64,000 nucleotides of DNA from Bdellovibrio bacteriovorus HD100 (GTDB lineage Bacteria; Bdellovibrionota; Bdellovibrionia; Bdellovibrionales; Bdellovibrionaceae): the NCBI RefSeq assembly GCF_000196175.1, contig NC_005363.1:1178001-1242000 (forward strand), given 5' to 3'. Below the pieces are notes generated by a model, which was not told the origin of the DNA, searched no databases, and worked only from the letters and a program-made list of their open reading frames with translations. A program made the position numbers and the translations under genes. Shown here piece by piece: positions 1 to 64,000 of this stretch. Positions within the stretch are counted from its first letter, which is position 1, and each line of letters begins with the position of its first letter.

Positions 1-183
1 TCTGAATTGCAAAAGAATCCGATTCTGCAGTCTGGTCTTGAAAAACGCTTCGTTCGTTCTGTGTGGGCTTTGCGTGATGCCGAGCTGGTCCCGCAAAGTG
101 GCAATGGCGGCCGTATGCCGGCAAGCGCTGCTGAACAGGAAAGCTGGATTGACGACTTCAAAGAACGTTACGAGGTTCCATGA
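1..183 (+). CDS. C-terminal end of an unknown protein (partial)
   Basis: The reading frame is open from the first base and ends at TGA 181-183, giving the last 60 residues of a protein that begins outside the window. The visible part is soluble and charged, ends in DDFKERYEVP, and shows no motif I recognise. Its stop overlaps the ATG of the rhomboid gene in an ATGA arrangement, so the two are very probably co-transcribed and translationally coupled. No function can be given from this fragment. Confidence 0.75.
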   Translation, partial: SELQKNPILQSGLEKRFVRSVWALRDAELVPQSGNGGRMPASAAEQESWIDDFKERYEVP

Positions 184-1118
184 TCATCCCTTGCCCGGAA
201 GACTTTAAAGACTATTCCAAGTACCCGCTGACGATCACGCTGGCGGTGCTGAATGTCTTTATTTTTATTCTGATCTTCAGCGGGGTGAACTCGGGTCTGA
301 CTTCCTCACCGGTGTTGCAAAAAGACGGGCTGGTTCTGACGGGCAGGTTGTACTACCAGTATCTGCAAAACATCCCGGCCGAGATTCTTTATGAAAAGCC
401 CCAGTGGGTGCATCAGATGAGTTCGGGCAATACCGAACAGATGGGGATTCTGGGGGCCTTTGCACTGAGAGACAGTCGCTTTCTGGAACAGGCTGAAGCC
501 GGCGTCTATCGCGGTGACGAAGTGCAGATCGCTGCCTGGAAAAAGAACATCACTGAATTCCGCAAAAAGTATCAGGAACAACTGCTGTATCGCTTCGGGC
601 TGAGTTCCGGGGCGAAGGGGCCTCTTTCCTGGCTGACTTATCAGTTCTCTCATTCAAATTGGATGCATCTGCTTTCGAATCTGGGTTTCCTGGTATTGCT
701 GGGGGCGGCAGTCGAAGTGATGGCTGGAAGCTGGGTGCTTTTGTTTGTCTATATGGTGGGGGGCATGGCCGGGGGCCTGGGCTTCCTGTTGTCTGATACT
801 CACGGAACTGTGCCGATGGTGGGGGCGAGTGCCTCGATCAGTGCGCTTTTGGCATTTTATTGTGTAGCCGAAACTCGAATGCGAGTGAAGTTTCTATATT
901 TTGCATCGCCGATGCCAGGGCATTATGGCGCGATTTATTTGCCGACCCTGCTGATCATACCTTTGTTCCTGGTCGTCGATCTGGCGAACCTGTGGGCGAT
1001 TCCTGAAGGCCTTGGCGGCGGCGTTGCTTACGCGGCCCACCTGGGTGGCAGCTTGTTTGGCACCATGCTGGGGCTGATTTACCGCGCGAAATCCACACCG
1101 ATTCTGACTCCATCCTGA
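180..1118 (+). CDS. Rhomboid family intramembrane serine protease
   Basis: Rhomboids cleave membrane proteins within or next to a transmembrane helix. This 312-residue protein has a first membrane helix at about residues 17-35 and a long, probably periplasmic insert to about residue 145. A rhomboid core follows. It contains the HSNWMHLLSN helix (H158, H162), a GASAS stretch with likely catalytic Ser217 (family form GxSx), and the partner histidine in AAHLGG at about residue 287. The large insert between helices 1 and 2 is unusual for a minimal six-helix bacterial rhomboid. The start overlaps the upstream stop (ATGA), supporting an operon. The substrate is unknown. Confidence 0.88.
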   Translation: MIIPCPEDFKDYSKYPLTITLAVLNVFIFILIFSGVNSGLTSSPVLQKDGLVLTGRLYYQYLQNIPAEILYEKPQWVHQMSSGNTEQMGILGAFALRDSRFLEQAEAGVYRGDEVQIAAWKKNITEFRKKYQEQLLYRFGLSSGAKGPLSWLTYQFSHSNWMHLLSNLGFLVLLGAAVEVMAGSWVLLFVYMVGGMAGGLGFLLSDTHGTVPMVGASASISALLAFYCVAETRMRVKFLYFASPMPGHYGAIYLPTLLIIPLFLVVDLANLWAIPEGLGGGVAYAAHLGGSLFGTMLGLIYRAKSTPILTPS

Positions 1119-1140
1119 CTCTGTAATTTCTATATACCCG

Positions 1141-1169
1141 TTGACAGAAACGTTACCGGTGAGACACAT
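1141..1169 (+). promoter_or_regulatory. Candidate promoter for the endonuclease I gene
   Basis: A consensus TTGACA box at 1141-1146 is followed after 17 bases by ACACAT at 1164-1169, a poor -10 match. It lies about 50 bp upstream of the endonuclease I ATG. The -35 is good and the -10 weak, so this is a tentative call. Confidence 0.3.
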
Positions 1170-1219
1170 TACCGTCCAGAGGCTGGAGATCACCCCCAAC
1201 GTTGAAATGGCGGACCCGA

Positions 1220-2095
1220 ATGAAGCTAAGCAAGCTCATTAAGTCAGTGATTGTTCTTACATTGTTATCTTTTGTTGGTGTCGCAAATGCGGCAAACCAA
1301 TCCCAAGCGGTCCCATACTATGGGGAAGAGTTCTATCGCGACCTTCGCGCCGGAGTTTCCGGTGAGGCTCTTCAAAACCGAATCAAATCTGTCCTGCAGA
1401 ATTATCATATCGCCGTAAAAGGCTCTTATGATCTTGTGGTGAAAAACTGCATACAAGGGCAAGGTCATTGCTACCGTCACACGGCGATCGGCTACAAAGC
1501 AGCCAGAGTGTTCCTGATGGGGAAGTACTACCTGGTGAAAGACGGCAATCAGTATGCGGTTCGTGACGTGTACTGCAACTCGGACCGAGGCCCTGAAGAC
1601 TTCCGCAGTTCTCCGCCATCTCCGGGCTCCATCCCGAACAACACCGTGATCAACGTTGAGCACACCTGGCCACAAAGCCACTTCACTCGTCGTTTCCCGG
1701 ATGATGTTCAAAAATCCGATTTGCACCACCTGTTCCCGACGGATTCTCAATTGAATGCCATTCGCGGCAACCATCCCTTCGGTGAAGTCACTAAAGACGT
1801 GATGGAGCTGAAATGCCCGGATTCCCGTTTCGGTATCGGCAGCGCCGGTTCTGACGAGGTGTTTGAGCCACCACAAAACCATAAAGGGAATGTGGCTCGT
1901 GCGTTGTTCTATTTCTCTATGCGCTATGACCTTCCGATTGATCCCCAGGAAGAAAACGTTCTTCGCAAGTGGAACCATGAAGACCCGGTAGATCAAGACG
2001 AAATGAAACGTAATGTTGAGATCTTCAAGACGCAAGGAAACCGCAACCCGTTCGTTGATCACCCAGAGTTGGCGGATAGACTTTTTGATTTCTAA
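1220..2095 (+). CDS. Secreted endonuclease I family nuclease
   Basis: Endonuclease I family enzymes (EndA/Bsn/NucM type) are periplasmic or secreted Mg-dependent nucleases that cut DNA and RNA without sequence preference. ATG 1220 is chosen over an in-frame TTG at 1202 because it leaves a clean signal peptide (MKLSKLIKSVIVLTLLSF, cleavage after ...VANA). The family core is clear: HTWPQSHF with His148, then DLHHLFPTDSQLNAIRGNHPFG with the conserved His, Asn and Gly residues. The 291-residue length is normal. In a predator such a nuclease would suit digestion of prey nucleic acid, which is inference from lifestyle. A strong hairpin terminator follows. Confidence 0.9.
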   Translation: MKLSKLIKSVIVLTLLSFVGVANAANQSQAVPYYGEEFYRDLRAGVSGEALQNRIKSVLQNYHIAVKGSYDLVVKNCIQGQGHCYRHTAIGYKAARVFLMGKYYLVKDGNQYAVRDVYCNSDRGPEDFRSSPPSPGSIPNNTVINVEHTWPQSHFTRRFPDDVQKSDLHHLFPTDSQLNAIRGNHPFGEVTKDVMELKCPDSRFGIGSAGSDEVFEPPQNHKGNVARALFYFSMRYDLPIDPQEENVLRKWNHEDPVDQDEMKRNVEIFKTQGNRNPFVDHPELADRLFDF

Positions 2096-2121
2096 AAAAC
2101 CGTGCAAATTGAGTTCATCAC

Positions 2122-2156
2122 AAAAGCCAGCGGCAACCCGCTGGCTTTTTGTTTTT
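2122..2156 (+). terminator. Rho-independent terminator after the endonuclease gene
   Basis: The inverted repeat AAAAGCCAGCGG / CCGCTGGCTTTT with a CAAC-type loop is followed by a T-rich run, beginning 27 bp after the endonuclease stop codon. Confidence 0.85.
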
Positions 2157-2305
2157 CTAAGCTTAAAAGAAGCATCTATAAACACAAAAAAGTTTTAAAA
2201 ATTTTGAGTTTTGCTTAAGGACTTGGCATAAAATGGGGGAAATTGTAGGCCCCGGGCATAATTCTTAAAAAATCTGTAATAAGTCTCTTGCAATCGTGTT
2301 TTTGT

Positions 2306-2423
2306 TATGCTGCAATCATTTTTACGGGAGGGGTGATACCAAGGAAGGTACTCGGGGAGCATGATGTTCTCACCTCTATTTTAATTAAATTAAGAAAGGC
2401 CACTGGAAACAGTGGCCTTTTTC
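2306..2423 (+). ncRNA. Candidate structured small RNA ending in an intrinsic terminator
   Basis: The region 2157-2441 has no convincing reading frame but shows three ordered signals on the plus strand. First is an extended -10 (TG-T-TATGCT, 2303-2311). Second is a segment at 2328-2376 that can fold as a three-way junction: outer stem around UGA 2334-2336 with UCA 2370-2372 plus flanking G-C pairs, arm UACC 2337-2340 with GGUA 2347-2350, and arm GAGCA 2357-2361 with UGUUC 2365-2369. Third is a strong terminator at 2395-2423 with a T run. Predicted length is about 105 nt. I do not recognise a known riboswitch class. The terminator may simply serve as a two-way stop for the opposing giant lipoprotein gene. 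Confidence 0.4.
2395..2423. terminator. Hairpin terminator between convergent units
   Basis: AAAGGCCACTG / CAGTGGCCTTT with a short loop, followed on the plus strand by a T-rich stretch (TTTTTCTTTTTT). On the minus strand it follows the end of the giant lipoprotein gene with a weaker T-rich tail, so it may work in both directions. Confidence 0.75.
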
Positions 2424-2441
2424 TTTTTTCCGATAGGTCTT

Positions 2442-5400
2442 TTAGAACCGGGCTGCGCGAACCTGGTGCAGCATGTTCAGGCTGGTGCCAGCACCCCACG
2501 GAGTTCGGCAATACAACTTGTTGGTCGTCGTCAAAGCACAGAACATGGAATTTGTGGTTCCAGAATAGTTGGTGGCGCTAAGTTTGGCGAAGCTGACTCC
2601 TCCGGAAATCACTGTCGGAGGACTCATGTAATCGCTGATCCGCCAGAAGTGCACGGCACCACTGGTAGTCAGCGCAATCATTTCTCCGTTACCCATGACG
2701 ACTTGCTGATAGCTGGCGCCGCCGTTCACCGCCACGGGCACGTTGCTGTAACCGTTACCCCAGCATTCCAGGGTGGTGCCGGTGATACCACAAGCTGCAG
2801 AGTTCCCCAGGGCCAGTTGGGTGTAGACCCGGCCGCCATTGATCAGTGTCCCGGTTGAATCCGCCGTGCTGTTGTGACCCAGTTTTCCTAATGAGCCACT
2901 GCCCCAGCAGCGCACTTGGCCGTTTTCCAGAATACCGCAGAAGCGGGCCGTGCTTAGTTGAATGTCGGTATAGCGATAGCCCGGATCCACGTTGATCGGG
3001 GTTGTGCTAATACCAGTACGCATAATCGATCCGGCCCCCCAGCAATACACTTCGTTATCCAAGCTGAGCGCGCAACCTGCGGTCGCCACACTTCGGATGA
3101 TCGGCTTGAATTTTACACTGGTGGGCACCAGAGTCGGAGTGGTGGTGGTGCCCGGAGGACAGCCGGAAGCCGAGGTAGAACCCCATCTATACAGATTCCC
3201 GGCCGTGTTGATCGCGTTGATGCAATAGTTGTCGGCAGTCGCCATCGCTTGGATGGCAAGACCGCCAGTATGCACTAGATCCACTTTGGGGTTGGTGCTG
3301 TTCGTATCACCCAGCAGCGAGTTGGTGTTGACCCCAGTGCAGTAAGACGAATCAGACAATCCCAGGCAGATGACGCCCTTGTCGGACATGACCTTGGCGC
3401 TGCTGAAGTCCACGGACGGGTGAGCTCTTTTCAGCGGATGAATGGTATTGGAGCAATACGCACCGCCGTCGTTGCGAATGGCACAGACGGTGCCATAGGC
3501 CGTCGCCATGTCCTGATAGGAAGAGTATACATCCACGGCCTCCAGCATCGGAGTCGCCGTTTTCGGAACGTCCCCGTAGTTGGTGCCATCGCCAAAGCAG
3601 TAAGGCATATCATCGTCGGCAATACCGCAGATGGAACCGTCGTTGGTCTGAATGGTTTTCCAGACGATATTGGTGTTCAGCAATGTCGGCGTTGAGTAGG
3701 TGATGCCGTCCTGAATACTGGTGTAACCACCCCGGACCTGGGCGCCCCAGCATTTCAGAGCATTGGTTTCGGTGATGGCACAGACATGGGTGTTGGAACC
3801 GCTGATTTGCAGATATTTCGTCGCACCATCCACAACGGTCGGTGTTGGATTGTTAACGCTGGTGCCATTCCCCAGTTGGTAAAAGTCATTTCGGCCCCAG
3901 CACTTGATCTGCTGGTCGTCACGGGTGATACCACAAACATAAGTGTAAGAGGTGACATCGCGATACTTCACGCCGGAATCAACCTGGGTCAGGACATTGT
4001 AGGTGGCGGTGGCGTTGTTGGCGATTTGTTTGTACGTGTTGTTTCCGTAGCAATATAAATCATCCGCCAGAGAAATCGCGCAGATGGTGGACGACTGGGC
4101 CGCAACGACTTTTTTGAACTTGGTTACGCCATCATCAATATAATACGGCGTGATCGGGGAGCCGGACACATCCCAGCAGCGAACACGGTCATCAGAGGTG
4201 ATACCGCAGGCCGTGTAGTATTTCAAATCAATGGACTTATAAGTCACGCCAGAGTCAACACCGGTTCCACTGAGTCCGCCCACACCACCACAGTAAACCT
4301 GGTTGGTGTCGGTCAGGGCGCAGAAATTCATGCGGGTTCCAGTGACCTGTTTAAAGTTAAGGGCCGGTTGGGTGATGGTAACTCCGGCGGTGGTGGCCGT
4401 CGCCACCCCCCAGACGCGCAGTTTTCCGTCATCGGCCACGGCCAAGAAGGAAGGTTGGGTATAGTCGGAGCCGTGGGCGATGCTCAGGATTTTTTTGTAA
4501 CTGCTGGTGGTGTTCTTGATGATAAATCTTTGACGTGCATTTGCACCGGCAATGTAGTCAGGTTGATTTGTATGAGTGATATAGACATCCAAATCCTTGT
4601 CATTGGTGTCCATCGCGTTAGTTAAAGTGTCAAAAGTGATTTGCGCTGACAATTGACCTGCCGGCACCTCGATGTATCCCAAAGCAAGATTGTGATCCAC
4701 CATATAGATCGCATCGCCGCTCAGATTGTAATACACCCGGACAGGTACCGTAGAAACTGTATCCAGGGTCACGCCGACAGTGACGGCAGTTTGACCTTCG
4801 GTGAATTTTTTGCTGGCAGCGCTGAGGCTGGCATACTTCAGTGACGCCTTCTTCCAGGTGCGGGTTGTGGCCGCGGAGTAGTCCTGCCACAGGCCATTAA
4901 GTCCATTCAGTCCCACCACACAAAGCACCATGTTGTCGCCATCGACGTTGGAATTTTGATTTACGAAAATACCAGTGGCCGAACTGATTTCGGCACTGTA
5001 GCCGGATGCGTTCGAGCACGCCGCATCCTTGCCAAATTTGTATTTGTAGGCCGTGACACCAATACCACCGACTGTCAGGGCAAGATTGGCCTCGGGGGAT
5101 TTTCCAGTGGGAGCTCCAAACACCGTCGCCAGAGGAGGCTGCGTGGAAAGTGTGGTGGTAAAGGCAAAGGAGTCTTGGACGACGGAGTTGAACGTCAGAT
5201 TCCCGGCGATGTTGACAGTGTCGTCATTGTTTCCAGTCACAGTTTGCACGGATTGCCACTGCCCATTGGTGCAGGACACGCTGGTCGCATTGGGTGCTGT
5301 GATGTTGATGACCGAACCATTCGGAGAGCAGGTTCCGGTCATGGTGAAAGTCGGGCCGACATAGCCGTTGGCCACCGGGAATGAAGGGGTGACAAAGCGT

Positions 5401-7229
5401 TGAATGGTGTAGGATTTCGAAGCAGAGGCTTCTGCCGTGCCTGCGAGCATCAGTTCTGCCGTAATATTAAGAGTGGTGTTGTTGGGAACGGTGCCCAGCG
5501 CAAAAGACTTGCTCCACAGGTTTTGTGCTGAACACGTGGTTTCGCCTGTATAGCTTCCTGAAATTCTGATGGTGGCCCCTGCATCAGAGCAGGCCCCCGT
5601 CAGATCCACGGAATTGCTGATATCAGCCACGGTCGCCGGGGTGACAATGGTGATTGCCGGGGCAACATACTGAATGTTGGCGGAAGTACATTCTGATTCA
5701 TTCCCGAAGGCATCGCGGAATCTCGCACCCAATGACAGTGTCGGACCGTTGCCGGTGGCCGTGAAGGTTTGGGTGGGAGCAATCGTTTTCCAGGTGCCGA
5801 CGGTGGCACAGGTGGAGTCTTCAGTCAGATTGTATTCCCGCATGTAGGCAGGGACATTGAAAGACACCTGCAGGTTTTTCGAACTGGTTTTAGTCGCCCC
5901 GTTGTTGATCCGGATTTCTTGGCGGATGGAATTCTTGGGCATCCAGTACATCGCAAAACCATTGCCGGTGTTTGCGGCATCGGAAGTGAAGTTGAAAGTG
6001 AAGGGGCCGGCCTGGGTGGAAGCCATCGCTTCCAAGCCTGCGGTGACAATGCTTCCAGACGCAGAGTAAAGTGTCTGTCCGTTCTGGCGAACCGTCACAA
6101 TATCTTTGTCAGCCTCTGTGTTCACCGCAGCGGCCAGAAGGATGTCCATCGGCTGTGTTGTATTCACGGTAAAGGTGCAGTTTTCGTTGTTGGCGTAACC
6201 CGGATTCTGCCCAAGCAAAGTGCTGCCCACGACGCCGAAAATCGCAGTTGATGACCCCGCGGTACAGATGTTTAGAATTGTGGAAGTATCAATGATAGGG
6301 ATAGAGTCTGTGAAGCACTGGCTGATGATTCCGCCCGCAGTGCGGAATCTGGCTGACACGTTGTAGGCCCCCGGGGCCGCAGAAGCCAGATTCCAGTTGT
6401 GCGTTGCTGGGGTGCGGGCCTGCCAGTTGTCGGCTCCGGTGCAAGAGTCATTGTTAAAAAGGGTGTATTCTGCAAAGACCTGGGGAATATAGAAGCGCAA
6501 AGTCACAGCCTGAGCCACTGCCAGTTTCATCTGCATCGGATTGATCAGAATCCCCATGGCACCGGAATAGACTTCAATTTTTTTGACGGCTGAAAGATTT
6601 CCGGCAGCGTCTTTGGCCTGCAGGAACAGATAGCTTTTGCCGTCAGGGAAAGTCATGTTGCTTTTAAGGCTGGTGTAAGGTTCAGCAGCGAATGTGAAAA
6701 GATCCGTCGTGGATATAAAAGAACGGAAGGTGCATTTGTCATTCAGACTTTGGCAGTCCCAACTGACGAAGCCTTTATCATTTAGAATAATGTCCGGCAT
6801 GCTTAAAAGCTGCGGCGGGTTTGTGTCCTTGTTTAGAGTCACTTTCACGGACTTGACTGCTTTGGTTTCATCAGCAAGTTCAGCTTGTTCCACGATCAAA
6901 TCAACTTCACCTTCACCCAGGGAAGCCGTGTCCAGTTGATATGTCCAATGGCCAGTGGTTGGGCACGGGAATTCTTCATTGTCAGCAGCACCCAGCAGTA
7001 ATGTCAGAGAGCCTTCGGCCACATCGCACTGACCTTCAAGAGTCAGTGCGGAAGTGTTCAGCTCCACATAGTTGGTATCAGGGGAAGTGAGCAGTTTGAA
7101 GTCTTCTTTGGTCAACGCCTGAATCACGGAATCCAAGGTACAACCTGCTAGCAAACTTGTAAGCAGGACAAGGAAAATCCTTGAGATCGATTTTATTCGA
7201 CTTGGTGGTAACGTGCCGTAAAAGATCAT
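2442..7229 (-). CDS. Giant lipoprotein with CUB-like, Calx-beta-like and RCC1-like regions
   Basis: A 1595-residue probable surface or periplasmic lipoprotein. A signal peptide ends in the lipobox LLAGC (Cys30). Next come Ig-like or Cys-paired segments (about 40-310), a CUB-like segment (about 320-425), more beta-sandwich-like repeats, a Calx-beta-like segment (about 795-905: ...FTEGQTAVTVGVTLD... IEVPAGQ), and at about 910-1590 many repeats of the RCC1 type. The last have a recurring CGITxDxxVxCWG pattern, each with a Cys pair, predicting a disulfide-stabilised beta-propeller. The function is unknown; the architecture suggests adhesion or ligand binding outside the cell. It stands alone, with a terminator just after the stop. 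The start SD is weak, but ATG 7229 gives a proper signal sequence. Confidence 0.85.
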   Translation of the reverse strand: MIFYGTLPPSRIKSISRIFLVLLTSLLAGCTLDSVIQALTKEDFKLLTSPDTNYVELNTSALTLEGQCDVAEGSLTLLLGAADNEEFPCPTTGHWTYQLDTASLGEGEVDLIVEQAELADETKAVKSVKVTLNKDTNPPQLLSMPDIILNDKGFVSWDCQSLNDKCTFRSFISTTDLFTFAAEPYTSLKSNMTFPDGKSYLFLQAKDAAGNLSAVKKIEVYSGAMGILINPMQMKLAVAQAVTLRFYIPQVFAEYTLFNNDSCTGADNWQARTPATHNWNLASAAPGAYNVSARFRTAGGIISQCFTDSIPIIDTSTILNICTAGSSTAIFGVVGSTLLGQNPGYANNENCTFTVNTTQPMDILLAAAVNTEADKDIVTVRQNGQTLYSASGSIVTAGLEAMASTQAGPFTFNFTSDAANTGNGFAMYWMPKNSIRQEIRINNGATKTSSKNLQVSFNVPAYMREYNLTEDSTCATVGTWKTIAPTQTFTATGNGPTLSLGARFRDAFGNESECTSANIQYVAPAITIVTPATVADISNSVDLTGACSDAGATIRISGSYTGETTCSAQNLWSKSFALGTVPNNTTLNITAELMLAGTAEASASKSYTIQRFVTPSFPVANGYVGPTFTMTGTCSPNGSVINITAPNATSVSCTNGQWQSVQTVTGNNDDTVNIAGNLTFNSVVQDSFAFTTTLSTQPPLATVFGAPTGKSPEANLALTVGGIGVTAYKYKFGKDAACSNASGYSAEISSATGIFVNQNSNVDGDNMVLCVVGLNGLNGLWQDYSAATTRTWKKASLKYASLSAASKKFTEGQTAVTVGVTLDTVSTVPVRVYYNLSGDAIYMVDHNLALGYIEVPAGQLSAQITFDTLTNAMDTNDKDLDVYITHTNQPDYIAGANARQRFIIKNTTSSYKKILSIAHGSDYTQPSFLAVADDGKLRVWGVATATTAGVTITQPALNFKQVTGTRMNFCALTDTNQVYCGGVGGLSGTGVDSGVTYKSIDLKYYTACGITSDDRVRCWDVSGSPITPYYIDDGVTKFKKVVAAQSSTICAISLADDLYCYGNNTYKQIANNATATYNVLTQVDSGVKYRDVTSYTYVCGITRDDQQIKCWGRNDFYQLGNGTSVNNPTPTVVDGATKYLQISGSNTHVCAITETNALKCWGAQVRGGYTSIQDGITYSTPTLLNTNIVWKTIQTNDGSICGIADDDMPYCFGDGTNYGDVPKTATPMLEAVDVYSSYQDMATAYGTVCAIRNDGGAYCSNTIHPLKRAHPSVDFSSAKVMSDKGVICLGLSDSSYCTGVNTNSLLGDTNSTNPKVDLVHTGGLAIQAMATADNYCINAINTAGNLYRWGSTSASGCPPGTTTTPTLVPTSVKFKPIIRSVATAGCALSLDNEVYCWGAGSIMRTGISTTPINVDPGYRYTDIQLSTARFCGILENGQVRCWGSGSLGKLGHNSTADSTGTLINGGRVYTQLALGNSAACGITGTTLECWGNGYSNVPVAVNGGASYQQVVMGNGEMIALTTSGAVHFWRISDYMSPPTVISGGVSFAKLSATNYSGTTNSMFCALTTTNKLYCRTPWGAGTSLNMLHQVRAARF

Positions 7230-7439
7230 GATTTCTTATCGGTATCCATAGCTCTTTTGTGAGCTTTCTTTCTTAAGAAGTGTTCGGCTTTTTTCGCCGA
7301 GAATTCATGTTAAGCCAATTGCAGCTGACTGCACCCGGGGTGGGGAGAGTGTTTTAAATTGAAACATTGTTGTGCCGCTTTGGGATCTGTAAATAAAAAT
7401 TGATTTAAGGCTTATCGAGGCTGCGCCGAAATTCTTTTC

Positions 7440-8060
7440 ATGAAAAAGATTTTGGGTATTTTTGCTGTTCTCTTCGCTGTTGGTTGCTCAAAACTTGGTG
7501 AAGATCCCAGCTTGTCGGAAGAGTCGCTGGAAGGTGGTCAATGGATCGCGTTTTGTTTTGGCGGCAATTCCGGCTGGGAAACTCGTAAAGCCCGCTATGA
7601 TGGCACGAACTATGTGGAAAGTGTTGAAGTGTCAGCTGATAGCTACTGCAATCAACCTGCCTATAGCATTGAAGAACAGGGGACATATCTTGTTGGAGAT
7701 AAGTTGAGTGGAGGCTTGATGCGAAAACTGGATCGAACGTTGACCAGCATTAAGATCACACCCTTGTCGGGTTTGGGTGTAAGCAATCTGAATAGCGGCT
7801 CCGTGTGTGGCTTCACTGACTGGACGATCAATGTGGCTCGTGAGGTCACCGGGCTGTATTGCAATGGGTCCGTTCCCCCTGCGAATACGACTTACTATGA
7901 CCTTTATTTAATTTTCCCGCTTTCGATTGATGATCCGGAAGATCCCATTGCCAAAGGAGATTTGAACTTTGGTTTCCGCTGGGGTGGAAATGACGGAAGC
8001 ACGGAAGAGACCAGACCGGACTCAGTGACGGCGCCGAATTTTAAAAGGCATCCGCTTTAA
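7440..8060 (+). CDS. Hypothetical lipoprotein
   Basis: A 206-residue protein with a short signal peptide and lipobox FAVGC (Cys16), so it is probably exported and lipidated. Six further cysteines lie in the mature part, compatible with disulfides. I do not recognise the family. It is divergent from the giant lipoprotein gene, with a 210-bp shared upstream region. Its 3' end overlaps the 3' end of the opposing secreted-protein gene by 20 bp. No function is assigned. Confidence 0.75.
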   Translation: MKKILGIFAVLFAVGCSKLGEDPSLSEESLEGGQWIAFCFGGNSGWETRKARYDGTNYVESVEVSADSYCNQPAYSIEEQGTYLVGDKLSGGLMRKLDRTLTSIKITPLSGLGVSNLNSGSVCGFTDWTINVAREVTGLYCNGSVPPANTTYYDLYLIFPLSIDDPEDPIAKGDLNFGFRWGGNDGSTEETRPDSVTAPNFKRHPL

Positions 8061-8496
8061 ATTGCGGATCGTAACTTTTCAACAGCGGCGTGTCGGCGTG
8101 GGGAAGACGGCCGTTGTTCATCCATTTCAAGATATCCTGCACCAACAGTACATCCATCACATAGGCCTTTGTGTTCACCAGTGTTCCGCCCAGGCCTTTG
8201 CGCCCCCAGGGTGGGAAAAAGACCGGATAACATTTCAGTTCGTTGGAAACAACTTCGGTAAATTCTGCGACGGTGATGTCCGGGGTGTTGGCTGCTGCGG
8301 CAATCAAAACCACTTGATCTTCATTCAGGGCATCGCAGTACAGGCGTTTGCCTTTCGCCGCACGTTCTTCATTGGTCACGCGCAAGGATCTTTCAGACTG
8401 TTCAATGAAATCCAGGATGAATCGTTCAGAGGTAACTTCGGCTTTGGCCTGAACAGCCAAAGAAAGGGCAAAAACAAAAAGAAGAAGCGTCTTCAT
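8041..8496 (-). CDS. Hypothetical secreted protein
   Basis: A 151-residue protein with a clear signal peptide (MKTLLLFVFALSLAVQAKA, cleavage before EVTSE). The mature protein has two cysteines (in RLYCDAL and LKCYPV) that could form one disulfide. It also has a WGRKGLGGTLVN segment near the middle. I do not recognise the family. It is transcribed toward the upstream lipoprotein gene, with 20 bp of tail-to-tail overlap. A location in the periplasm or outside is inferred from the signal peptide only. Confidence 0.72.
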   Translation of the reverse strand: MKTLLLFVFALSLAVQAKAEVTSERFILDFIEQSERSLRVTNEERAAKGKRLYCDALNEDQVVLIAAAANTPDITVAEFTEVVSNELKCYPVFFPPWGRKGLGGTLVNTKAYVMDVLLVQDILKWMNNGRLPHADTPLLKSYDPQFKADAF

Positions 8497-8642
8497 AAAG
8501 GTCCTTCGGGTTGCTAGGGGATGTATTCAACGGCCCTGCAGTTGCACAGGCTGGGCCAGCTCAGCTCGTAAATAAGGGGGGATCGCTGGTGCCAGAGTGA
8601 AGTCTTTGCCCGGAGTGTTCACGGACTGGTCAGGTTTAAAAA

Positions 8643-8674
8643 AAAGAGCCCCCGGTTTCGGCCGGGGGCTCTTT
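8643..8674 (-). terminator. Terminator of putA
   Basis: A perfect GC-rich stem (AAAGAGCCCCCGG / CCGGGGGCTCTTT) lies 27 bp after the putA stop and is followed on the minus strand by a run of T. It is among the strongest terminators in the window. Confidence 0.9.
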
Positions 8675-8700
8675 GAGATGATACTTTTTTTTGAGGAGGA

Positions 8701-11649
8701 CTATTCTTCCGCCGGAGCAAAGCCGCGACGAAGTGTGTTCTCAGTCACGCACGCTGGTTCCATGTACTGTTTTAAGTAATCCGGTCCACCGGTTTTAGAA
8801 CCGATACCGGACATCTTGAACCCACCGAATGGATGACGGTCGACCATTGCGCCCGTGATACCACGATTTACATAAAGATTTCCGACTTCCAGTTCCTCTT
8901 TCACACGGTTGATGTTCGCAGGGCTTCTGGAGAACACGCCACCCGTCAACGCGTACTCTGTGCTGTTGGCGATATCCAACGCCTGATCCAGGTTTTTCGC
9001 GCGGATCACAGCCACAACCGGGCCGAAGATTTCAGCCTGAGCCAGCTTCGCATCACCTGGAACGTCTCCAAAGATCGTCGGAGGCGCAAAGAACCCGCCG
9101 CCCGGTACAGAGCCCTTGAACAGCAGCTTGTGGTTCTTTTCAGCTTCTGCGATCGTTCCAAGGATACGGTCGTAAGCTTCTTTGTCGACAACCGGACCCA
9201 TGTAAGCTTTTGGATTTTCAGCCGGGTGGATCTCGATGGATTTCGCTGTTTCAACCAGACGGTCCACGAAACGGTCGTAAACTTCATCAAGCACGATCAC
9301 ACGGCTGGCAGCAGAACATTTCTGACCGCTGAAACCGAACGCAGAATAGATCACGCCATCAACTGCTTCATCCAGATCCGCATCGTTGTCGATGATCACG
9401 GCGTTCTTACCGCCCATTTCAATGATACAACGTTTGACGTGCTGCTGTCCTGGTTGAACCACCGCTGCGCGGTTCATGATGTGCAGGCCCACGGCTTTGG
9501 AACCTGTGAAGGCGATCGTGGTCGTGTACTTGTGGTTCACGATGTATTCGCCAACTTCTTCACCGTAACCCGGCAGGAAGTTGATCACACCTTGTGGGAA
9601 TCCAGCTTCCTGGATCATTTTCATCAAGCCCCAGGCAACCACTGTGGATTGCTCTGCAGGTTTCATCACCACGGTGTTCCCTGCAACAGCCGCCGCAGTC
9701 ACCATGCCGGCCAAAATCGCCAGAGGGAAGTTCCAAGGAGCAATCACCGCCGTCACACCACGGGATTTGTAGATGTAGTGAGACAGCTCACCTGGCAAGC
9801 CACCCACACGAAGTGGTTTTTGCAACTCACGCATATGGCGGGCATAGTAACGGCAGAAGTCGATGGCTTCACCGATGTCACCGTCAGCTTCAGCCCATGG
9901 TTTACCTACTTCAAGCACTTGCGTGGCAATCAGTTTGAAGCGGTCACGGGTCATGATGTCAGCAAGCTTGTCCACCAGGGCAGCGCGCTGTTCGCAAGGA
10001 ACGTTCTTCCAGGTTTTGTAAGCAGTTTGCGCCGCTTGCATCGCCTGTTCAGCCTGCTCGGTTGTTGCCATCTGGATCTTGCCCACGATCTGATCGGACT
10101 GGGACGGATTCACACGGTCAAAGATCTTGCCGGACTGAAGTTCCTTGTTGTTGATCACAATGTTTACGTTCACCGGCAAAGAAGCCTTGGCTTCAGCCAG
10201 TGCTTTCAGCATTTTCTCACGGTCGGCTTTTACGGCGAAATCCAAAAGTGGTTCATTATAGAACTTGCCTGGTTTTTTCGGAATAACCGGAGACGTCGGA
10301 GTCAAACCTTGAGCCGGATCTTTCAAAAGCTCCGCCATGGATTTGTTGTCGGCGAACTTGCCACGCAGCCAGGATTCGTTGGACGTGTTTTCCAGAAGAC
10401 GGCGTACCAGGTAAGCCATGCCCGGGATCAGTTCGCCCACCGGAGCGTATTCACGCATGCGGTAGCCCATGTCCACGATTGTTTTTTTGATGGGTTCTGC
10501 CATGCCGTAAAGCATTTGGAATTCCAAAGCCTCTTTCGGGATGTTCAGTTTTTCTGCGTAAAGCATGCACGCCGCCAAAGTTCTGACGTTGTGGGATGCA
10601 AAAGCAGGGCGGATGAATTTGATGTTTTCCAGAAGGTACTTCGCGCACAACTCGTAGTTGGCGTCGGATTCGGCCTTGTTGGTGTAAACCGGCACCGGCC
10701 ATCCACGCTGTTCCGCTTCGATGGTTTCGTAATCCCAGTAGGCACCTTTCACCAGACGAACCCAGAACGGAGTGCCGCGTTTTTGCGCGAACTCTGTCAG
10801 GGATTTGACGTCTTCGAAGGAATCGCGCAGGTAAGCCTGAATCACGATACCAAAAAACTTGTAATTTTTGAACTCAGGTTCGTTGATCAGCTCTGTGAAT
10901 ACTTCCAGTGTCAGGTGTTTGACAGAGTACTGTTCCATATCCAGATTCACGAACACGCCTTTTTCCATGCCCAGACGGAACACCGGGCGCAGACGGTCTT
11001 TCAGGATTTTTTTGGATTCATCCCAGGCTGCATCTTTGATCTGGGAATAAAGCGCCGTCATTTTCACGGACACGTTTACTTTCGGCAAAGCACCTTCATG
11101 GTCGCGGTCGATCTGCGGAACTTCGTCCCATTTTTCAGCATCTTTCGCCAGCCAGGTCACAAGCTCCATGTACTTGTTGCTGTAGTCTTGCGCTTCTTTT
11201 TCAGAAAGTGTCGCTTCACCCAAAATGTCGACAGTGAAGGTCATTTTGTTTTTGCGGGCTTTTTTCAAAACCGGCAATGCTTCATCCGGGCTTTCGCCAG
11301 TGATGAACATCTTTGCCATACCCATAACGTTCTTTTTGATCGCACCCGCCATCAGGCCCGGAGCCAAAGAACCCAAACCAAGTCCCACATTGAACACCGG
11401 AGGCAGGGTGCCGCCGTCTTCAGAGAAGTATTCTTTCAAGTGGCGCGCGACTTCATCACCCGAGTTGATGGAGGGAAGCACGTCCACGAAACGGAACATG
11501 TTGGTTTTGAATTTTTCGTTTTTCATGCTCCATTCCATGATGGAGCCATACCAGAAGTCTTTGGAGAAAATGGAAGCCTTGGACTGGCTTTCCATGCGTT
11601 TCAGAATCTCTTCACCACGGGAGACAATTTGCGACTGAATGTCGTTCAT
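8701..11649 (-). CDS. putA: Bifunctional proline dehydrogenase / P5C dehydrogenase (type A PutA)
   Basis: PutA oxidises proline to glutamate in two steps, the first FAD-linked and the second NAD-linked, with channelling of the intermediate. The 982 residues contain a proline dehydrogenase barrel at about 150-440 and an aldehyde dehydrogenase domain at about 500-970. The latter has EMGGKN with the catalytic Glu and GFSGQKCSAAS with nucleophile Cys778. There is no N-terminal ribbon-helix-helix DNA-binding domain and no C-terminal extension, so this is a short type A PutA and not a self-regulating trifunctional one. It fits a cell that burns amino acids from protein-rich food. A strong terminator follows. 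Confidence 0.96.
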   Translation of the reverse strand: MNDIQSQIVSRGEEILKRMESQSKASIFSKDFWYGSIMEWSMKNEKFKTNMFRFVDVLPSINSGDEVARHLKEYFSEDGGTLPPVFNVGLGLGSLAPGLMAGAIKKNVMGMAKMFITGESPDEALPVLKKARKNKMTFTVDILGEATLSEKEAQDYSNKYMELVTWLAKDAEKWDEVPQIDRDHEGALPKVNVSVKMTALYSQIKDAAWDESKKILKDRLRPVFRLGMEKGVFVNLDMEQYSVKHLTLEVFTELINEPEFKNYKFFGIVIQAYLRDSFEDVKSLTEFAQKRGTPFWVRLVKGAYWDYETIEAEQRGWPVPVYTNKAESDANYELCAKYLLENIKFIRPAFASHNVRTLAACMLYAEKLNIPKEALEFQMLYGMAEPIKKTIVDMGYRMREYAPVGELIPGMAYLVRRLLENTSNESWLRGKFADNKSMAELLKDPAQGLTPTSPVIPKKPGKFYNEPLLDFAVKADREKMLKALAEAKASLPVNVNIVINNKELQSGKIFDRVNPSQSDQIVGKIQMATTEQAEQAMQAAQTAYKTWKNVPCEQRAALVDKLADIMTRDRFKLIATQVLEVGKPWAEADGDIGEAIDFCRYYARHMRELQKPLRVGGLPGELSHYIYKSRGVTAVIAPWNFPLAILAGMVTAAAVAGNTVVMKPAEQSTVVAWGLMKMIQEAGFPQGVINFLPGYGEEVGEYIVNHKYTTTIAFTGSKAVGLHIMNRAAVVQPGQQHVKRCIIEMGGKNAVIIDNDADLDEAVDGVIYSAFGFSGQKCSAASRVIVLDEVYDRFVDRLVETAKSIEIHPAENPKAYMGPVVDKEAYDRILGTIAEAEKNHKLLFKGSVPGGGFFAPPTIFGDVPGDAKLAQAEIFGPVVAVIRAKNLDQALDIANSTEYALTGGVFSRSPANINRVKEELEVGNLYVNRGITGAMVDRHPFGGFKMSGIGSKTGGPDYLKQYMEPACVTENTLRRGFAPAEE

Positions 11650-11755
11650 ATGCTTTTACCTCTACAGAAGGGCCGCATATTCTCACGGGGATATAAAAAT
11701 TCAAGCGATTAGTGTTCCGGGAATAGGGGTGGAAACAGGGGATTGACGCGAATGG

Positions 11756-12343
11756 CTAGCGAGCCAGCCATTGGTGTTTCATTTTACCCACGATTTCGGC
11801 TTCCAGAGCGTCGCCGCGGCGAATAGGGCCGACTCCGGCCGGAGTGCCGGTCAAAAGCAGGTCGCCGGGTTCAACCGGGAAGTGCTGGCGCACGAATTCG
11901 ATCAGGTTTTCCAGAGAAAAAATCATCTGGTTGGTGTTCCCCATCTGGCGGGTTTCACCGTTGATTTTTAGAATAATTTCAAGGTTCTTCAGCTCTTCCA
12001 GATCGTCCACCGGGAAGAACGCAGAAAGGGGAGTGGCGCCCTTGAAGCTTTTAGCCAGCGTCCAGGGATGACCTTTGGATTTCAACTGGTTTTGTTTGTC
12101 CCGGTCAGTCAGATCCAGGGCGATGCAGGCTTCGTCAATTTGCAGGTTTTCATCAAACTGCAGCGCCAGTTCCACCTCGTGGTGAACCTCTTTCATCCAG
12201 GCTGGAACAACCAGTTCTTTGGCGGCCAAAGTGGCGGTGCTTCCGGCTTTCAAAAAGATCATCGGTTCGGTCGGAACCTCGTTACCCAATTCTTTTGCGT
12301 GTTCAGCGTAATTGCGGCCGACAGCCCAGATATTGCGAATCAT
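11756..12343 (-). CDS. Fumarylacetoacetate hydrolase family protein
   Basis: A 195-residue FAH-fold enzyme, a family of metal-dependent hydrolases, decarboxylases and isomerases acting on beta-dicarbonyl compounds. Seen: the N-terminal VGRNYAEHAKELG motif, the metal-binding region with EVHHEVELALQ, and the C-terminal LLTGTPAGVGPIRRGD motif. It is shorter than full-length FAH and resembles the small YcgM/FAHD1-type proteins, for which oxaloacetate decarboxylase or acylpyruvase activity is known. The exact substrate cannot be read from sequence. The start codon overlaps the stop of the SixA-like gene (ATGA), so the two form an operon. Confidence 0.88.
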   Translation of the reverse strand: MIRNIWAVGRNYAEHAKELGNEVPTEPMIFLKAGSTATLAAKELVVPAWMKEVHHEVELALQFDENLQIDEACIALDLTDRDKQNQLKSKGHPWTLAKSFKGATPLSAFFPVDDLEELKNLEIILKINGETRQMGNTNQMIFSLENLIEFVRQHFPVEPGDLLLTGTPAGVGPIRRGDALEAEIVGKMKHQWLAR

Positions 12344-12831
12344 AGTTGAATCCTTTTTAGTTCGATGAACTCAAAAACACCGTCGGAATTCACATGAAAA
12401 CCAACGTGCTGGCAGGGACTCCAGTGGGAAAACTCAGCGTCAGAAAGATCTTTATCAGCAGGGGCCACCCCCATGGCTTCAACCACCCAGTCATAGTGGG
12501 AGCACATGAAAATTGTCGCCTCACTTTTGGTGGCGGCATTTTCCAGCAGCTTGCTGATGCGTTTACGAAAATCACTCAGGGTTTCATCGCCTTTTTGTTC
12601 TAGCAGCGCGTCCTGGGTGATCAGGGGCAGACCCAGATGCTGGGACAGGGGACGGAAGGTGCTGTGGGTGCGCTTTTTAGGAGACACCCAAAGCTCTGTT
12701 GGTCGCGGCAATTCCTCTTTAAGCACCTTATCGAGCAGTTTGGAGGCTTGAGCATGTCCCTCGGCCGTGAGATCGGGGTCTCCGGAAAAATCCATGGCTT
12801 TCTGGGCGTGTCTAAAGACGTAGATCTTCAT
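12340..12831 (-). CDS. SixA-like histidine phosphatase family protein
   Basis: A 163-residue member of the histidine phosphatase superfamily. The N-terminal motif is RHAQKA, with His8 as phospho-acceptor in place of the usual RHG. Downstream are SPKKRTHST, carrying the second Arg, and CSHYDWV with the partner His. The RHA variant and small size match SixA, which dephosphorylates phosphohistidine on phosphotransfer proteins, but the actual target is unknown. It is translationally coupled to the FAH-family gene through a 4-bp overlap. The upstream gap to hslO is about 78 bp, holding divergent promoters. Confidence 0.85.
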   Translation of the reverse strand: MKIYVFRHAQKAMDFSGDPDLTAEGHAQASKLLDKVLKEELPRPTELWVSPKKRTHSTFRPLSQHLGLPLITQDALLEQKGDETLSDFRKRISKLLENAATKSEATIFMCSHYDWVVEAMGVAPADKDLSDAEFSHWSPCQHVGFHVNSDGVFEFIELKRIQL

Positions 12832-12909
12832 TGCGGCGGGCTCTCTTCTGCTTGAAATTAGGGTCTTGCTTTGTTAGGGTCATTTTTCCATAAAGTCCGG
12901 GAGTTTGTC

Positions 12910-13809
12910 ATGAGTAAAGAACGAGTTCATCGCTTTGTATCCAAAGATCTGACTGTGCGTATTGCCGCAGTGAATGCGACTGAAGTCGTTCGACACATGC
13001 AGGGTCTGCAAAACACTTATCCCTTGGCCACGGTGGCTGTGGGACGCAGTATGGTCGGCGCACTTTTGATGGCGGCTCAGCTTAAGGATGATCAAATGGT
13101 CGGCCTGCTTTTCCGTGGTAACGGCCCGTTGGGAAGTGTCTACGCCGAAGCCTCCTACAACGGACACGTGCGTGGTTACACCGCCAACCCACAATACCAG
13201 CCAGCCAATTATGACAACGGCTTGTCTTTGAAAGACGCCATCGGCATCGGTTTGTTGAGTGTGGCTCGACATCAGCCATTCCAGAAACAACCGTTCCAAG
13301 GAACTGTTGAATTGGTCAGTGGTGAAATCGGGCAGGACATCGCCCACTATCTGCACCAGTCCCACCAGATCCGTTCCTTGGTTTCGTTGGGCGTTTACCT
13401 GGACACGTACGGCAAAGTTCGTTCTGCCGGCGGCGTACTGATTGAAGTCATGCCCGGCGTGGACGAAGCCGTCGTGGAAAGAATCCAGAAAAACTACGAA
13501 GACAAAAAACCAAACATCTCACAAATGCTTTTGGACGGCGCGACCGCAGAACAATTGGTGGCTCCGTTCATGGATGGCATCCCGTTTGAAGAAATCGAAC
13601 ACAAACCCGAAGTTGAATACTTCTGCCCATGCACCAAAGACCGCGTGATGCGCGCTTTGGAGCTTTTGACGGTGGAAGATTTCGAAGACATGATCCAAAA
13701 AGCCGAACCAGTCCACGTGACTTGTCAGGTTTGTGGTCGTCCTTACGAAGTTTCCATTCCTGAGGTTCAGGAGCTTAAAGACAAACTTCACAAAGAGTCT
13801 CTGCACTAG
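12910..13809 (+). CDS. hslO: Redox-regulated chaperone Hsp33
   Basis: Hsp33 is a cytosolic holdase switched on when oxidation releases its zinc. The 299-residue protein has the typical N-terminal domain (RGNGPLG, then YTANPQY). Near the C terminus is the zinc switch, FCPC followed about 30 residues later by CQVCG, so all four redox cysteines are present. ATG 12910 is preferred over an upstream in-frame ATG at 12871 because the conserved sequence begins at MSKERVHRF. The gene ends just before palindromic element A. It is divergent from the SixA-like gene. Confidence 0.95.
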   Translation: MSKERVHRFVSKDLTVRIAAVNATEVVRHMQGLQNTYPLATVAVGRSMVGALLMAAQLKDDQMVGLLFRGNGPLGSVYAEASYNGHVRGYTANPQYQPANYDNGLSLKDAIGIGLLSVARHQPFQKQPFQGTVELVSGEIGQDIAHYLHQSHQIRSLVSLGVYLDTYGKVRSAGGVLIEVMPGVDEAVVERIQKNYEDKKPNISQMLLDGATAEQLVAPFMDGIPFEEIEHKPEVEYFCPCTKDRVMRALELLTVEDFEDMIQKAEPVHVTCQVCGRPYEVSIPEVQELKDKLHKESLH

Positions 13810-13824
13810 GTTTTCGGGTGCGCG

Positions 13825-13970
13825 CCGGCTTGGAGTCCAGCAAGGACTTTCCCGGCGCTGCGGGAGACACGGCATCCTGCCTCGTCGCTTCCGCCTGACG
13901 GCGGAGGGCCATCCAGGCCCCGCGAAGGTCTCCCTTCGGCCGGCAAAGCCCTTGCTGGCCTCCAATCCGG
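13825..13970 (+). repeat. Palindromic intergenic element, family 1, copy A
   Basis: A 146-bp element bounded by 21-bp imperfect inverted repeats (13825-13845 and 13950-13970). The GC-rich interior holds smaller hairpins (GGCA-TCC-TGCC and CCGCC-TGA-CGGCGG-like). Its core, around GCCTCGTCGCTTCC and CCAGGCCCCGCGAAGG, is found again in opposite orientation in copy B. It lies 15 bp after the hslO stop in the orientation of that gene, so a 3'-end role in termination or mRNA protection is possible. Confidence 0.75.
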
Positions 13971-14135
13971 TGTCATCGACATCTGCACAGCCTCTGTGTA
14001 AAGCTTTTCTTTAAGATCAAGATCATCCAAAGAAATAAAGACAGCGCAGGGAATACCAAACCTGACAATCAACGTCCGCGCGAGATAAACGACATCGCGC
14101 GCGTGCGCAGTCGTCTCCTCTAATTTCTTTTTAAG
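13971..14135 (-). pseudogene. Probable gene remnant between two palindromic elements
   Basis: Between elements A and B the minus strand has an open frame with protein-like composition, from about 14135. It begins LKKKLEETTAHARDVVYLAR and continues through a hydrophobic FGIPCAVFISLDDLDLKEKL stretch. It has no start codon after the preceding in-frame TGA, and it runs straight into element A and stops within it. This looks like the interior of a gene whose ends were lost, with the elements at the break points. I do not recognise the family, and chance coding potential cannot be excluded. Confidence 0.35.
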
Positions 14136-14152
14136 TCATTTCGTTCGAAGAC

Positions 14153-14293
14153 GGATTGGGGAAGTCACCGGGATTTACCGACCGCAGTCGGCCTTCGCGG
14201 GGCCTGGACGGCCCTCCCACCGCAGGTGGGAAGCGACGAGGCACGACGCCGTGCCGACGGAGTGTCGGGAAAGCCCGGTGACTTCCCCAATCC
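14153..14293 (-). repeat. Palindromic intergenic element, family 1, copy B
   Basis: A 141-bp element with perfect 20-bp inverted termini (14153-14172 and 14274-14293). Its interior, read on the minus strand, matches the core of copy A. Where its hairpin bases differ from A they remain paired (GGCAC/GTGCC; CCACC/GGTGG), which suggests selection on RNA or DNA structure. It lies downstream of the minus-strand phospholipase-D-like gene, in that gene's orientation. Confidence 0.75.
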
Positions 14294-14331
14294 CCCCTTG
14301 TTCAAACCAAATCCCGATTTCAAAAAAGGAA

Positions 14332-16524
14332 TTAGAAGAGCGAATCTCCCCAGTCTATGAGGGTGGAGTTGATCCAGCCTACTTTTTCTTGGGCTGTGAT
14401 GCGGCGGCCTTTGCTGATGTAATCTAAGGCCTCTTTGCGCATGTCCAGGGCGGTCGGGCCGTGCAAGATCAAGACGCCGCTTTCGGTGTCGTGGATGAAG
14501 CTTCGGCGGTTCATGTTGACGCTGCTGATGAAACTCAACTTTTTGTCGATCACCAGGATTTTGGAATGCATGATCGAATTGGGTTGGGTCCATTCAAAGA
14601 TTTCTACGTTTTTCAAATGGCGGTTGATGCCTTGTTTGTTCACGTCTTCGGCGATCTTCGGGGTGCCGTCGCCGGCAAGGTGAATACGGGTGATGATTTT
14701 TACTTTTACTTTGCGTTGAACGGCGCGGTCCAAGGCCGCACTGATTGCCACGGATGGGCGGAAGTACGGGGTCGTCAAGAGCAGTTCAGACTGGGCGGAA
14801 TCAATCATGTCGATATAGAACTTTTCCAGCTGATAGCCGTCAAAGTAGGGCATCGAAGTGATGTGACGAACCAGCGGAGTCGCATAGGGCAGTGAGCGCA
14901 GGCGCATGACCTGATCTGCTGTGGCTTCTTTTGGCACGTTGATGTTTGTGGATCGGTGGCGTTGGGTTTCCGGGTCACGCATCCAGAAGGACAGCATCTG
15001 GGCCATGACGGATTTTACGAAGGCATAACCACGGATTTCGATTTCGAAATCGTCATAGTACACATAAGCTTCTTCGCCATCGCCATAGTTCTTCAGGTAC
15101 TGGTAAGCCTTATAAAAGGGTGTATCGCTGAAGATATAAGAGTCGCGGATATTGCGGCCCCCGGTGATCAGGAAGCTGTCTTTGGTGTTGGTGCTGGAAT
15201 GACCAATAATCAGTTTCGTGTGATTCACCCGGTGGAACTTGTCAAACCAGCCGCCGTTGTTTTCATCGGACAGCACGTATTTGTAGTACTGCACTTTGAT
15301 ATTCGGAAGACCCTGTTGCAAACGGTCCAGAATTGCCTTGTCTTTTTTAGTCATGGTGACTTCCGGGACAAGAATACGAATCTGTGTTCCTTGCTGACCG
15401 TGATAGCGAAGAGCACTGGACAGCACCATGCCATAAAAATCCGCCGAGAAGTTCAAAGAAGAAACCCAGATGATGTCAAACTTCGGAGCTTTGGAAAAAT
15501 CCAGCTCGGCCAGTGGATTCTTTTTGTTGAAGTCCCTGCGGCTTAGCGGTGAGCCCGTCAGCGCCAGGATCTTTTGATTGATCGACACGTAAGGGTCACG
15601 CAGATTCACCAGTTTGTCGAAGGTCTGCGGGCAGGTCGTATAGTTGAAGTCCTGCTTCCAGAAGAACGCGGTCACGTCGTTGCCGAAGTTTCCGTCCGGA
15701 CGGGCGCAGATGTCGATTTGGTTTGTCAATTTGATCCATTCCTGGGACACGCGGCCCAGATCCACCAGCTGCAGACCGTTGGTCCATGTTTTGGATTTTT
15801 CCGGGTCATAGAAGGACAGCCGGCAGTAATTCACTCGCGGAGTGAAACGGACACGGATTTTCTGGCCGTTTTCCTGATTGTAGTACCAGTTGAATTCATA
15901 GGCGCGGCTTTGCTGTTCGCTTGAAAAGAACCAGCTGCCCGGGTGAATGATGTCTCCATCGCATTCAAGACGGCCTTTCAGGTACTTCTTTCGTGTGTTA
16001 TCTTTTTCTTCACGGAAAACGGATCCCGGAACCGGAATATCATTTTCCAGGCGCAAGACATAGGTTTCATAAAACATATGTTCAATCGGGAAGGAGCCCT
16101 GTTGGGAGCCGAATTTGAAGTCATCCATTGAACGGATTCTAAGCACTTCTTCTTTTTCAAACAGGCGGGGGCGGAATGTGGCCTCAAACCACGGACCCAG
16201 ACCCGACCATTCACGCAAGTAAAGCTTCGAGGACAGCTGGTTGATCTCAGCGTTGCGCTCTTTCAGCAAGGCTTCAACATAGGGCCAGTTTTCATGGGCA
16301 TGATCGAGGTCTTTTCGAAATTTTGCGTTTTCCTGTCCTTTTTGGAATAGCTCCTGATTGTACTTCCAGTCTTTGTTCCAATAACGGGAAAGTTCGACGT
16401 CGATTTCCTGAATGCGGTTGGCGCGTTCATCGTCATACATCACAGAGCTCGGTGCGCGCTGCGGGCCCGTGCATGAAGTCAGTAATGTGATGGCCAGTAA
16501 AAGGCCTCCCAAATGCTTGTTCAT
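14332..16524 (-). CDS. Phospholipase-D-like lipoprotein (cardiolipin synthase type)
   Basis: A 730-residue protein with a signal peptide and lipobox LLTSC (Cys18), so anchored in the envelope. The C-terminal half carries two PLD-type motifs. The second, HSKILVIDKKLSF followed by SSVNMN, is a complete HxKx4D. The first reads HTKLIIGHSS, with His where the Asp normally stands, followed by a GGRNI segment. PLD enzymes pair two such motifs to hydrolyse or transfer phosphodiesters, so activity may be altered. The N-terminal 250 residues are charged and unrecognised. The roughly doubled length and lipidation differ from ordinary cardiolipin synthase. The substrate could be self or prey phospholipid. 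Confidence 0.82.
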   Translation of the reverse strand: MNKHLGGLLLAITLLTSCTGPQRAPSSVMYDDERANRIQEIDVELSRYWNKDWKYNQELFQKGQENAKFRKDLDHAHENWPYVEALLKERNAEINQLSSKLYLREWSGLGPWFEATFRPRLFEKEEVLRIRSMDDFKFGSQQGSFPIEHMFYETYVLRLENDIPVPGSVFREEKDNTRKKYLKGRLECDGDIIHPGSWFFSSEQQSRAYEFNWYYNQENGQKIRVRFTPRVNYCRLSFYDPEKSKTWTNGLQLVDLGRVSQEWIKLTNQIDICARPDGNFGNDVTAFFWKQDFNYTTCPQTFDKLVNLRDPYVSINQKILALTGSPLSRRDFNKKNPLAELDFSKAPKFDIIWVSSLNFSADFYGMVLSSALRYHGQQGTQIRILVPEVTMTKKDKAILDRLQQGLPNIKVQYYKYVLSDENNGGWFDKFHRVNHTKLIIGHSSTNTKDSFLITGGRNIRDSYIFSDTPFYKAYQYLKNYGDGEEAYVYYDDFEIEIRGYAFVKSVMAQMLSFWMRDPETQRHRSTNINVPKEATADQVMRLRSLPYATPLVRHITSMPYFDGYQLEKFYIDMIDSAQSELLLTTPYFRPSVAISAALDRAVQRKVKVKIITRIHLAGDGTPKIAEDVNKQGINRHLKNVEIFEWTQPNSIMHSKILVIDKKLSFISSVNMNRRSFIHDTESGVLILHGPTALDMRKEALDYISKGRRITAQEKVGWINSTLIDWGDSLF

Positions 16525-16686
16525 CAGATACTAAAACGGCTGCTCTGAGGGAAAAGTTAACGATTTTCCTTAAGAAATTTCCAAAAATTAACATCACCCT
16601 GTTTCGTCGCCTGAACAATCTTTAGACACCTCTTTGGGGGTCTTGGTTGAGGGCAGGGCGGACCGGGCTTTGCTTGTGTTTAAGGT

Positions 16687-17883
16687 ATGGAAAACACAAG
16701 ATCTTCGTCTCAAAATGAGATCCCCGTGAAATGGCTGTCGGTCTTTGCGATCGTAAGTCTGGTGGTCGCCGTACTTAGCTTCGGCTACGAAGTTCACCGC
16801 GCCCAGGATTCTGTTCGTCAGTACGTCGGGATTTGGGAAGACGATATTGCCCGCGCCAAACTTTTCCAGGGCGACCCAACATTGCAAAATAAAATTCTGA
16901 AACAGCTTAAAGAAGTCCACACGGCCGTAGTAAAAAGCGAAGTTCAGAACCCTGAATCCCTGCAGTGCCTGATTTCCACGGAAGTGCCAATCACCCTGAA
17001 CTCTTTGCCAGCCGGAAAAATGGCGGTGTGCTTCGGTCCGTCCGAGTTGGCGGTCAAAGCTCTGACTTCACCGGTGTTTATGTTGGGTGTGGTATTGGGT
17101 TTGATTTTGTTGGGGTTCGGCTATCGCCGTGAATTTTTGGCGCGTCTGCACGAACAAAAGCTGGAATCTGAACTGGCCCGCAATAAAGAGATTTCGGAAA
17201 TCTCGCGCCAGGTGGCGCATGATATCCGCGGACCGTTGATGGCCCTGACAACTTTAAGCCAGCTGTCCCATGATATGAGCACGGAAAAGAAAGAACTGTT
17301 TGATCACGCCGTGGCCCGCATCAAAGGTATCGCCGAAGATCTGCTGGCCAAGGGCCGCAAACAAAATGCGGAGTCCAGTGCGCCGGCAGTTAAAACATCA
17401 CAGCAGGATCTGACGAACTTGATGGACTCCTTGTTGAAAGAATATCGTTTCTCTCATCCCGCAGTGAATTTCACCTGGCACAAACACATTCATTCTGATG
17501 TGGTGAAGGTGAATCTGGAATCAGTAAAAATCCAGCGTGTGGTCAGTAATCTTTTGAACAACGCTCTGGAGGCTTTGCCGGAATCAGAGGCTGCTATTAA
17601 TCTGACTTTGATGGAGCGCCAGGATCATTGGCTGCTGCAGATCATGGACAATGGCAGTGGCATCCCCGAGGACATTTTGCCAAAGCTGGCCCAAGAAGGC
17701 GTGAGCTACGGCAAAGACAATGGCAATGGGCTGGGTCTGTACGATGCCAAGAAAACCCTGGAATCAGTAGGCGGCGACCTGCAGATTCGCTCCCGTGTCG
17801 GTGTCGGGACTCAGGTGATCCTGCGATTCCCCAAGTCTGCTGAGGCGGTGCTTGACCGCGCGGTGGCGACTCATCATCCTTAA
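16687..17883 (+). CDS. Membrane sensor histidine kinase
   Basis: A 398-residue kinase. It has a TM helix at about 17-37, a periplasmic sensor of about 100 residues, a second TM at about 135-155, a dimerisation/phosphoacceptor helix with SRQVAHDIRGPL (His178), and an ATP-binding domain. The N box is NLLNNALEAL, the G1 box DNGSGIP and the G2 box DNGNGLGLYDAKK. No response regulator is adjacent, so it is an orphan. It is divergent from the phospholipase-D-like gene. A TCTCAAAATGAGA palindrome lies just inside the start of the coding region. The next gene begins 3 bp after the stop and is probably co-transcribed. Confidence 0.92.
   Translation: MENTRSSSQNEIPVKWLSVFAIVSLVVAVLSFGYEVHRAQDSVRQYVGIWEDDIARAKLFQGDPTLQNKILKQLKEVHTAVVKSEVQNPESLQCLISTEVPITLNSLPAGKMAVCFGPSELAVKALTSPVFMLGVVLGLILLGFGYRREFLARLHEQKLESELARNKEISEISRQVAHDIRGPLMALTTLSQLSHDMSTEKKELFDHAVARIKGIAEDLLAKGRKQNAESSAPAVKTSQQDLTNLMDSLLKEYRFSHPAVNFTWHKHIHSDVVKVNLESVKIQRVVSNLLNNALEALPESEAAINLTLMERQDHWLLQIMDNGSGIPEDILPKLAQEGVSYGKDNGNGLGLYDAKKTLESVGGDLQIRSRVGVGTQVILRFPKSAEAVLDRAVATHHP
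16708..16720. promoter_or_regulatory. TCTC-N5-GAGA palindrome at the histidine kinase start
   Basis: The perfect palindrome TCTC-AAAAT-GAGA lies 21 bp inside the histidine kinase gene, near the divergent promoter region. The same pattern occurs at 21864, 38457, 45044 and 60932. A binding-site role is inferred from this recurrence. Confidence 0.35.
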
Positions 17884-17886
17884 TCC

Positions 17887-18552
17887 ATGTACCGCACATG
17901 GAAGTATCTCGTAGTAAAAAATGAACAGGACCTGAAAAACCGGGATCGCTTGCAAAAGCTGGCAAGGCATCGCGGTCTTCCGGGCTTTGTGATGATTTTT
18001 GTATTTTCCACCTGTGCCCTGATCAGTCTGGGCTTGGCGGGGTTCTTTGCGGCGATGGCCTATACCCATAAACTTCCCATGTGGTCTTCGGTGGGGAGTG
18101 CTCTGGCGATGCTGCTTTTGACCGGGACCTTTGTGTTTGGTGCCCGCGTATTTCTGCGCGAACGGCAGATGGATGTTTTAAGAAAAATTTTACGTCATCC
18201 GGATCGTGGAAGCTTCGTCACCGGCAAGTTGACCTCTTTTAATTATGTGGCGGGTGACAGTCGCAAGTTTTCGCGCTATTTCGTCGAAGGCGAAGCCGAA
18301 GGCCCCGAAGGTCAGCCCCTGTTTGTCGGGGAATTCTTTGATGCGGATATTTGGCCCTTCACAACGGAAGAAGATGATCGTCAGATTCAAAAAGGCGATG
18401 ACTGGTACGACCTGAAGGGGAAGCGCAGGACATTGCCTGTTCCTGCCTATTTCATCTGTGAAGCAAAGGATCCGAAAATCGGGGTGCTGGTGGGGATTGA
18501 TCAGTCGCTGCTGAACGATGCCCTGAAACGCAGTGAAAAGAAGACCGTTTAG
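17887..18552 (+). CDS. Hypothetical membrane protein with two membrane helices
   Basis: A 221-residue protein. A basic N terminus of about 30 residues is followed by two hydrophobic helices (about 33-57 and 65-87) and then a soluble C-terminal domain rich in acidic and aromatic residues (FVEGEAEGPEG, DDWYDLKGKRRTLPVP). I do not recognise the family. It starts 3 bp after the histidine kinase stop, so the two are probably one operon. It might modulate the kinase or share its signal, but that rests on position only. Its stop overlaps the opposing gene by 4 bp. Confidence 0.75.
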   Translation: MYRTWKYLVVKNEQDLKNRDRLQKLARHRGLPGFVMIFVFSTCALISLGLAGFFAAMAYTHKLPMWSSVGSALAMLLLTGTFVFGARVFLRERQMDVLRKILRHPDRGSFVTGKLTSFNYVAGDSRKFSRYFVEGEAEGPEGQPLFVGEFFDADIWPFTTEEDDRQIQKGDDWYDLKGKRRTLPVPAYFICEAKDPKIGVLVGIDQSLLNDALKRSEKKTV

Positions 18553-19454
18553 TTGTCGATCTCAATTCCCAGAACATTTTCGATGGTCTTTTCGTAAATG
18601 TCTTTTTTCTTGGCTTTGGCTGGGACTGTCTCGCGGCGGCGTTCACTGCCAGCCGTTGCCGGGAAGGCCGCAAACAGATCTCGCTCCTTGCCATCAGCGC
18701 TGATTTCGAATTTAAACTCACGGTCTTTGCAAATCGCAATCAAAGCAGCGCTGCCACTGAAGGTTTTCGCCGCGGTGATTTGCAGTTCGCTGATATTCAG
18801 GGTCGTGATCTTGATTTTCAGATCCTGCTCGCGCGGGTTTTCAATGTTTTCAATGGCACACGGGAAAGTCAGCAACGTCGGATTCTGATGACTTGCAAAC
18901 ACCTGAGCAGGGAAGGCTGGTTCCTGCGGGGTTGTACCGGTGAATTTCATTTCACTGACCACCAGACCCCAGGGGTTTTCCAGGCTGCGTTCGGTGGTGT
19001 TCAGACGGATCTGGGTGGTGGCGAACAGCTGGTTCTTTTGAGTGTCTTCAGTGATCTGAAGTTGCAAGAGGGCTTTGTAACTGCCATCAGAAAGAAGCTT
19101 CAGACTGATCAGCCGTCCGATCTGGGACATGTTTTTCTGCTGCACTTTTTCGCGCAGGCGGCTGACTTCGCGGATGCGTTCTTCACCCAGTTTGGGTGCC
19201 ATCAAAAATGCCAGCGAGGTTTGCGACTGCCAAAAGTTGTTGGAGTCATAGTTAAAGAAACGTTCCAGATACTGGCGCAAAAAGGTCATGCGCTCCATTT
19301 CGCCCATCTGGATGTTTTGCAGGGACTCTTTCCCGGCATCAATGGTCACGGCGACCACACGGGGATTGTTCTTAAGCTGCCAGTACAGGTAAGTGACGAC
19401 CGAAGCCCAAATCACCGAAGCTGCCAGCAGGACCGACAAAACCCGGGTTTTCAT
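18549..19454 (-). CDS. Single-pass inner-membrane protein, possibly TraE/VirB8-like
   Basis: A 301-residue protein with an N-terminal membrane anchor (about residues 5-27), a central domain of about 180 residues (RQYLERFFNYDSNNFW...), and a C-terminal extension with a basic segment. The layout of one anchor plus a periplasmic domain with alternating strands recalls TraE/VirB8 assembly proteins of type IV secretion, but no diagnostic motif is visible and similarity is weak. Its start overlaps the stop of the upstream lipoprotein gene by 1 bp (TAATG), so they are coupled. No other secretion genes are nearby, so the TraE idea stays speculative. Confidence 0.7.
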   Translation of the reverse strand: MKTRVLSVLLAASVIWASVVTYLYWQLKNNPRVVAVTIDAGKESLQNIQMGEMERMTFLRQYLERFFNYDSNNFWQSQTSLAFLMAPKLGEERIREVSRLREKVQQKNMSQIGRLISLKLLSDGSYKALLQLQITEDTQKNQLFATTQIRLNTTERSLENPWGLVVSEMKFTGTTPQEPAFPAQVFASHQNPTLLTFPCAIENIENPREQDLKIKITTLNISELQITAAKTFSGSAALIAICKDREFKFEISADGKERDLFAAFPATAGSERRRETVPAKAKKKDIYEKTIENVLGIEIDN

Positions 19455-19918
19455 TATTCACCTTTTTCCAAAGGCAGGATTTCGATCATCTGATCGCGGT
19501 GATATTTTTTGTTCGGGCCTTCATCGACCCACTGGTCGATTTTGTAAAGTTTGATTTTGGCTTTGCCGCTTTGGAAGTATTTTTTGTCCGCTTTGCCGGT
19601 GGTTTCTTTCAGCAAAGTGGCCGGACCATTCTGGAAGAAGTCCAATTGTGCCTTCATCTTTTCAGTTTCCAGGCGCATCAGTTCCATGTCTCTTTCGTCG
19701 TTATAATAGTAGTTGGCAGCCACGGCAGAAACGACACCCAAAATGCCACCCCAGTAAAGGGCATGCAGTTCAGGACGTTCATCTTCCGGGGCGGTGGCAG
19801 CACCAATCGCAGCACCCACACCGATACCGATTCCGGTGGTCGCCAGGCGGCTTTTTTGGTTGGTGGCACAGGCAGACATCAGCAGGCAGAATCCAAGAAG
19901 CAAACACATTGATTTCAT
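19454..19918 (-). CDS. Small lipoprotein with a glycine-zipper segment
   Basis: ATG 19918 is chosen because it gives a compact lipoprotein signal, MKSMCLLLGFCLLMSAC, with lipid-accepting Cys17; upstream in-frame starts would bury it. After the Cys comes a glycine-rich membrane-compatible stretch (TTGIGIGVGAAIGAAT). A second hydrophobic stretch (about 48-62) follows, and then a charged C-terminal domain of about 80 residues. The family is not recognised; the shape recalls TraV-like or glycine-zipper outer membrane lipoproteins. The stop overlaps the start of the next gene by one base, indicating a two-gene operon. Confidence 0.75.
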   Translation of the reverse strand: MKSMCLLLGFCLLMSACATNQKSRLATTGIGIGVGAAIGAATAPEDERPELHALYWGGILGVVSAVAANYYYNDERDMELMRLETEKMKAQLDFFQNGPATLLKETTGKADKKYFQSGKAKIKLYKIDQWVDEGPNKKYHRDQMIEILPLEKGE

Positions 19919-19957
19919 GTAACCAATGTTAAGTTTAAAACCGGGATCAGGCAAACT

Positions 19958-20680
19958 CTACTTCATGAGATGTTTGTAAAGAGGCAGGTACATGTCGTCT
20001 TCGGGAGTAAACTGCAGATCCTCACGGCGGGGACTTTCGTTGAAGGTCACCGGAGCATTAAAGATCAGGGCCAGCGGACAGCGCTCAGCCGCTTCACCCA
20101 TCATTAAAACTGCCGAGACAGCCAGACTGTCGGCGAGATTGATCTTGGTCATCTTCAGTTCACGGCCAAAGATGTCCTTTTCTCCCACCATGTTGCGAAC
20201 TGGATCAAAGCCTGCAAAGGACAGGGCGATGCCGGTCACACCATTGCGCAAAGGACTGGTGTGGGAATCCGTCACGATGATGCCCAGGTTTTTTAGTCCT
20301 GTGCGCTTGCAAAGGGACTGGCGCAGTTTTTCCGCAGAAAGATACGGATCTTGCGGGTACAGGATATAGTCGCCGTTTTCAGAATTGGATTCATCAATCC
20401 CGGCCGCAGGCAACAGCAGACCTTCTTTGATCGTCAAGGACACGCCATGACCGATTTCACCCAGGTAGTGATCAGCCTCGCGGCGGATCAGGTCTTTTTT
20501 GTCGATGCTGTTTAATGGAACCAGGCGGTTTTCCGCCAAAGAGATAATCTTGGAAGTGATGGCAAGAAGGACGCCTTCCTGCCATTGGGATTTTTCGACA
20601 TGAGCCAGGATGAACTCCGCCAGGTCCTCACCTTGACGGAAAATCTCTGTGCGGATCGGGGAGATCATCAGTGGCTTCAT
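19958..20680 (-). CDS. CofE-like (F420-0:gamma-glutamyl ligase family) protein
   Basis: ATG 20680 (MKPLMISPIRTEIF) is chosen because it follows the isocitrate dehydrogenase stop by one base (TAAG-ATG), giving 240 residues, normal for the family. Family features seen: AITSKIISLAENR, EADHYLGE, TIKEGLLLPAAGIDESN, and VTDSHTSPLRNGVTGIALSFAGFDP. CofE adds glutamate to coenzyme F420-0 in methanogens and actinobacteria. No other F420 gene is near, so this probably acts on a different substrate or is a domain of unknown specificity. Tight coupling to isocitrate dehydrogenase is odd, since the TCA cycle makes glutamate precursors; the link is only suggestive. Confidence 0.8.
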   Translation of the reverse strand: MKPLMISPIRTEIFRQGEDLAEFILAHVEKSQWQEGVLLAITSKIISLAENRLVPLNSIDKKDLIRREADHYLGEIGHGVSLTIKEGLLLPAAGIDESNSENGDYILYPQDPYLSAEKLRQSLCKRTGLKNLGIIVTDSHTSPLRNGVTGIALSFAGFDPVRNMVGEKDIFGRELKMTKINLADSLAVSAVLMMGEAAERCPLALIFNAPVTFNESPRREDLQFTPEDDMYLPLYKHLMK

Positions 20681-20681
20681 C

Positions 20682-21683
20682 TTAGTGGCCCAGGCGCTGG
20701 ATGATAGCGTCGGTGAAGGACACCGTCGTGCCTTTACCACCCAGATCCCCAGTTCTTGCGTTGACGTCAGAAAGTGCGGCAATCAAAGCCTTCATGATTG
20801 CATCGGCTTTGGCATTTTCGCCCACGTGCTGAAGCATCATCACTGCAGATTGAAGAAGTGCTGTTGGATTGGCTTTGTTCTGGCCCGCGATATCCGGTGC
20901 AGAACCGTGAACCGCTTCAAAGATCGCGTGATTGGCACCAATGTTGGCGCCAGGAACCACACCCAGACCGCCCACCAGACCCGCGCACAGGTCCGACAGA
21001 ATGTCGCCGTAAAGGTTTTCAGTCACGATCACATCAAACTGCTGAGGCTTGGTCACCAGCTGCATGCAGGCGTTATCCACGATCACATCTTTGGTTGTGA
21101 TTTCCGGATACTGCCAGCCCACTTCCTGCGCCACTTTAAGGAACAGACCGTCAGAAAGTTTCATGATGTTGGCTTTGTGCACGATAGCCATACGAGGTTT
21201 GCCGGTTTTCTGAGCCAGATCATAAGCATAACGGGCAATGCGCTCAGATCCTTTGCGTGTGATGCGCTTGATGCTTTCTGCAGTGTCTTCATCGACCATG
21301 CGCTCAATACCCGCGTAAAGGTCTTCGGTGTTTTCACGCACGATGGTCAGGTCCACATCCGAGCAAACGCACTGAACACCAGGCAAAGAACGAACCGGGC
21401 GCACGTTGGCATAAAGATCGAACTTTTGTCTCATGGTCACGTTGATGGACTTGTGGCCTCCGCCGACGGGAGTGGTCGTTGGGCCTTTGATTGCCAGCTT
21501 GGTTTTGTTGATGGAATCAATGGTGGTCTGAGGCAGCAATTCGCCCAGGGAATTCAGAGCCACTTCGCCGGCCTGGTGCTCTTCATATTCAAATGGAGCA
21601 TGGACGTGTTTAAGAACGCGAACGACCTGAGCCATAATCTCAGGGCCGATACCATCACCGGGAATCACTGTCAGTTTCATCAT
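20682..21683 (-). CDS. icd: Isocitrate dehydrogenase, NAD-type
   Basis: Converts isocitrate to 2-oxoglutarate and CO2 in the TCA cycle. The 333-residue length and the opening MKLTVIPGDGIGPEI identify the beta-decarboxylating dehydrogenase family. GPTTTPVGGGHKSINV, KFDLYANVRP, the TIVRENTEDLYAGIE loop, the NLYGDILSDLCAG metal site and the EAVHGSAPDIAG nucleotide loop are all present. The short length and the substrate loop favour NAD-isocitrate dehydrogenase over the larger E. coli NADP enzyme. Isopropylmalate or homoisocitrate dehydrogenase are less likely alternatives. It is followed directly by the CofE-like gene in one operon. Confidence 0.85.
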   Translation of the reverse strand: MMKLTVIPGDGIGPEIMAQVVRVLKHVHAPFEYEEHQAGEVALNSLGELLPQTTIDSINKTKLAIKGPTTTPVGGGHKSINVTMRQKFDLYANVRPVRSLPGVQCVCSDVDLTIVRENTEDLYAGIERMVDEDTAESIKRITRKGSERIARYAYDLAQKTGKPRMAIVHKANIMKLSDGLFLKVAQEVGWQYPEITTKDVIVDNACMQLVTKPQQFDVIVTENLYGDILSDLCAGLVGGLGVVPGANIGANHAIFEAVHGSAPDIAGQNKANPTALLQSAVMMLQHVGENAKADAIMKALIAALSDVNARTGDLGGKGTTVSFTDAIIQRLGH

Positions 21684-22177
21684 GGGGGACCTTTCTGGTT
21701 GAAAGGTTTTTTCTTATCAAAGATGCGGTCTTTTTCCAAGGGTTGAACGTCGCGCGCGCGGCTGGCGGGAGGAGCTTTTCTTCAGCTCACCACCAGGGAA
21801 GGAAGGATGTGGGATGTGTTATGTGGACCGCTAAGGTTTCCCCGATTGGGGTGGGGTCCGATTGTCTCTATTTGAGACATGCATCCCACTAAAGCAATCA
21901 GCGGGCCAGTTTGAATGGGATCCTTTTGCACCACACTTTGCGGCGAAGGGGTGTTTAAAGCTTTTACAGGGAAAACATCCTATGAAATCAAACACTTAGA
22001 GTGATTTTAAGGGCCTGTCGCTAAACCTGACGGCTTTTCCTTGGCGTTGGCCGGTTTTAAGGCCGCTTCTGGGGGCTGTTAAGTTGTTAAGTAAAACCAG
22101 TGGTTTAGGGGGATTTTTCGGTCGGGGGCGAGGTGGCCCTTTCCTTGTAATAGTTCAAGGCAGAGGAGGTCGCTCTC
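21684..22177. other. 494-bp region without a convincing gene
   Basis: Divergent upstream region of icd (minus) and the matrixin-like lipoprotein (plus). It contains a palindrome GTCTC-TATTT-GAGAC at 21864-21878 and a strong SD (GAGGAGGT) before ATG 22178. Only short frames of 30 codons or less start here, and none has good composition or an SD. No repeat element or tRNA was recognised. Confidence 0.6.
21864..21878. promoter_or_regulatory. GTCTC-N5-GAGAC palindrome
   Basis: Perfect 5-bp arms around TATTT, about 300 bp before the matrixin-like gene and 180 bp before icd. It is one of five TCTC/CTC-N5-GAG(A) sites in the window. Confidence 0.35.
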
Positions 22178-22819
22178 ATGTGGAAGTGGCTTGGGACCGC
22201 ATTGGTCCTATCAATAGCATTAATCGTTCAAGCCTGCGCTCCGAAATCCCAGGAAGACTGTGGTTTCGTGCAAAACGTGTATGGCGAGCGTATCTCCTGG
22301 AAAAGTGATGCTCCAGTGACGATGCAACTGCATTCCTCTATTCCGGATTCCATGGTGCCTGCGATCCTGCGTGCGGCAGAAACCTGGGAGCGCACAGCCG
22401 GACGTAAGCTGATCAATATCATTCAATATCCACGTTATAGCGGACCGATTGTTCCCCATAAAGACGGGCAGAACATCATCTATTTGATGGATACCTGGGA
22501 AAGCAACCGAGCTTCGGAACAGGGCCGGACCAGTGTTTATTGGATCGGGGACCTTATCAAGGAAGCCGACATCCGTTTGAACGCGTATGACTTTAATTTC
22601 TATTGGAATAACCAGCGCCTGACGACCGCCGTGAATCCGGCGCGGAAAACATCCGGAGAGGTCAATATTGAAGCTTTGGTGCTTCATGAAATGGGGCATG
22701 TGCTGGGCCTGAAACACAAGGACGGCGCGGGTTCCGTGATGGCGACCTATTTGTCCAGTGGTGACGATCGGGTGAACCTGGCTGAGGTGGATTCTTCAGC
22801 CCTGCAGTGCGAGTACTAG
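22178..22819 (+). CDS. Matrixin-like zinc metalloprotease lipoprotein
   Basis: A 213-residue lipoprotein (lipobox IVQAC, Cys20) with the metzincin zinc motif HEMGHVLGLKH: His170, Glu171, His174 and His180. A Met-turn candidate lies in GSVMATYLSSG. This is the signature of matrixins, which in eukaryotes include collagenases. Lipidation implies attachment to the outer membrane or periplasmic face. No separate cysteine-switch prodomain is apparent. A strong SD GAGGAGGT precedes ATG 22178. In a predator it could process envelope or prey proteins; that is inference. Confidence 0.88.
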   Translation: MWKWLGTALVLSIALIVQACAPKSQEDCGFVQNVYGERISWKSDAPVTMQLHSSIPDSMVPAILRAAETWERTAGRKLINIIQYPRYSGPIVPHKDGQNIIYLMDTWESNRASEQGRTSVYWIGDLIKEADIRLNAYDFNFYWNNQRLTTAVNPARKTSGEVNIEALVLHEMGHVLGLKHKDGAGSVMATYLSSGDDRVNLAEVDSSALQCEY

Positions 22820-22898
22820 CGCCCAGCAGTGTAAAATGTCCATGTAAGTTTATTTAAGTTGTTGGAATTGAAAGAAGCTAACTAGACTTTGATTTCGC

Positions 22899-22916
22899 GC
22901 CTGAAAACGCAGGCGA
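22899..22916 (+). promoter_or_regulatory. Small hairpin just before the SD of the 76-residue protein gene
   Basis: CGCCTG / CAGGCG with a 6-nt loop sits directly upstream of AAGGAG and ATG 22928. It leaves the SD free, so it may stabilise the 5' end of the message. Confidence 0.35.
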
Positions 22917-22927
22917 AGGAGAGCAAG

Positions 22928-23158
22928 ATGAGAGTGATCACATTGGATAAAAACGCACAAGTTGAAACTGTTGTGACGGAGTCTGTTGTTGAGTCCTTCT
23001 CTCTTGTTACGCATAAGTCTTACCATGAAATGGCCGACATGCCGGTTGTGGAAGTGGATGCGTTGGCTCAGTTGCACGCAAATCTTGAAATGCTTCAAGA
23101 TCTTCAATCTCGTCTTACATTTGTGATGCGTGAAGTTCGTTATTTGATGAAGGTCTAA
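22928..23158 (+). CDS. Small hypothetical protein, 76 residues
   Basis: ATG 22928 is chosen because of the SD AAGGAG 6 bp upstream; an earlier in-frame ATG lacks one. The product is acidic to neutral, without signal peptide or membrane segment. Its C-terminal half is probably helical (ALAQLHANLEMLQDLQSRLTFV). I do not recognise the family. It lies about 95 bp upstream of the LuxR-type regulator on the same strand, and may be transcribed with it. Confidence 0.65.
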   Translation: MRVITLDKNAQVETVVTESVVESFSLVTHKSYHEMADMPVVEVDALAQLHANLEMLQDLQSRLTFVMREVRYLMKV

Positions 23159-23253
23159 ACGGAACATCTTTCCCTCCACCGGGGGCAGAAAATTTTCGTA
23201 CTGCGTACTTCTGTATGATGACAGATTAAACAAATTCCGATTAAATCTCGGAT

Positions 23254-23547
23254 ATGAAACAACATCCTGAAGAATTTCAAGCGTACTTCCAGACTCATTT
23301 CAACAAATGGGGCCTAACCAAAACTGAAAGTGAAGTGGGTGGTTTGATTCTTCTTGGCTTGAGTCTGCGCGAAATCGCGGACAGACGAGGCACCTCTGAA
23401 ACGACAACTCGTCAACAAGCCCTGAGTCTTTATAAGAAAGCCTCAGTGGAAGGACGCCATCAGTTGTCGGCTTATTTCCTGGAAAATCTTCTGGCGGCGC
23501 AAACGAGCGCTAAGCCTTTCGTTCAAAGCGGTTCGGGAGCCCTTTAG
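23254..23547 (+). CDS. LuxR-type helix-turn-helix regulator (DNA-binding domain only)
   Basis: A 97-residue protein, nearly all of it a GerE/LuxR DNA-binding domain: GLTKTESEVGGLILLGLSLREIADRRGTS, then recognition helix ETTTRQQALSLYKKA. There is no receiver or sensor domain, so activity may be set by expression level or a partner. No SD is obvious. Its last 38 bp overlap the 3' end of the opposing coiled-coil-Hsp20 gene, an arrangement that could allow antisense interference. The target genes are unknown. Confidence 0.85.
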   Translation: MKQHPEEFQAYFQTHFNKWGLTKTESEVGGLILLGLSLREIADRRGTSETTTRQQALSLYKKASVEGRHQLSAYFLENLLAAQTSAKPFVQSGSGAL

Positions 23548-24793
23548 GGATGTGATAGACGACCCAGTCGCCATCGCGCTGACGGGTCATGCCCTCTGTG
23601 ATGACCGGCTTGTCGAAAGCAAACTCTTCCCGGAATGTCTGGAAGTTTGCGCTGCTGACACTTTTGCCGTCTTCTTCAATCTTGTCTTTGAAAGATCGCT
23701 GACCGGACACGGTCGCACGATCATTCTGAATCGTCACTTTCACGGAATCCTTTTCATGCTCTGGCACGTAGGCGCGTAGAATATAAAAATCAGGATTCTC
23801 TTTCATCTGGCTGCCACGGTCTTCGACCTTGTAGAACGGGTCAGCCTCTTTTGTGGCGTATTTTCCGGCGGCCTTGACGAAGTCTTTTCGCGTCTCAGCC
23901 AGTTCGCGCACATAGCGTTTCTTCTGAATGTTCAAAGATTCGCGGTTGGCGTCCTCTGTTTTCATGTAAGTGCTCTGGAAGCGGTCGTTCTGGTTGTCCA
24001 GCGCGTTTTCGTAAGCGACTTTCTGATGCTGCAGACGGGAAGAGTACTGTTTGTTCAGATTTCCTTCGCGGGATTCCCACTGGGTCTGCTGCTGATCATA
24101 GCGTTTGGCAAAATCATTGTCCTGGCGAGCCAGTTGTTTTTGCTGCTTTTCGTTTTCCTGTACCAGAACCTTTTCACCGCGCTCACGCAGTTCACCGTAT
24201 TCTTTTTCATTGCGGGTGCGCACGCGCTCTTGCACGTTGCGACCGCGCTCGACTTCATTTTTCAGGCTGGCATCGTTCTGAGTGCGCTGCTGTTCCAGGC
24301 GGCGATCGCTGAATTCATTCAACTGGGACATGTCCTTGTTGTATTTTTCTTTGGCGCCCTTGATGTCGTCAGCACTTTTGGTGCGGAGGTATTCCACGCG
24401 TTCGGAAGCGTCTTTTTCAATGCTGGCCACTTTTTGACGGGAATCAGTCTGGGCGCGGGCGATCTGCTCGGTGCGTTTTTCGCGGGTGGAGGTCAGTTTG
24501 TCGTCATAAGTTTGTGCCAGAGCTTGAGTGCGGGAGTTGTATTTTTCCGTCAGACGCTGACGATCCTCAATGGCTTCGGCCGCGGCTTGCTGCTGATTCT
24601 TGCGAATGTGATTGATCGCGGCTTCATTCTGTTCCTGAAGGCCGGCCTTTTTGTCGTGGTAATAGTCTTTAAGATCAGAAAGCTGGGCTTCATTCTCTTT
24701 CACGAGCTGCTTTTTTTTGCGCGCGTGATCGGCTTGAAGTTCACTCAAATCCGCTTGCTGGGCTTTTCTCGTGGAATTGTCAATTGACGACAT
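23510..24793 (-). CDS. Coiled-coil protein with C-terminal Hsp20/alpha-crystallin-like domain
   Basis: A 427-residue protein. Residues about 10-310 form a long, highly charged coiled coil rich in Gln, Glu, Lys and Arg, with very few hydrophobic stretches and no signal peptide. Residues about 320-420 look like a small heat shock protein domain: NPDFYILRAYVPEHEKDSVKV, NDRATVSGQRSF, FREEFAFDKPV, GDWVVYHIPK. Small heat shock proteins hold unfolding proteins, and a 300-residue coiled-coil arm in place of the usual short N-terminal arm is unusual. It could be a scaffold or filament-forming holdase. The gene stands alone and converges on the LuxR-type gene with 38 bp overlap. Confidence 0.8.
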   Translation of the reverse strand: MSSIDNSTRKAQQADLSELQADHARKKKQLVKENEAQLSDLKDYYHDKKAGLQEQNEAAINHIRKNQQQAAAEAIEDRQRLTEKYNSRTQALAQTYDDKLTSTREKRTEQIARAQTDSRQKVASIEKDASERVEYLRTKSADDIKGAKEKYNKDMSQLNEFSDRRLEQQRTQNDASLKNEVERGRNVQERVRTRNEKEYGELRERGEKVLVQENEKQQKQLARQDNDFAKRYDQQQTQWESREGNLNKQYSSRLQHQKVAYENALDNQNDRFQSTYMKTEDANRESLNIQKKRYVRELAETRKDFVKAAGKYATKEADPFYKVEDRGSQMKENPDFYILRAYVPEHEKDSVKVTIQNDRATVSGQRSFKDKIEEDGKSVSSANFQTFREEFAFDKPVITEGMTRQRDGDWVVYHIPKGLPNRFERKA

Positions 24794-24824
24794 GAAACCA
24801 GTGTATCAAATCGACACACAGGTT

Positions 24825-25136
24825 TTAAGGAGCCGGGGCGGGCTCGGCCGGAATCTGGCCTTTCGGGTTGGGGCAGTGGGGTTGAAAATCACCGGTGCGC
24901 CCATAGCAGCGCCAGGTGTCGATGTATGTGACCTCTTCATCGGCGGCGACGGGATAGTAATAGCGGTATTGAACGTGATCCAAGGTGCTTTCAACCAGAC
25001 GGAAGTCCTGTGTCTGTGCTGCCTGAGGATCGGCGGACTTTTTTGTGATCTTCAGAACAAAGACCCGGTACTCGGCCTGAGCAAAGGCCGGCAGCAGAAC
25101 AAATAAGAAAGCCGATAAGAAGATCCGATATTTCAC
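24825..25136 (-). CDS. Hypothetical secreted protein with proline-rich tail
   Basis: GTG 25136 is chosen because AGGAAG stands 4 bp upstream and the product then begins with a signal peptide (VKYRIFLSAFLFVLLPAFAQA). The mature part of about 80 residues (EYRVFVLKITKKSADPQAAQTQDFRLVESTLD...) has two cysteines and ends PKGQIPAEPAPAP. It is not recognised. The SD and start codon are enclosed in a 15-bp hairpin (25108-25155), so translation is probably controlled by RNA folding. Confidence 0.7.
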   Translation of the reverse strand: MKYRIFLSAFLFVLLPAFAQAEYRVFVLKITKKSADPQAAQTQDFRLVESTLDHVQYRYYYPVAADEEVTYIDTWRCYGRTGDFQPHCPNPKGQIPAEPAPAP

Positions 25137-25155
25137 AGTTCTTCCTATCGGCTTT
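25108..25155 (-). promoter_or_regulatory. Hairpin covering the SD of the proline-tailed secreted protein
   Basis: On the minus-strand RNA, AAAGCCGAUAGGAAG pairs with CUUCUUAUCGGCUUU (15 pairs, one G-U). The SD AGGAAG is in the 5' arm, GUG 25136 in the 18-nt loop, and the 3' arm within the signal-peptide codons. This would mask the ribosome site unless opened. Confidence 0.6.
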
Positions 25156-25324
25156 GCGGTGGGAATCTTGAAAGACACCAAATCCGACCTCTTCAGAATA
25201 GCACTCTGTCGGCACATCGCATTAAATAACCGCAGTGATGTCGAATTAATACTCTAAGCTTTAGACGAAATATCGAAGATCCCAAATTGGCTGAAGCAAG
25301 TCGGGGAAAGTGTGCAAACTTTAA

Positions 25325-25360
25325 ACGAAAAAACGGGAATTATGAGTTCCCGTTTTCGTT
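25325..25360 (-). terminator. Terminator after the 105-residue protein gene
   Basis: AACGGGAA / TTCCCGTT with flanking A and T runs (AACGAAAA...TTTTCGTT) overlaps the very end of the 105-residue gene on the minus strand, which ends at 25359. Confidence 0.7.
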
Positions 25361-25676
25361 AGTGTGCGTGTTCGTGGTTGGCGCGGACCGTGTTTTCCAC
25401 GATGTGGAAGTAGGCCCTGACCAGCATCTGATAGGATTCCTGATCCAGAGCCTGCAAATAGGCCATTTTTTCGAAGTAGGTTTTTTTGGCAATCAGCTCT
25501 GTCATGACATCCTGGACCTTCTTCATCTTATCAAAGCTGTAGAAGTCCTTATCGTCGCTCACTTCCTTAAGGACCGTGGCGATCGACTTGTTGTCAAAAA
25601 GAACATGAACACCCATGGCGGAATGAGACAGCAAAGCTTCCATTCGTTCCAGACTTGTTTCTTCTATGTTGACCAA
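25359..25676 (-). CDS. Small hypothetical protein, 105 residues
   Basis: Starts at TTG 25676, supported by a near-perfect SD (AGGAGG) five bases upstream. The product is soluble, without signal peptide, probably helical, and ends in a His-rich tail NHEHAH that could bind metal. It is not recognised. It is divergent from the tandem-domain gene beginning at 25838, so the two share a 160-bp upstream region. Confidence 0.65.
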   Translation of the reverse strand: MVNIEETSLERMEALLSHSAMGVHVLFDNKSIATVLKEVSDDKDFYSFDKMKKVQDVMTELIAKKTYFEKMAYLQALDQESYQMLVRAYFHIVENTVRANHEHAH

Positions 25677-25837
25677 GAGCGCCTCCTGCTGACGTCTTAA
25701 GTTGAATGGTGAGGAATATTGTCCACAGTTGCAAGACCAAAAGTACTTCTATGACAGGGGCCGTCGTGAGTGTCTTTTTTCTAGTTGTTGGCTGAAGGGA
25801 TTGTCTCAATAATGAAAAGGTGAAGGATACGAAACGA

Positions 25838-26701
25838 ATGGCGAAAACAAAGACCCGCGCAAAGAAGAAACCAAGCACCTCCTCTGAAAAAGAACTCATC
25901 TTGGTGGATGAGGCTGCTGGACTGATTTTTGAGAATGAAAAAGACCTTTTTGGCTATTTCCAAAGCGCCATCGACAAGCTGGAAGAAGAGTATATTGCTC
26001 TGCGTTCGGCTGAGGATTTCACTGACGAAGAGCAAATTGAACGCGAGCATTATTTGGAGTCCACACTGGACGAACCAGATGAAGTTTGGATGGATGACAA
26101 GACTTTCGAGGATTTTGCCATCTACCACTTCATTAAAAGTTTCGAAGAAGGCGTTGATGCCTTCAAATATGTCGCTGTGGCTTATGTGTCCAGTGAAGAC
26201 GAATATCCATCATTCGTGTTCATCCATTTCCCATCCAAAGACAGCCGCGTTTGGCAGAACTATCAGCGCGGTGAAATGGTTTACGATAAAACCTTTGAAG
26301 AGGTTTCCGCAGGATCAGTAGAAGGGGATGCGATGGGCGAAGGGGATCCTTTGGCCATGGGCCTTTATCAGGCGATGCTAAAAGTCCGTGGGGAAAAAGA
26401 CATCCCACAGGAAAAATTCAAAGACTACGCCGACCTTCGTGAAGAGACCATCGAAAGCGCTGATGAAATCTGGCGCAAGAACGATCTGGATGGAAACATC
26501 CTGGTCAGCTTCATCCGCGAGTTCCCGGATCACGAAACCACCAAGGATCTGATCTATATCGCGGTCACTCAGGAAGACGAAGACTCCAACGTGCATTCGT
26601 TGTTGTTCTCATTCCCAACGACCGACAAGACGCTGGCAGATCGCTACCGCCAAGGCGAAAACTTACAGGCCGAAGAAGTCAGCCAGGAATCCGCCCACTG
26701 A
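25838..26701 (+). CDS. Protein with two tandem PBECR-like (possible nuclease-fold) domains
   Basis: ATG 25838 is preferred over an upstream GTG because AAGGA lies 9 bp before it. The 287-residue acidic protein has a basic N-terminal tail (AKTKTRAKKK) and two copies of a roughly 85-residue domain. The first reads LDEPDEVWMDD ... FIKSFEEG ... YVAVAYVS ... NYQRGE. The second reads IESADEIWRKN ... FIREFPDH ... IYIAVTQE ... RYRQGE. The pattern P/A-DE-VW, aromatic-rich strand, VAV strand and RQGE resembles the PBECR group of the BECR RNase-like fold. Catalytic residues are not obvious, so enzymatic function is uncertain. A palindromic element follows the stop at once. Confidence 0.72.
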   Translation: MAKTKTRAKKKPSTSSEKELILVDEAAGLIFENEKDLFGYFQSAIDKLEEEYIALRSAEDFTDEEQIEREHYLESTLDEPDEVWMDDKTFEDFAIYHFIKSFEEGVDAFKYVAVAYVSSEDEYPSFVFIHFPSKDSRVWQNYQRGEMVYDKTFEEVSAGSVEGDAMGEGDPLAMGLYQAMLKVRGEKDIPQEKFKDYADLREETIESADEIWRKNDLDGNILVSFIREFPDHETTKDLIYIAVTQEDEDSNVHSLLFSFPTTDKTLADRYRQGENLQAEEVSQESAH

Positions 26702-26826
26702 CGGTCGGTGAAAAAGGCCCATCTGACTGCGTTGTCGGCGGGGCTTCTCGCTTCGACGTGCAGGAGCACGCCTGCGCTGCGAGGACCCACCTCCGCCTTG
26801 CATCTGAACCTTTTTGACCAACCGTT
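26701..26826 (+). repeat. Palindromic intergenic element, family 2, copy 1
   Basis: A 126-bp element with inverted ends (ACGGTCGGTGAAAAAGG at the left; the complement of AACGGTTGGTCAAAAAGG at the right). It has an internal GTGC-AGGA-GCAC hairpin and begins at the last base of the upstream stop codon. Copy 2 at 35418-35541 shares the sequence and the same position after a stop. The stem followed by T-rich sequence could act as terminator or 3'-end protector. Confidence 0.75.
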
Positions 26827-26848
26827 AAAATTGCCGGTTTTAAAAATG

Positions 26849-26884
26849 AAAAAAGCCACTCTGGGGGAAGAGTGGCTTTTTTGC
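26849..26884. terminator. Bidirectional terminator
   Basis: AAAAGCCACTCT / AGAGTGGCTTTT with a 6-nt loop, A run before and T run after. It serves the minus-strand lipoprotein gene ending at 26904 and can also stop plus-strand readthrough past the palindromic element. Confidence 0.85.
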
Positions 26885-26903
26885 GTTTGGGGGTTGGGAC
26901 TTA

Positions 26904-27653
26904 TTAGAAGCAGTAGTTGTTCGCCATGGACTGGAACTGGGAAGTAGAGAACTGACCAGACTTGCCATAGAAAGGGTGCAGCTTCTGCAGGACACCGGCG
27001 CGGGTAGAGCCGTTGTCGTTAGCGTAGTCTGCTGGGTTTGCAGCAAACAGTGGCAACAGACCGTCAACCGTGTTGATCGCTTTGTTGGTGGATGCATCGT
27101 AGTTGGAGATCTTCAGTGCATCGTATTCACCATTTGGATCTTTCAGATCAACCAGGATGTTGACGTTGTTGAAGAAAGTCTGTGGATCTGTGTAACCCAT
27201 GCCGGAAGCAACAGTCACAACATCAGACCATTTCAAAGTCGTCTTCCAGCCAGTCAGGTATTGACCGTTCGCCGGGTTCATCAAAGCGAAGTTCAAAGCG
27301 GAAGTGTCCAGGTTGGTGTAACCGGATGGGTTTGCCAGCCATTTCCACAAAGAGATATAAGAACCGCCGGTTTTGAAAGTCGCTGGAAGTGAAGTCAGGC
27401 GCAGGTAAACGTATTCCATACGAACATAGTTGCTGGAATCAACGAAGACCTTCATTTTGCCGGTGATGTCGTTGCCAGAGGCCTGATTGCAATAAGCCAG
27501 AGCTTTAGAAGATGCAGAACCAATGTCTGTTACTGGTGTGCGGCTGGAAGAATCGGTAGAGCCTGCTACCTGCTGGCTGGATCCGCAAGCTGTCAACATG
27601 GACAGTGCACCGAGTGTCAGAAGAGTTGTGAAGATTTGTTTCGCATTTTTCAT
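26904..27653 (-). CDS. Hypothetical lipoprotein
   Basis: ATG 27653 is chosen for its SD (AGGGGG) and lipoprotein signal MKNAKQIFTTLLTLGALSMLTAC (Cys23). The 249-residue product has a Ser/Thr-rich linker (SSQQVAGSTDSSS) and a globular domain. That domain contains a WKTTLKWSDVVTVASGMGY segment and few cysteines (CNQASG near the start, NYCF at the very end). It is not recognised. It has its own terminator and a T-rich hairpin upstream, so it is probably a single-gene unit. It is presumably in the outer membrane or periplasm. Confidence 0.75.
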   Translation of the reverse strand: MKNAKQIFTTLLTLGALSMLTACGSSQQVAGSTDSSSRTPVTDIGSASSKALAYCNQASGNDITGKMKVFVDSSNYVRMEYVYLRLTSLPATFKTGGSYISLWKWLANPSGYTNLDTSALNFALMNPANGQYLTGWKTTLKWSDVVTVASGMGYTDPQTFFNNVNILVDLKDPNGEYDALKISNYDASTNKAINTVDGLLPLFAANPADYANDNGSTRAGVLQKLHPFYGKSGQFSTSQFQSMANNYCF

Positions 27654-27715
27654 AAAGCCCCCTAATGCCAATCTATAAAGCAACAGCGGTGCCATAGGTC
27701 AGACTGAGACAAAAT

Positions 27716-27742
27716 AAAAAACCACCTGATTTCAGGTGGTTG
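27716..27742 (-). terminator. Terminator after the 146-residue secreted protein gene
   Basis: AACCACCTGA / TCAGGTGGTT followed on the minus strand by TTTTTTATTTT. It lies about 100 bp past the stop of the gene at 27845-28285. Confidence 0.8.
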
Positions 27743-27844
27743 CAAATTCCATCATTCTCGGACTGATACGTTCCCAGAGTGAAACGTCAAACTTCTAAGA
27801 GGGTGCCGCGCAACGCGTGTCACTTTGCGCGCAGGTTTCTCATT

Positions 27845-28285
27845 CTAGTGCAGTGTCACGGTGATGTGGCCGGAGATATTCAAACCCTCAATCGTCATAG
27901 AACCCATGGAAGGTCCGTTGCCCGCTCGAATGGCTCCGATGTGAATGCGATCAAAATGAGACGGAAGCTGAGTGGTCGAAATGGTTTTGCCATCCTTGAT
28001 CACCGTCATCTGCAATGAGCCATATTTTTCTCCCACAACTGTGATGTTTTCCAGAGTGATACCGAAAGCTTTGCTGACCGCCTGAAGGTGGTTCATGACT
28101 TCAACCCCGGTCATGGGTTGACCGGAAACCCGCCTTACTTCGAACATAAAGAGCAGGCTGCTGGCCAAATCAGCGGAGCCGTAGACGTTCGACATCTCGT
28201 CGTCTGTCAGAGGTTGAAGTTTGGCGTGGGAAGGAACAGTGCCAAGCAGAAGACCAGCGATCAAAAGGAACAAGAGGGCTTTCAT
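27845..28285 (-). CDS. Hypothetical secreted protein, DUF6160-like N terminus
   Basis: A 146-residue protein with a signal peptide (MKALLFLLIAGLLLGTVPSHA). The mature N terminus reads KLQPLTDDEMSNVYGSADL, similar to the pattern L.PL.D.ELS.V.GQAG that starts a family of envelope proteins annotated as DUF6160. The rest is beta-rich and ends ISGHITVTLH. Function is unknown. It is flanked by its own terminator and by the lipase maturation factor terminator, so it is a single-gene unit. Confidence 0.7.
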   Translation of the reverse strand: MKALLFLLIAGLLLGTVPSHAKLQPLTDDEMSNVYGSADLASSLLFMFEVRRVSGQPMTGVEVMNHLQAVSKAFGITLENITVVGEKYGSLQMTVIKDGKTISTTQLPSHFDRIHIGAIRAGNGPSMGSMTIEGLNISGHITVTLH

Positions 28286-28332
28286 AAAAACTCCTTGATT
28301 GTGAATGGAGAAGTTCTAACGAAAGGCCGCAA

Positions 28333-28367
28333 AAAATAAAAGAGCGCCAGTTTCGTCACTGGCGCGT
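28333..28367 (-). terminator. Terminator after the lipase maturation factor gene
   Basis: GCGCCAGT / ACTGGCGC with a 6-nt loop, followed on the minus strand by CTTTTATTTTTT. The stop of the gene is at 28431. Confidence 0.85.
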
Positions 28368-28430
28368 TTAAGTTTGAAATCTCATTGTTTGTTTATGGTG
28401 GATTAAACTTAAGACAGACTGAAAAATCTT

Positions 28431-29888
28431 CTAAGCAGGCTCGCCGTTCCCATCGTCTCTGCCGAACACGGGGCCGTAAGAACCTGAATGAACGCGTTCC
28501 CACCACTGGCCGTTTTGCCGCAGGTCTTTGAAGTCGCTGAAGCGGTATTCATAGCGTTCAAAACGCAGGAATCGTGGCGAGGTTCCCTTGAAGGGATCCT
28601 TGCTGAACAAGGTCATCACATCCGGGGATTGTTCAAACACGCGGGTTGCGAGGTTTTGCAGCCACATGTTTTCGTTGAAGTTCTCTAGCGCTGCGAACCA
28701 CATCTGCCAGTCCATGCGTGGTTGGTGGGGAGCACACACCGGGGGCGCTTTTTTTAGGCCGCCGGGTTTGAACTGGAATTCATAATCTTCCCAGTTCAGT
28801 CCATCGTTGCTTCCTTGCAGAACCACTTCCGGGCGGGTTTTGGTCATCACTGCGAACAACCCATAAGGATTGTTGATGCGGAACGGGTAAAAGAAGCGCA
28901 TGTACGGCAACATGAAATTTAATTTCGTGCTGTTTTCAGAAAGTGTTTTCAAAATCCAAAATAGGGACGAGGGTACCAGAATCAATGCCGGTATCAGCAT
29001 CACTGGGGTGGGCAATGTGGTGGCTTCAACCCAGTTGATTTTGAATCCCCAGGCGGAATCCGGCAGCACGGCCAGGCAAAGGCCGATGGTCAGCAAATTA
29101 AAGAAGCCATAGTTGCCAGTCAGGATGATCAGGAACTGCAAACTTAAAAGCAATGCCACCGCAATGACTTGGGTCTTCCCAGGCACCAGCATCAAAAACG
29201 GACAAACCAGTTCGATAAAGAACATGATCACTGTGCTGACTTTCTGGAACCAGCGAGGCATCTTGTGTGCAAAGTACGCCAACGGGGTCGGCAGTGGCTG
29301 AGTCCAGTAATGATAGGTCAGGGCCGTCAGATCTTTCCAGCTGCCGTCTTTATGCGTGAGTTTTACAACGCCAGACAAGAACATCAGTTTGAACAATAAG
29401 AAAATCACCAGTCCCAGCATGATCGGATGCAGATTGTGCGCCGCCAGAGGAATCCATTCCCACTGCCAGGGGGCGAAGAACAATCCCAAAAAGCCCAGCT
29501 CAAGAAGCAAGCTGTCCCACTGATAACTTAAAAAGATCTGCCCGCAGCTGACAAAAGAAAGGTAGCAGATGAAACACGTCAAAAACATAAAGCTTTGGGA
29601 AAAACCCAGGAATGCCAACGATGAAGCGGTCATGCCGATAAAGCAGAACAGCTTCAATGTCAGATCGCCCGAAGAAAACCAGAACAGGCTCGGAACATGA
29701 TAAAAGCGTTCGGCTTTCAGTTCCTTGTCCAAAAGATTTAAAAGATGATCAATCGACAAAATGCCTTGAGATCCATAAAGGCCCAACACCTGTGGCAGCA
29801 AAGACAAAAAGGCGACAAAGTAAGCCAGCGCCAGTGTCTTTGAAATGATCCAGCTTGCGATGTTGTAGTCTTCAATTAACATATTCAT
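28431..29888 (-). CDS. Lipase maturation factor family membrane protein
   Basis: ATG 29888 (MNMLIEDYNIASWII) is used because the conserved region begins here; an upstream in-frame start adds an unlikely basic tail. The 485-residue protein has about nine hydrophobic helices and then a soluble C-terminal domain. Family hallmarks include FLSYQWDSLLLELGFLGLFFAPW, FKLMFLSGVVKL, DLTALTYHYWTQPLPTPLAYFAHKMP, and the C-terminal RPEVVLQGSNDG and PRMDWQMWFAA. The vertebrate relative LMF1 helps lipases fold in the ER. In bacteria the role is unproven but may be in maturation of secreted enzymes. Confidence 0.9.
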   Translation of the reverse strand: MNMLIEDYNIASWIISKTLALAYFVAFLSLLPQVLGLYGSQGILSIDHLLNLLDKELKAERFYHVPSLFWFSSGDLTLKLFCFIGMTASSLAFLGFSQSFMFLTCFICYLSFVSCGQIFLSYQWDSLLLELGFLGLFFAPWQWEWIPLAAHNLHPIMLGLVIFLLFKLMFLSGVVKLTHKDGSWKDLTALTYHYWTQPLPTPLAYFAHKMPRWFQKVSTVIMFFIELVCPFLMLVPGKTQVIAVALLLSLQFLIILTGNYGFFNLLTIGLCLAVLPDSAWGFKINWVEATTLPTPVMLIPALILVPSSLFWILKTLSENSTKLNFMLPYMRFFYPFRINNPYGLFAVMTKTRPEVVLQGSNDGLNWEDYEFQFKPGGLKKAPPVCAPHQPRMDWQMWFAALENFNENMWLQNLATRVFEQSPDVMTLFSKDPFKGTSPRFLRFERYEYRFSDFKDLRQNGQWWERVHSGSYGPVFGRDDGNGEPA

Positions 29889-30000
29889 TCTTTCTGTCGC
29901 TGATTTCCGGCACGCTTTTCTGAAATCAATAGCAAGTCCAAGGTGCTTCCTTTTAGTCTGATCCCGGGTCGCATATATCAATCATAACCCAGGAGAATAT

Positions 30001-30276
30001 ATGAAAGCATTCGTTCTATCTCTCTTTGCCGTGGTGGCCTTGTCAAGTGCCACGTCTTTTGCTGCTGAGGAAGTGGTCAATCTTCAGGAAATTCAAGAAA
30101 ACTTCGTGGTAGAGCCTGTTTTTGAGGCCAATCGTCTTAGTTGCCCGTCCGACATGATGCCCATTGCGAAGTACTGCTGGAACACCGGCCGGGGCTGTTT
30201 TGTGAAGTGTGGCGTGGTCTGTCATCCGAAACGTGAAACTCCGCCGCCAGTTCCAGAACCTCACTTTGTTGAATAA
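30001..30276 (+). CDS. Small cysteine-rich secreted protein
   Basis: A 91-residue protein with SD AGGAG before ATG 30001 and a signal peptide (MKAFVLSLFAVVALSSATSFA). The mature chain of about 70 residues is acidic at first, then has a cluster of five cysteines in SCPSDMMPIAKYCW and GCFVKCGVVCHP. It ends in a proline-rich tail. Odd cysteine number suggests a dimer or a metal/disulfide fold. It is not recognised. A terminator follows immediately, so it is monocistronic. Confidence 0.7.
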   Translation: MKAFVLSLFAVVALSSATSFAAEEVVNLQEIQENFVVEPVFEANRLSCPSDMMPIAKYCWNTGRGCFVKCGVVCHPKRETPPPVPEPHFVE

Positions 30277-30280
30277 ATAA

Positions 30281-30315
30281 AAAAAGCGCGCCTTGCAAGG
30301 GCGCGCTTGATTTGC
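30281..30315 (+). terminator. Terminator after the small cysteine-rich gene
   Basis: AAGCGCGCC / GGCGCGCTT with loop TTGCAAG and a weak T-rich tail, 8 bp after the stop. It may also serve the minus-strand membrane protein gene ending at 30342, with A-rich sequence on the other flank. Confidence 0.75.
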
Positions 30316-30341
30316 TCTGTCGAAGTTGGAGGGCTCATCAG

Positions 30342-30635
30342 CTAGGATCGAGTGACGACCCGGTTGACGAGAACCAGAATCACCGCGCCACCAATGCCGA
30401 TGGCGATGCCTTCCCAGCTGAAGGCGTTGTACTTGGGCCAATGAAACACTCGTGGTGTCAGGAAATTCCCCAGGAAAGATCCTGCAAGTCCCAATAAAAT
30501 GGTGCGAATCCAGCCCATGTTTTCGCTGCCGGGGATGATGATCTTGGCAACCACGCCCACCCCCAGTCCCAGCAGGGACCAAAGCACAAACAGATTAAAC
30601 CAAGGGTGATTCAAAACCATATTCACGTATGTCAT
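30342..30635 (-). CDS. GlsB/YeaQ/YmgE family small membrane protein
   Basis: A 97-residue protein with three hydrophobic helices and the family signature: GLGVGVVAKIIIPG, GWIRTILLGLAGSFLGNFL, and GIAIGIGGAVILVLVNR. These transglycosylase-associated/stress-response membrane proteins are common, with poorly understood function. It is 8 bp downstream of the mutS2 stop on the same strand, so it is probably the last gene of the lnt-mutS2 unit. Confidence 0.9.
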   Translation of the reverse strand: MTYVNMVLNHPWFNLFVLWSLLGLGVGVVAKIIIPGSENMGWIRTILLGLAGSFLGNFLTPRVFHWPKYNAFSWEGIAIGIGGAVILVLVNRVVTRS

Positions 30636-30643
30636 AAAGGTCC

Positions 30644-32974
30644 TTATGCTTCGCCGATTTCAACCCACGTGATGCCGTCGCCGCCACCTTCTGGTGACCC
30701 AGCCTTCCATTTTTTTACGTAGATGGAACGGGACAGGTACGTGCGCACAGCTTTCTTCAAGGCTTCCGTGCCATGGCCGTGGATGATCTTAATACGATCT
30801 TCGCGGGCCTGAGCGGCTTTGTCCAATGTCAATTCCAGTTCCTGCAAGGCATCTTCGACTGTGCGACCGCGCAGATCCAAAGTGCGATCATCGTCAGCCA
30901 AAGCCACGGTGATGTTGGAACTCTGACGGATCAGCTGAGACGTTGGATTGGACGGTTTCCCCGCAGGTTTTAAAATAGTCCATGGCAGCTGCAGGCGCAC
31001 CGAGCCTGACAAAATCATGACATCACCCTTGGAGTTCGGCGTGCTTTGGATGATGCCGTCTTGATTCAGGGTCGGCACATACACTTTGGATCCCGGTGGG
31101 AACTTCTTGCCAAACTCTTCGGCGGTTTCCGGAGCCCCCGGCTGTGTGATCGGTTTTGCTTTCACGATCTCTGGCAGTTTGTATTTGATCTCCTGCAAAG
31201 CGGTGTGACGTTTGAAGGTCTCATCGGCTTTGGCGTGAGCAATGGCTTCTTCCACTTTGCGCTCGGCTTTTTTCACCGTGCGCTGCAGCCATTCGTCCTT
31301 GTCCTTGTTGAATTGCTCAAGCATGCCTTCATACTTGCGCTTCATCTCGGTGGCCTTCTTGGTTTCTTTTTTCAGGTGGTCCTGCAAAAGATTGATATCC
31401 GCCTTCAGTTGCTCGATCTGTTCAAGACCTTCCAGACGCGCACGTGTGGCCGGGGCCAGCACATCCAAAGCGCGCTGAACGATGCTTTGAGCAACACCCA
31501 CGCGTTTGGCCGTCTGAATCGCCATGGAATCCCCGGGGATACCCGCCAGGAACTGATACGTCGGGCGGCCGGTTTTCGGGTCGTATTCCAAGCTTCCGTT
31601 ATAGACACGGCTTTGTTCGTCCCAGCCGGATTTTAACGGGCCCAAGTGGGACGTGATCACGGCAAAGACGTCGTTGTTCGAGAACTCTTCGATAAAGGCA
31701 CGGCCCAGGGCACTGCCTTCTTCCGGGTCGGTGGATCCGCAGATCTCATCGATCAGAATCAGATTGTCGCGGCCTTTGACGGATGCGGCTTTGCCTAGAA
31801 TCTTCAAGTGTGCCGCGAACGTGGAAAGCTCTTCGTCCACGCTTTGCGCATCACCAATGCCGATCAGAACATTTTTAAAGAACGGCAGTTTCGAAGTTTC
31901 GCTGGCGCAAATCGGCAGACCACAGCGGGCCATCTGTGCGGCCAGACCGATGGATTTCAGAAGCACGGTTTTACCACCGGCATTGGGACCACTTAAAAGC
32001 AAAATACTTTTGTGTCCTTCCAGCAGCACGGTGTTGGCGACGACTTTTTTGCCGGACAATTGCAGCAGGGGATGGCGAACCTCGATCAGCTCCATGCTGT
32101 CATCAGAAAACTCGATCGGGTGGGCCTCCACCTGATTGGCAAACTGGGCTTGAGCAAAACGCACGTCGGCGTCTTTCATCAGCACTTGCGAGCTTTCAAT
32201 GTCCAAAGACTTGGAAGACAGATAACGGGAAAGCTCGGTCAAAAGTCTTTCGATCTCGTCTTCAATTTCCACCTCGATCTGGCGCAGGCGGTTGTTGGAC
32301 GGGATGACTTTTTCCGGTTCAATGAACACGGTCTGTTTGGTTTGGGAAGATCCATGGATCACACCCGGCAGATGGTGCTGCATACCGCTTCGAACCGGCA
32401 AGACCCAGCGGCCGTCACGGGTGGTGACGTACTTGTCTTGCAGGACGTTTTCCATCTGATGATCTTTCACCAGACGGTCTAAAGTGCTTTGCACTTCACG
32501 CGCCAGACGCTCTTTTTCACGGAAAAGACGGAACAGGGTTTCACTGGCGTCCGACCGGATGTCACCACTTGGGGTCAGGATCTGGTCAATCGCGGAGACC
32601 GGTTCTTCGGCCTTCATCAGGCTTTGGTGAATGCGCTGGGCCCAGTCGTTTTGCACCGGGTGCAGGGCTTCTTTCAAAGCCAAAGCTTCAAGACAGAAGC
32701 TTCTGACATCTTTCATTTCCAAAGTTTTCAGGACCGCATTTTTTTTCAGGCGCAGAATCCAGGTCGAATAAAGATCCAGACTGGTCATGAACGGGCGGAC
32801 GCCTTGGTTTAAGACTTCCGTGGCGTTGTTGATTTCCTGAAAGCTTGCGTGCGCCTCTTGCGGAGTTTTCAAAGGCTCCGTTTGCATGATAGCTTCACGA
32901 CCCATGTCACTGGTGGCGTGGGCTTTGATTTTTTCTAGAATTTCTATCCAGTCAAGAACGACGAGATCTTGCAT
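30644..32974 (-). CDS. mutS2: MutS2 family ATPase/endonuclease with Smr domain
   Basis: ATG 32974 is chosen for SD GAGGAG 6 bp upstream; an in-frame ATG 18 bp earlier lacks one. The 776-residue protein has the MutS core and clamp, Walker A SGPNAGGKTVLLKSIG (about residue 335), Walker B LILIDEICGSTDPEEG, a coiled-coil insert (about 510-600), and a C-terminal Smr nuclease domain with LDLRGRTVEDAL and KIIHGHGTEALKKAV. MutS2 acts on recombination intermediates or collided ribosomes in different bacteria. The start lies within the last 23 bp of lnt, so expression is coupled. Confidence 0.95.
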   Translation of the reverse strand: MQDLVVLDWIEILEKIKAHATSDMGREAIMQTEPLKTPQEAHASFQEINNATEVLNQGVRPFMTSLDLYSTWILRLKKNAVLKTLEMKDVRSFCLEALALKEALHPVQNDWAQRIHQSLMKAEEPVSAIDQILTPSGDIRSDASETLFRLFREKERLAREVQSTLDRLVKDHQMENVLQDKYVTTRDGRWVLPVRSGMQHHLPGVIHGSSQTKQTVFIEPEKVIPSNNRLRQIEVEIEDEIERLLTELSRYLSSKSLDIESSQVLMKDADVRFAQAQFANQVEAHPIEFSDDSMELIEVRHPLLQLSGKKVVANTVLLEGHKSILLLSGPNAGGKTVLLKSIGLAAQMARCGLPICASETSKLPFFKNVLIGIGDAQSVDEELSTFAAHLKILGKAASVKGRDNLILIDEICGSTDPEEGSALGRAFIEEFSNNDVFAVITSHLGPLKSGWDEQSRVYNGSLEYDPKTGRPTYQFLAGIPGDSMAIQTAKRVGVAQSIVQRALDVLAPATRARLEGLEQIEQLKADINLLQDHLKKETKKATEMKRKYEGMLEQFNKDKDEWLQRTVKKAERKVEEAIAHAKADETFKRHTALQEIKYKLPEIVKAKPITQPGAPETAEEFGKKFPPGSKVYVPTLNQDGIIQSTPNSKGDVMILSGSVRLQLPWTILKPAGKPSNPTSQLIRQSSNITVALADDDRTLDLRGRTVEDALQELELTLDKAAQAREDRIKIIHGHGTEALKKAVRTYLSRSIYVKKWKAGSPEGGGDGITWVEIGEA

Positions 32975-34562
32975 TGAGGGCTCCTCGGCCAATCACTGCT
33001 CCCAGCACAAGCAAAATTACAATCCAGTCCCAATGACCCCATTGGACAAAGAAAGTAAGGGGAGCGTTTTTAAGATACTTTATCACGAACTGTCCGCTCC
33101 ATTCTTCATGGAGTGGTGATTTTTGTAGAACGTCACCGTTTGCCAAAACAGCGGTGCTGACCCCGGTGTTGGTTGAGCGCACTAAAGGACGGCGCACTTC
33201 AATGGCACGGGCCAGAGTCATGTACAAATGTTGCTGTGGTTCAAAGGTTTTTCCAAACCACGAGTCGTTGGTCACGTTCACCAGAATGTCGGCGCCTTTT
33301 TCAGCAAGACCGCGGGTGAAGGACGGGTAAAGACCTTCATAGCAGATCTGACCACCCCAACGAACTGAACCTTGCGGAGTGTCCCACTTCATCACTTCCG
33401 GCCCGTGGCCGCGGCCGAAGTTTGAAACAAACGGCAAAAGTTTCAGCAAGAACGGGAATTGTTCGCTCAATGGCAGGTATTCGCCAAACGCCAGAAGTTC
33501 TGTCTTGCGGTAAGGTTTATCCAAGTTGTTACCCAGTGGATCCACCAGGAAAAGGGCGTTGTAAGTGGAGGTGTCCTGCTTTTCATCGGCCTTGGGATCT
33601 TTGGAATAAGCCCCGGTGATCAACGGGCGGCTCAGCGGCTGCAAACCTGAAATCAGGATCTGTGCGTGTTTGCGGTCCAAAAGATGCTGATCCAGATAAT
33701 CGGGGAAGGCCGTTTCCGGCCAGATCAGGATGTCGGTCTGCGGGTACTTTTGCATAGCAGCAAAAGACAGATCCAGGAATTTGCGGGTGATGACTTCCTG
33801 ATAAGCGCGGCCCTGTTCGGCATAGATCTTTTCCAGATTGCCGATATTGGCCTGAACCACGGTGGCCTTGGTTTCGCCGTCAAACTTGTTCCAGGCTTTG
33901 CCGTGCCAGAAGCCCCAGCCCACCAAAGCAGCAAAAGTCAGCGCCAGCAATGACAGGTGACTTAAGGCTTTTTTGACAAAGCTTTGTTTCAGCCACACGT
34001 AACCCATCCAGGCGTTGAAAAGCAACACCACCGCGGAAAGCCCGTGGAAGCCGACCAGATCCGCCAGGTGATACATCGGAATCTTCGACCAGATCAGAGT
34101 GTAACCAAGATGCCACTCAAAAATCACCGGCCAGGTTCGTTCCAAAAGGGCATGCAAAAGAGCGATCGTAAACAGAGTCTGCCCACCGGAAAGCTTGAAT
34201 CTCAGGCGCAGCCAGGTTCCCGCCGCCACGGCCACTGGGATATACAAATGCATAAACGCACAAAAAAGCAGCAGCGCCAGATAGGACACGGCCCACGGAA
34301 GCTGACCGAATTCATGCGCGGTGTAGGCGATCCAGTGAAAACCAATCAAGGTCAGAATGAACTGTGTGACCCATCCGGCCCAGAAAGATTTCTTCACCGA
34401 CGAGGATTCTTCCGTCACGTAAATCCACAGAGGCGTGTAGCAGAAGATCAGCGCCCAAGGAGGAAACGGAATGTAACTTGTGCCGACGAGAATTCCGGAG
34501 AGAATCGCCCAACGAAAATCGTAGGCTTTATGCTTGAAAAATTGAAACCATCTCTTCATCAT
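32952..34562 (-). CDS. lnt: Apolipoprotein N-acyltransferase
   Basis: Lnt adds the third acyl chain to lipoproteins in the inner membrane, a step much used in a genome so rich in lipoproteins. ATG 34562 (MMKRWFQFFKHKAYDF) is preferred over GTG 34595, which would abut the divergent gene. The 536-residue protein has about six N-terminal helices, a periplasmic nitrilase domain with the expected triad region, and a final membrane helix. The triad region comprises WPETAFP with Glu near 282, YRKTELLAFGEYLP with Lys near 352, and GGQICYEGLYP with Cys near 406. The gene overlaps mutS2 by 23 bp. Confidence 0.95.
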   Translation of the reverse strand: MMKRWFQFFKHKAYDFRWAILSGILVGTSYIPFPPWALIFCYTPLWIYVTEESSSVKKSFWAGWVTQFILTLIGFHWIAYTAHEFGQLPWAVSYLALLLFCAFMHLYIPVAVAAGTWLRLRFKLSGGQTLFTIALLHALLERTWPVIFEWHLGYTLIWSKIPMYHLADLVGFHGLSAVVLLFNAWMGYVWLKQSFVKKALSHLSLLALTFAALVGWGFWHGKAWNKFDGETKATVVQANIGNLEKIYAEQGRAYQEVITRKFLDLSFAAMQKYPQTDILIWPETAFPDYLDQHLLDRKHAQILISGLQPLSRPLITGAYSKDPKADEKQDTSTYNALFLVDPLGNNLDKPYRKTELLAFGEYLPLSEQFPFLLKLLPFVSNFGRGHGPEVMKWDTPQGSVRWGGQICYEGLYPSFTRGLAEKGADILVNVTNDSWFGKTFEPQQHLYMTLARAIEVRRPLVRSTNTGVSTAVLANGDVLQKSPLHEEWSGQFVIKYLKNAPLTFFVQWGHWDWIVILLVLGAVIGRGALNARSRRS

Positions 34563-34595
34563 GGTATTAGTAACATAAAGAGTGAGTGAGTCCAC

Positions 34596-35417
34596 GTGAA
34601 ATTGAAGATCAGATGCCCATCATGCGCGAAATTGTACGAGGTTGAAAGTGACGACATCCAGACGGAGTCGCCGCTGTTTCAGTGCATTTCCTGCGAGGGT
34701 CGTTTCAGTTTCGAATATCCTCCTCAAGATCCGGCGAATGTGATCTGTTTTGCAGTTTCACTTGAGGCTGAAGAGGCGTCACTTGCCGAATCCGCTCCAG
34801 AATTGGAGAAAAGCGAGCTTGTTCTTGCTGCTAAGCGACAAGAAGATCATGCTATTGAGCCGGGTGCTCAAGAGATGAAGGGCTGCCCGAAGTGTGGGGC
34901 TTTGAACGGTCGTCGTGCGAAAGAGTGTTACTCTTGCCACGTGATCTTTGAAAAGCTGGAAGGTCTGCCAAAGGACCCTTCCCTGAAAGCTCAGCCAAGC
35001 CTTGTGCGCAAGTGGAAGAACCTGGTTGAAAACTTCGACAATGAATCCCTGCATGACGAGTTCATCCGTTCTTGCCATGAACTGGATGCTTTGCGTTTTG
35101 CTATTTTGAAGTACGAAGACCTAAAAACCGCGCAAGGCGGTGATCCACAATGTGATCAGATGATCGCGCGTATCAACTCTTTGATGATGGTGGGATTGAG
35201 CCAAAAACCTACGGCCAAAGATCAGGCGATGAAGCCGAAGTGGAACAAGTACATGTACTGGGGTCCGTTTGGCCTGAGCGCGCTGTTGATCCTGCTGGGC
35301 ATGATCAACCTGGGTCACCGCAACCTGATCGGGGTGGGCGTGGCGCTAGCGTGTATGGCGGCGGGTTTGATCGTCATGATCAAAGGCAAGATTTCAGCCT
35401 CTGACTTCTTAGACTGA
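34596..35417 (+). CDS. Zinc-ribbon membrane protein (MJ0042-type motif)
   Basis: A 273-residue protein starting at GTG 34596. The N terminus is a zinc finger of the MJ0042 type (RCPSCAKLYEVES ... FQCISCEGRFSF), followed by an acidic linker. A second zinc ribbon follows (GCPKCGALNGRRAKECYSC, about 96-114), then a helical middle and two hydrophobic helices near the C terminus (about 225-245 and 248-265). Similar proteins occur in predatory and myxobacterial genomes, with unknown role; a structural or regulatory membrane-linked function is plausible. It is divergent from lnt. A family 2 palindrome starts right at its stop. Confidence 0.8.
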   Translation: MKLKIRCPSCAKLYEVESDDIQTESPLFQCISCEGRFSFEYPPQDPANVICFAVSLEAEEASLAESAPELEKSELVLAAKRQEDHAIEPGAQEMKGCPKCGALNGRRAKECYSCHVIFEKLEGLPKDPSLKAQPSLVRKWKNLVENFDNESLHDEFIRSCHELDALRFAILKYEDLKTAQGGDPQCDQMIARINSLMMVGLSQKPTAKDQAMKPKWNKYMYWGPFGLSALLILLGMINLGHRNLIGVGVALACMAAGLIVMIKGKISASDFLD

Positions 35418-35541
35418 AACCGTTGAAAAAGGCCCATCTGACTTCGTTGGCGGGCCTTTCGCTTCTCTTCGACGTGCTTGAAGCACGCCTCCGTTTCGCG
35501 AAAAACCCTCCGCCTCGCATCTGAACCTTTTTGAACGGTTT
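35418..35541 (+). repeat. Palindromic intergenic element, family 2, copy 2
   Basis: A 124-bp element starting at the stop codon of the zinc-ribbon gene. Inverted ends are AAACCGTTGAAAAAGG and the complement of AAACCGTTCAAAAAGG. The internal hairpin is GTGC-TTGAA-GCAC, where copy 1 has GTGC-AGGA-GCAC: different loop, same stem. It is followed by TTTTT, so it can also work as terminator. Confidence 0.75.
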
Positions 35542-35558
35542 TTGTTATAAAGATCGTT

Positions 35559-36128
35559 TTACAAACAATAGTTGTTTTCGTTGAAGTAGCGGCGGCACAG
35601 TGATGTTCCGTTTTGGCAGTCTGATGGCGTGTTGGAAGTGTAGGATCCTGTGCGGGAGCAGTTTTTGGTGCCGCCGTCTTTGATCTCGGCCACGAATTCG
35701 CCAGAAGCTGTGACTTTGCCGTTGGATGTGATTTTGTATCTGACAGTGTTTGTGCCTGGATCCAGAAGCGGGCGTTGCAGCAAGGTGGCGATCCACAGGT
35801 TGATGGATTTCTTGCTTTGGCCTTTGGCGCTGTCGTAATCAACAGTTTTGGTTCTTTGTGATCCGTCCTGGTGCAGAGCTGTCAGCGTAACCGAGTCACC
35901 TTTAATGCCCGCCGGGCCGACGAAATAGTCGTATTCTCCCGCTGTCAGAATTTCTTCGCGGCAGATGAAAGAGCCGTGGGATGGACCGCCTGGGTTGTTC
36001 CCGAAGCAGTGGACGACGATTCGTCCTTGAGCAAGAACAGCTGTTTTTTGATTTCCGTTTTTGAAGCCGACTTCGGCGTGGGCAGACAGACTTAGCAAGA
36101 AAATGAATACTGAAATTACCGATTTCAT
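35559..36128 (-). CDS. Hypothetical secreted protein with disulfide-rich tail
   Basis: ATG 36128 is chosen for the SD AGGGGG and the signal peptide MKSVISVFIFLLSLSAHA. The 189-residue product has a beta-rich domain: GRIVVHCFG, FICREEILTAGEYDYFVGPAGI, and SVTLTALHQDGSQRTKTVDYD. The C-terminal tail has clustered cysteines (KNCSRTG, SDCQNG, SLCRRY, NYCL). It is not recognised. It probably works in the periplasm or outside, and is placed next to a secreted nuclease-like gene on the same strand, 65 bp away. Confidence 0.72.
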   Translation of the reverse strand: MKSVISVFIFLLSLSAHAEVGFKNGNQKTAVLAQGRIVVHCFGNNPGGPSHGSFICREEILTAGEYDYFVGPAGIKGDSVTLTALHQDGSQRTKTVDYDSAKGQSKKSINLWIATLLQRPLLDPGTNTVRYKITSNGKVTASGEFVAEIKDGGTKNCSRTGSYTSNTPSDCQNGTSLCRRYFNENNYCL

Positions 36129-36193
36129 AAAGTTCCCCCTGTGCAATCAAGTCTGGCACGATCCAGACTTGAATTGCAAGGCAGGAGCGACTT

Positions 36194-36766
36194 TTACGGC
36201 ACAGGGCAAAGATTGTCTTTTTGGCAGTGGATGATTCTGTCGCGCAACTGGGTCATTTCATCCAAGTTGTGCTCAAGCTCTACATCAAAGCCCACAGCTT
36301 TTCCGCCTTTTTGCGATACAGAGATGAATTCACGCACATACTGGAATTTGTCGTAAGCGTACTTTTCCCCGGTGGAGGTGTTGATGAACTCCAAAGGAGC
36401 GCCCGACCCCAGGTGGGTCAGGAAGCGTTTGCGCTGTTGTTTGGCTTTGGTCAGGCCGTTTTTCAGGTTGCTGTAACATTTTACTTCGCCCACCATCGCA
36501 ACTTTCTGAGTGTTGTGATCCATCAAAACCATGTCCAGTTCGCCCACGGTGCGACCTTTCAGGTTGTAGGCAATGCCCACGATCACTTCATATTGGGGAG
36601 CAGGGTATTTTTCCGAAAATTCAGCACGCGCGACTTCCTCGCACACGGCTCCTGGATCACGATAATGACGGGCTTGATTGCGGATTTTTTCGAAAGTTCC
36701 ATCCAGGTCTGCAAAGGCAGAGACTGAGGAAAGAAGAAGAACAGCTAAAACAACAAATTTATTCAT
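36194..36766 (-). CDS. Secreted PD-(D/E)XK-like nuclease
   Basis: ATG 36766 is chosen because it follows SD GGGGG and gives a signal peptide (MNKFVVLAVLLLSSVSAFA). In the 190-residue protein, the mature part shows a restriction-endonuclease-like core. It has an upstream helix with Glu (VCEEVARAEF), then GELDMVLMDHNTQKVAMVGEVKCYS, which fits E/D...D-x(n)-E-x-K, then a helix AKQQRKRFLTHL. That arrangement is typical of PD-(D/E)XK nucleases, here with a secretion signal, which is unusual. A prey-DNA or environmental-DNA role is inference. Catalytic activity would need testing. Confidence 0.72.
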   Translation of the reverse strand: MNKFVVLAVLLLSSVSAFADLDGTFEKIRNQARHYRDPGAVCEEVARAEFSEKYPAPQYEVIVGIAYNLKGRTVGELDMVLMDHNTQKVAMVGEVKCYSNLKNGLTKAKQQRKRFLTHLGSGAPLEFINTSTGEKYAYDKFQYVREFISVSQKGGKAVGFDVELEHNLDEMTQLRDRIIHCQKDNLCPVP

Positions 36767-36921
36767 GGAATGCCCCCGAATGGCGGGGAGTGTGCCACAA
36801 CGAGGGGGCTTTTCCCAGCAACGCAAGGCCCCTGGGAAAAAGCGATAGGCCTGTCAAGATTCTAGACAGCCGTAAGGAGGGCTGGATTGTATTTAATTCT
36901 TTTTATTGCCGTTCTAAGATC

Positions 36922-36958
36922 AACGCACTCCGCCCTCGTAGCGAGGGCGGAGTGCGTT
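36922..36958 (-). terminator. Perfect 17-bp hairpin after the subtilase gene
   Basis: AACGCACTCCGCCCTCG and its exact complement flank the loop TAG. It lies 51 bp past the subtilase stop on the minus strand. The T run is poor, so it may be a terminator, a 3' stabiliser or a protein-binding palindrome. Confidence 0.55.
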
Positions 36959-37009
36959 AGTTGAGCAGTTCGTTTCGACCTGTTTTTTAAACAGATGTGG
37001 AGGCTTGTA

Positions 37010-38386
37010 TTAGAAGCCTTCGTTCTCTTGTTTTGTGCCGAGCTTGCTCGGGCGAACTTTGGTGCCCATGGCATCGATCAGAGACCGGCCAAAGTGACTC
37101 ATTTCTTTGGCGGTGGCATCAACACCGTCTTCGGCGGCGCGGGAATTCTTATCATTAGGATCCCCGCTGAAGCTTTTCATATTGGCGGTGTTCACCGCGA
37201 TCACGCCCGTCGCACCCACGCCCTGATCCAGGATGGTCAGTGCTTTATACAGATTCAACTGACGGGATGTGCGGGTCTTGGAAGCCAGTTGTGACTGGGC
37301 ATCGCCCGTAGCCAGGATGTATTTTTTCACGTCACTGGCAGAGAAAGACTGTTTGTGCGCCATCACCAAAGCAGCTGCACCTGTCACAAATGCGGTGGCT
37401 TGCGAGGTGCCGGTCATATAACCGTAAGAGTTCCCCGGCAGGCAGGACAGAATGTTCTGGCCGGGAGCTGCGATATCCACAGTCTCGACACCATAATTGG
37501 ACGAAGCCAAGACTTGCGTGCTGGGGTCGATTGCCGTGACTGAGATGATGTTGCTCAGTTTATAATCGGCCGGGTAATAGTGATGCTGATCCGAGTTGGA
37601 TCTTTCATTCCCCGCAGCAGCGACAAAAAGGATTCCCTTTTTTTCGGCTTCGGCGATGGCATCGTGTTCTTCCTGTGAAAACTCAGTCCCACCACCGGAA
37701 TAGTTGATGATGTGCGCGCCCATTTTCACTGCATAGCGAATGGAAGCCACGGTGTTTTTCAAGTTGTCCGTGCCCGGAACTTTCGGGTCATAGTATTTTA
37801 GAATCATCAGGCTGACTTCCGGAGCAATCCCGGTGATGCCTTTGCCGTTTCCGGCCTCTGCGCCGATGATGCCGGCGATATGAGTGCCGTGTCCGTGGTT
37901 GTCATCCAGTTTTGGATTGTTGGAAACAAAGTTCCAGCCATAGACGTCATCCACAAAACCATTGCCGTCATCGTCAATGCCGTTGGTGGCTTTGTCGCGG
38001 CCCATGGAATCTTTGCCGGTTTCACCCGGGTTGCGCCAAAGGTTTCCCGCCAAGTCTTCGTGTTTGATGTCGATACCCGTGTCGATCACGGCAATCACGA
38101 TGTCACGACTGCCTTTGGTGACGGACCATGCGCGAGCCGCATCGGATTTTTTCAAACCCCAGGCCTGGCTGATGGCGGGATCGTTGAAAAGCGCACTCGG
38201 TTCATCAATGACCTTGTCAGTCTGAGAGGTGATGAAGGATTTTTCCAGAGCGCGTGTGCTGTCTTTTTTGGAGCTTTGAGAGCGGGAAGGGGAATGTTCT
38301 TCTGTGGAGTACAGGTATAGACCCAGTCCCCCAAAGAACACCAAACCGGTACAGCCAGCTGCAATAATCATCTTGCGAGAAAACAT
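37010..38386 (-). CDS. Subtilisin-like serine protease (S8 family), membrane-anchored or secreted
   Basis: ATG 38386 is chosen for its SD (AAAGGGG); the N terminus MFSRKMIIAAGCTGLVFFGGLGLYLYST is a signal or anchor. The S8 triad is intact: Asp102 in VIDTGIDIKHEDL, His166 in HGHGTHIAG, and Ser328 in TGTSQATAFVTG. The oxyanion Asn region AAAGNERS is also present. The 458 residues include a roughly 40-residue linker before the domain and a C-terminal extension of about 100 residues without recognisable motif. It also has a Ca-binding-like DDDGNGFVDD insert. Hydrolysis of periplasmic or prey proteins is likely. Confidence 0.93.
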   Translation of the reverse strand: MFSRKMIIAAGCTGLVFFGGLGLYLYSTEEHSPSRSQSSKKDSTRALEKSFITSQTDKVIDEPSALFNDPAISQAWGLKKSDAARAWSVTKGSRDIVIAVIDTGIDIKHEDLAGNLWRNPGETGKDSMGRDKATNGIDDDGNGFVDDVYGWNFVSNNPKLDDNHGHGTHIAGIIGAEAGNGKGITGIAPEVSLMILKYYDPKVPGTDNLKNTVASIRYAVKMGAHIINYSGGGTEFSQEEHDAIAEAEKKGILFVAAAGNERSNSDQHHYYPADYKLSNIISVTAIDPSTQVLASSNYGVETVDIAAPGQNILSCLPGNSYGYMTGTSQATAFVTGAAALVMAHKQSFSASDVKKYILATGDAQSQLASKTRTSRQLNLYKALTILDQGVGATGVIAVNTANMKSFSGDPNDKNSRAAEDGVDATAKEMSHFGRSLIDAMGTKVRPSKLGTKQENEGF

Positions 38387-38456
38387 GAGGTATGCCCCTT
38401 TCGCCACAAACACTTATCGGAATTTAAAGGGCCAGCATAAGCATGAAAGGGTTTGA

Positions 38457-38469
38457 TCTCATTTTGAGA
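38457..38469. promoter_or_regulatory. TCTC-N5-GAGA palindrome between divergent genes
   Basis: The perfect palindrome TCTC-ATTTT-GAGA lies 70 bp upstream of the subtilase and 89 bp upstream of the lipoprotein gene, in the shared control region. It is the same pattern as at 16708. Confidence 0.4.
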
Positions 38470-38557
38470 CGGTCGGGCCAGTGTGGGCATACATTATATA
38501 GATATTGCCGGAATGGTTTAAACTAAAGCCTGGAGGCCCCTAACCGAAGAGAAGAAC

Positions 38558-39067
38558 ATGAAAAAGTTTAGAATGTTTCTGACCTTCAGCGCTTTGTTCC
38601 TGATCTCTTGCAATCAGACTGTGGGATCAGGTGAGCTGGATTTGGGAAGCTTGAGCGAAGACGCTATCTTCCACAATCAATCCGAAACCGGAACTTCCTC
38701 CGGTAGCGAATTTCATTACGTTAAACTGGACCTGAAGGCCAACGGGGACTTCGAACAAACCGAAGCTTTGTTTGACCAGGCCGGGTCTGGAACCAATTGC
38801 GTTCTTAAAGGCACTTGGGCCATAGAGCCGGGCACCGTGGATTCGGAAGTTGGCAACGAGCTGGTCGTCACGGTGACAGAGCTGAATGGCGGCGCTGTGG
38901 CGCTGGAAAAGCGATACGACCTGCGTGAGCTGAGTTATCAGAGCCTGAAATACAAATGGAACGAAAATTCCGACCTGTTGGATCTGACCAACACCATGTA
39001 TGCAGACTATCCCGAATACACGGCAGCCCAAGCCGGTCTTGTGGCCGACACCTTCTGTAATCGCTAG
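38558..39067 (+). CDS. Hypothetical lipoprotein
   Basis: A 169-residue lipoprotein: signal peptide MKKFRMFLTFSALFLISC with lipidated Cys18. The mature part begins with an acidic Ser/Gly-rich linker and then a beta-rich domain with few cysteines (GTNCVLKGTWAIEPG; final TFCNR). The GTW motif with a preceding Cys recalls lipocalin-like barrels, but this is weak. It is divergent from the subtilase and followed by a bidirectional terminator. Confidence 0.75.
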   Translation: MKKFRMFLTFSALFLISCNQTVGSGELDLGSLSEDAIFHNQSETGTSSGSEFHYVKLDLKANGDFEQTEALFDQAGSGTNCVLKGTWAIEPGTVDSEVGNELVVTVTELNGGAVALEKRYDLRELSYQSLKYKWNENSDLLDLTNTMYADYPEYTAAQAGLVADTFCNR

Positions 39068-39090
39068 TTTTGAAGAGTGATCATTAAAAT

Positions 39091-39123
39091 AAAAAAAAGC
39101 CACCTTGTCGGGTGGCTTTTTTT
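39091..39123. terminator. Bidirectional terminator
   Basis: AAAAAGCCACC / GGTGGCTTTTT with a TTGTCG-type loop, A run before and T run after, between the convergent lipoprotein gene and the lytic transglycosylase gene. Confidence 0.9.
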
Positions 39124-39131
39124 GTTTGAGT

Positions 39132-41294
39132 TTATCTGGAAAGCTTCAGCAGTTCTTCCGGGAACAGCGAGCCTTTGTCCTGATGAAGCAGTCTTTGATA
39201 AAAGACGTAGTTTCGCATCGTCAGTTTGATATAAGACCGGGTCTCTTCGTAAGGAACCTCTTCAATAAACTCCACGGAATCATCGCGGTAGCGGGTTTTC
39301 AGCCATCCGCGGATGGCGCTGTCGTTGGCATTGTAACCGGACACTGCCAAAATGTACTGATCCTTATACTTGCGCATCAGATTCTTCAATTCAAAGGCCC
39401 CCAGCGGGACGTTGATTTCAGGCTTGTACAGGTCAAGAGCCTCGCCATAAGGCAGACCGTTTTGTTTGGCTAGCTGCTTTGCCACGCTGGGCAGAAGCTG
39501 CATCAAACCGAAGGCGTCCACAGGGCTGCGTGCTTCCGGATTGAAGGCGGATTCCTGGCGGATGATTGAGAAAATAAACTCCTGCGGGATGCCGCTTTTT
39601 TTGGAAGCTGCGGCAATGATGTCGCCGTAAGCCTGCGGGAACAGCAGATCCGGATGGTCATTCAATAGACGATCCTTCACCTGAGGCTCCAGCGCCCCAA
39701 TCGCCGAGAATAGCGGCAGGTAAAGGCCGGACCGGGCATAACCTGAAGAAACCGCAAGCCAGGTCTTTTCAGCAGTGACATTGCGTTTTTTCAGATCATC
39801 GACAGCGATGTTCAGAATCTTTTCCGCGAACGGTTTTTCATTCACGGCAATCAGCCATTCGGTGGTCATGCGAGTTTGCACATCCAGTTCTTCAATCGAG
39901 AACAGACTTAATCCCTGCAGCTCGTTCACGTCCACTTTCAGGGGCGGGAACTCCCAGCCCAGTTCGCGGTAAGCCAACACGCCATAGTAACCCAGCGGAT
40001 CTTCTTTGATCAGAGTTTGCAGTTCGACTTGGGCTTCGGGGGCTTGATCCAGCTTCTTCAGAGTGCGAGCCAGCCAGAAACGGGCGCGCGCCTTATCGGA
40101 AGAATCCTTCACCAGATCCTTCATCTGCTCAAGGCTGCTTTTCGCCTCGGGCCATTGGGAAAGCTTGTAGTAGTTCCAGGATTTCAGCCACGCGATCTTG
40201 TCGCGCAAACCTGCAAAGCTGACAGGCTGCTGATAGCTGGCTTCGAAATATTCCAAAGCCTTTTTGAAATCACCCTTTTCTTCGTCGATACGACCCAGGA
40301 TGAAATAAACTTCATCCATCGGGTAGGACCCACGAAGCAGACGGTGAGTTTCATTCAATACTTTCACCGCACGCGACGTTTGGTCTTCCGTCCACAAAGT
40401 TTTTGCAAACAGAACCTGAGAATCATGGAAACGGGCAATCGAACGGCGGTCTTTTTTGTTTTTCTGGAATTGTTTCTTAGACCAGTTCACAACATCGGCC
40501 GTCGCATTGATGTATTCTGTGCGACGCTGAGCCACTTTGTAAGTCTGACGGATGTTTTTCAAGGCCTGGAACTGTTCATCCGCCGTGGCTTCCTTGGCTG
40601 CCAGAATTTTCTTGTAAGTCGCCAGAGCCTGATCAAATTCACGGTGGAAACGATAGTCCGAGGCCACAGCACTGAGGTCTTTGTAAGCCGGAAGCGGGTT
40701 CAGGCGCGGAGAGTTTTTGTAAAGCTGGGTCTGAATGCTTTGAATGTCCTCTTTCAACTCGAGCTTCTGCGCGATCAAAAGGGCTTTCATATAGTATTCT
40801 TCTTTTTTCTTTTTATTGGATTCAGCGCGGGCTTTTTCAATGTAAGCCGGCAGGTCGTCCTGAAGCTCTTCAGAAGCCAAAGCCTCTTTCAGCTTGATGT
40901 CGATGTAAAGTTCGCGGTACCACGGCGCCACGTTTGCAGGCAGCTCTGCCAGGGTGTTGATGCGTTCACAGGACTCGTAGGCACGCAGCAACGCCAGATC
41001 ATGCAGCGGGAACTCCGGGATCAGGGAAAGGCGGGTGAAGCCTGCGCAGGCCTCTTGGGGCTGCTTTTCTTTTTTGGCCATGGAAACGGTGTAGGTCTTC
41101 CACCACAGAATGTTATTTTCGTTAGAGCCGACTTCCAGTTTTTCCAGCTCAGAAATTGGAGCAGATCTCCACTTTGCCATAAAGTTTGGCAATGGCGGAG
41201 TCAGGCGCTTGTCGATACGGGAATCAAAACGCGAGGTGGTCGCGCAACCAAGAATCACAGAGAAGAATGTCAGGGCTAGTACTATACGAGGCAT
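39132..41294 (-). CDS. slt: Soluble-type lytic murein transglycosylase, lipoprotein (Slt70-like)
   Basis: ATG 41294 is chosen because it gives a lipoprotein signal MPRIVLALTFFSVILGC (Cys17). The 720-residue protein has a long alpha-helical superhelix (TPR/U-domain like, about 100-530) typical of Slt70. A C-terminal SLT domain contains the catalytic Glu in IIRQESAFNPEARSPVDAFGLMQLLPS, then GYNANDSAIRGWL. It cleaves peptidoglycan glycan strands with 1,6-anhydro product formation. For a predator, cell-wall cleavage of self or prey is plausible. E. coli Slt is periplasmic and soluble, so the lipobox here is a difference. Confidence 0.92.
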   Translation of the reverse strand: MPRIVLALTFFSVILGCATTSRFDSRIDKRLTPPLPNFMAKWRSAPISELEKLEVGSNENNILWWKTYTVSMAKKEKQPQEACAGFTRLSLIPEFPLHDLALLRAYESCERINTLAELPANVAPWYRELYIDIKLKEALASEELQDDLPAYIEKARAESNKKKKEEYYMKALLIAQKLELKEDIQSIQTQLYKNSPRLNPLPAYKDLSAVASDYRFHREFDQALATYKKILAAKEATADEQFQALKNIRQTYKVAQRRTEYINATADVVNWSKKQFQKNKKDRRSIARFHDSQVLFAKTLWTEDQTSRAVKVLNETHRLLRGSYPMDEVYFILGRIDEEKGDFKKALEYFEASYQQPVSFAGLRDKIAWLKSWNYYKLSQWPEAKSSLEQMKDLVKDSSDKARARFWLARTLKKLDQAPEAQVELQTLIKEDPLGYYGVLAYRELGWEFPPLKVDVNELQGLSLFSIEELDVQTRMTTEWLIAVNEKPFAEKILNIAVDDLKKRNVTAEKTWLAVSSGYARSGLYLPLFSAIGALEPQVKDRLLNDHPDLLFPQAYGDIIAAASKKSGIPQEFIFSIIRQESAFNPEARSPVDAFGLMQLLPSVAKQLAKQNGLPYGEALDLYKPEINVPLGAFELKNLMRKYKDQYILAVSGYNANDSAIRGWLKTRYRDDSVEFIEEVPYEETRSYIKLTMRNYVFYQRLLHQDKGSLFPEELLKLSR

Positions 41295-41339
41295 ACCAAC
41301 AAGGGTATGCCCATTCAGAGGAAGAAACAACCCCGCAGG

Positions 41340-41370
41340 GCGGAAAGCCATTCTAAAGTAGGCTTTCCGC
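41340..41370. terminator. Inverted repeat between slt and htpX
   Basis: GCGGAAAGCC / GGCTTTCCGC, perfect 10-bp arms with an 11-nt loop, between the htpX stop and the slt start. It has no clear T run. It could be a weak terminator or 5' leader structure of slt. Confidence 0.45.
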
Positions 41371-41393
41371 TGCACGCGGTCTTGCAGGTCGCC

Positions 41394-42290
41394 TTAGAAG
41401 CGACCGCGCTGAAGAGCTTCGATACGAACTTCCAGAGGAGGGTGAGTCATGAACAATTTGGCGATTCCACCTTTGTCGCGGTTGGAAATCATCAAAGTCG
41501 CAGTCTGACCTTCTTCCGGTGGAATTGGCAGATCATACACGGAACGCAGCTTTTGCAAAGCTGCGACCATGCTGTCGCGGGAAGAATACTTCGCGCCGCC
41601 AGCATCCGCACGGAATTCGCGCTGACGAGAGAAGTAGTTCACCACGATAGAACCCAGCATTGTGAAGGCGATGTCGCCCAGGATCGTCACGGCAAAGCGA
41701 ACGATCTCGCGGTATTTTTCATCCACGTTGGCAGCCACAAGGCCCGCCAGAATACGAGAGAAGAACATCGCAAAGGCATTCACGATACCCTGGATCAGAG
41801 TCATGGTCACCATGTCACCGTTGGCGATGTGGGCCACTTCGTGCGCCAGAACGCCGTCGACTTCTTTTTCATTCATTCTCTGCAAAAGTCCGGTGGAAAC
41901 CGCAACCAGAGAGTTCTTTTTGGAAGGACCTGTCGCAAAAGCGTTGATGTCCACGGATTCGTAGATACCAACCTCTGGCATTTTAGGGAGCTGAGCGCGT
42001 CTTGCGAACTCATGAACTTTGTTTACCAAGTTGCGAAGTTCCGGATTTGGATTGTTGGCGTCGATGATTTTCACGCCATGGAACATCTTCGCCATCCACT
42101 TGGACATGAACAGGGAGATGAACGCGCCACCCATACCCCAAACGGCACAGAAAGCCATCAGGAACGGAATGTAAGAGTTAAGTCCCGCCATGCCCAGGAA
42201 GCGGCTGACGATAGACCAAACAATCCCGATCGTGACGATCACAAGGACGTTCGTTAATACAAATAGACCAATACGTTTCAAAAATGCCAT
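41394..42290 (-). CDS. htpX: Membrane zinc protease HtpX
   Basis: HtpX degrades misfolded inner-membrane proteins. The 298-residue protein has N-terminal helices (about 7-27 and 40-60), the zinc motif HEVAH (His150, Glu151, His154), two further membrane segments, and the third ligand region RQREFRADAGGA. Length and order are typical. It has SD AGAAGGAG before ATG 42290. It is 61 bp downstream of clpA, with a hairpin between (42305-42333), so it may be transcribed with clpS-clpA as a proteolysis unit. Confidence 0.95.
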   Translation of the reverse strand: MAFLKRIGLFVLTNVLVIVTIGIVWSIVSRFLGMAGLNSYIPFLMAFCAVWGMGGAFISLFMSKWMAKMFHGVKIIDANNPNPELRNLVNKVHEFARRAQLPKMPEVGIYESVDINAFATGPSKKNSLVAVSTGLLQRMNEKEVDGVLAHEVAHIANGDMVTMTLIQGIVNAFAMFFSRILAGLVAANVDEKYREIVRFAVTILGDIAFTMLGSIVVNYFSRQREFRADAGGAKYSSRDSMVAALQKLRSVYDLPIPPEEGQTATLMISNRDKGGIAKLFMTHPPLEVRIEALQRGRF

Positions 42291-42304
42291 TTATGCACTC
42301 CTTC

Positions 42305-42333
42305 TAGAGTCACCATTAATAATGATAACTCTA
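42305..42333 (-). promoter_or_regulatory. Leader hairpin upstream of htpX
   Basis: On the minus-strand RNA, UAGAGUUAUCAU pairs with AUGGUGACUCUA (12 pairs, two G-U) around a 5-nt loop. It ends a few bases before the SD of htpX. It could be a 5' stabiliser, an operator, or a weak terminator of clpA. Confidence 0.45.
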
Positions 42334-42351
42334 AAAGGAATGTCAATGCCA

Positions 42352-44682
42352 TCACGTTGTGACAGGTTGTTTTTGATTTTTTTGACCGCTTCCGCCAGTG
42401 GGGGTGGTGCTAAAATGGAACTTGAGCAAATCCTTTTCGAGTTCAACACTTACGCGTCCACCGTCAACAAGACGGCCGAAAAGAAGTTCGTCCACCAAGG
42501 CTTTCTTCAGGTTTTCGTCCACGCAACGAGCCAAAGGACGCGCTCCGTAAACCTTGTCATAGCCCTTTTTCATTAGCCACTTAATCACATCTTGAGAAAC
42601 GTTCAGTTCCACTTTTTTCTCAAGCAAAGTCATTTTCAGCTCGTCCACAAATTTCTGAGTGATACGGATGACCATATCTTCAGAAAGATCGCGGAAGGCC
42701 ACCACGGCATCCAGGCGGTTGATGAATTCTGGCGCAAACGCTTTTTTGATCGCATCCATGGACAAAGACCCACGGTTTTCATCGATCAAACCAATGGTGC
42801 CGCGGGATGTTTCAAGGGCGCCGGCGTTGGAAGTCATCACCAGAACCACGTTCTTGAAGTCAGCCACGCGACCATTGCTGTCGGTCAAACGACCCGCATC
42901 CATCACTTGCAACAAAATATTGGTGATGTCCGGGTGCGCTTTTTCAATTTCGTCCAGCAACAAAACACAATAAGGATGTTTGTTCACGGCTTCCGTCAAC
43001 AAGCCACCTTCTTCATACCCCACGTATCCCGGAGGCGCGCCGACCATACGGGCGACGGCGTGCTTTTCCATGTACTCACTCATATCAAAGCGTTCAAAGT
43101 GAACACCCATGATCGTCGCTAGCTGTCGGCAGACTTCCGTTTTACCGACACCCGTAGGGCCGGTGAACAGGAAGCTTCCGATAGGTTTGTTCGGACGGCC
43201 CAGGCCGCTGCGCGCGTACTTGATGTTCGCGACCAGGCGGTCGATGGCTTCGTCCTGACCAAAGATAAGGGCTTTGAGTTTCTTATCCAGATCACGCAGC
43301 TGCGTTTTTTCACTGGAAGAAATGCTTGCCACCGGAAGGCCGGTCATTTTGGCAATGACTTCTTCGATTTCTGGGACGCCAATTTTGATGTCTTCCGCAT
43401 TTTCATATTTCAAGCGGAAGTAAGCACCGGCTTCGTCCAGAACGTCGATGGCTTTGTCCGGAAGCAGTTTTCCGTGAATGTGCTTCTGGGAAAGTTCCAC
43501 AGAGGCTTGAATGGCTTCATCCGAGTAAGAGACCTGGTGGAACTCTTCATAGGATTTACGCAAGCCTTTCAGGATTTTCACGCAGTCTTCTTTGGACGGT
43601 TCGTGGATGTCGATTTTTTGGAATCGACGATTCAGCGCGCGGTCTTTTTCAAAGTACTGGCGGTATTCCGTGTGGGTGGTGGAGCCAATACAGCTGATAT
43701 CCCCGCTGGCCAAGGCGGGCTTCAAAAGATTCGAAGCATCCATCGAACCCCCACTGGTCGCACCGGCACCCACAATCGTGTGGATTTCATCGATGAACAA
43801 GATGGCGTTCGGATGTTTTTCGATCTCTTTGACGACGGCTTTCAGGCGTCCTTCAAAGTCACCGCGGAACTTGGTGCCCGCAAGCAGGCCGCCCAGATCT
43901 AAAGAGTAAATAACGGCATTTTTCAGTTTTTCAGGAACCTGGTTTTGCACGATTTTTTGCGCCAAACCTTCCGCGATCGCGGTTTTACCCACGCCGGGTT
44001 CGCCGATCAAAAGCGGATTGTTTTTGGTGCGACGGCAAAGCACTTGAATGGTTCTTTCAATGACGTCTTCCCGGCCAATCAGGGGGTCTAATTTTCCCTG
44101 TTTGGCGCGTTCGTTCAAGTTGACGCAGAAACTTTCAAGCGGGGAGCCGCGGGTTTCATCCATGCCCTCGGCTTGGTATTCGGCCGATCTTGGTGCGGAG
44201 GCCGACGGGATGTCGTGATCTTTACCGTCTTTGGTGATCCCGTGAGAGATAAAGTTGATGATGTCAAACTGGGTCAATCCTTGGCGAGCCAGGGCAAAGG
44301 CGGCGTGGGAATCTTGTTCATAGAACAAAGACACCAACAGGCTTCCTTCAGAAATCTGATTGCGTCCGGCGCTTTTCATCTGAATTGCCGCACGCTGAAT
44401 CAGTCGATGGCAGGCGAGGGTGAACTCAGGGGTCCAGGATTCAAAGCCTCCATAGGATCCCAATTGTTCATCGGTGATTTGCGGAATACCGACCTTCAGG
44501 TGATCGCGCAGATCCTGTTTTAGTTTCTGCACATTGACTGCACAGGCTTCCAGAATTTCCACCATCACGGGGGATTCGGACAGGATGAGGAGTATGTGCT
44601 CCAGAGTCACAAATTCGTGTCGGTTGCGTTTGGCGAGTTCCGTGGCTTCGGCGAGCTTGCGCTCAAGTTCTCGGCTCATCAT
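42352..44682 (-). CDS. clpA: ATP-dependent Clp protease ATP-binding subunit ClpA
   Basis: ClpA unfolds substrates and feeds them to ClpP. The 776-residue protein has the N-terminal Clp repeat domain, a first AAA+ module with GEPGVGKT (about 225), an [11 protein letters not shown] Walker B, a second module with GPTGVGKT (about 505) and [12 protein letters not shown], and a C-terminal D2 tail. Length and order are those of ClpA and not of ClpB, since there is no long middle domain. ATG 44682 overlaps the clpS stop (ATGA). ClpP is not in the window. Confidence 0.96.
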
Positions 44683-45023
44683 GCTTCCTCCTCCAGTGTG
44701 CTCTTTAGGGGGTACTGATTGAGTTGCGCGAATTGGTTGACCTGCATCACCTTCATCTCGGCAATCTCAAGGCTGAAGACCCCTGCGACACCTGCACCCT
44801 TCTTATGAACATCTAACATTATTTCAGTGGCTTGCTCTTCTGTTTTCGCAAAAAAGCGACGCAATACAAGGACGACAAAGTCCATGGGCGTGTAGTCATC
44901 GTTGAGTAGGATCACCTTGTACATCTTCGGAGTGTCTAGTTTTGGGACAAGCTGGACGCCCGCTTCCCCCTCGGGAGATGCAAAAGGATAGTTGCTGTTG
45001 CTGTCTTTTTTATTGTTACCCAT
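44679..45023 (-). CDS. clpS: ClpS adaptor for N-end-rule substrates
   Basis: ClpS delivers proteins with destabilising N-terminal residues to ClpA. The 114-residue protein carries the ClpS core: [24 protein letters not shown], with the Asn-Asp-Asp substrate pocket, and [27 protein letters not shown]. The N-terminal extension of about 30 residues is variable, as usual. It is directly coupled to clpA by a 4-bp overlap. Confidence 0.95.
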
Positions 45024-45247
45024 GTGTTTATTCTACCTTATGACTCAATTTGAGCACTCTTTCGTGTCTGGCAAGTCTAGCAGAGTGAAAAAAGCTGGTT
45101 ATAGGTCGAGAGTGCTACGTGTCCCTTACATAATAAACATGAAACAAATTACTCAGTCTTATTCGAGACAGGACCTTGATTTCACCATTCGAATTTGACA
45201 CACTTATGTGGGTAAACAGTTAGTAAAAGAACCATGGAGGTCTTTAA
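45024..45247 (+). promoter_or_regulatory. pilA upstream region
   Basis: The 224 bp between clpS and pilA hold a good -35-like TTGACA near 45197 but no matching -10 at standard spacing. They also hold a CTC-AATTT-GAG palindrome at 45044-45054 and a strong SD (GGAGG) 9 bp before ATG 45248. I see no convincing sigma-54 site (GG-N10-GC). Confidence 0.4.
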
Positions 45248-45820
45248 ATGTTTTCAGTTAGCAGAAAATCTCAAAGCGGTTTCTCGCTTGTAGAGTTGAT
45301 GGTCGTTGTTGCGATCATCGGTGTTTTGGCGTCTATCGCCGTTCCAGCAATCAACAAATACTTGGCGAAAGCTCGTCAGTCCGAAGCTAAGACAAACTTG
45401 TCTTCTTTGTACACGTCAGAGAAAGCTTTCTATGCAGAGTACACTGCATACCATACAATGTTTGGTGCTATCGGTTACTCTCCAGAAGGTAAATTGAGAT
45501 ACAACGTTGGATTCAATGCGCCGGGTGCTCCAGAGGCGGGTGCTACCAACGGTTATAACAATCCACCGACAGCGGCTCCGGGGAATACGCGCAATACGGC
45601 TGCATATTGCGGTACTACTGGTGTTATTGGTGCTGCGGGTTGTACTGTGCTAGCGGGTGCAACTAATGCCGTGGTGCCAGGTTTGCCTGCAACATTGCTG
45701 AATGGTACCCAATTCCGTGCGGCAGCAATTGCTGTTATTCATACTGCTATGCCTGCAGGTGACGTTTGGACGATTGATCAGAATAAAGATCTTCGTAATC
45801 CGACGCCAGGTATCCCATAG
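45248..45820 (+). CDS. pilA: Type IV pilin PilA
   Basis: Major pilin of a type IVa pilus, needed for prey entry in Bdellovibrio. The leader MFSVSRKSQSG is followed by the prepilin peptidase site G-FSLVELMVVVAIIGVLASIAVPAI: cleavage after Gly11, Phe12 to be methylated, Glu16 as the conserved Glu of the pilin helix. The 190-residue length is normal. The globular part is Gly/Ala/Pro-rich, with a Cys pair (AAYCGTTGVIGAAGCTV) that may close a loop. The terminator of this gene lies inside the next gene (45869-45901). Confidence 0.95.
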   Translation: MFSVSRKSQSGFSLVELMVVVAIIGVLASIAVPAINKYLAKARQSEAKTNLSSLYTSEKAFYAEYTAYHTMFGAIGYSPEGKLRYNVGFNAPGAPEAGATNGYNNPPTAAPGNTRNTAAYCGTTGVIGAAGCTVLAGATNAVVPGLPATLLNGTQFRAAAIAVIHTAMPAGDVWTIDQNKDLRNPTPGIP

Positions 45821-45827
45821 GTTTTTC

Positions 45828-46514
45828 ATGGATAGTGTGTTAACTAATCTAACACATCTGCAAAAAACAAAAATCCCAAGCGTTTTGCTTGGGATTTTTG
45901 CGTTGTTGATGGTGTGTTCTACGGTTAACTACAACTTTTCTAGTCCTACTGCGCATCAGCGTCAGTTGATAGCTCCTCCTCCGATGGTTGAGCACTTGAG
46001 TTTTGGTTATCAGGAAGCAATCGCTAATATTCTCTGGATCAGGGCGGTTCAGGACTTTGATTATTGTGATCGAGAAATTGCTGATAGAGTCTGCCTGAAT
46101 AATTCGTGGCTTTATAAAATGCTAGATGCAATTACCAATCTTTCGCCACATTTTCGTATTCCCTATGCAGCTGGTGCTTTAGCCTTAACTGTAATTATCA
46201 CTGATATTGACGGTGCGACAAAGATCTTCGACAAAGGCGTCAAAGCGTTCCCAAATGACTGGCCGATTCTGTATCGTGCCGCCTATCACTATATGTACGA
46301 AGTTAAAGACAACAAACGTGCCGCCGAACTGTTGATTCAAGCAGGCAAGAATGGCGCGCCACCATGGGTGTTCACCTTGGCAGGCCGTTTGTATTCAGAC
46401 GCGGGCAATCTAGAGCTTGCAGAGTCCGTCCTTCAAGACATGATCAACACCGAACAAGATCCGGTTCTGATCAAGCGCCTTCAAGACAAAATTCAATCAA
46501 TGAAACAGAAATAG
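45828..46514 (+). CDS. Membrane-anchored TPR protein downstream of pilA
   Basis: Start ATG 45828 is 7 bp after the pilA stop. The 228-residue protein has an N-terminal anchor (about 16-34: IPSVLLGIFALLMVCSTV) and then tetratricopeptide-like helices (AVQDFDYCDREIADRVC; GAPPWVFTLAGRLYSDAGNLELAESVLQDMI). TPR proteins of this layout often serve as pilus assembly or pilus-associated partners (compare PilF/TapF-like), which is inference. The first codons contain a perfect terminator hairpin, so the gene receives only the transcripts that read through the pilA terminator. Confidence 0.82.
   Translation: MDSVLTNLTHLQKTKIPSVLLGIFALLMVCSTVNYNFSSPTAHQRQLIAPPPMVEHLSFGYQEAIANILWIRAVQDFDYCDREIADRVCLNNSWLYKMLDAITNLSPHFRIPYAAGALALTVIITDIDGATKIFDKGVKAFPNDWPILYRAAYHYMYEVKDNKRAAELLIQAGKNGAPPWVFTLAGRLYSDAGNLELAESVLQDMINTEQDPVLIKRLQDKIQSMKQK
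45869..45901 (+). terminator. pilA terminator located inside the next reading frame
   Basis: AAAAATCCCAAGC / GCTTGGGATTTTT, a perfect 13-bp stem with a GTTTT loop and T-rich right arm, 49 bp after the pilA stop and 41 bp into the TPR gene. As both terminator and coding sequence it probably sets the pilin-to-TPR ratio. Confidence 0.8.
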
Positions 46515-46560
46515 AGGTTTCCGTTGTTCAGGAAGTGGGATGGAAATTGTCTTTGCGTGC

Positions 46561-46593
46561 CCAATGAGTCTGCATATAAAATAAACTCATTGG
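46561..46593 (+). promoter_or_regulatory. Inverted repeat over a promoter-like sequence before the Rhs gene
   Basis: Perfect arms CCAATGAGT (46561-46569) and ACTCATTGG (46585-46593). The loop contains TATAAA, which stands 16 bp after a TTGCGT box. A repressor-controlled promoter is a reasonable reading. No repressor gene is recognised beyond the nearby HigA-like protein. Confidence 0.45.
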
Positions 46594-46599
46594 TGGTCT

Positions 46600-47928
46600 A
46601 TGCAGTATGTGTTTCTGGGCAAACAAGCTAAACGCGGAACCACGGTCATCTATGATTTGATCCTGAACCGCGATGCTATGGGGCGCATTGACGGCAAAAC
46701 CCAGGTGATGAACGCGGTCACCGACAATTACGTTTATACCTTTGATAGCACCGGTCGCTTGACTCAAACTAATAAGAACTCTGCGACAGTTGCCACTTAC
46801 AGCTATGACAGCAATAGCAACCGCAACGGCGGAACCATCGGAGCACAGCCAACCACAGCTACTTACGACGACCAGGACCGCCTGCTGACCTATAACACCT
46901 TGTCGTTCACCTACAACGCAAACGGTGACTTGCTGACTAAAACCAATAGCGTCACAAGTACGACGACCCAATACGTTTACGACGTGTTCGGCAATCTGAC
47001 TCAAGTGACCCTGCCATCGGGGGCCGTGATCACCTACGAGATCGATGCCTTGAACCGCAGAACTGGGAAGCTCGTAAACGGAGTCGTGCAGAAACGCTGG
47101 ATCTATATGGATCAGTACAGAATCGCAGCCGAACTGAACGCGGCGGGGACTATTACAAAGCGTTTCATCTATGCTTCAAAAGGAAATATTCCTGATTACA
47201 TGATCGCATCCGGAGTGAAATACAGAATCATTTCCGATCACCTCGGTTCACCACGTCTGGTGGTCAAACAATCCGATGGCACAGTAATCCAAAGAATGGA
47301 CCACGATGAATACGGCCGAGTGATCGCAGACACCAACCCAGGTTATCTGCCGTTTGGTTTCGCTGGGGGATTGTACGACCATCAGACGAGCCTAGTAAGA
47401 TTTGGAGCCCGTGACTACGATTCAGAAGTTGGACGTTGGACCTCGAAGGATCCGATTCTGTTTAAAGGTGGAGATAGTAATCTCTATGGATATGTTTTAA
47501 ATGATCCGGTAAACTTCGTTGATCCAAATGGCCTGATGGTAATTTCGATTTCTTGGGGAAGTTCCTTTTTTGCTTCCAACTCACCTGGAAGTGCGACCGG
47601 GAAATCGGGGTCACTGTCCTCGGGTATAGCGTTCGATACTAGTTCAGGCAAGTTCTTTACCTTCCATACAAGTGGTCATGGAACAGATGCGATAGGACTT
47701 GTTGCTGGTACCGGAGTTTCTCTTGGTATATCCTCGGGAGGTATCGATGAGTTTTTTGGAAAGGCTCCGGTATCTTCTGCTGCGGTAGGGGCAATATTCG
47801 GGGGGGCGGGGTTTTCGTACTCAAGCTCAGCCTCTGGGCCTGGGGTTTCTTTTGATTTGATAGGGCCAGGGCTTGGAGCCGGTGGCGGAGTTCAGGAGGT
47901 TATAACATGTCCGGGATTTGCGCAGTGA
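46600..47928 (+). CDS. Truncated Rhs core with a variable C-terminal tip
   Basis: A 442-residue C-terminal portion of an Rhs/YD-repeat protein. YD repeats (YTFDSTGRLTQ, YDSNSNRNG, YVYDVFGNLTQVTLPSG, YEIDALNRRTGKLVNG) lead to the core motifs DHLGSPRLVV, YGRVIADTNPGYLPFGFAGGLYD, RFGARDYDSEVGRWTSKDPI, and the processing site NFVDPNGL (Asp308). Then comes a unique, Gly/Ser-rich hydrophobic tip of about 130 residues (313-442) with no motif I recognise. Full-length Rhs proteins exceed 1000 residues and carry toxin tips. Here the N-terminal delivery part is missing, so this is an orphan tip or decayed gene. The small downstream gene fits an immunity protein. Confidence 0.85.
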   Translation: MQYVFLGKQAKRGTTVIYDLILNRDAMGRIDGKTQVMNAVTDNYVYTFDSTGRLTQTNKNSATVATYSYDSNSNRNGGTIGAQPTTATYDDQDRLLTYNTLSFTYNANGDLLTKTNSVTSTTTQYVYDVFGNLTQVTLPSGAVITYEIDALNRRTGKLVNGVVQKRWIYMDQYRIAAELNAAGTITKRFIYASKGNIPDYMIASGVKYRIISDHLGSPRLVVKQSDGTVIQRMDHDEYGRVIADTNPGYLPFGFAGGLYDHQTSLVRFGARDYDSEVGRWTSKDPILFKGGDSNLYGYVLNDPVNFVDPNGLMVISISWGSSFFASNSPGSATGKSGSLSSGIAFDTSSGKFFTFHTSGHGTDAIGLVAGTGVSLGISSGGIDEFFGKAPVSSAAVGAIFGGAGFSYSSSASGPGVSFDLIGPGLGAGGGVQEVITCPGFAQ

Positions 47929-47937
47929 GGTTAGGAT

Positions 47938-48144
47938 TTGGAGTTTTCTAGTCAGTTATTATTGGGGCTTGGCTTCTTAATTGGGCTTGCAGTGTTTGTG
48001 CATTATATTTTTCGTCTGACGCCTTGTTACCCCAAGGCGATGGAAAAAAGGTATTTGTGCATCCACTACTCGTTAGTGACTTTATTTATTGGTTATATAT
48101 TGATTCTGGGTATTTTCGGAAAAATCTTTGGAGTTTCTTTTTGA
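47938..48144 (+). CDS. Small two-helix membrane protein, possible immunity protein
   Basis: A 68-residue protein starting at TTG 47938, 9 bp after the Rhs stop, with a GAGG stretch upstream as SD. Two hydrophobic helices (about 5-25 and 43-63) are separated by a basic loop KAMEKRYLC. In Rhs loci the gene directly after the toxin tip normally encodes the specific immunity protein. A membrane immunity protein paired with a hydrophobic Gly-rich tip would suggest a membrane-acting toxin. That is inference from gene order, as neither family is recognised. Confidence 0.6.
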   Translation: MEFSSQLLLGLGFLIGLAVFVHYIFRLTPCYPKAMEKRYLCIHYSLVTLFIGYILILGIFGKIFGVSF

Positions 48145-48174
48145 TTTGTAAAGAATAAGATCCGCTTCCTAGCG

Positions 48175-48204
48175 GCTGCAAAAAATGTAGCAGCTTTTTA
48201 TTTC
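48175..48204 (+). terminator. Weak terminator after the Rhs-immunity pair
   Basis: GCTGC / GCAGC with an AT-rich loop followed by TTTTTATTT, 31 bp after the immunity-like gene. Another small hairpin (CCGCT-TCCT-AGCGG) precedes it. Confidence 0.5.
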
Positions 48205-48253
48205 GAGGCTCTTTGTTTAAATTAGAGCTAGTCAGTGATAAGCCCCGTGCAAT

Positions 48254-48334
48254 TTAAGGTAGCTCTAAAAGAGCCTTCTTAGAAACCGCCTTTTCAATCG
48301 CCGACAGCCGACTTTCAGTCGAAGGTTTGCTCAT
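48254..48334 (-). pseudogene. Possible out-of-frame remnant downstream of the antitoxin gene
   Basis: After the antitoxin stop at 48364 the minus strand continues in another frame with protein-like sequence (RTTEVSTRIMSKPSTESRLS, then a helical AIEKAVSKKALLELP) to TAA 48254. ATG 48334 has no SD. It may be the old C terminus of the antitoxin or of a neighbouring gene, shifted by an indel. The call is tentative. Confidence 0.25.
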
Positions 48335-48363
48335 GATTCGCGTAGAAACTTCTGTGGTTCTGC

Positions 48364-48675
48364 TTAGGCCGCTTCCAAAGACACCTTAAACTTAATTCCA
48401 GCCCTTTGAAGCTGATCCTGCAAGGACAAGCTGATGAAAACCTTCGGTGGATAGCCTAGCTTTTTTGCAAAACTCAGAGCGCGTTCCGGTGAAACGAACT
48501 TATGACCTCGTTCAAGCTGCGAAAGATGAGCATTAGTGATGCCAAGTTTTTTGGCCATTTCGGCCTGAGTCATTTCGTCAGAAAGGCGAATGGCTTGAAG
48601 GGTAGCTCCAAAACTTACAGGCTCACCAATGATTTTATCTAGAAATTTAATTGCATCACTTTTTTTAGTACTCAT
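48364..48675 (-). CDS. HigA-like antitoxin with XRE helix-turn-helix
   Basis: A 103-residue protein with an N-terminal arm and a Cro/XRE helix-turn-helix: MTQAEMAKKLGITNAHLSQLERGHKFVSPERALSFAKKLGYP. It is translated from ATG 48675, 11 bp inside the toxin gene end. As in the higBA type, the toxin gene comes first. The antitoxin should bind and neutralise the toxin and repress the operon. The C terminus may have been altered by a frameshift, as protein-like sequence continues in another frame after the stop. Confidence 0.85.
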   Translation of the reverse strand: MSTKKSDAIKFLDKIIGEPVSFGATLQAIRLSDEMTQAEMAKKLGITNAHLSQLERGHKFVSPERALSFAKKLGYPPKVFISLSLQDQLQRAGIKFKVSLEAA

Positions 48676-48946
48676 GTTTATTTACCTCCAGGACTTCCAG
48701 GAATTCCACAGCGCCATCAGCACGCAAAGTATAAATGGCCCGATAAGCCTTGTTCAGTCGAATCGATCGTTGTCCAACACGGGATCCTTTAAGAGGTTCA
48801 TCATGCAGGGCAGGGCTTTTGCGAGCTTCCGCCAATCCCACTTTCTCTATACTCAGCACCCAAAGTCTAAACTTTACGACAATATGCTTTGGAACTTTCA
48901 ACAAGTCTGCCTTGGCTTTCTTGCTAAGGCGTACCTCGTGAATCAC
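48665..48946 (-). CDS. HigB/RelE-like toxin
   Basis: A 93-residue toxin of the RelE/ParE superfamily: helix SKKAKADLLKVPKHIVVKFRLWV, then the strand region LKGSRVGQRSIRLNKAYRAIYTL and FLEVLEVNKHEY. The basic residues (Arg in GQRSIRL, KAYR) and the C-terminal His-Glu-Tyr match mRNA-cleaving HigB members. Start GTG 48946 follows SD GGAGG, and overlaps the stop of a small upstream frame (GTGA). Toxin-first order with an 11-bp overlap to the antitoxin is typical for higBA. Confidence 0.87.
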   Translation of the reverse strand: MIHEVRLSKKAKADLLKVPKHIVVKFRLWVLSIEKVGLAEARKSPALHDEPLKGSRVGQRSIRLNKAYRAIYTLRADGAVEFLEVLEVNKHEY

Positions 48947-49083
48947 GCTTCCTCCAATTTAACCAATTTAGTTAAGTTATTCAAGACCACTTGAAAATCT
49001 TCCCAATCAGCAAAAGAAATGCGAACCCAAGTCCAAATTCCCGGCAAATAAGCCCTGTACTCAAGCCGCCTAACGGACACCAC
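48943..49083 (-). pseudogene. Small frame or 5'-truncated gene before the toxin
   Basis: The minus strand encodes a protein-like 46-residue C terminus, from GTG 49083 through VRRLEYRAYLPGIWTWVR and ISFADWEDFQVVLNNLTKLV to KLEEA and stop TGA 48943. Its TGA overlaps the toxin's GTG in GTGA, so it is translationally coupled to it. It is rich in Trp, Tyr and Phe, unlike random frame. The frame extends only a few codons further into the palindromic element and then meets a stop, so the gene has probably lost its N terminus where the element begins. It is not recognised. Confidence 0.45.
48959..48975. promoter_or_regulatory. Possible HigA operator
   Basis: Inverted repeat TTAAC-N7-GTTAA immediately upstream of the toxin gene, inside the small upstream frame. 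Antitoxins of this family bind such palindromes at their own operon; here that is inferred from position alone. Confidence 0.4.
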
Positions 49084-49086
49084 ATC

Positions 49087-49300
49087 TAGACGCCCCGCGC
49101 ACCCGAAAAACTCCCTTCAGGGCGCTTGGCGCGGAGCTTAGCCCTTGCGCAAGTTCCGCAGCCGAGCCCCTGTCCCCCTGCGCCAGCCACCCCAAACAAG
49201 AACGAGCGAGGACTGTCCGAAGCGAAAGGGCTAAGCTCCGCGCCAAGGGCCCGTCTGCCGAGGAAGTTTTTTCGAGGAAGCCTTGACGGGCGTGGTTTTG
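49087..49300. repeat. Long palindromic element between the toxin-antitoxin region and dnaJ
   Basis: A stretch of about 210 bp folding back on itself. A perfect 22-bp inverted repeat (49125-49146 with 49226-49247, core GGCGCGGAGCTTAGCCC) lies inside weaker outer arms (near 49090-49110 and 49270-49295, both holding CGAAAAA and ACGCCC). A roughly 80-bp centre holds GC-rich hairpins. The architecture resembles families 1 and 2 but the sequence differs. Together with the small frame to its left it fills the 414 bp between the toxin gene and dnaJ. Confidence 0.65.
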
Positions 49301-49360
49301 ACACCCTATTTTGTCATATTCATCACGAAAAATAGCGCACAACGTTAGGTTCCATAAACT

Positions 49361-50476
49361 ATGGCTGGCAAAAGAGATTACTACGAAATTCTGGGCGTCG
49401 AAAAAGGCGCTGATCAGGACACCATCAAAAAAGCTTATCGCAAACTGGCGATGCAGTTCCATCCGGACAAAAACCCCGGCAACAAAGAGGCCGAGGAAAA
49501 GTTCAAGGAAGCCGCAGGGGCTTATGAAGTTCTGAGCGACGCACAAAAACGCGCGCAGTACGATCGCTTTGGCCATGACGCTTTCACCCGTGGTGGTGGC
49601 GGTGGTGGCTTCACGGATGCAGAAGACATCTTCTCGCACTTCGGGGACATCTTTGGCGACTTCTTTGGTGGCGGCATGGGCGGCCAGCAAAGACAGCGCA
49701 GAAACCGCAATGAACCGCGCCGCGGCTCCGATTTGCGCTATGTGACCGAGATCACGTTGAAAGACGTTATCACCGGCATTGAAAAAGAAATCGAATTTGA
49801 TACCGACAAAAACTGTGACGAGTGCAAAGGCACCGGTGCAGAAAAAGGCTCGCAAGTCAGCACTTGCGGCACGTGCGGAGGCTCAGGCCAGGTCGTGCGC
49901 CAGCAGGGCTTCTTCGCGATGGCTTCGACATGCCCAACCTGTCATGGCCAGGGCACAGTGATCAAAAATCCGTGCAAGCCGTGCAAAGGCAAAGGCCGTG
50001 TGGCTGAACACCGCAAGATCCGTCTGAACATCCCGGCAGGGGTGGACACGGGCACACGTCTGCGTGTGGCGACGGAGGGTGAGGGTGGATATATGGGTGG
50101 TCCTCCGGGCGACCTGTATGTTGAAATCCGCGTGAAACAACACAACAACTTCGAACGTCGCAACGAAGATCTTTTCGCCGAGCTGTCACTGCCTTACGTG
50201 CAGATGCTTCTGGGCGCAGAAATCGAAGTGCCGACCGTCACAGGCAAAGCCAAGCTGGAAGTTCCTAAAGGCACTCACCACGGAGACAACGTGAAGCTTG
50301 TTGGTGAGGGTTTGCCTTCTCTTAGAGGCAACCGCCGCGGTGATATCTACTTCACTGTGAACGTGCAGTTCCCAGAGAAATTACATAAAGACGAAGAGAA
50401 GCTTTTGCGAGAAATTGCTAAGGCACGCGGTCTGAATGTGACCTCGGAAGGTGGCTTCTTCGGCAAGAAGAAATAG
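49361..50476 (+). CDS. dnaJ: Chaperone DnaJ
   Basis: DnaJ stimulates DnaK ATPase and hands it substrates. The 371-residue protein has the full type I layout. It has a J domain with HPD (MQFHPDKN) and a Gly-rich stretch (RGGGGGGF...FFGGGMGG). Four zinc repeats follow ([32 protein letters not shown]), then the C-terminal substrate-binding domains. It is followed by its own terminator and then dnaK, so the order dnaJ-dnaK is reversed from the common dnaK-dnaJ. No HrcA or CIRCE (TTAGCACTC-N9-GAGTGCTAA) site was seen. Confidence 0.97.
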
Positions 50477-50494
50477 GATCCCACAAAAAATTGC

Positions 50495-50555
50495 GGCCCC
50501 GGCGCAGAAGGGTTACGCCAGGGCCTAGAGGGGTCTTGTTTTTGTTTTGTTTTAA
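50495..50555 (+). terminator. Terminator after dnaJ
   Basis: GGCCCCGGCG / CGCCAGGGCC (one mismatch) around an 11-nt loop, then a T-rich stretch (TTGTTTTTGTTTTGTTTT). It separates dnaJ from dnaK. Confidence 0.65.
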
Positions 50556-50668
50556 GAGAGGAGCGAGGTCACATCATGCCTTCAGCTGCCTCATAACACG
50601 AGTTAAAACCCTGTAAGATATTGAAATTATTCATTAAATAATTGTCATAAAAAAGTGAGCCCACCAGC

Positions 50669-50697
50669 TTGACGAAATCACGGGCGGACACACATTT
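50669..50697 (+). promoter_or_regulatory. Candidate dnaK promoter
   Basis: CTTGACG at 50668-50674 followed after about 17 bp by ACATTT at 50692-50697, roughly 40 bp before ATG 50736. The CTTGA box fits either sigma-70 or a sigma-32-like heat shock promoter, but the -10 matches neither well. The SD AAGGAG precedes the start. Confidence 0.35.
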
Positions 50698-50735
50698 AAA
50701 TTGCTGAAAACAGCTAATTTTAAGGAGATTTAGGT

Positions 50736-52649
50736 ATGGGTAAAATTATTGGTATCGACTTAGGAACGACGAACTCATGCGTCGCGATTATGGAAGGCGG
50801 CGAGCCTAAAGTTCTCGTGAACGAAGAGGGCGCTCGTACCACTCCTTCAGTTGTCGCTTACACCAAAGACGGTGACCGCTTGGTTGGCCAAATTGCCAAA
50901 CGTCAGGCTGTAACCAATCCAGAGAACACGATCTATTCTGCGAAACGTTTCATCGGCCGCAGATTTGAAGAGATTCAAGAAGAGATCAAATTGGTTCCTT
51001 ACACTGTTGTTGCCAAAGGCAATGACTGTGCGTTCAAGGTTCAGGGCAAAACCGCTTCTCCTGAAGAGATCGGTGCCGCTGTTCTTGCGAAACTGAAAAA
51101 AGTGGCAGAAGACTATTTGGGTGAACCGGTTACAGAAGCGGTTGTCACCGTTCCAGCTTACTTCAACGATGCGCAAAGACAGGCGACAAAAGATGCCGGT
51201 CGTATCGCGGGTCTGGAAGTAAAACGTATCATCAATGAGCCGACAGCGGCGGCATTGGCATACGGTATGGATAAAAAGAAAGACGAAAAAATCGTTATCT
51301 ACGATTTCGGTGGTGGTACGTTCGACGTTTCCATCCTTGAAGTGGGTGACGGTGTTGTTGAAGTTCGCGCAACCAATGGTGACACTCACCTGGGTGGTGA
51401 CAACTTCGATACAGTGATCCTTGAGTGGCTGATCACTGAGTTCAAAAAAGATCAGGCTATTGATCTTAAGAACGACAAAATGGCTTTGCAGCGTCTGAAA
51501 GAGGCGGCTGAAAAAGCGAAGATCGAACTTTCTTCCGCTCAGGAAACAGAAATCAATCTTCCGTTCATCACGGCGGACCAGTCCGGTCCTAAGCACTTGC
51601 AGACTCGTCTGTCTCGCGCGAAGTTTGACCAGATGACTGAAGATCTTGTGAAACGCTCCATGGAGCCTTGCCGTAAAGCTTTGGCCGATTCCGGTTTGAA
51701 AGCTTCTGAAATCGACGAGGTTGTCCTGGTGGGTGGTTCCACTCGTATCCCTGCGATCCAGAAAGCCGTTAAAGACTTCTTCGGTAAAGAGCCAAACCGC
51801 TCTGTGAATCCGGATGAAGTTGTGGCGATCGGTGCCGCAGTTCAGGGTGGCGTTCTTGCGGGTGACGTGAAAGACGTTCTTCTGCTGGACGTGACTCCAC
51901 TAAGCCTGGGTATTGAAACCCTGGGTGGCGTGATGACGACTTTGATCGAAAGAAACACGGCGATTCCTTCCAAGAAATCCCAGGTGTTCTCGACAGCTGC
52001 TGACAATCAACCTGCTGTGGACATTCACGTCCTTCAGGGTGAGCGTAAAATGGCTGGCGACAACAAAACTCTGGGCCGTTTCGAACTGGTAGGCATCCCA
52101 CCAGCTCCACGTGGTGTTCCGCAAGTTGAAGTTACCTTCGACATCGACGCCAACGGTATCCTGCACGTATCAGCGAAAGACATGTCTTCCGGCAAGTCTC
52201 AGCAGATCAAGATCACGGCTCAGTCAGGTATGTCTGAGGACGAGATCAAACGTGCGGTCGCGGACGCTGAAGGTCACGCAGAGGAAGATAAACGCAAAGC
52301 CGAGGCGGCAACACAAAGAAACAACCTCGACAACCTGGTTTATCAGACTGAAAAACTGATCAAGGATTCCGGTGCTCAGTTGCCAGAATCTGAAGTGAAG
52401 TCTGCGAACGAAGCGGTTGCTGAAGCCAAGAAGATCCTTGAAAACAAATCTGCCTCTGGCGATGAGTTGAAAGGGGCCTTCGAAAGACTTCAGAACCTGA
52501 CGCACAAACTGACTTCCGAGCTTTACAAAAAGCAAGGGGCTCAGCCAGGTGCTGAAGGTCAACAAGCTGATGCGGCTGAAGGCGGCGAAGCTTCTGCAAA
52601 CAAAGGCGGCGACGACGTGATCGACGCTGACTACAAAGACGTAAACTAA
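50736..52649 (+). CDS. dnaK: Chaperone DnaK (Hsp70)
   Basis: The central Hsp70 chaperone. The 637-residue protein has the ATPase domain ([56 protein letters not shown]), the linker [19 protein letters not shown], the substrate-binding domain, a helical lid, and the typical acidic end ([12 protein letters not shown]). Its own terminator follows. It probably works with DnaJ upstream; grpE is not in the window. Confidence 0.98.
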
Positions 52650-52670
52650 TCAGGGATCATTCCTGAAACT

Positions 52671-52703
52671 AAAAGCCGGGTTGGAAACAGCCCGGCTTTT
52701 TTT
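52671..52703 (+). terminator. Terminator after dnaK
   Basis: AAAAGCCGGG / CCCGGCTTTT with a 9-nt loop and a T7 run, 22 bp after the dnaK stop. Confidence 0.9.
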
Positions 52704-52719
52704 ATGTCCAAAACCCGGT
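52702..52719. promoter_or_regulatory. Operator half-site upstream of the Crp/Fnr gene
   Basis: TTATGTCC at 52702-52709 matches exactly the left half of the palindromes at 54252 and 54284. The right half (expected GGACATAA) is degenerate. It lies 30 bp before ATG 52739, a position suited to autoregulation by repression. Confidence 0.4.
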
Positions 52720-52738
52720 TTTGTGATTTAATACCAGT

Positions 52739-53335
52739 ATGGAATTCAAAGATCTGTTTTCTCAAGCCGTCTCAAAAAACTTCCGCCGCGGGGACGTGGT
52801 GTATCGTGCGGGTGAAACACCCCAGAATATTTATTTTGTCGAATCAGGCCTGGTGGGCCTGGGGTTGTGGGGAGAATCCGGCAAGGATCATCTGGTGCGC
52901 TTGTTTCGCGAGGGCCAGATCTTTGGGCACCGCAGTCTGTTTGCCAATGAACCGTATCATGCCACCGCCACCGTGATTGATGACAGTGTCCTTCGGGTCA
53001 TGAATAAAAACGAAATGCGCCAGCAGATGAAAGGCAACTGTGACCTCGCGGAAAAGCTTTTGGAGACTTTGGCGATTGAACTGCGCCGGGCTGAAGCCAA
53101 ACAATTGATCTTGAGTGAAAAAGACGCCCCGGCGCGTATTGCCGAAGCGGTGGTGTATTTAAAAGAACTTCACCCGGAATACTCCTGGACCCGGCAAGAG
53201 ATCGCCGATTTCTGCGGGACCACCACACCCACCGTGATCCGCACTCTGGCCCGCTTCGTGGAAGACGGGCTGATAGAGCAGCGCGGGCGGGAAATCATCA
53301 TCCTGGATAAAAAGAACCTACTGGCGCAGGGGTAA
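52739..53335 (+). CDS. Crp/Fnr family transcriptional regulator
   Basis: A 198-residue regulator with a cyclic-nucleotide-binding-type beta-roll (about 10-105: FRRGDVVYRAGETPQNIYFVESG, then GQIFGHRSLFANEPYHATATV), a dimer helix, and a C-terminal winged helix (SWTRQEIADFCGTTTPTVIRTLARFVEDGLIEQ). No N-terminal Cys cluster as in Fnr is present, so it is probably not an iron-sulfur sensor. Its ligand is unknown. It lies next to sulfur genes whose promoters carry a shared palindrome, and a matching half-site lies upstream of its own start, so it is the natural candidate regulator. It converges with the MBL gene (18 bp overlap). Confidence 0.9.
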   Translation: MEFKDLFSQAVSKNFRRGDVVYRAGETPQNIYFVESGLVGLGLWGESGKDHLVRLFREGQIFGHRSLFANEPYHATATVIDDSVLRVMNKNEMRQQMKGNCDLAEKLLETLAIELRRAEAKQLILSEKDAPARIAEAVVYLKELHPEYSWTRQEIADFCGTTTPTVIRTLARFVEDGLIEQRGREIIILDKKNLLAQG

Positions 53336-54178
53336 TTTTAAATACCGTGTGCCATTTTCCTCCGCCGCCGGCAGCTGGCCCGCGCGGATATTCACCTGAA
53401 TGCTTGGTAGAAGCAGTTTGGGGGCCGCCAGCGTGGCATCACGCTCTTGGCGAAACTTCACAAAGTCTTCCTTGCTGGTGTGACCCTTCAGTTGGATGTT
53501 CTGGTTCTTTTCCTCATTGACGGTGGTTTGATACATCAAAGCGCGGCCGTTGGGTTGATAGTCATGACCCACAAAAATCCGGGTGTTTTCCGGAAGGGAA
53601 TAAATTTTTCCAGTGACCGAGTCGTAAAGATTTTCAGCACTTCCCGCCGGGAAGTCGCAGCGGCCCGTGCCGGAATCAGGCATAAACAGCGCATCCCCGG
53701 TAAAGATCGCATCCTCAATCAGATAAGACGCGCACGCAGGCGTGTGGCCCGGAGTGAACAAGGTTTTGATTTTCAGCGATCCCGCCTGCAGGACTTCGCC
53801 TTCTTTTAGCAGGATGTCAAAGTCAGAGCCCGAGGTGTTCAGGTCATTCATATTGAAGACCTTCTTGAACACCTTTTGCACTTCGGTGATGCGTTCGCCG
53901 ATGGCGACCTTGATGTCCGGGAAGAAGTTTTTAAAAAGCTGAGAGCTGGACAGGTGATCCGCATGGGCATGGGTTTCCATGACATAGTGAGGATGCAGTT
54001 TCATCTCTTTTACAAACGCCACCACGGGGTCCATGGACTTTGTAGAAAGTTTTCCAGACGCTGGATCGTAATCCCAAACCGGGTCAATCACCACGGCATC
54101 CCGTGTGTCCTGGTCATAGACCACATAGGTCAGGGTGGAAGTGACGCTGTCAAAGAAGTGCTGAATTTGCAGTTTCAT
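53318..54178 (-). CDS. Persulfide-dioxygenase-like metallo-beta-lactamase fold enzyme
   Basis: A 286-residue MBL-fold hydrolase: ETHAHADHLSSSQ (HxHxDH), TPGHTPACASYLIEDAIFTGDALF with the third His and bridging Asp, and FVGHDYQP. The tail fits the ETHE1/Blh/SdoA group and differs from glyoxalase II in the residues after GDALF (MPDSGTGRCDFPAGSAENLY is typical of persulfide dioxygenases). ETHE1-type enzymes oxidise glutathione persulfide to sulfite. Pairing with rhodanese and sulfur transporters supports this. SD AGGAGG precedes ATG 54178, and a perfect TATAAT lies upstream. Confidence 0.85.
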   Translation of the reverse strand: MKLQIQHFFDSVTSTLTYVVYDQDTRDAVVIDPVWDYDPASGKLSTKSMDPVVAFVKEMKLHPHYVMETHAHADHLSSSQLFKNFFPDIKVAIGERITEVQKVFKKVFNMNDLNTSGSDFDILLKEGEVLQAGSLKIKTLFTPGHTPACASYLIEDAIFTGDALFMPDSGTGRCDFPAGSAENLYDSVTGKIYSLPENTRIFVGHDYQPNGRALMYQTTVNEEKNQNIQLKGHTSKEDFVKFRQERDATLAAPKLLLPSIQVNIRAGQLPAAEENGTRYLKLPLRQ

Positions 54179-54225
54179 GGAATACCTCCTGCTGAAAGCC
54201 TGTCTCAGGTTTCTGGCTATGGTTC

Positions 54226-54269
54226 ATTATAGAACAAAGGCCTGCCCTGAGTTATGTCCTCGGACATAA
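54226..54269 (-). promoter_or_regulatory. Promoter and operator of the persulfide-dioxygenase-like gene
   Basis: On the minus strand a consensus TATAAT (54226-54231) predicts a start near 54219. The palindrome TTATGTCC-TC-GGACATAA (54252-54269, perfect 8-bp arms) is centred 41.5 bp upstream of that start. This is the classic position for a class II Crp/Fnr activator. Confidence 0.65.
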
Positions 54270-54283
54270 GAAAAGGTTTTTCT

Positions 54284-54328
54284 TTATGTTCCCGGGCATA
54301 ACACCCAGACCGAGGATAGCCTTAGGAT
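54284..54328 (+). promoter_or_regulatory. Promoter and operator of the rhodanese operon
   Basis: The second palindrome TTATGTTC-CC-GGGCATAA (54284-54301) is centred about 42.5 bp upstream of the start predicted by TAGGAT (54323-54328). It is 32 bp, three helical turns, from the first palindrome. SD GAGG precedes ATG 54363. Confidence 0.6.
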
Positions 54329-54362
54329 GAAGTCCTGTGAAGCCAAATAAGCGAGGACTGCT

Positions 54363-54686
54363 ATGCGTGAAATAAGCTGTGAACAACTGAAAGAAAGAAT
54401 GAACGAATTCCGTCTGGTGGATGTGCGCACCCCCGAAGAATACACCGGGGAGCTGGGGCATATTGCGGGCACCGAGCTGCGCCCGCTCGGCCCTGAACTG
54501 CTGGATTTTTTGAAAACCCTGAACCCGTCCGAGAATATTGTCTTTGTTTGTCGGAGTGGGGCAAGATCAGGGCAGACGACACTTCTCAGTGAAGAGATGG
54601 GATTCACCAGCACCTACAACATGGTGGGCGGAATGTTACGCTGGAATGAAATGGGATATGCAGTGACTAAAGGAGCAGGAAAATGA
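54363..54686 (+). CDS. Rhodanese-like sulfurtransferase
   Basis: A 107-residue single-domain rhodanese: LVDVRTPEEYTGELGHIAGT and the active-site loop VCRSGARSGQTT with Cys63. Such enzymes move sulfane sulfur between thiosulfate, persulfides and acceptors. It is the first gene of the operon rhodanese-YeeE-YeeE-TauE/SafE; its stop overlaps the next start. Confidence 0.93.
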   Translation: MREISCEQLKERMNEFRLVDVRTPEEYTGELGHIAGTELRPLGPELLDFLKTLNPSENIVFVCRSGARSGQTTLLSEEMGFTSTYNMVGGMLRWNEMGYAVTKGAGK

Positions 54687-55102
54687 TGAACAGTATTTTG
54701 ATGGCGTTGGCGGGTGGGGCTTTGATTGGTCTTGCGGCCTCGTTGATGTTGATTTTAAACGGTCGGGTCACGGGTATCAGTGGCATCGTGAATGGATTTA
54801 TCGGCGATGTTCGCAAGGATCTGTGGCGAGGTGCCTTTATCCTGGGGCTATTGATCGGCGGACTGGTGTTGGGAGCTTTGCAACCAGATATGTTCGTGAA
54901 CACCTCGGGCCGATCCGTGGGCGTGGTGCTGATTGCCGGTTTGATCGTGGGGTTTGGCACGGTGATGGGCAGTGGTTGCACCAGTGGCCATGGCGTTTGC
55001 GGAATAGCGCGCTTTTCTGTGCGCTCGCTGGTGGCCACCGCGACGTTCATGATTTTGGGAATGCTGACGGCAACACTCTTTAAGGCACTGGTGGGAGGCT
55101 GA
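54683..55102 (+). CDS. YeeE/YedE family transporter, first half-protein
   Basis: A 139-residue protein with four hydrophobic helices and the conserved motif GSGCTSGHGVCG, with cysteines that act in thiosulfate uptake in full-length YeeE. It is half the length of classical YeeE. The second half-protein is encoded 2 bp downstream. The ATG 54683 overlaps the rhodanese stop (ATGATG), with an AGGAG SD. Confidence 0.9.
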   Translation: MMNSILMALAGGALIGLAASLMLILNGRVTGISGIVNGFIGDVRKDLWRGAFILGLLIGGLVLGALQPDMFVNTSGRSVGVVLIAGLIVGFGTVMGSGCTSGHGVCGIARFSVRSLVATATFMILGMLTATLFKALVGG

Positions 55103-55103
55103 T

Positions 55104-55544
55104 ATGAATAAAACATCCATGAAACAAACCGCGGCCGCTTTTGTGGTGGGCTTGATCTTTGCGATTGGGCTGGGAGTTTCCGGCATGACTCAGCCCCAGA
55201 AGGTCATTGGTTTTCTGCAGCTGGGTGAGGGCTGGGATCCGTCACTTATGTTTGTCATGATCGGAGCCATCCCGGTTCATATGCTGAGTTACCGTTGGAT
55301 GAAAGGGCATCGCACACCTTTGTTGGACACTCAGTGGCACGTGCCGGCGTCCAAGGAAGTCACCCGGCCCCTGGTGGTCGGAAGTGCTTTGTTCGGTTTG
55401 GGCTGGGGCTTGGGCGGATTTTGCCCGGGTCCGGCGCTGACGTCTGCTGGAGCCGGTCAGGAGATGGCAATCTATTTTGTGATCGCGATGCTTGCGGGAA
55501 TGGGGCTGTATCGCCTGTACGCCCGCTTTACTGTGAAAGGGTGA
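55104..55544 (+). CDS. YeeE/YedE family transporter, second half-protein (DUF6691-like)
   Basis: A 146-residue protein with four hydrophobic helices and the matching motif GGFCPGPALTSAG with the conserved Cys. It pairs with the protein above, likely forming one sulfur-compound channel from two chains. It starts 2 bp after the first half. No fusion or frameshift is visible: the two genes are separate by design, as in other bacteria with paired YedE genes. Confidence 0.9.
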   Translation: MNKTSMKQTAAAFVVGLIFAIGLGVSGMTQPQKVIGFLQLGEGWDPSLMFVMIGAIPVHMLSYRWMKGHRTPLLDTQWHVPASKEVTRPLVVGSALFGLGWGLGGFCPGPALTSAGAGQEMAIYFVIAMLAGMGLYRLYARFTVKG

Positions 55545-55545
55545 G

Positions 55546-56334
55546 GTGTTTTTTATGGAACTGTTGGGTTATTTAGGTGCCAGTCTGGTCGGAGTGTCGT
55601 TAGGTCTTCTGGGCGGAGGCGGTGCGATTCTGGCGGTTCCGTTGTTTGTATACTTCTTTTCACTGCCACCATCTTTGGCCACGACTTATTCGTTGTTCGT
55701 GGTGGGGGTGTCGAGCCTGATCGGCTTTGCCCGGAATTTTCGTCAGGGACAGGTGGATGTCAAAGCCGGTGTTTATTTTGCGGTGCCTTCTTTTGTCGGT
55801 GTGCTCTTGGTGCGTCGCTGGCTGCTGCCCGCCATTCCAGATCAGTGGGTTTGGGGGCCGGTTTTGTTTAACAAAGAAGTTGTGATTTTAAGTTCCTTTG
55901 CCGTGGTCATGGTGATGGCCGCTTTGGCGATGTTGTTGCCAAGAGCTTCTTCGGCGCAGGGGCCGGTGGCTCCCGCTGCGTTTGCTTTGAAAGCCTTGGG
56001 TGTCGGGGCCGTGACAGGCTTTGTGGGGGCTGGTGGTGGCTTTCTGATTGTGCCTTCGTTGGTGCGCATGTCGGGGCTTCGCATGAAGGTGGCTGTGGGC
56101 ACTTCTTTGGGGGTGATTGCTGCCAATTCAATGTTGGGGTTCTTTGGTGATCTTTGGGCCCGCACACCGATGGACTTCGTTTTGCTTTTGAAGGTTGGTG
56201 CGCTGGCCGTGGCGGGAATTTTTGTTGGTTCCTACTGGTCGCAGCACACTTCTGAGGCGCGTTTAAAGCCGGCCTTCGGGATATTCGTATTGCTTCTGGG
56301 CGGACTTATTATTGTGCAACAGGCGCTTAATTAA
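55546..56334 (+). CDS. TauE/SafE family sulfite exporter
   Basis: A 262-residue membrane protein with about eight helices in two repeats: GASLVGVSLGLLGGGGAILAVPLFVYFF and, in the second half, GAVTGFVGAGGGFLIVPSLV, the signature of TauE/SafE. It would export sulfite or sulfoacetate-type anions. In this operon it fits removal of the sulfite made by the persulfide dioxygenase. It starts at 55546 (ATG), right after the DUF6691 gene. It is the last gene of the operon; no strong terminator is seen before the acs leader. Confidence 0.9.
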   Translation: MFFMELLGYLGASLVGVSLGLLGGGGAILAVPLFVYFFSLPPSLATTYSLFVVGVSSLIGFARNFRQGQVDVKAGVYFAVPSFVGVLLVRRWLLPAIPDQWVWGPVLFNKEVVILSSFAVVMVMAALAMLLPRASSAQGPVAPAAFALKALGVGAVTGFVGAGGGFLIVPSLVRMSGLRMKVAVGTSLGVIAANSMLGFFGDLWARTPMDFVLLLKVGALAVAGIFVGSYWSQHTSEARLKPAFGIFVLLLGGLIIVQQALN

Positions 56335-56368
56335 CACTTTTAAATACTTTCCTGGGCGTTAACGTTTG

Positions 56369-56405
56369 ACCTCATTCTCAGTTGATTTACGATTGAGAAT
56401 GAGGT
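56369..56405 (+). promoter_or_regulatory. Hairpin covering the acs Shine-Dalgarno
   Basis: Perfect 12-bp arms ACCTCATTCTCA (56369-56380) and TGAGAATGAGGT (56394-56405) around a 13-nt loop. The SD GAGG (56401-56404) is in the right arm, 5 bp before ATG 56410. Folding would block translation; as DNA it could also be an operator. Confidence 0.6.
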
Positions 56406-56409
56406 GACT

Positions 56410-58347
56410 ATGCACAAAGAACTTTATCCCGTGAATTCCGAGGTGGCGAAAAAAGCCTGGATTGATGAAGCCAAATACAAAGCCATGTATGAGCGCTCCA
56501 TTCAAGACAACGAAGCCTTTTGGGCCGAGCAAGCCGAGCGCCTGGACTGGATCAAAAAGTGGGATAAGGTCAAAGAAGTCAGTTTCAAGAAACCCGTTAG
56601 CATCAAATGGTACTTGGGTGGAAAAATGAATGTGTCCTACAATTGCGTGGACCGTCATTTAAAAACCCGCGGCGACAAAACAGCCCTGCTGTGGGAAGCC
56701 GACAATCCATCCACACCTTCACGCAAAATCACTTACAAAGAACTGCATCTGGAAGTGTGCCGCTTCGCCAATGTCCTGAAAAAAATGGGCGTGAAAAAAG
56801 GCGATGTGGTGACGATCTATATGCCGATGATTCCGGATACAGCCGTGGCGATGCTGGCCTGTGCGCGCATCGGGGCGGTTCATTCGGTGGTGTTTGCCGG
56901 TTTTTCTCCGGATTCCATCTCAGATCGTATTTTGGACGGGCAGTGCCGGTTTGTGATCACCGGTGATGCCGGCTTCCGCGGCAGCAAAGTGGTGGCGTTA
57001 AAAGAAAATATCGATAAAGCACTTGTGAAAACTCCGGACGTGCAAAAAGTTCTGGTGGTGAAATATGCGGGCACGACGGTGGACATGAAGCCGGGCCGTG
57101 ATCTTTGGTATCACGAAGAAGTCAAAACCGTCAGCGACCAGTGTGAACCAGAACCCATGGACGCGGAAGATCCTTTGTTTATTCTTTACACTTCCGGTTC
57201 CACAGGAAAACCCAAAGGGGTGATGCACACCACGGGGGGATATCTGGTGTATGCCAGCATGACCCACCAGTATGTCTTTGATTATCACGAAGATGATATC
57301 TACTGGTGTTCTGCTGACGTGGGTTGGGTGACCGGCCATAGCTATATCGTGTATGGCCCGCTGGCGAATGGGGCGACAAGTTTGTTCTTTGAAGGGGTGC
57401 CGAACTATCCAACTCCAAGCCGTTTCTGGGAAGTGGTCGACAAACACAAAGTCACAATATTCTATACCTCACCAACGGCGATTCGTTCTTTGATGCGCGA
57501 AGGGGACGCGGCGGTGAAAACCACCTCGCGAAAAACCCTGCGCCTGCTGGGGTCCGTCGGGGAGCCGATCAATCCGGAAGCCTGGGCATGGTATCACGAT
57601 GTGGTCGGTGAAGGACGCTGCCCGGTTGTCGATACATGGTGGCAGACAGAAACCGGTGGCATTCTGATCACGCCACTGCCGGGGGCGATTGCGCAAAAGC
57701 CGGGGTCTGCAACTTTACCGTTCTTTGGGGTGCAACCGAAACTTTTGACCAACGAAGGACAAGAGATCCATGGACCGGGCGAAGGGGTGCTGGTGATTGC
57801 GGATTCCTGGCCGGGCCAGATGCGCACGGTGTATCGCAATCACGAACGTTTTGAAGACACGTATTTCTCGAACTATCCCGGGTACTATTTCACAGGCGAC
57901 GGCTGTCGTCGCGATCAGGACGGGTATTACTGGATCACGGGACGGGTGGATGACGTGATCAACGTTTCCGGTCACCGCCTGGGGACGGCTGAAATTGAAT
58001 CAGCGCTTGTGGCCCATCACAAAGTGGCTGAAGCCGCCGTGGTTGGATATCCACATGATATCAAAGGGCAGGGGATTTATGCCTTTGTCACCTTGAAGTC
58101 CGGTGAAACGGCCAGTGAAGAGCTGCGTAAAGAGCTGATTCAGACCGTGCGTAAAGAGATCGGGCCGATTGCGACTCCGGATCTGATTCAGTGGGCTCCA
58201 CGTCTGCCGAAGACCCGTTCTGGCAAGATTATGCGCCGAATCCTGCGTAAAATCGCCGAGAACCACCCGGATCAACTGGGGGATACGACAACCTTGTCAG
58301 AGCCTGCGGTGGTCCAAGAACTGGTGGACAATCGCATGAACCGGTGA
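56410..58347 (+). CDS. acs: Acetyl-coenzyme A synthetase
   Basis: Activates acetate to acetyl-CoA via acetyl-AMP. The 645-residue protein has all the hallmarks: [27 protein letters not shown], the ATP loop [65 protein letters not shown], and [17 protein letters not shown], with the Lys that is acetylated in regulated Acs. ATG 56410 is chosen over GTG 56404, which would leave no space after the SD. It probably helps use acetate or salvage it in prey. Confidence 0.97.
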
Positions 58348-58360
58348 TAGCTTGCGCGTC

Positions 58361-58879
58361 ATGAACACACGTATGATGACCCTGATTTTGATGGTGCTTG
58401 TTGCGGCTTTCAGCCGTTTGATCCCTCATCCTTGGAACTTCACCGCGATTGGTGCGATGGCTTTGTTTGGTGGGGCTTACTTCCCATCCAAAAAACAATC
58501 TTTGTTGATCCCGCTGGCAGCGCTGTTTATCAGCGATCTGGCGTTGGGTTTCCATAACACCATGTTGTTTGTCTACCTGGGTTTCACTTTGGTGGTGATG
58601 CTGGGGTGGGCTTTGCGCGATCAAAGAAGCGTTTTCAAAGTGGGCACTTCCGCTTTGGTGACAAGCTCTGTGTTCTTCCTGATCTCCAACTTTGGTGTTT
58701 GGGCGATGGGCACAATGTATGCTCCGACCTTCAACGGTCTGGTGCAGTGTCTGGTTGCGGGCATCCCGTTCTTTGACAACCAGATCTACGGAGACTTGTT
58801 CTTCTCTGGTTTGTTGTTCGGTGGCTATGAAGCCATCAAAAAATACGCGCCAGAATTCGTCGGCGCTCCTGTAAAATAA
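58361..58879 (+). CDS. DUF6580-like membrane protein
   Basis: A 172-residue protein with five hydrophobic helices: NTRMMTLILMVLVAAFSRLIPHPWNFTAIGAMALFGGAYF, SLLIPLAALFISDLALGF and FFLISNFGVWAMGTMY. The FSRL-PHP-NFT-P/IGA-ALF pattern fits the DUF6580 family, thought to resemble ECF-type substrate-binding components. ATG 58361 is used; an upstream TTG has no SD. It is 13 bp downstream of acs and probably co-transcribed. Function is unproven. Confidence 0.78.
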   Translation: MNTRMMTLILMVLVAAFSRLIPHPWNFTAIGAMALFGGAYFPSKKQSLLIPLAALFISDLALGFHNTMLFVYLGFTLVVMLGWALRDQRSVFKVGTSALVTSSVFFLISNFGVWAMGTMYAPTFNGLVQCLVAGIPFFDNQIYGDLFFSGLLFGGYEAIKKYAPEFVGAPVK

Positions 58880-58883
58880 GACT

Positions 58884-59942
58884 GTGAAACTGGGGCTGCA
58901 TCGTCCGGTTCTGGACGGTAAAGTGAACTTCCCGTTGTGTCTGGCCCCGATGGTGGGCCTGACTCACGTGGCTTTGCGCGAAGTCATGCGCGATTATCTT
59001 CCGGCCGAGGCTTACACCATCTGGCCGACCGAGATGTTGAATTCCCGCCGTATTCCTGGCGAAAATCTTGAAAAAACCCCTGAAACCATGCGCGCCGCTT
59101 ATGAGCCGGGCTTGGTGCCACAGATCCTTGGTAACGAAGAAGATGCCATTGCTGAAAGCGTGAAACGCCTGGTGGAGTGGGGCGCTGAAGCCATCGACAT
59201 CAACATGGGCTGCCCGGTGCAAAAAGCGCTGAAGCACAATTATGGTGTGGCGTTGATGGGGGACCCGGCCTATGCCGCCGAAGTGGTGCGCATGACCGTC
59301 AAAAATTCCACCGTGCCTGTCAGTGTGAAGTTGCGCGCTGTCGGCAGCACGAAAGAGTTCGACGAACTTTTGACGTTCGTGTCGGGTCTTCGTCAGTCGG
59401 GCGCCGCCTGGGTGTGTCTGCATCCGCGAACAGCGGCGCAAAAACGCCGTGGTAATGCTGATTGGGAGCAGATCAAACAACTTCATAAAGCGGTCGATTT
59501 CCCGGTCATCGGCAATGGCGACGTACAAACCTATGACGACGCCATCAACATGCTGAAAGAAACCGGTTGTGACATGGCGATGGCGGGTCGTGGTCTTGCC
59601 GCGCGCCCGTGGATGATGTGGCAACTGGGTGAAGAGCTGGGTTTTGCGCCCCCCGCAGGTAAAGAAGGTCAGAAAGCCCCTCGCACTTCGGAAGAAGAGG
59701 GCGCCGAGTACGGCAAATGTTTGTTGCGATTGATTGATCGCTGTCGTTTTTATTTCGGGGAAGATCTGGCTATGCGCAAAGTGCGCTTCTATGTTCGCAC
59801 CACAAGTGTGTGGCTGCCGTTTGGAAACACTCTGGTGGGTGTTTGTGCGAAGGCTCGCACCATTGATGAAATGATCGAGGGTGTGACGAAATTCTTTGAA
59901 GGCCCCGTGGAGATGAGTCTGCGCACGGAGCTTCGACAATAA
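58884..59942 (+). CDS. tRNA-dihydrouridine synthase family protein
   Basis: Reduces uridine to dihydrouridine in tRNA, with FMN. The 352-residue protein starts at GTG 58884, 4 bp after the DUF6580 stop. Seen: CLAPMVGLTHVALREVMRDY, PQILGN, IDINMGCPVQKALKHNYGVALMGDP with the catalytic Cys, a HPRTAAQKRRGNADW loop, FPVIGNGDVQTYDDA, and AGRGLAARPWMMW. It is a DusB/DusA-like member; which U is modified is not readable. Confidence 0.92.
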   Translation: MKLGLHRPVLDGKVNFPLCLAPMVGLTHVALREVMRDYLPAEAYTIWPTEMLNSRRIPGENLEKTPETMRAAYEPGLVPQILGNEEDAIAESVKRLVEWGAEAIDINMGCPVQKALKHNYGVALMGDPAYAAEVVRMTVKNSTVPVSVKLRAVGSTKEFDELLTFVSGLRQSGAAWVCLHPRTAAQKRRGNADWEQIKQLHKAVDFPVIGNGDVQTYDDAINMLKETGCDMAMAGRGLAARPWMMWQLGEELGFAPPAGKEGQKAPRTSEEEGAEYGKCLLRLIDRCRFYFGEDLAMRKVRFYVRTTSVWLPFGNTLVGVCAKARTIDEMIEGVTKFFEGPVEMSLRTELRQ

Positions 59943-59944
59943 TC

Positions 59945-60199
59945 CTACTCTTGCAGCAGGGGCATCAGTTTGCCTTCTTCGTCCAAGGCTTTCAAATCCG
60001 TATAGCCGCCGATCAATTTGCCGTTGATCATGATGATCGGCACAGTTCTCCAGCCGGTTTCGGTTTTGATTCTTTCAATTTCTTCAGGTTTATCGGTCAG
60101 ATCCACCACGTCATAGTCGATGCCTCGGTCATCCATGAGGTGCATCGCGCGATCGCAGTAAGGACAAGGGATTTTCTTGTAGATTAATACTTTTGCCAT
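59945..60199 (-). CDS. grxC: Glutaredoxin 3-like protein
   Basis: An 84-residue glutaredoxin: MAKVLIYKKIPCPYCDRAMHLM with the CPYC active site (Cys12/Cys15), TVPIIMINGKLIGGYTDLKAL with the cis-Pro and GG-T/S-D glutathione motif. ATG 60199 gives the standard length; an upstream in-frame ATG would add an odd basic tail. It reduces disulfides with glutathione. It converges on the dihydrouridine synthase gene and is divergent from the methyltransferase gene. Confidence 0.95.
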   Translation of the reverse strand: MAKVLIYKKIPCPYCDRAMHLMDDRGIDYDVVDLTDKPEEIERIKTETGWRTVPIIMINGKLIGGYTDLKALDEEGKLMPLLQE

Positions 60200-60246
60200 A
60201 ATTCTTTTTGACATAGGTAGGTGGGGGAGACAAGGTTTCATCTAAG

Positions 60247-60903
60247 ATGAACTGCCTGCTCTGCCATTCTCCTCATTCTGCGCCCTTCAAAGTGGATAAA
60301 AAGCCAGCCCGCAGCTATTTTCATTGCGCAGAGTGTGATTTGATCTTTATGGACCCCGCAGAGCGTCTTGGGCCGCAGGAAGAAAAACAGCGCTATGATG
60401 AACACGAAAATCACAGCAGCCCTGGGTATCTGGCGTTCTTCGAACCCCTTATCAACAGCATTGAAGAACACTTCAAAGCTGCGGGTGTCATGGGTTCGTC
60501 ACTGACGTCATTGGATTTCGGTTGTGGTCCGACGGCGCTGCTTTCACAGCTTTTGAATCTGCGTGGATTTAAAACTCACGATTATGATTTGTACTATCGT
60601 CCGAATCAGGATGAGTTGCGCAAAACCTATCATCTGGTGACCAGCACGGAAGTGTGGGAGCACTTGTATAATCCTCGTACCGAAATCGAACGCATTCTGC
60701 GCCTTTTGAAGCCGGGGGGATTGCTGGGAGTGATGACTTCCGCTCACAGAGGTGAAGCGGTTTTCCATGACTGGCACTATCGCCGGGATACGACTCATGT
60801 CGTATTTTTCTCAGAGCAGACCATGAAGTGGATCGCTCAGACGTATAAAATGCAGTTGATAAAAAGCCGAAGCCCGTACTGGATTTTCCAGAAATTGTTC
60901 TAG
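60247..60903 (+). CDS. Class I SAM-dependent methyltransferase with N-terminal zinc ribbon
   Basis: A 218-residue protein. The N terminus is a zinc ribbon (MNCLLCHSPHS ... YFHCAECDLIFMDP, four cysteines), and the SAM-binding core is SLDFGCGPTALLSQLLN, then STEVWEHLYNPRTEIERILRLLKPGGLLGVMTS. This zinc-finger plus methyltransferase layout is common in O-antigen or small-molecule modification clusters, but the substrate here is unknown. ATG 60247 gives the complete ribbon. Confidence 0.88.
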   Translation: MNCLLCHSPHSAPFKVDKKPARSYFHCAECDLIFMDPAERLGPQEEKQRYDEHENHSSPGYLAFFEPLINSIEEHFKAAGVMGSSLTSLDFGCGPTALLSQLLNLRGFKTHDYDLYYRPNQDELRKTYHLVTSTEVWEHLYNPRTEIERILRLLKPGGLLGVMTSAHRGEAVFHDWHYRRDTTHVVFFSEQTMKWIAQTYKMQLIKSRSPYWIFQKLF

Positions 60904-60931
60904 CCTTAACGGGTGATACCAAACTTGCCGA

Positions 60932-60943
60932 CTCAAAATGAGA
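60932..60943. promoter_or_regulatory. CTC-N5-GAG palindrome before the 784-residue secreted protein gene
   Basis: CTC-AAAAT-GAGA, 62 bp before the chosen start. It lies in an intergenic region that also has a GGGTGATACCAA stretch (60911-60922) shared with the small RNA candidate at 2331-2342. Confidence 0.35.
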
Positions 60944-61004
60944 ATTTTTTGATCGGCTTTTGACCAAGACCCCATATTCCGAAAAGACAGGTGAGGAATA
61001 TGAG

Positions 61005-63359
61005 TTGGGTCTTCACATAATTGTCATCATCTTAACAATAGTCTGGGCTGGTCCGGGAAAAGCCGCACCCGAGGTGGCTTTGGCGATGGCTTGCATTCAG
61101 CAGTCCCACTGTTCTGATCAGGTAAAGAAACTGCAGACCCAATTGCAGTGGAACTGCGAACTTGAAGTCAAATCCCAAAACTGCGCCAAACTTTCAGAAG
61201 AGCATCCGGACTGGGCGCCACTGATGCGCAAGTGCGATCTGGCTTCGCAATGCCAGGAGCAAAAAGAATACGCACAGAAAAAAGCGCTGGCCTGTTTGCG
61301 GGGATATAAAAACGCGATGGTCGATCTGGGAATCTCTTTGAAAGACATGACCGTTTCGCTGGCGGGTCTTGTCGAGGACAGTTGGGAGTCCCTCAAGAAG
61401 AACAACCGTGAACGGGCGGCGTTCCTCAAGCAATGCAACACCTCGTTGTCCTGCAAAAAAGATCTGGTGAAAGACGATCATCGCTACAACAAACTTTCTG
61501 ATGAAGAAATCAACAAACTGCCTGCGTCGTTTTTGTATGTGCAGGCTCAGGATATGAAAGCTTACAGGTCGTCGCTGGAGCGCGTGCGCCCCAAGCCTTA
61601 TGTGCCGATTGCCGAGCGCGCTCGTGACGACACCGCAATGACCTCTGATCAGAATCAGAAGCTTGAAAACCTGATGAACATCGCCGGTTCCAAAATTAAA
61701 GAACAGTATGGCCGCTACATGTGCTACAACGCTTTGGCCCGGGAAGAGCTGGAGTGTTACGCCATCGGCACGATCGTTGATCCGACACTGCTGGCAGGCT
61801 ACTTCGTAAAAGGGGCTCGAGCCGCCACAGCCGCGGGCCGAATGATCAAGGCTGAAAAAGAGATTCAGGCTGGAACTGAAGTAGCGGTTGGGGCGGGGAA
61901 GGTTTCCCGCAGTGAACTTACCGGCCGTTACATAAGCTATTCTCCGACCAGTGTAGAGCAGAACACCGCTTGGATTGCCCGTGCTGAAAAAGGTGCGGAT
62001 ACCAACGTGACATTCCTGGATGTGGAAAACAGCCAGATGAAATATCTGAATGACATTTTAAAGGACAAAAACCTTGTGACGGGGTTGACGAATTATCACA
62101 AGGAATTGTTGTTTGATAATATCAAGGCACTGGAAGCTGCTAACCCGGGGCTGGTCATTGATAAGTACTCTGATTTCAAGTCCTCGCGTTTTGCTTTTTC
62201 AGGCAAAGTCCCCAAGGACATTGAAGAGCAGTTGGAAAAGGTTTTTGACAAAACCAATGCTGAATTCAACAAAAAGCTGAAAGAGTCAGGCGCCCTGAAG
62301 CCCGACACCAAAACAGAAGACTGGTTCCGCGCTGGCATTGGCAATTCGGCTGATGAGGCCAATATGGCGGCCCGCTACTCCCGTCAGTTGGACAAGAACG
62401 AAGTTCAGAGCTTCCGCAAGGATGGTTTGAAGACCACGATGCAACAGAAAATCAATTCCCTTGAAAAGCAACGCCAAGAGCTGCGCACGGAAGTCGCTGG
62501 CACCGGCATGGTGGATGGAAAGACTTTCGATCAGGACGTGTTTGATATCGTCCGTAAAGGCAAAGGGGATACGGCCCAGGTGCAGCAGGCCTTGAAAAAC
62601 CGCTATGCTTTAAGTGACATTTCAACCGGCACCGTCAAAAAATTGCAGTCTTATGTGACTGCGACAGATGAGTTTTCACCGGGGATTTATATCGCCAAGC
62701 GGGAGATTGCCCATCTGAATGCAGCAGATCAGGGTGGTTTGTCGGTGGACATTATCGGGCTGGGTTCAGCGAACTTAAAAGGCACGGCTGAAGCGTTGGC
62801 TTCTTCTTCCAACGTGAACCGGGCCCTGGAGACCACTCGGGCGGCAGAAAAAGCCGTCACCAAAAAATTCAATGACCAGAAAAAGCAGTTTGAGGATGTT
62901 TTGACCAAAGCCGTCCCGTCAGGGAAGTTGAAGTCTTTGTGTTCAGGGGATGACTGCGTGGCCGTGGCGGTGAAGCCTTTAAATCAGGCTGAAAAGCAGG
63001 ACATCTTAAAGGGTCTGGCTAACACCGACTACTCGGGAACCTACCGACTGGCCTTCATTCCGGATGGTGTGCGGAATGTATCGGCCCGCAACGCTTTGGC
63101 CAATCATGGAGAGTCGGTTGAAAAAATCCTGCGCCAATCCTTGGGGGCAAGGATGGAGCCACGCAAACTTAAAGGCCTGACTTTCGGTGTGGACATGCGG
63201 ACTCAGAATTTAAACGAGGGCAGTGTCAAATTGCTGATGGGTGAAGCCAAAGGCGTGACGCTGACATCCAGCGAACGCAAACAAATTCAGGAAGCCTTCA
63301 AAGAAGCCATCCAAAAATTCAACACCTCCACCTCCGCCAACTACAACGCCCTCCCATAA
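61005..63359 (+). CDS. Large hypothetical secreted protein
   Basis: Start TTG 61005 is chosen because GAGG stands 8 bp upstream and the product begins with a signal peptide (GLHIIVIILTIVWAGPGKA). The 784-residue protein has a Cys-rich N-terminal part (MACIQQSHCSDQ, WNCELEVKSQNC, SQCQEQ, CNTSLSCKKD; about 20-160). It also has a central helix/Gly region (LLAGYFVKGARAATAAGRMI) and a long helical, Lys/Gln-rich C-terminal half with Leu-Gly-Leu-like LSVDIIGLGSANLKGT. No enzymatic motif is recognised. It is probably exported to the periplasm or outside. Confidence 0.75.
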   Translation: MGLHIIVIILTIVWAGPGKAAPEVALAMACIQQSHCSDQVKKLQTQLQWNCELEVKSQNCAKLSEEHPDWAPLMRKCDLASQCQEQKEYAQKKALACLRGYKNAMVDLGISLKDMTVSLAGLVEDSWESLKKNNRERAAFLKQCNTSLSCKKDLVKDDHRYNKLSDEEINKLPASFLYVQAQDMKAYRSSLERVRPKPYVPIAERARDDTAMTSDQNQKLENLMNIAGSKIKEQYGRYMCYNALAREELECYAIGTIVDPTLLAGYFVKGARAATAAGRMIKAEKEIQAGTEVAVGAGKVSRSELTGRYISYSPTSVEQNTAWIARAEKGADTNVTFLDVENSQMKYLNDILKDKNLVTGLTNYHKELLFDNIKALEAANPGLVIDKYSDFKSSRFAFSGKVPKDIEEQLEKVFDKTNAEFNKKLKESGALKPDTKTEDWFRAGIGNSADEANMAARYSRQLDKNEVQSFRKDGLKTTMQQKINSLEKQRQELRTEVAGTGMVDGKTFDQDVFDIVRKGKGDTAQVQQALKNRYALSDISTGTVKKLQSYVTATDEFSPGIYIAKREIAHLNAADQGGLSVDIIGLGSANLKGTAEALASSSNVNRALETTRAAEKAVTKKFNDQKKQFEDVLTKAVPSGKLKSLCSGDDCVAVAVKPLNQAEKQDILKGLANTDYSGTYRLAFIPDGVRNVSARNALANHGESVEKILRQSLGARMEPRKLKGLTFGVDMRTQNLNEGSVKLLMGEAKGVTLTSSERKQIQEAFKEAIQKFNTSTSANYNALP

Positions 63360-63445
63360 AAAGGTGCCTGGTTGTTTTATCTGGCTACAGTGCAGAATCT
63401 TGTTCGAAATACATTTATCCTGCCCCCTCAGACTGAGCTATCGTA

Positions 63446-63460
63446 AAGGCCTGAGGCCTT
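63446..63460 (+). promoter_or_regulatory. Hairpin at the SD of the last gene
   Basis: AAGGCC-TGA-GGCCTT just before ATG 63462. The only SD candidate (GAGG, 63453-63456) lies partly in the loop and partly in the right arm. Confidence 0.35.
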
Positions 63461-63461
63461 G

Positions 63462-64000
63462 ATGAAAAAAATGACAGTGTTGTTCTTCCTTGCTGTTAAT
63501 ATGTTTTGCCCATTGGCATGGGCCGAGGACATCACATGGATCCGTTGGGATGATCCGCCCATTTTTATTTTTAGCGGCCCATTTAAAGGGCGGGGGCTGC
63601 TGGATAACGTAGAGAGTGAACTTCGTCGGAAGCTTCCCCAGTACACCCACAAGACCATCGAGGGCACGGTCCCCCGGGTTTTGAAAGAGGCCGAAGCCAA
63701 AGCTCCGGTGTGTAATGCGGGCTGGCTGGATACGCCGGAGTGGTCCAAGCTGTTTTATTTTTCAAGGCCGGTCTTTGTGATTCCTGCCAATGGGATTCTT
63801 CTGCCAAAAAGTCGGCTGGTGGAGGTCAGAAATCTGGCGCCCTATTCATTGCAAAAGTTCCTGGATGATAAAAAAGACTGGAAGCTCGGGGTGGGAAGAC
63901 TTTACGGCGTTGGTATTGATGATGTGCTGATTAAGAACAACTATCAGAAAAACCCGCAGGTTATCACCATCGCGACCAGCCTTCGTGTGCACAAAATGCT
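63462..64000 (+). CDS. Periplasmic solute-binding-like protein (TIGR02285-like), partial
   Basis: Begins at ATG 63462 with a signal peptide (MKKMTVLFFLAVNMFCPLAWA) and continues past the window end; 179 residues are visible. The mature part reads ITWIRWDDPPIFIFSGPFKG, RGLLDNVESELRRKLPQYTH, VPRVLKEAEAKAPVCNAGWL and FYFSRPVFVIPANG, the layout of the TIGR02285 branch of type 2 periplasmic binding proteins. Such proteins often are not tied to a transporter and may be sensory. Ligand unknown. Confidence 0.85.
   Translation, partial: MKKMTVLFFLAVNMFCPLAWAEDITWIRWDDPPIFIFSGPFKGRGLLDNVESELRRKLPQYTHKTIEGTVPRVLKEAEAKAPVCNAGWLDTPEWSKLFYFSRPVFVIPANGILLPKSRLVEVRNLAPYSLQKFLDDKKDWKLGVGRLYGVGIDDVLIKNNYQKNPQVITIATSLRVHKM

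Follow-up and report, generated by a model that had tools for sequence, protein, structure and literature searches.

Sulfane-sulfur control of pdo and sqr genes has been described for SqrR, BigR and YgaV, all of the ArsR family, for CstR and for FisR, and the portions of the literature available to us name ArsR-, CsoR-, MarR- and sigma54-type proteins, among others, as sulfane-sulfur regulators. At the locus studied here in Bdellovibrio bacteriovorus HD100 the targets are similar (PDO, rhodanese, YeeE and TauE), but the candidate regulator is a Crp/Fnr protein and not an ArsR, CsoR or sigma54-dependent one, and we propose activation whereas the ArsR and CsoR cases work by de-repression. The mode of control has its closest counterpart in the class II promoters of Escherichia coli CRP and FNR (activator centre at -41.5), with which the HD100 locus shares the protein family, a two-fold T-N-T-G operator, centres at -41.5 and -42.5 and the lack of a -35 hexamer. 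It differs from them in the operator, which is of the type TKATGTNC-NN-GNACATMA instead of TGTGA (CRP) or TTGAT (FNR), and in the regulator type, which has Pro, Ala, Ser or Thr in place of the E181-type Glu and is devoid of the cAMP-contact residues and the Fe-S cysteines. The HD100 PDO resembles Blh/PDO2-type persulfide dioxygenases over its full length but lacks the sulfurtransferase domain that is fused to it in Blh, the rhodanese having a gene of its own on the far side of the intergenic region. Our literature search, which covered subscription papers sparsely, found no paper linking Crp/Fnr regulators to these genes and none on persulfide or Crp control in Bdellovibrio.

The genes of the locus are given below with coordinates in the window, i.e. 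the whole stretch of 64,000 nucleotides of HD100 DNA that was analysed.

52739..53335, plus strand: Crp/Fnr-family regulator (crp), 198 aa, with cNMP-binding fold and Crp HTH; proposed binder of both operators
53318..54178, minus strand: persulfide-dioxygenase-like (PDO) metallo-beta-lactamase protein (pdo), 286 aa; proposed target of operator 1
54363..54686, plus strand: single-domain rhodanese (sulfurtransferase); opens the operon assigned to operator 2
54683..55102, plus strand: YeeE/YedE-type half transporter (Sulf_transp, TsuA-like)
55104..55544, plus strand: DUF6691 / Sulf_transp second half transporter
55558..56334, plus strand: TauE/SafE family (sulfite exporter family) membrane protein

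The gene order is dnaK - crp - pdo (minus strand) / intergenic region / rhodanese - YeeE - DUF6691 - TauE/SafE - acs. The 3′ ends of crp and pdo overlap by 18 bp, and crp is the second gene along from the intergenic region of 184 bp between pdo and rhodanese. The PDO sequence contains HAHADH, corresponding to the HxHxDH iron ligands of the ETHE1/PDO-type metallo-beta-lactamase fold. It matches PDB entries 4ysk and 4ysl from end to end (E 1e-81), as well as human ETHE1 (4chl), and it matches the dioxygenase half of NCBIfam Blh with 344 of 625 bits, under the Blh cut-off. By sequence criteria the predicted enzyme is a persulfide dioxygenase. A second PDO-YeeE-YeeE set precedes acs in G010 (L112:9451-11173), where neither crp nor palindrome accompanies it, and at five diverged loci (L095, L098, L099, L103 and L105) a second PDO and a rhodanese domain share one open frame of about 490-510 codons, extended at the N terminus.

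Both candidate operators and the predicted promoter elements lie within the intergenic region.

54226..54231, minus strand: -10 box TATAAT of the pdo promoter; predicted start 54219
54252..54269: operator 1 (PDO-proximal), TTATGTCCTCGGACATAA; centre 54260.5, at -41.5 from the predicted pdo start
54284..54301: operator 2 (rhodanese-proximal), TTATGTTCCCGGGCATAA; centre 54292.5, at -42.5 from the predicted rhodanese-operon start
54314..54342, plus strand: strongly conserved promoter core GGATAGCCTTAGGAT-N8-GTGAAG, rhodanese side
54323..54328, plus strand: -10 box TAGGAT of the rhodanese-operon promoter; predicted start 54335

The first-pass annotation had described two 18-bp palindromes 32 bp apart between pdo and rhodanese, and both are present there, their starts being separated by three helical turns. 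Its description as palindromic holds for operator 1 (TTATGTCC-TC-GGACATAA), in which eight of eight pairs are symmetric in the T-A-T-G Crp/Fnr register, and not fully for operator 2 (TTATGTTC-CC-GGGCATAA), which is imperfect with only six of eight. Among 20,000 dinucleotide-shuffled versions of the intergenic region a perfect palindrome of eight pairs arose in 0.4%, and a perfect palindrome together with a look-alike second copy in none. The distances of 41.5 and 42.5 bp between the palindrome centres and the starts, also put forward at first pass, were reproduced from the positions of TATAAT and TAGGAT, the starts themselves being predicted. Neither promoter has a -35-like hexamer at 16-18 nt (best TTGACA matches: pdo 3/6, rhodanese operon 2/6), and for this reason both look activator-dependent. 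As judged from the predicted -10 boxes, the centres of the putative operators stand where those of a class II Crp/Fnr-dependent promoter stand. The published map of HD100 5′ ends is, in the part available to us, one of the attack phase only (PMC3627812).

The genus set comprised 24 species, ten with a close crp ortholog beside pdo, nine with PDO and no adjacent crp, and five others, four of them with a diverged crp (G003, G004, G007 and G012) and one (G014) whose PDO locus is incomplete. A TTATG-N8-CATAA palindrome (at least nine of ten arm letters) was found between pdo and the rhodanese operon in all ten species with crp and in none of the nine without (Fisher p = 1e-5, a value that ignores kinship). 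The crp-less species are spread over several branches of the DnaK tree: G002 beside HD100, G021 beside G010, G005 beside G019, G006 and G013 near G020, and a group of G001, G008, G017 and G018. Judging from this distribution, crp and palindrome were lost from the locus several times, independently. The locus of the sister species G002 reads dnaK-pdo / yeeE-yeeE-acs and is without crp, rhodanese, tauE and both palindromes together.

All ten crp-bearing congeners have TANNNT 20-21 nt past the palindrome on both sides, and a tally of this motif at every offset gave one peak, at 20-21. This spacing is held though intergenic length and spacer sequences differ among the congeners. On the rhodanese side the box at this distance is TAGGAT in 10/10 congeners, with the form TAGGCT in G015; the -10 boxes of some relatives are weak (TACTCT, TAATCT), and the predicted starts keep their position. 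Two palindromes, 32-33 bp apart, occur in HD100, G023, G015 and G020, and the other six of the ten species have one only, at 20-21 nt from both promoters. Because the one palindrome is at class II distance from both promoters, it would be a single operator placed to serve both, and duplication of the operator at three helical turns would provide each promoter with its own.

The core GGATAGCCTTAGGAT-N8-GTGAAG is conserved beyond what a -10 box needs and is partly kept in the crp-less species G001, G002, G008 and G018, with one copy per genome where present. Since it has outlasted crp and the palindromes in these species, something else would also act on the rhodanese-side promoter, and the core may include the site of a second regulator. 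A general promoter class with a GRATAKC-TTAGGAT-GTGAAG core was considered and rejected, as there is one occurrence per genome only. On the minus strand, 54341-54313 is a sigma-70-like match (TTCACA, 17 nt, TATCCT) that would read from the rhodanese promoter toward pdo; 0.4 such matches are expected by chance.

For an independent set, the prediction was fixed before 20 further genomes with Crp proteins 38-50% identical were fetched, and their loci were scored with the matrix from the first set against the best score in shuffled sequence. At 14 of the 20 loci a site scoring at least about as high as the best shuffled score lay between crp and the PDO, YeeE or rhodanese neighbour; loci without a site were more diverged or had no PDO neighbour. 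Ten of the 21 target promoters carried TANNNT at the 20-21 nt distance, compared with 3.8% at other offsets (p = 1.5e-9), where targets were assigned to sites after inspection of the loci and three lower-scoring sites (L186, L196 and L200) were included. The strict motif was missing at this distance from the other 11 target promoters, and toward crp it was found in none of eight. In a further class of the phylum, the loci with the closest Crp proteins (L218-L220) also have the TKATGTNC type.

The regulator scores above cut-off for Pfam PF00027 and PF13545, which places it in the Crp/Fnr transcription factor family, and it reaches 50 of 266 bits against the CRP equivalog. Assignment to the 4Fe-4S FNR subfamily was rejected, since the N-terminal extension and the cysteines are absent from the alignment; this agrees with the initial reading of a Crp/Fnr gene without an Fnr-type Cys cluster two genes away. 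The cAMP-CRP subfamily was likewise rejected, the cAMP-contacting residues E72, R82 and S83 (E. coli numbering) being replaced. A link of the Crp protein to defence systems was looked for and none was found. The HD100 regulator has Pro, residue 164, at the position of CRP Glu181, together with C101 and C159. Among PDO-linked Crp proteins, Pro, Ala, Ser or Thr at the Glu181 position goes with TKATGTNC sites, and the proteins with Glu (L110, L221-L226, L230, L231) lack them; between crp and pdo, most of the latter have an FNR-like palindrome of the TTTGAT type, e.g. ATTTGATCTAGATCAAAG and AATTGATCGTGATCAAAG. The co-variation scan missed the sites in L153, L122 and L121, where the scanned stretch was short or off; these sites are known from the locus comparison. 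Of all the evidence, this co-variation of operator type with a recognition-helix residue speaks most strongly for the palindrome being read by the Crp protein next to it. The FNR-like TTTGAT operators of L221-L226, L230 and L231 stand at divergent Crp-PDO pairs in other classes of the phylum. A search for strict HD100-like palindromes at diverged Crp-PDO loci of another class found none, the TTTGAT type being there instead.

A sulfur-responsive regulon, as suggested at first pass, is not borne out by the genome scan: in the 3,782,950 bases of HD100 no site within two mismatches was found besides the two local ones. Within the window there is no third site with up to three mismatches, and in the genome matches with three mismatches are at control level (13 versus 11 for the reversed pattern). 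Relaxed patterns, applied genome-wide, added only matches that are common to crp-less species or at control level. With no further convincing site genome-wide, the circuit would be confined to one locus. Autoregulation of crp within the genus was rejected because the DNA upstream of crp has no palindrome; among relatives with crp and pdo in divergent orientation, the site is found ahead of crp and lacks class II spacing toward that gene. Another palindrome, TTATGAAC-TG-GTTCATAA, is found at G000:C1:3671867-3671884, in G002 and in three copies in G015, two of which stand 69 bp apart.

Presence and absence within the genus, spacing, held-out loci and the specificity residue all agree with the original proposal of class II Crp/Fnr operators at two divergent promoters. 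We therefore consider it highly probable that the palindromes are operators of the adjacent Crp/Fnr protein and that this protein acts as class II activator of pdo and the rhodanese operon. A Crp/Fnr dimer on each operator would cover the missing -35 region at -41.5 (pdo) or -42.5 (rhodanese operon) and recruit RNA polymerase. Because activation of this kind would take place at both promoters, pdo and the sulfurtransferase, sulfur-transport and sulfite-export genes would be switched on together.

Given the target genes, the signal would most likely be sulfane sulfur (persulfide or polysulfide) or the product sulfite. C159, in the turn that leads into the recognition helix, is present in most PDO-linked members; it is missing from the paralog clade in all six sequences used as reference, and L185 is among the members with good sites and without it. 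C101 is genus-specific, other members carrying C118. No cysteine is invariant in the clade; sensing through a sulfur ligand or through persulfidation of a cysteine would be plausible. That class II activation is right and the signal is something other than sulfur (nitric oxide, oxygen/redox or a nucleotide), or that the protein is active without ligand, is a real possibility, though hardly a probable one. It fits the variable cysteines and the many things that Crp/Fnr proteins sense, the nearest solved relatives of the regulator including DNR and ligand-free types; against it, the regulator accompanies sulfur genes only and has no other genomic site, and the CRP and FNR ligand residues are missing. 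More tentatively, and with some doubt, the Bdellovibrionota proteins may form a Crp/Fnr clade for sulfane-sulfur sensing, perhaps by persulfidation of C159, in which loss of the E181-type Glu accompanied an operator change from TTTGAT to TKATGTNC beside the same PDO genes, and one operator shared by two divergent class II promoters was later duplicated.

Binding with activation, rather than repression, is the most likely action of the Crp/Fnr protein. It seems unlikely that the protein binds the palindromes as a repressor, blocking polymerase until released by a ligand. Steric repression would be possible since the operators overlap the -35 region, and most regulators that the partly accessible literature describes for sulfane-sulfur control of such operons act by repression (SqrR/BigR, sHdrR/SoxR and others); the sites upstream of crp that show no class II spacing, in relatives with crp read away from pdo, point the same way. 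A repressor, however, would tolerate other positions, whereas the distance of 20-21 nt to the -10 box is fixed on both sides in diverged lineages, which is what contact with polymerase would lead one to expect, and the promoters without -35 hexamers have the look of activator-dependent ones.

CsoR/CstR-type operators can also be short inverted repeats with a 2-nt centre, and sulfane-sulfur control is best known from families other than Crp/Fnr. Even so, we regard it as very improbable that an ArsR-, CsoR- or MarR-type protein encoded elsewhere reads the palindromes and crp is a mere neighbour, since palindrome and crp are gained and lost together and the operator type tracks the recognition-helix residue of Crp. 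Chance palindromes or RNA hairpins without regulatory role would be compatible with the shuffling frequency of a single perfect 18-mer and with the two further perfect ones elsewhere in the window, but this explanation is refuted, since more than 30 species conserve the sequence together with its position and linkage.

The arrangement is most likely a local, conserved sulfur-detoxification switch that would be read by the neighbouring regulator. For predatory bacteria, this names a probable regulator and exact candidate operators for persulfide detoxification. The Crp/Fnr family would thereby join the families that probably control persulfide-detoxification genes. The series of no, one shared and two operators, together with regulators of the E and non-E type beside the same enzyme, offers a system for the co-evolution of a regulator and its sites.
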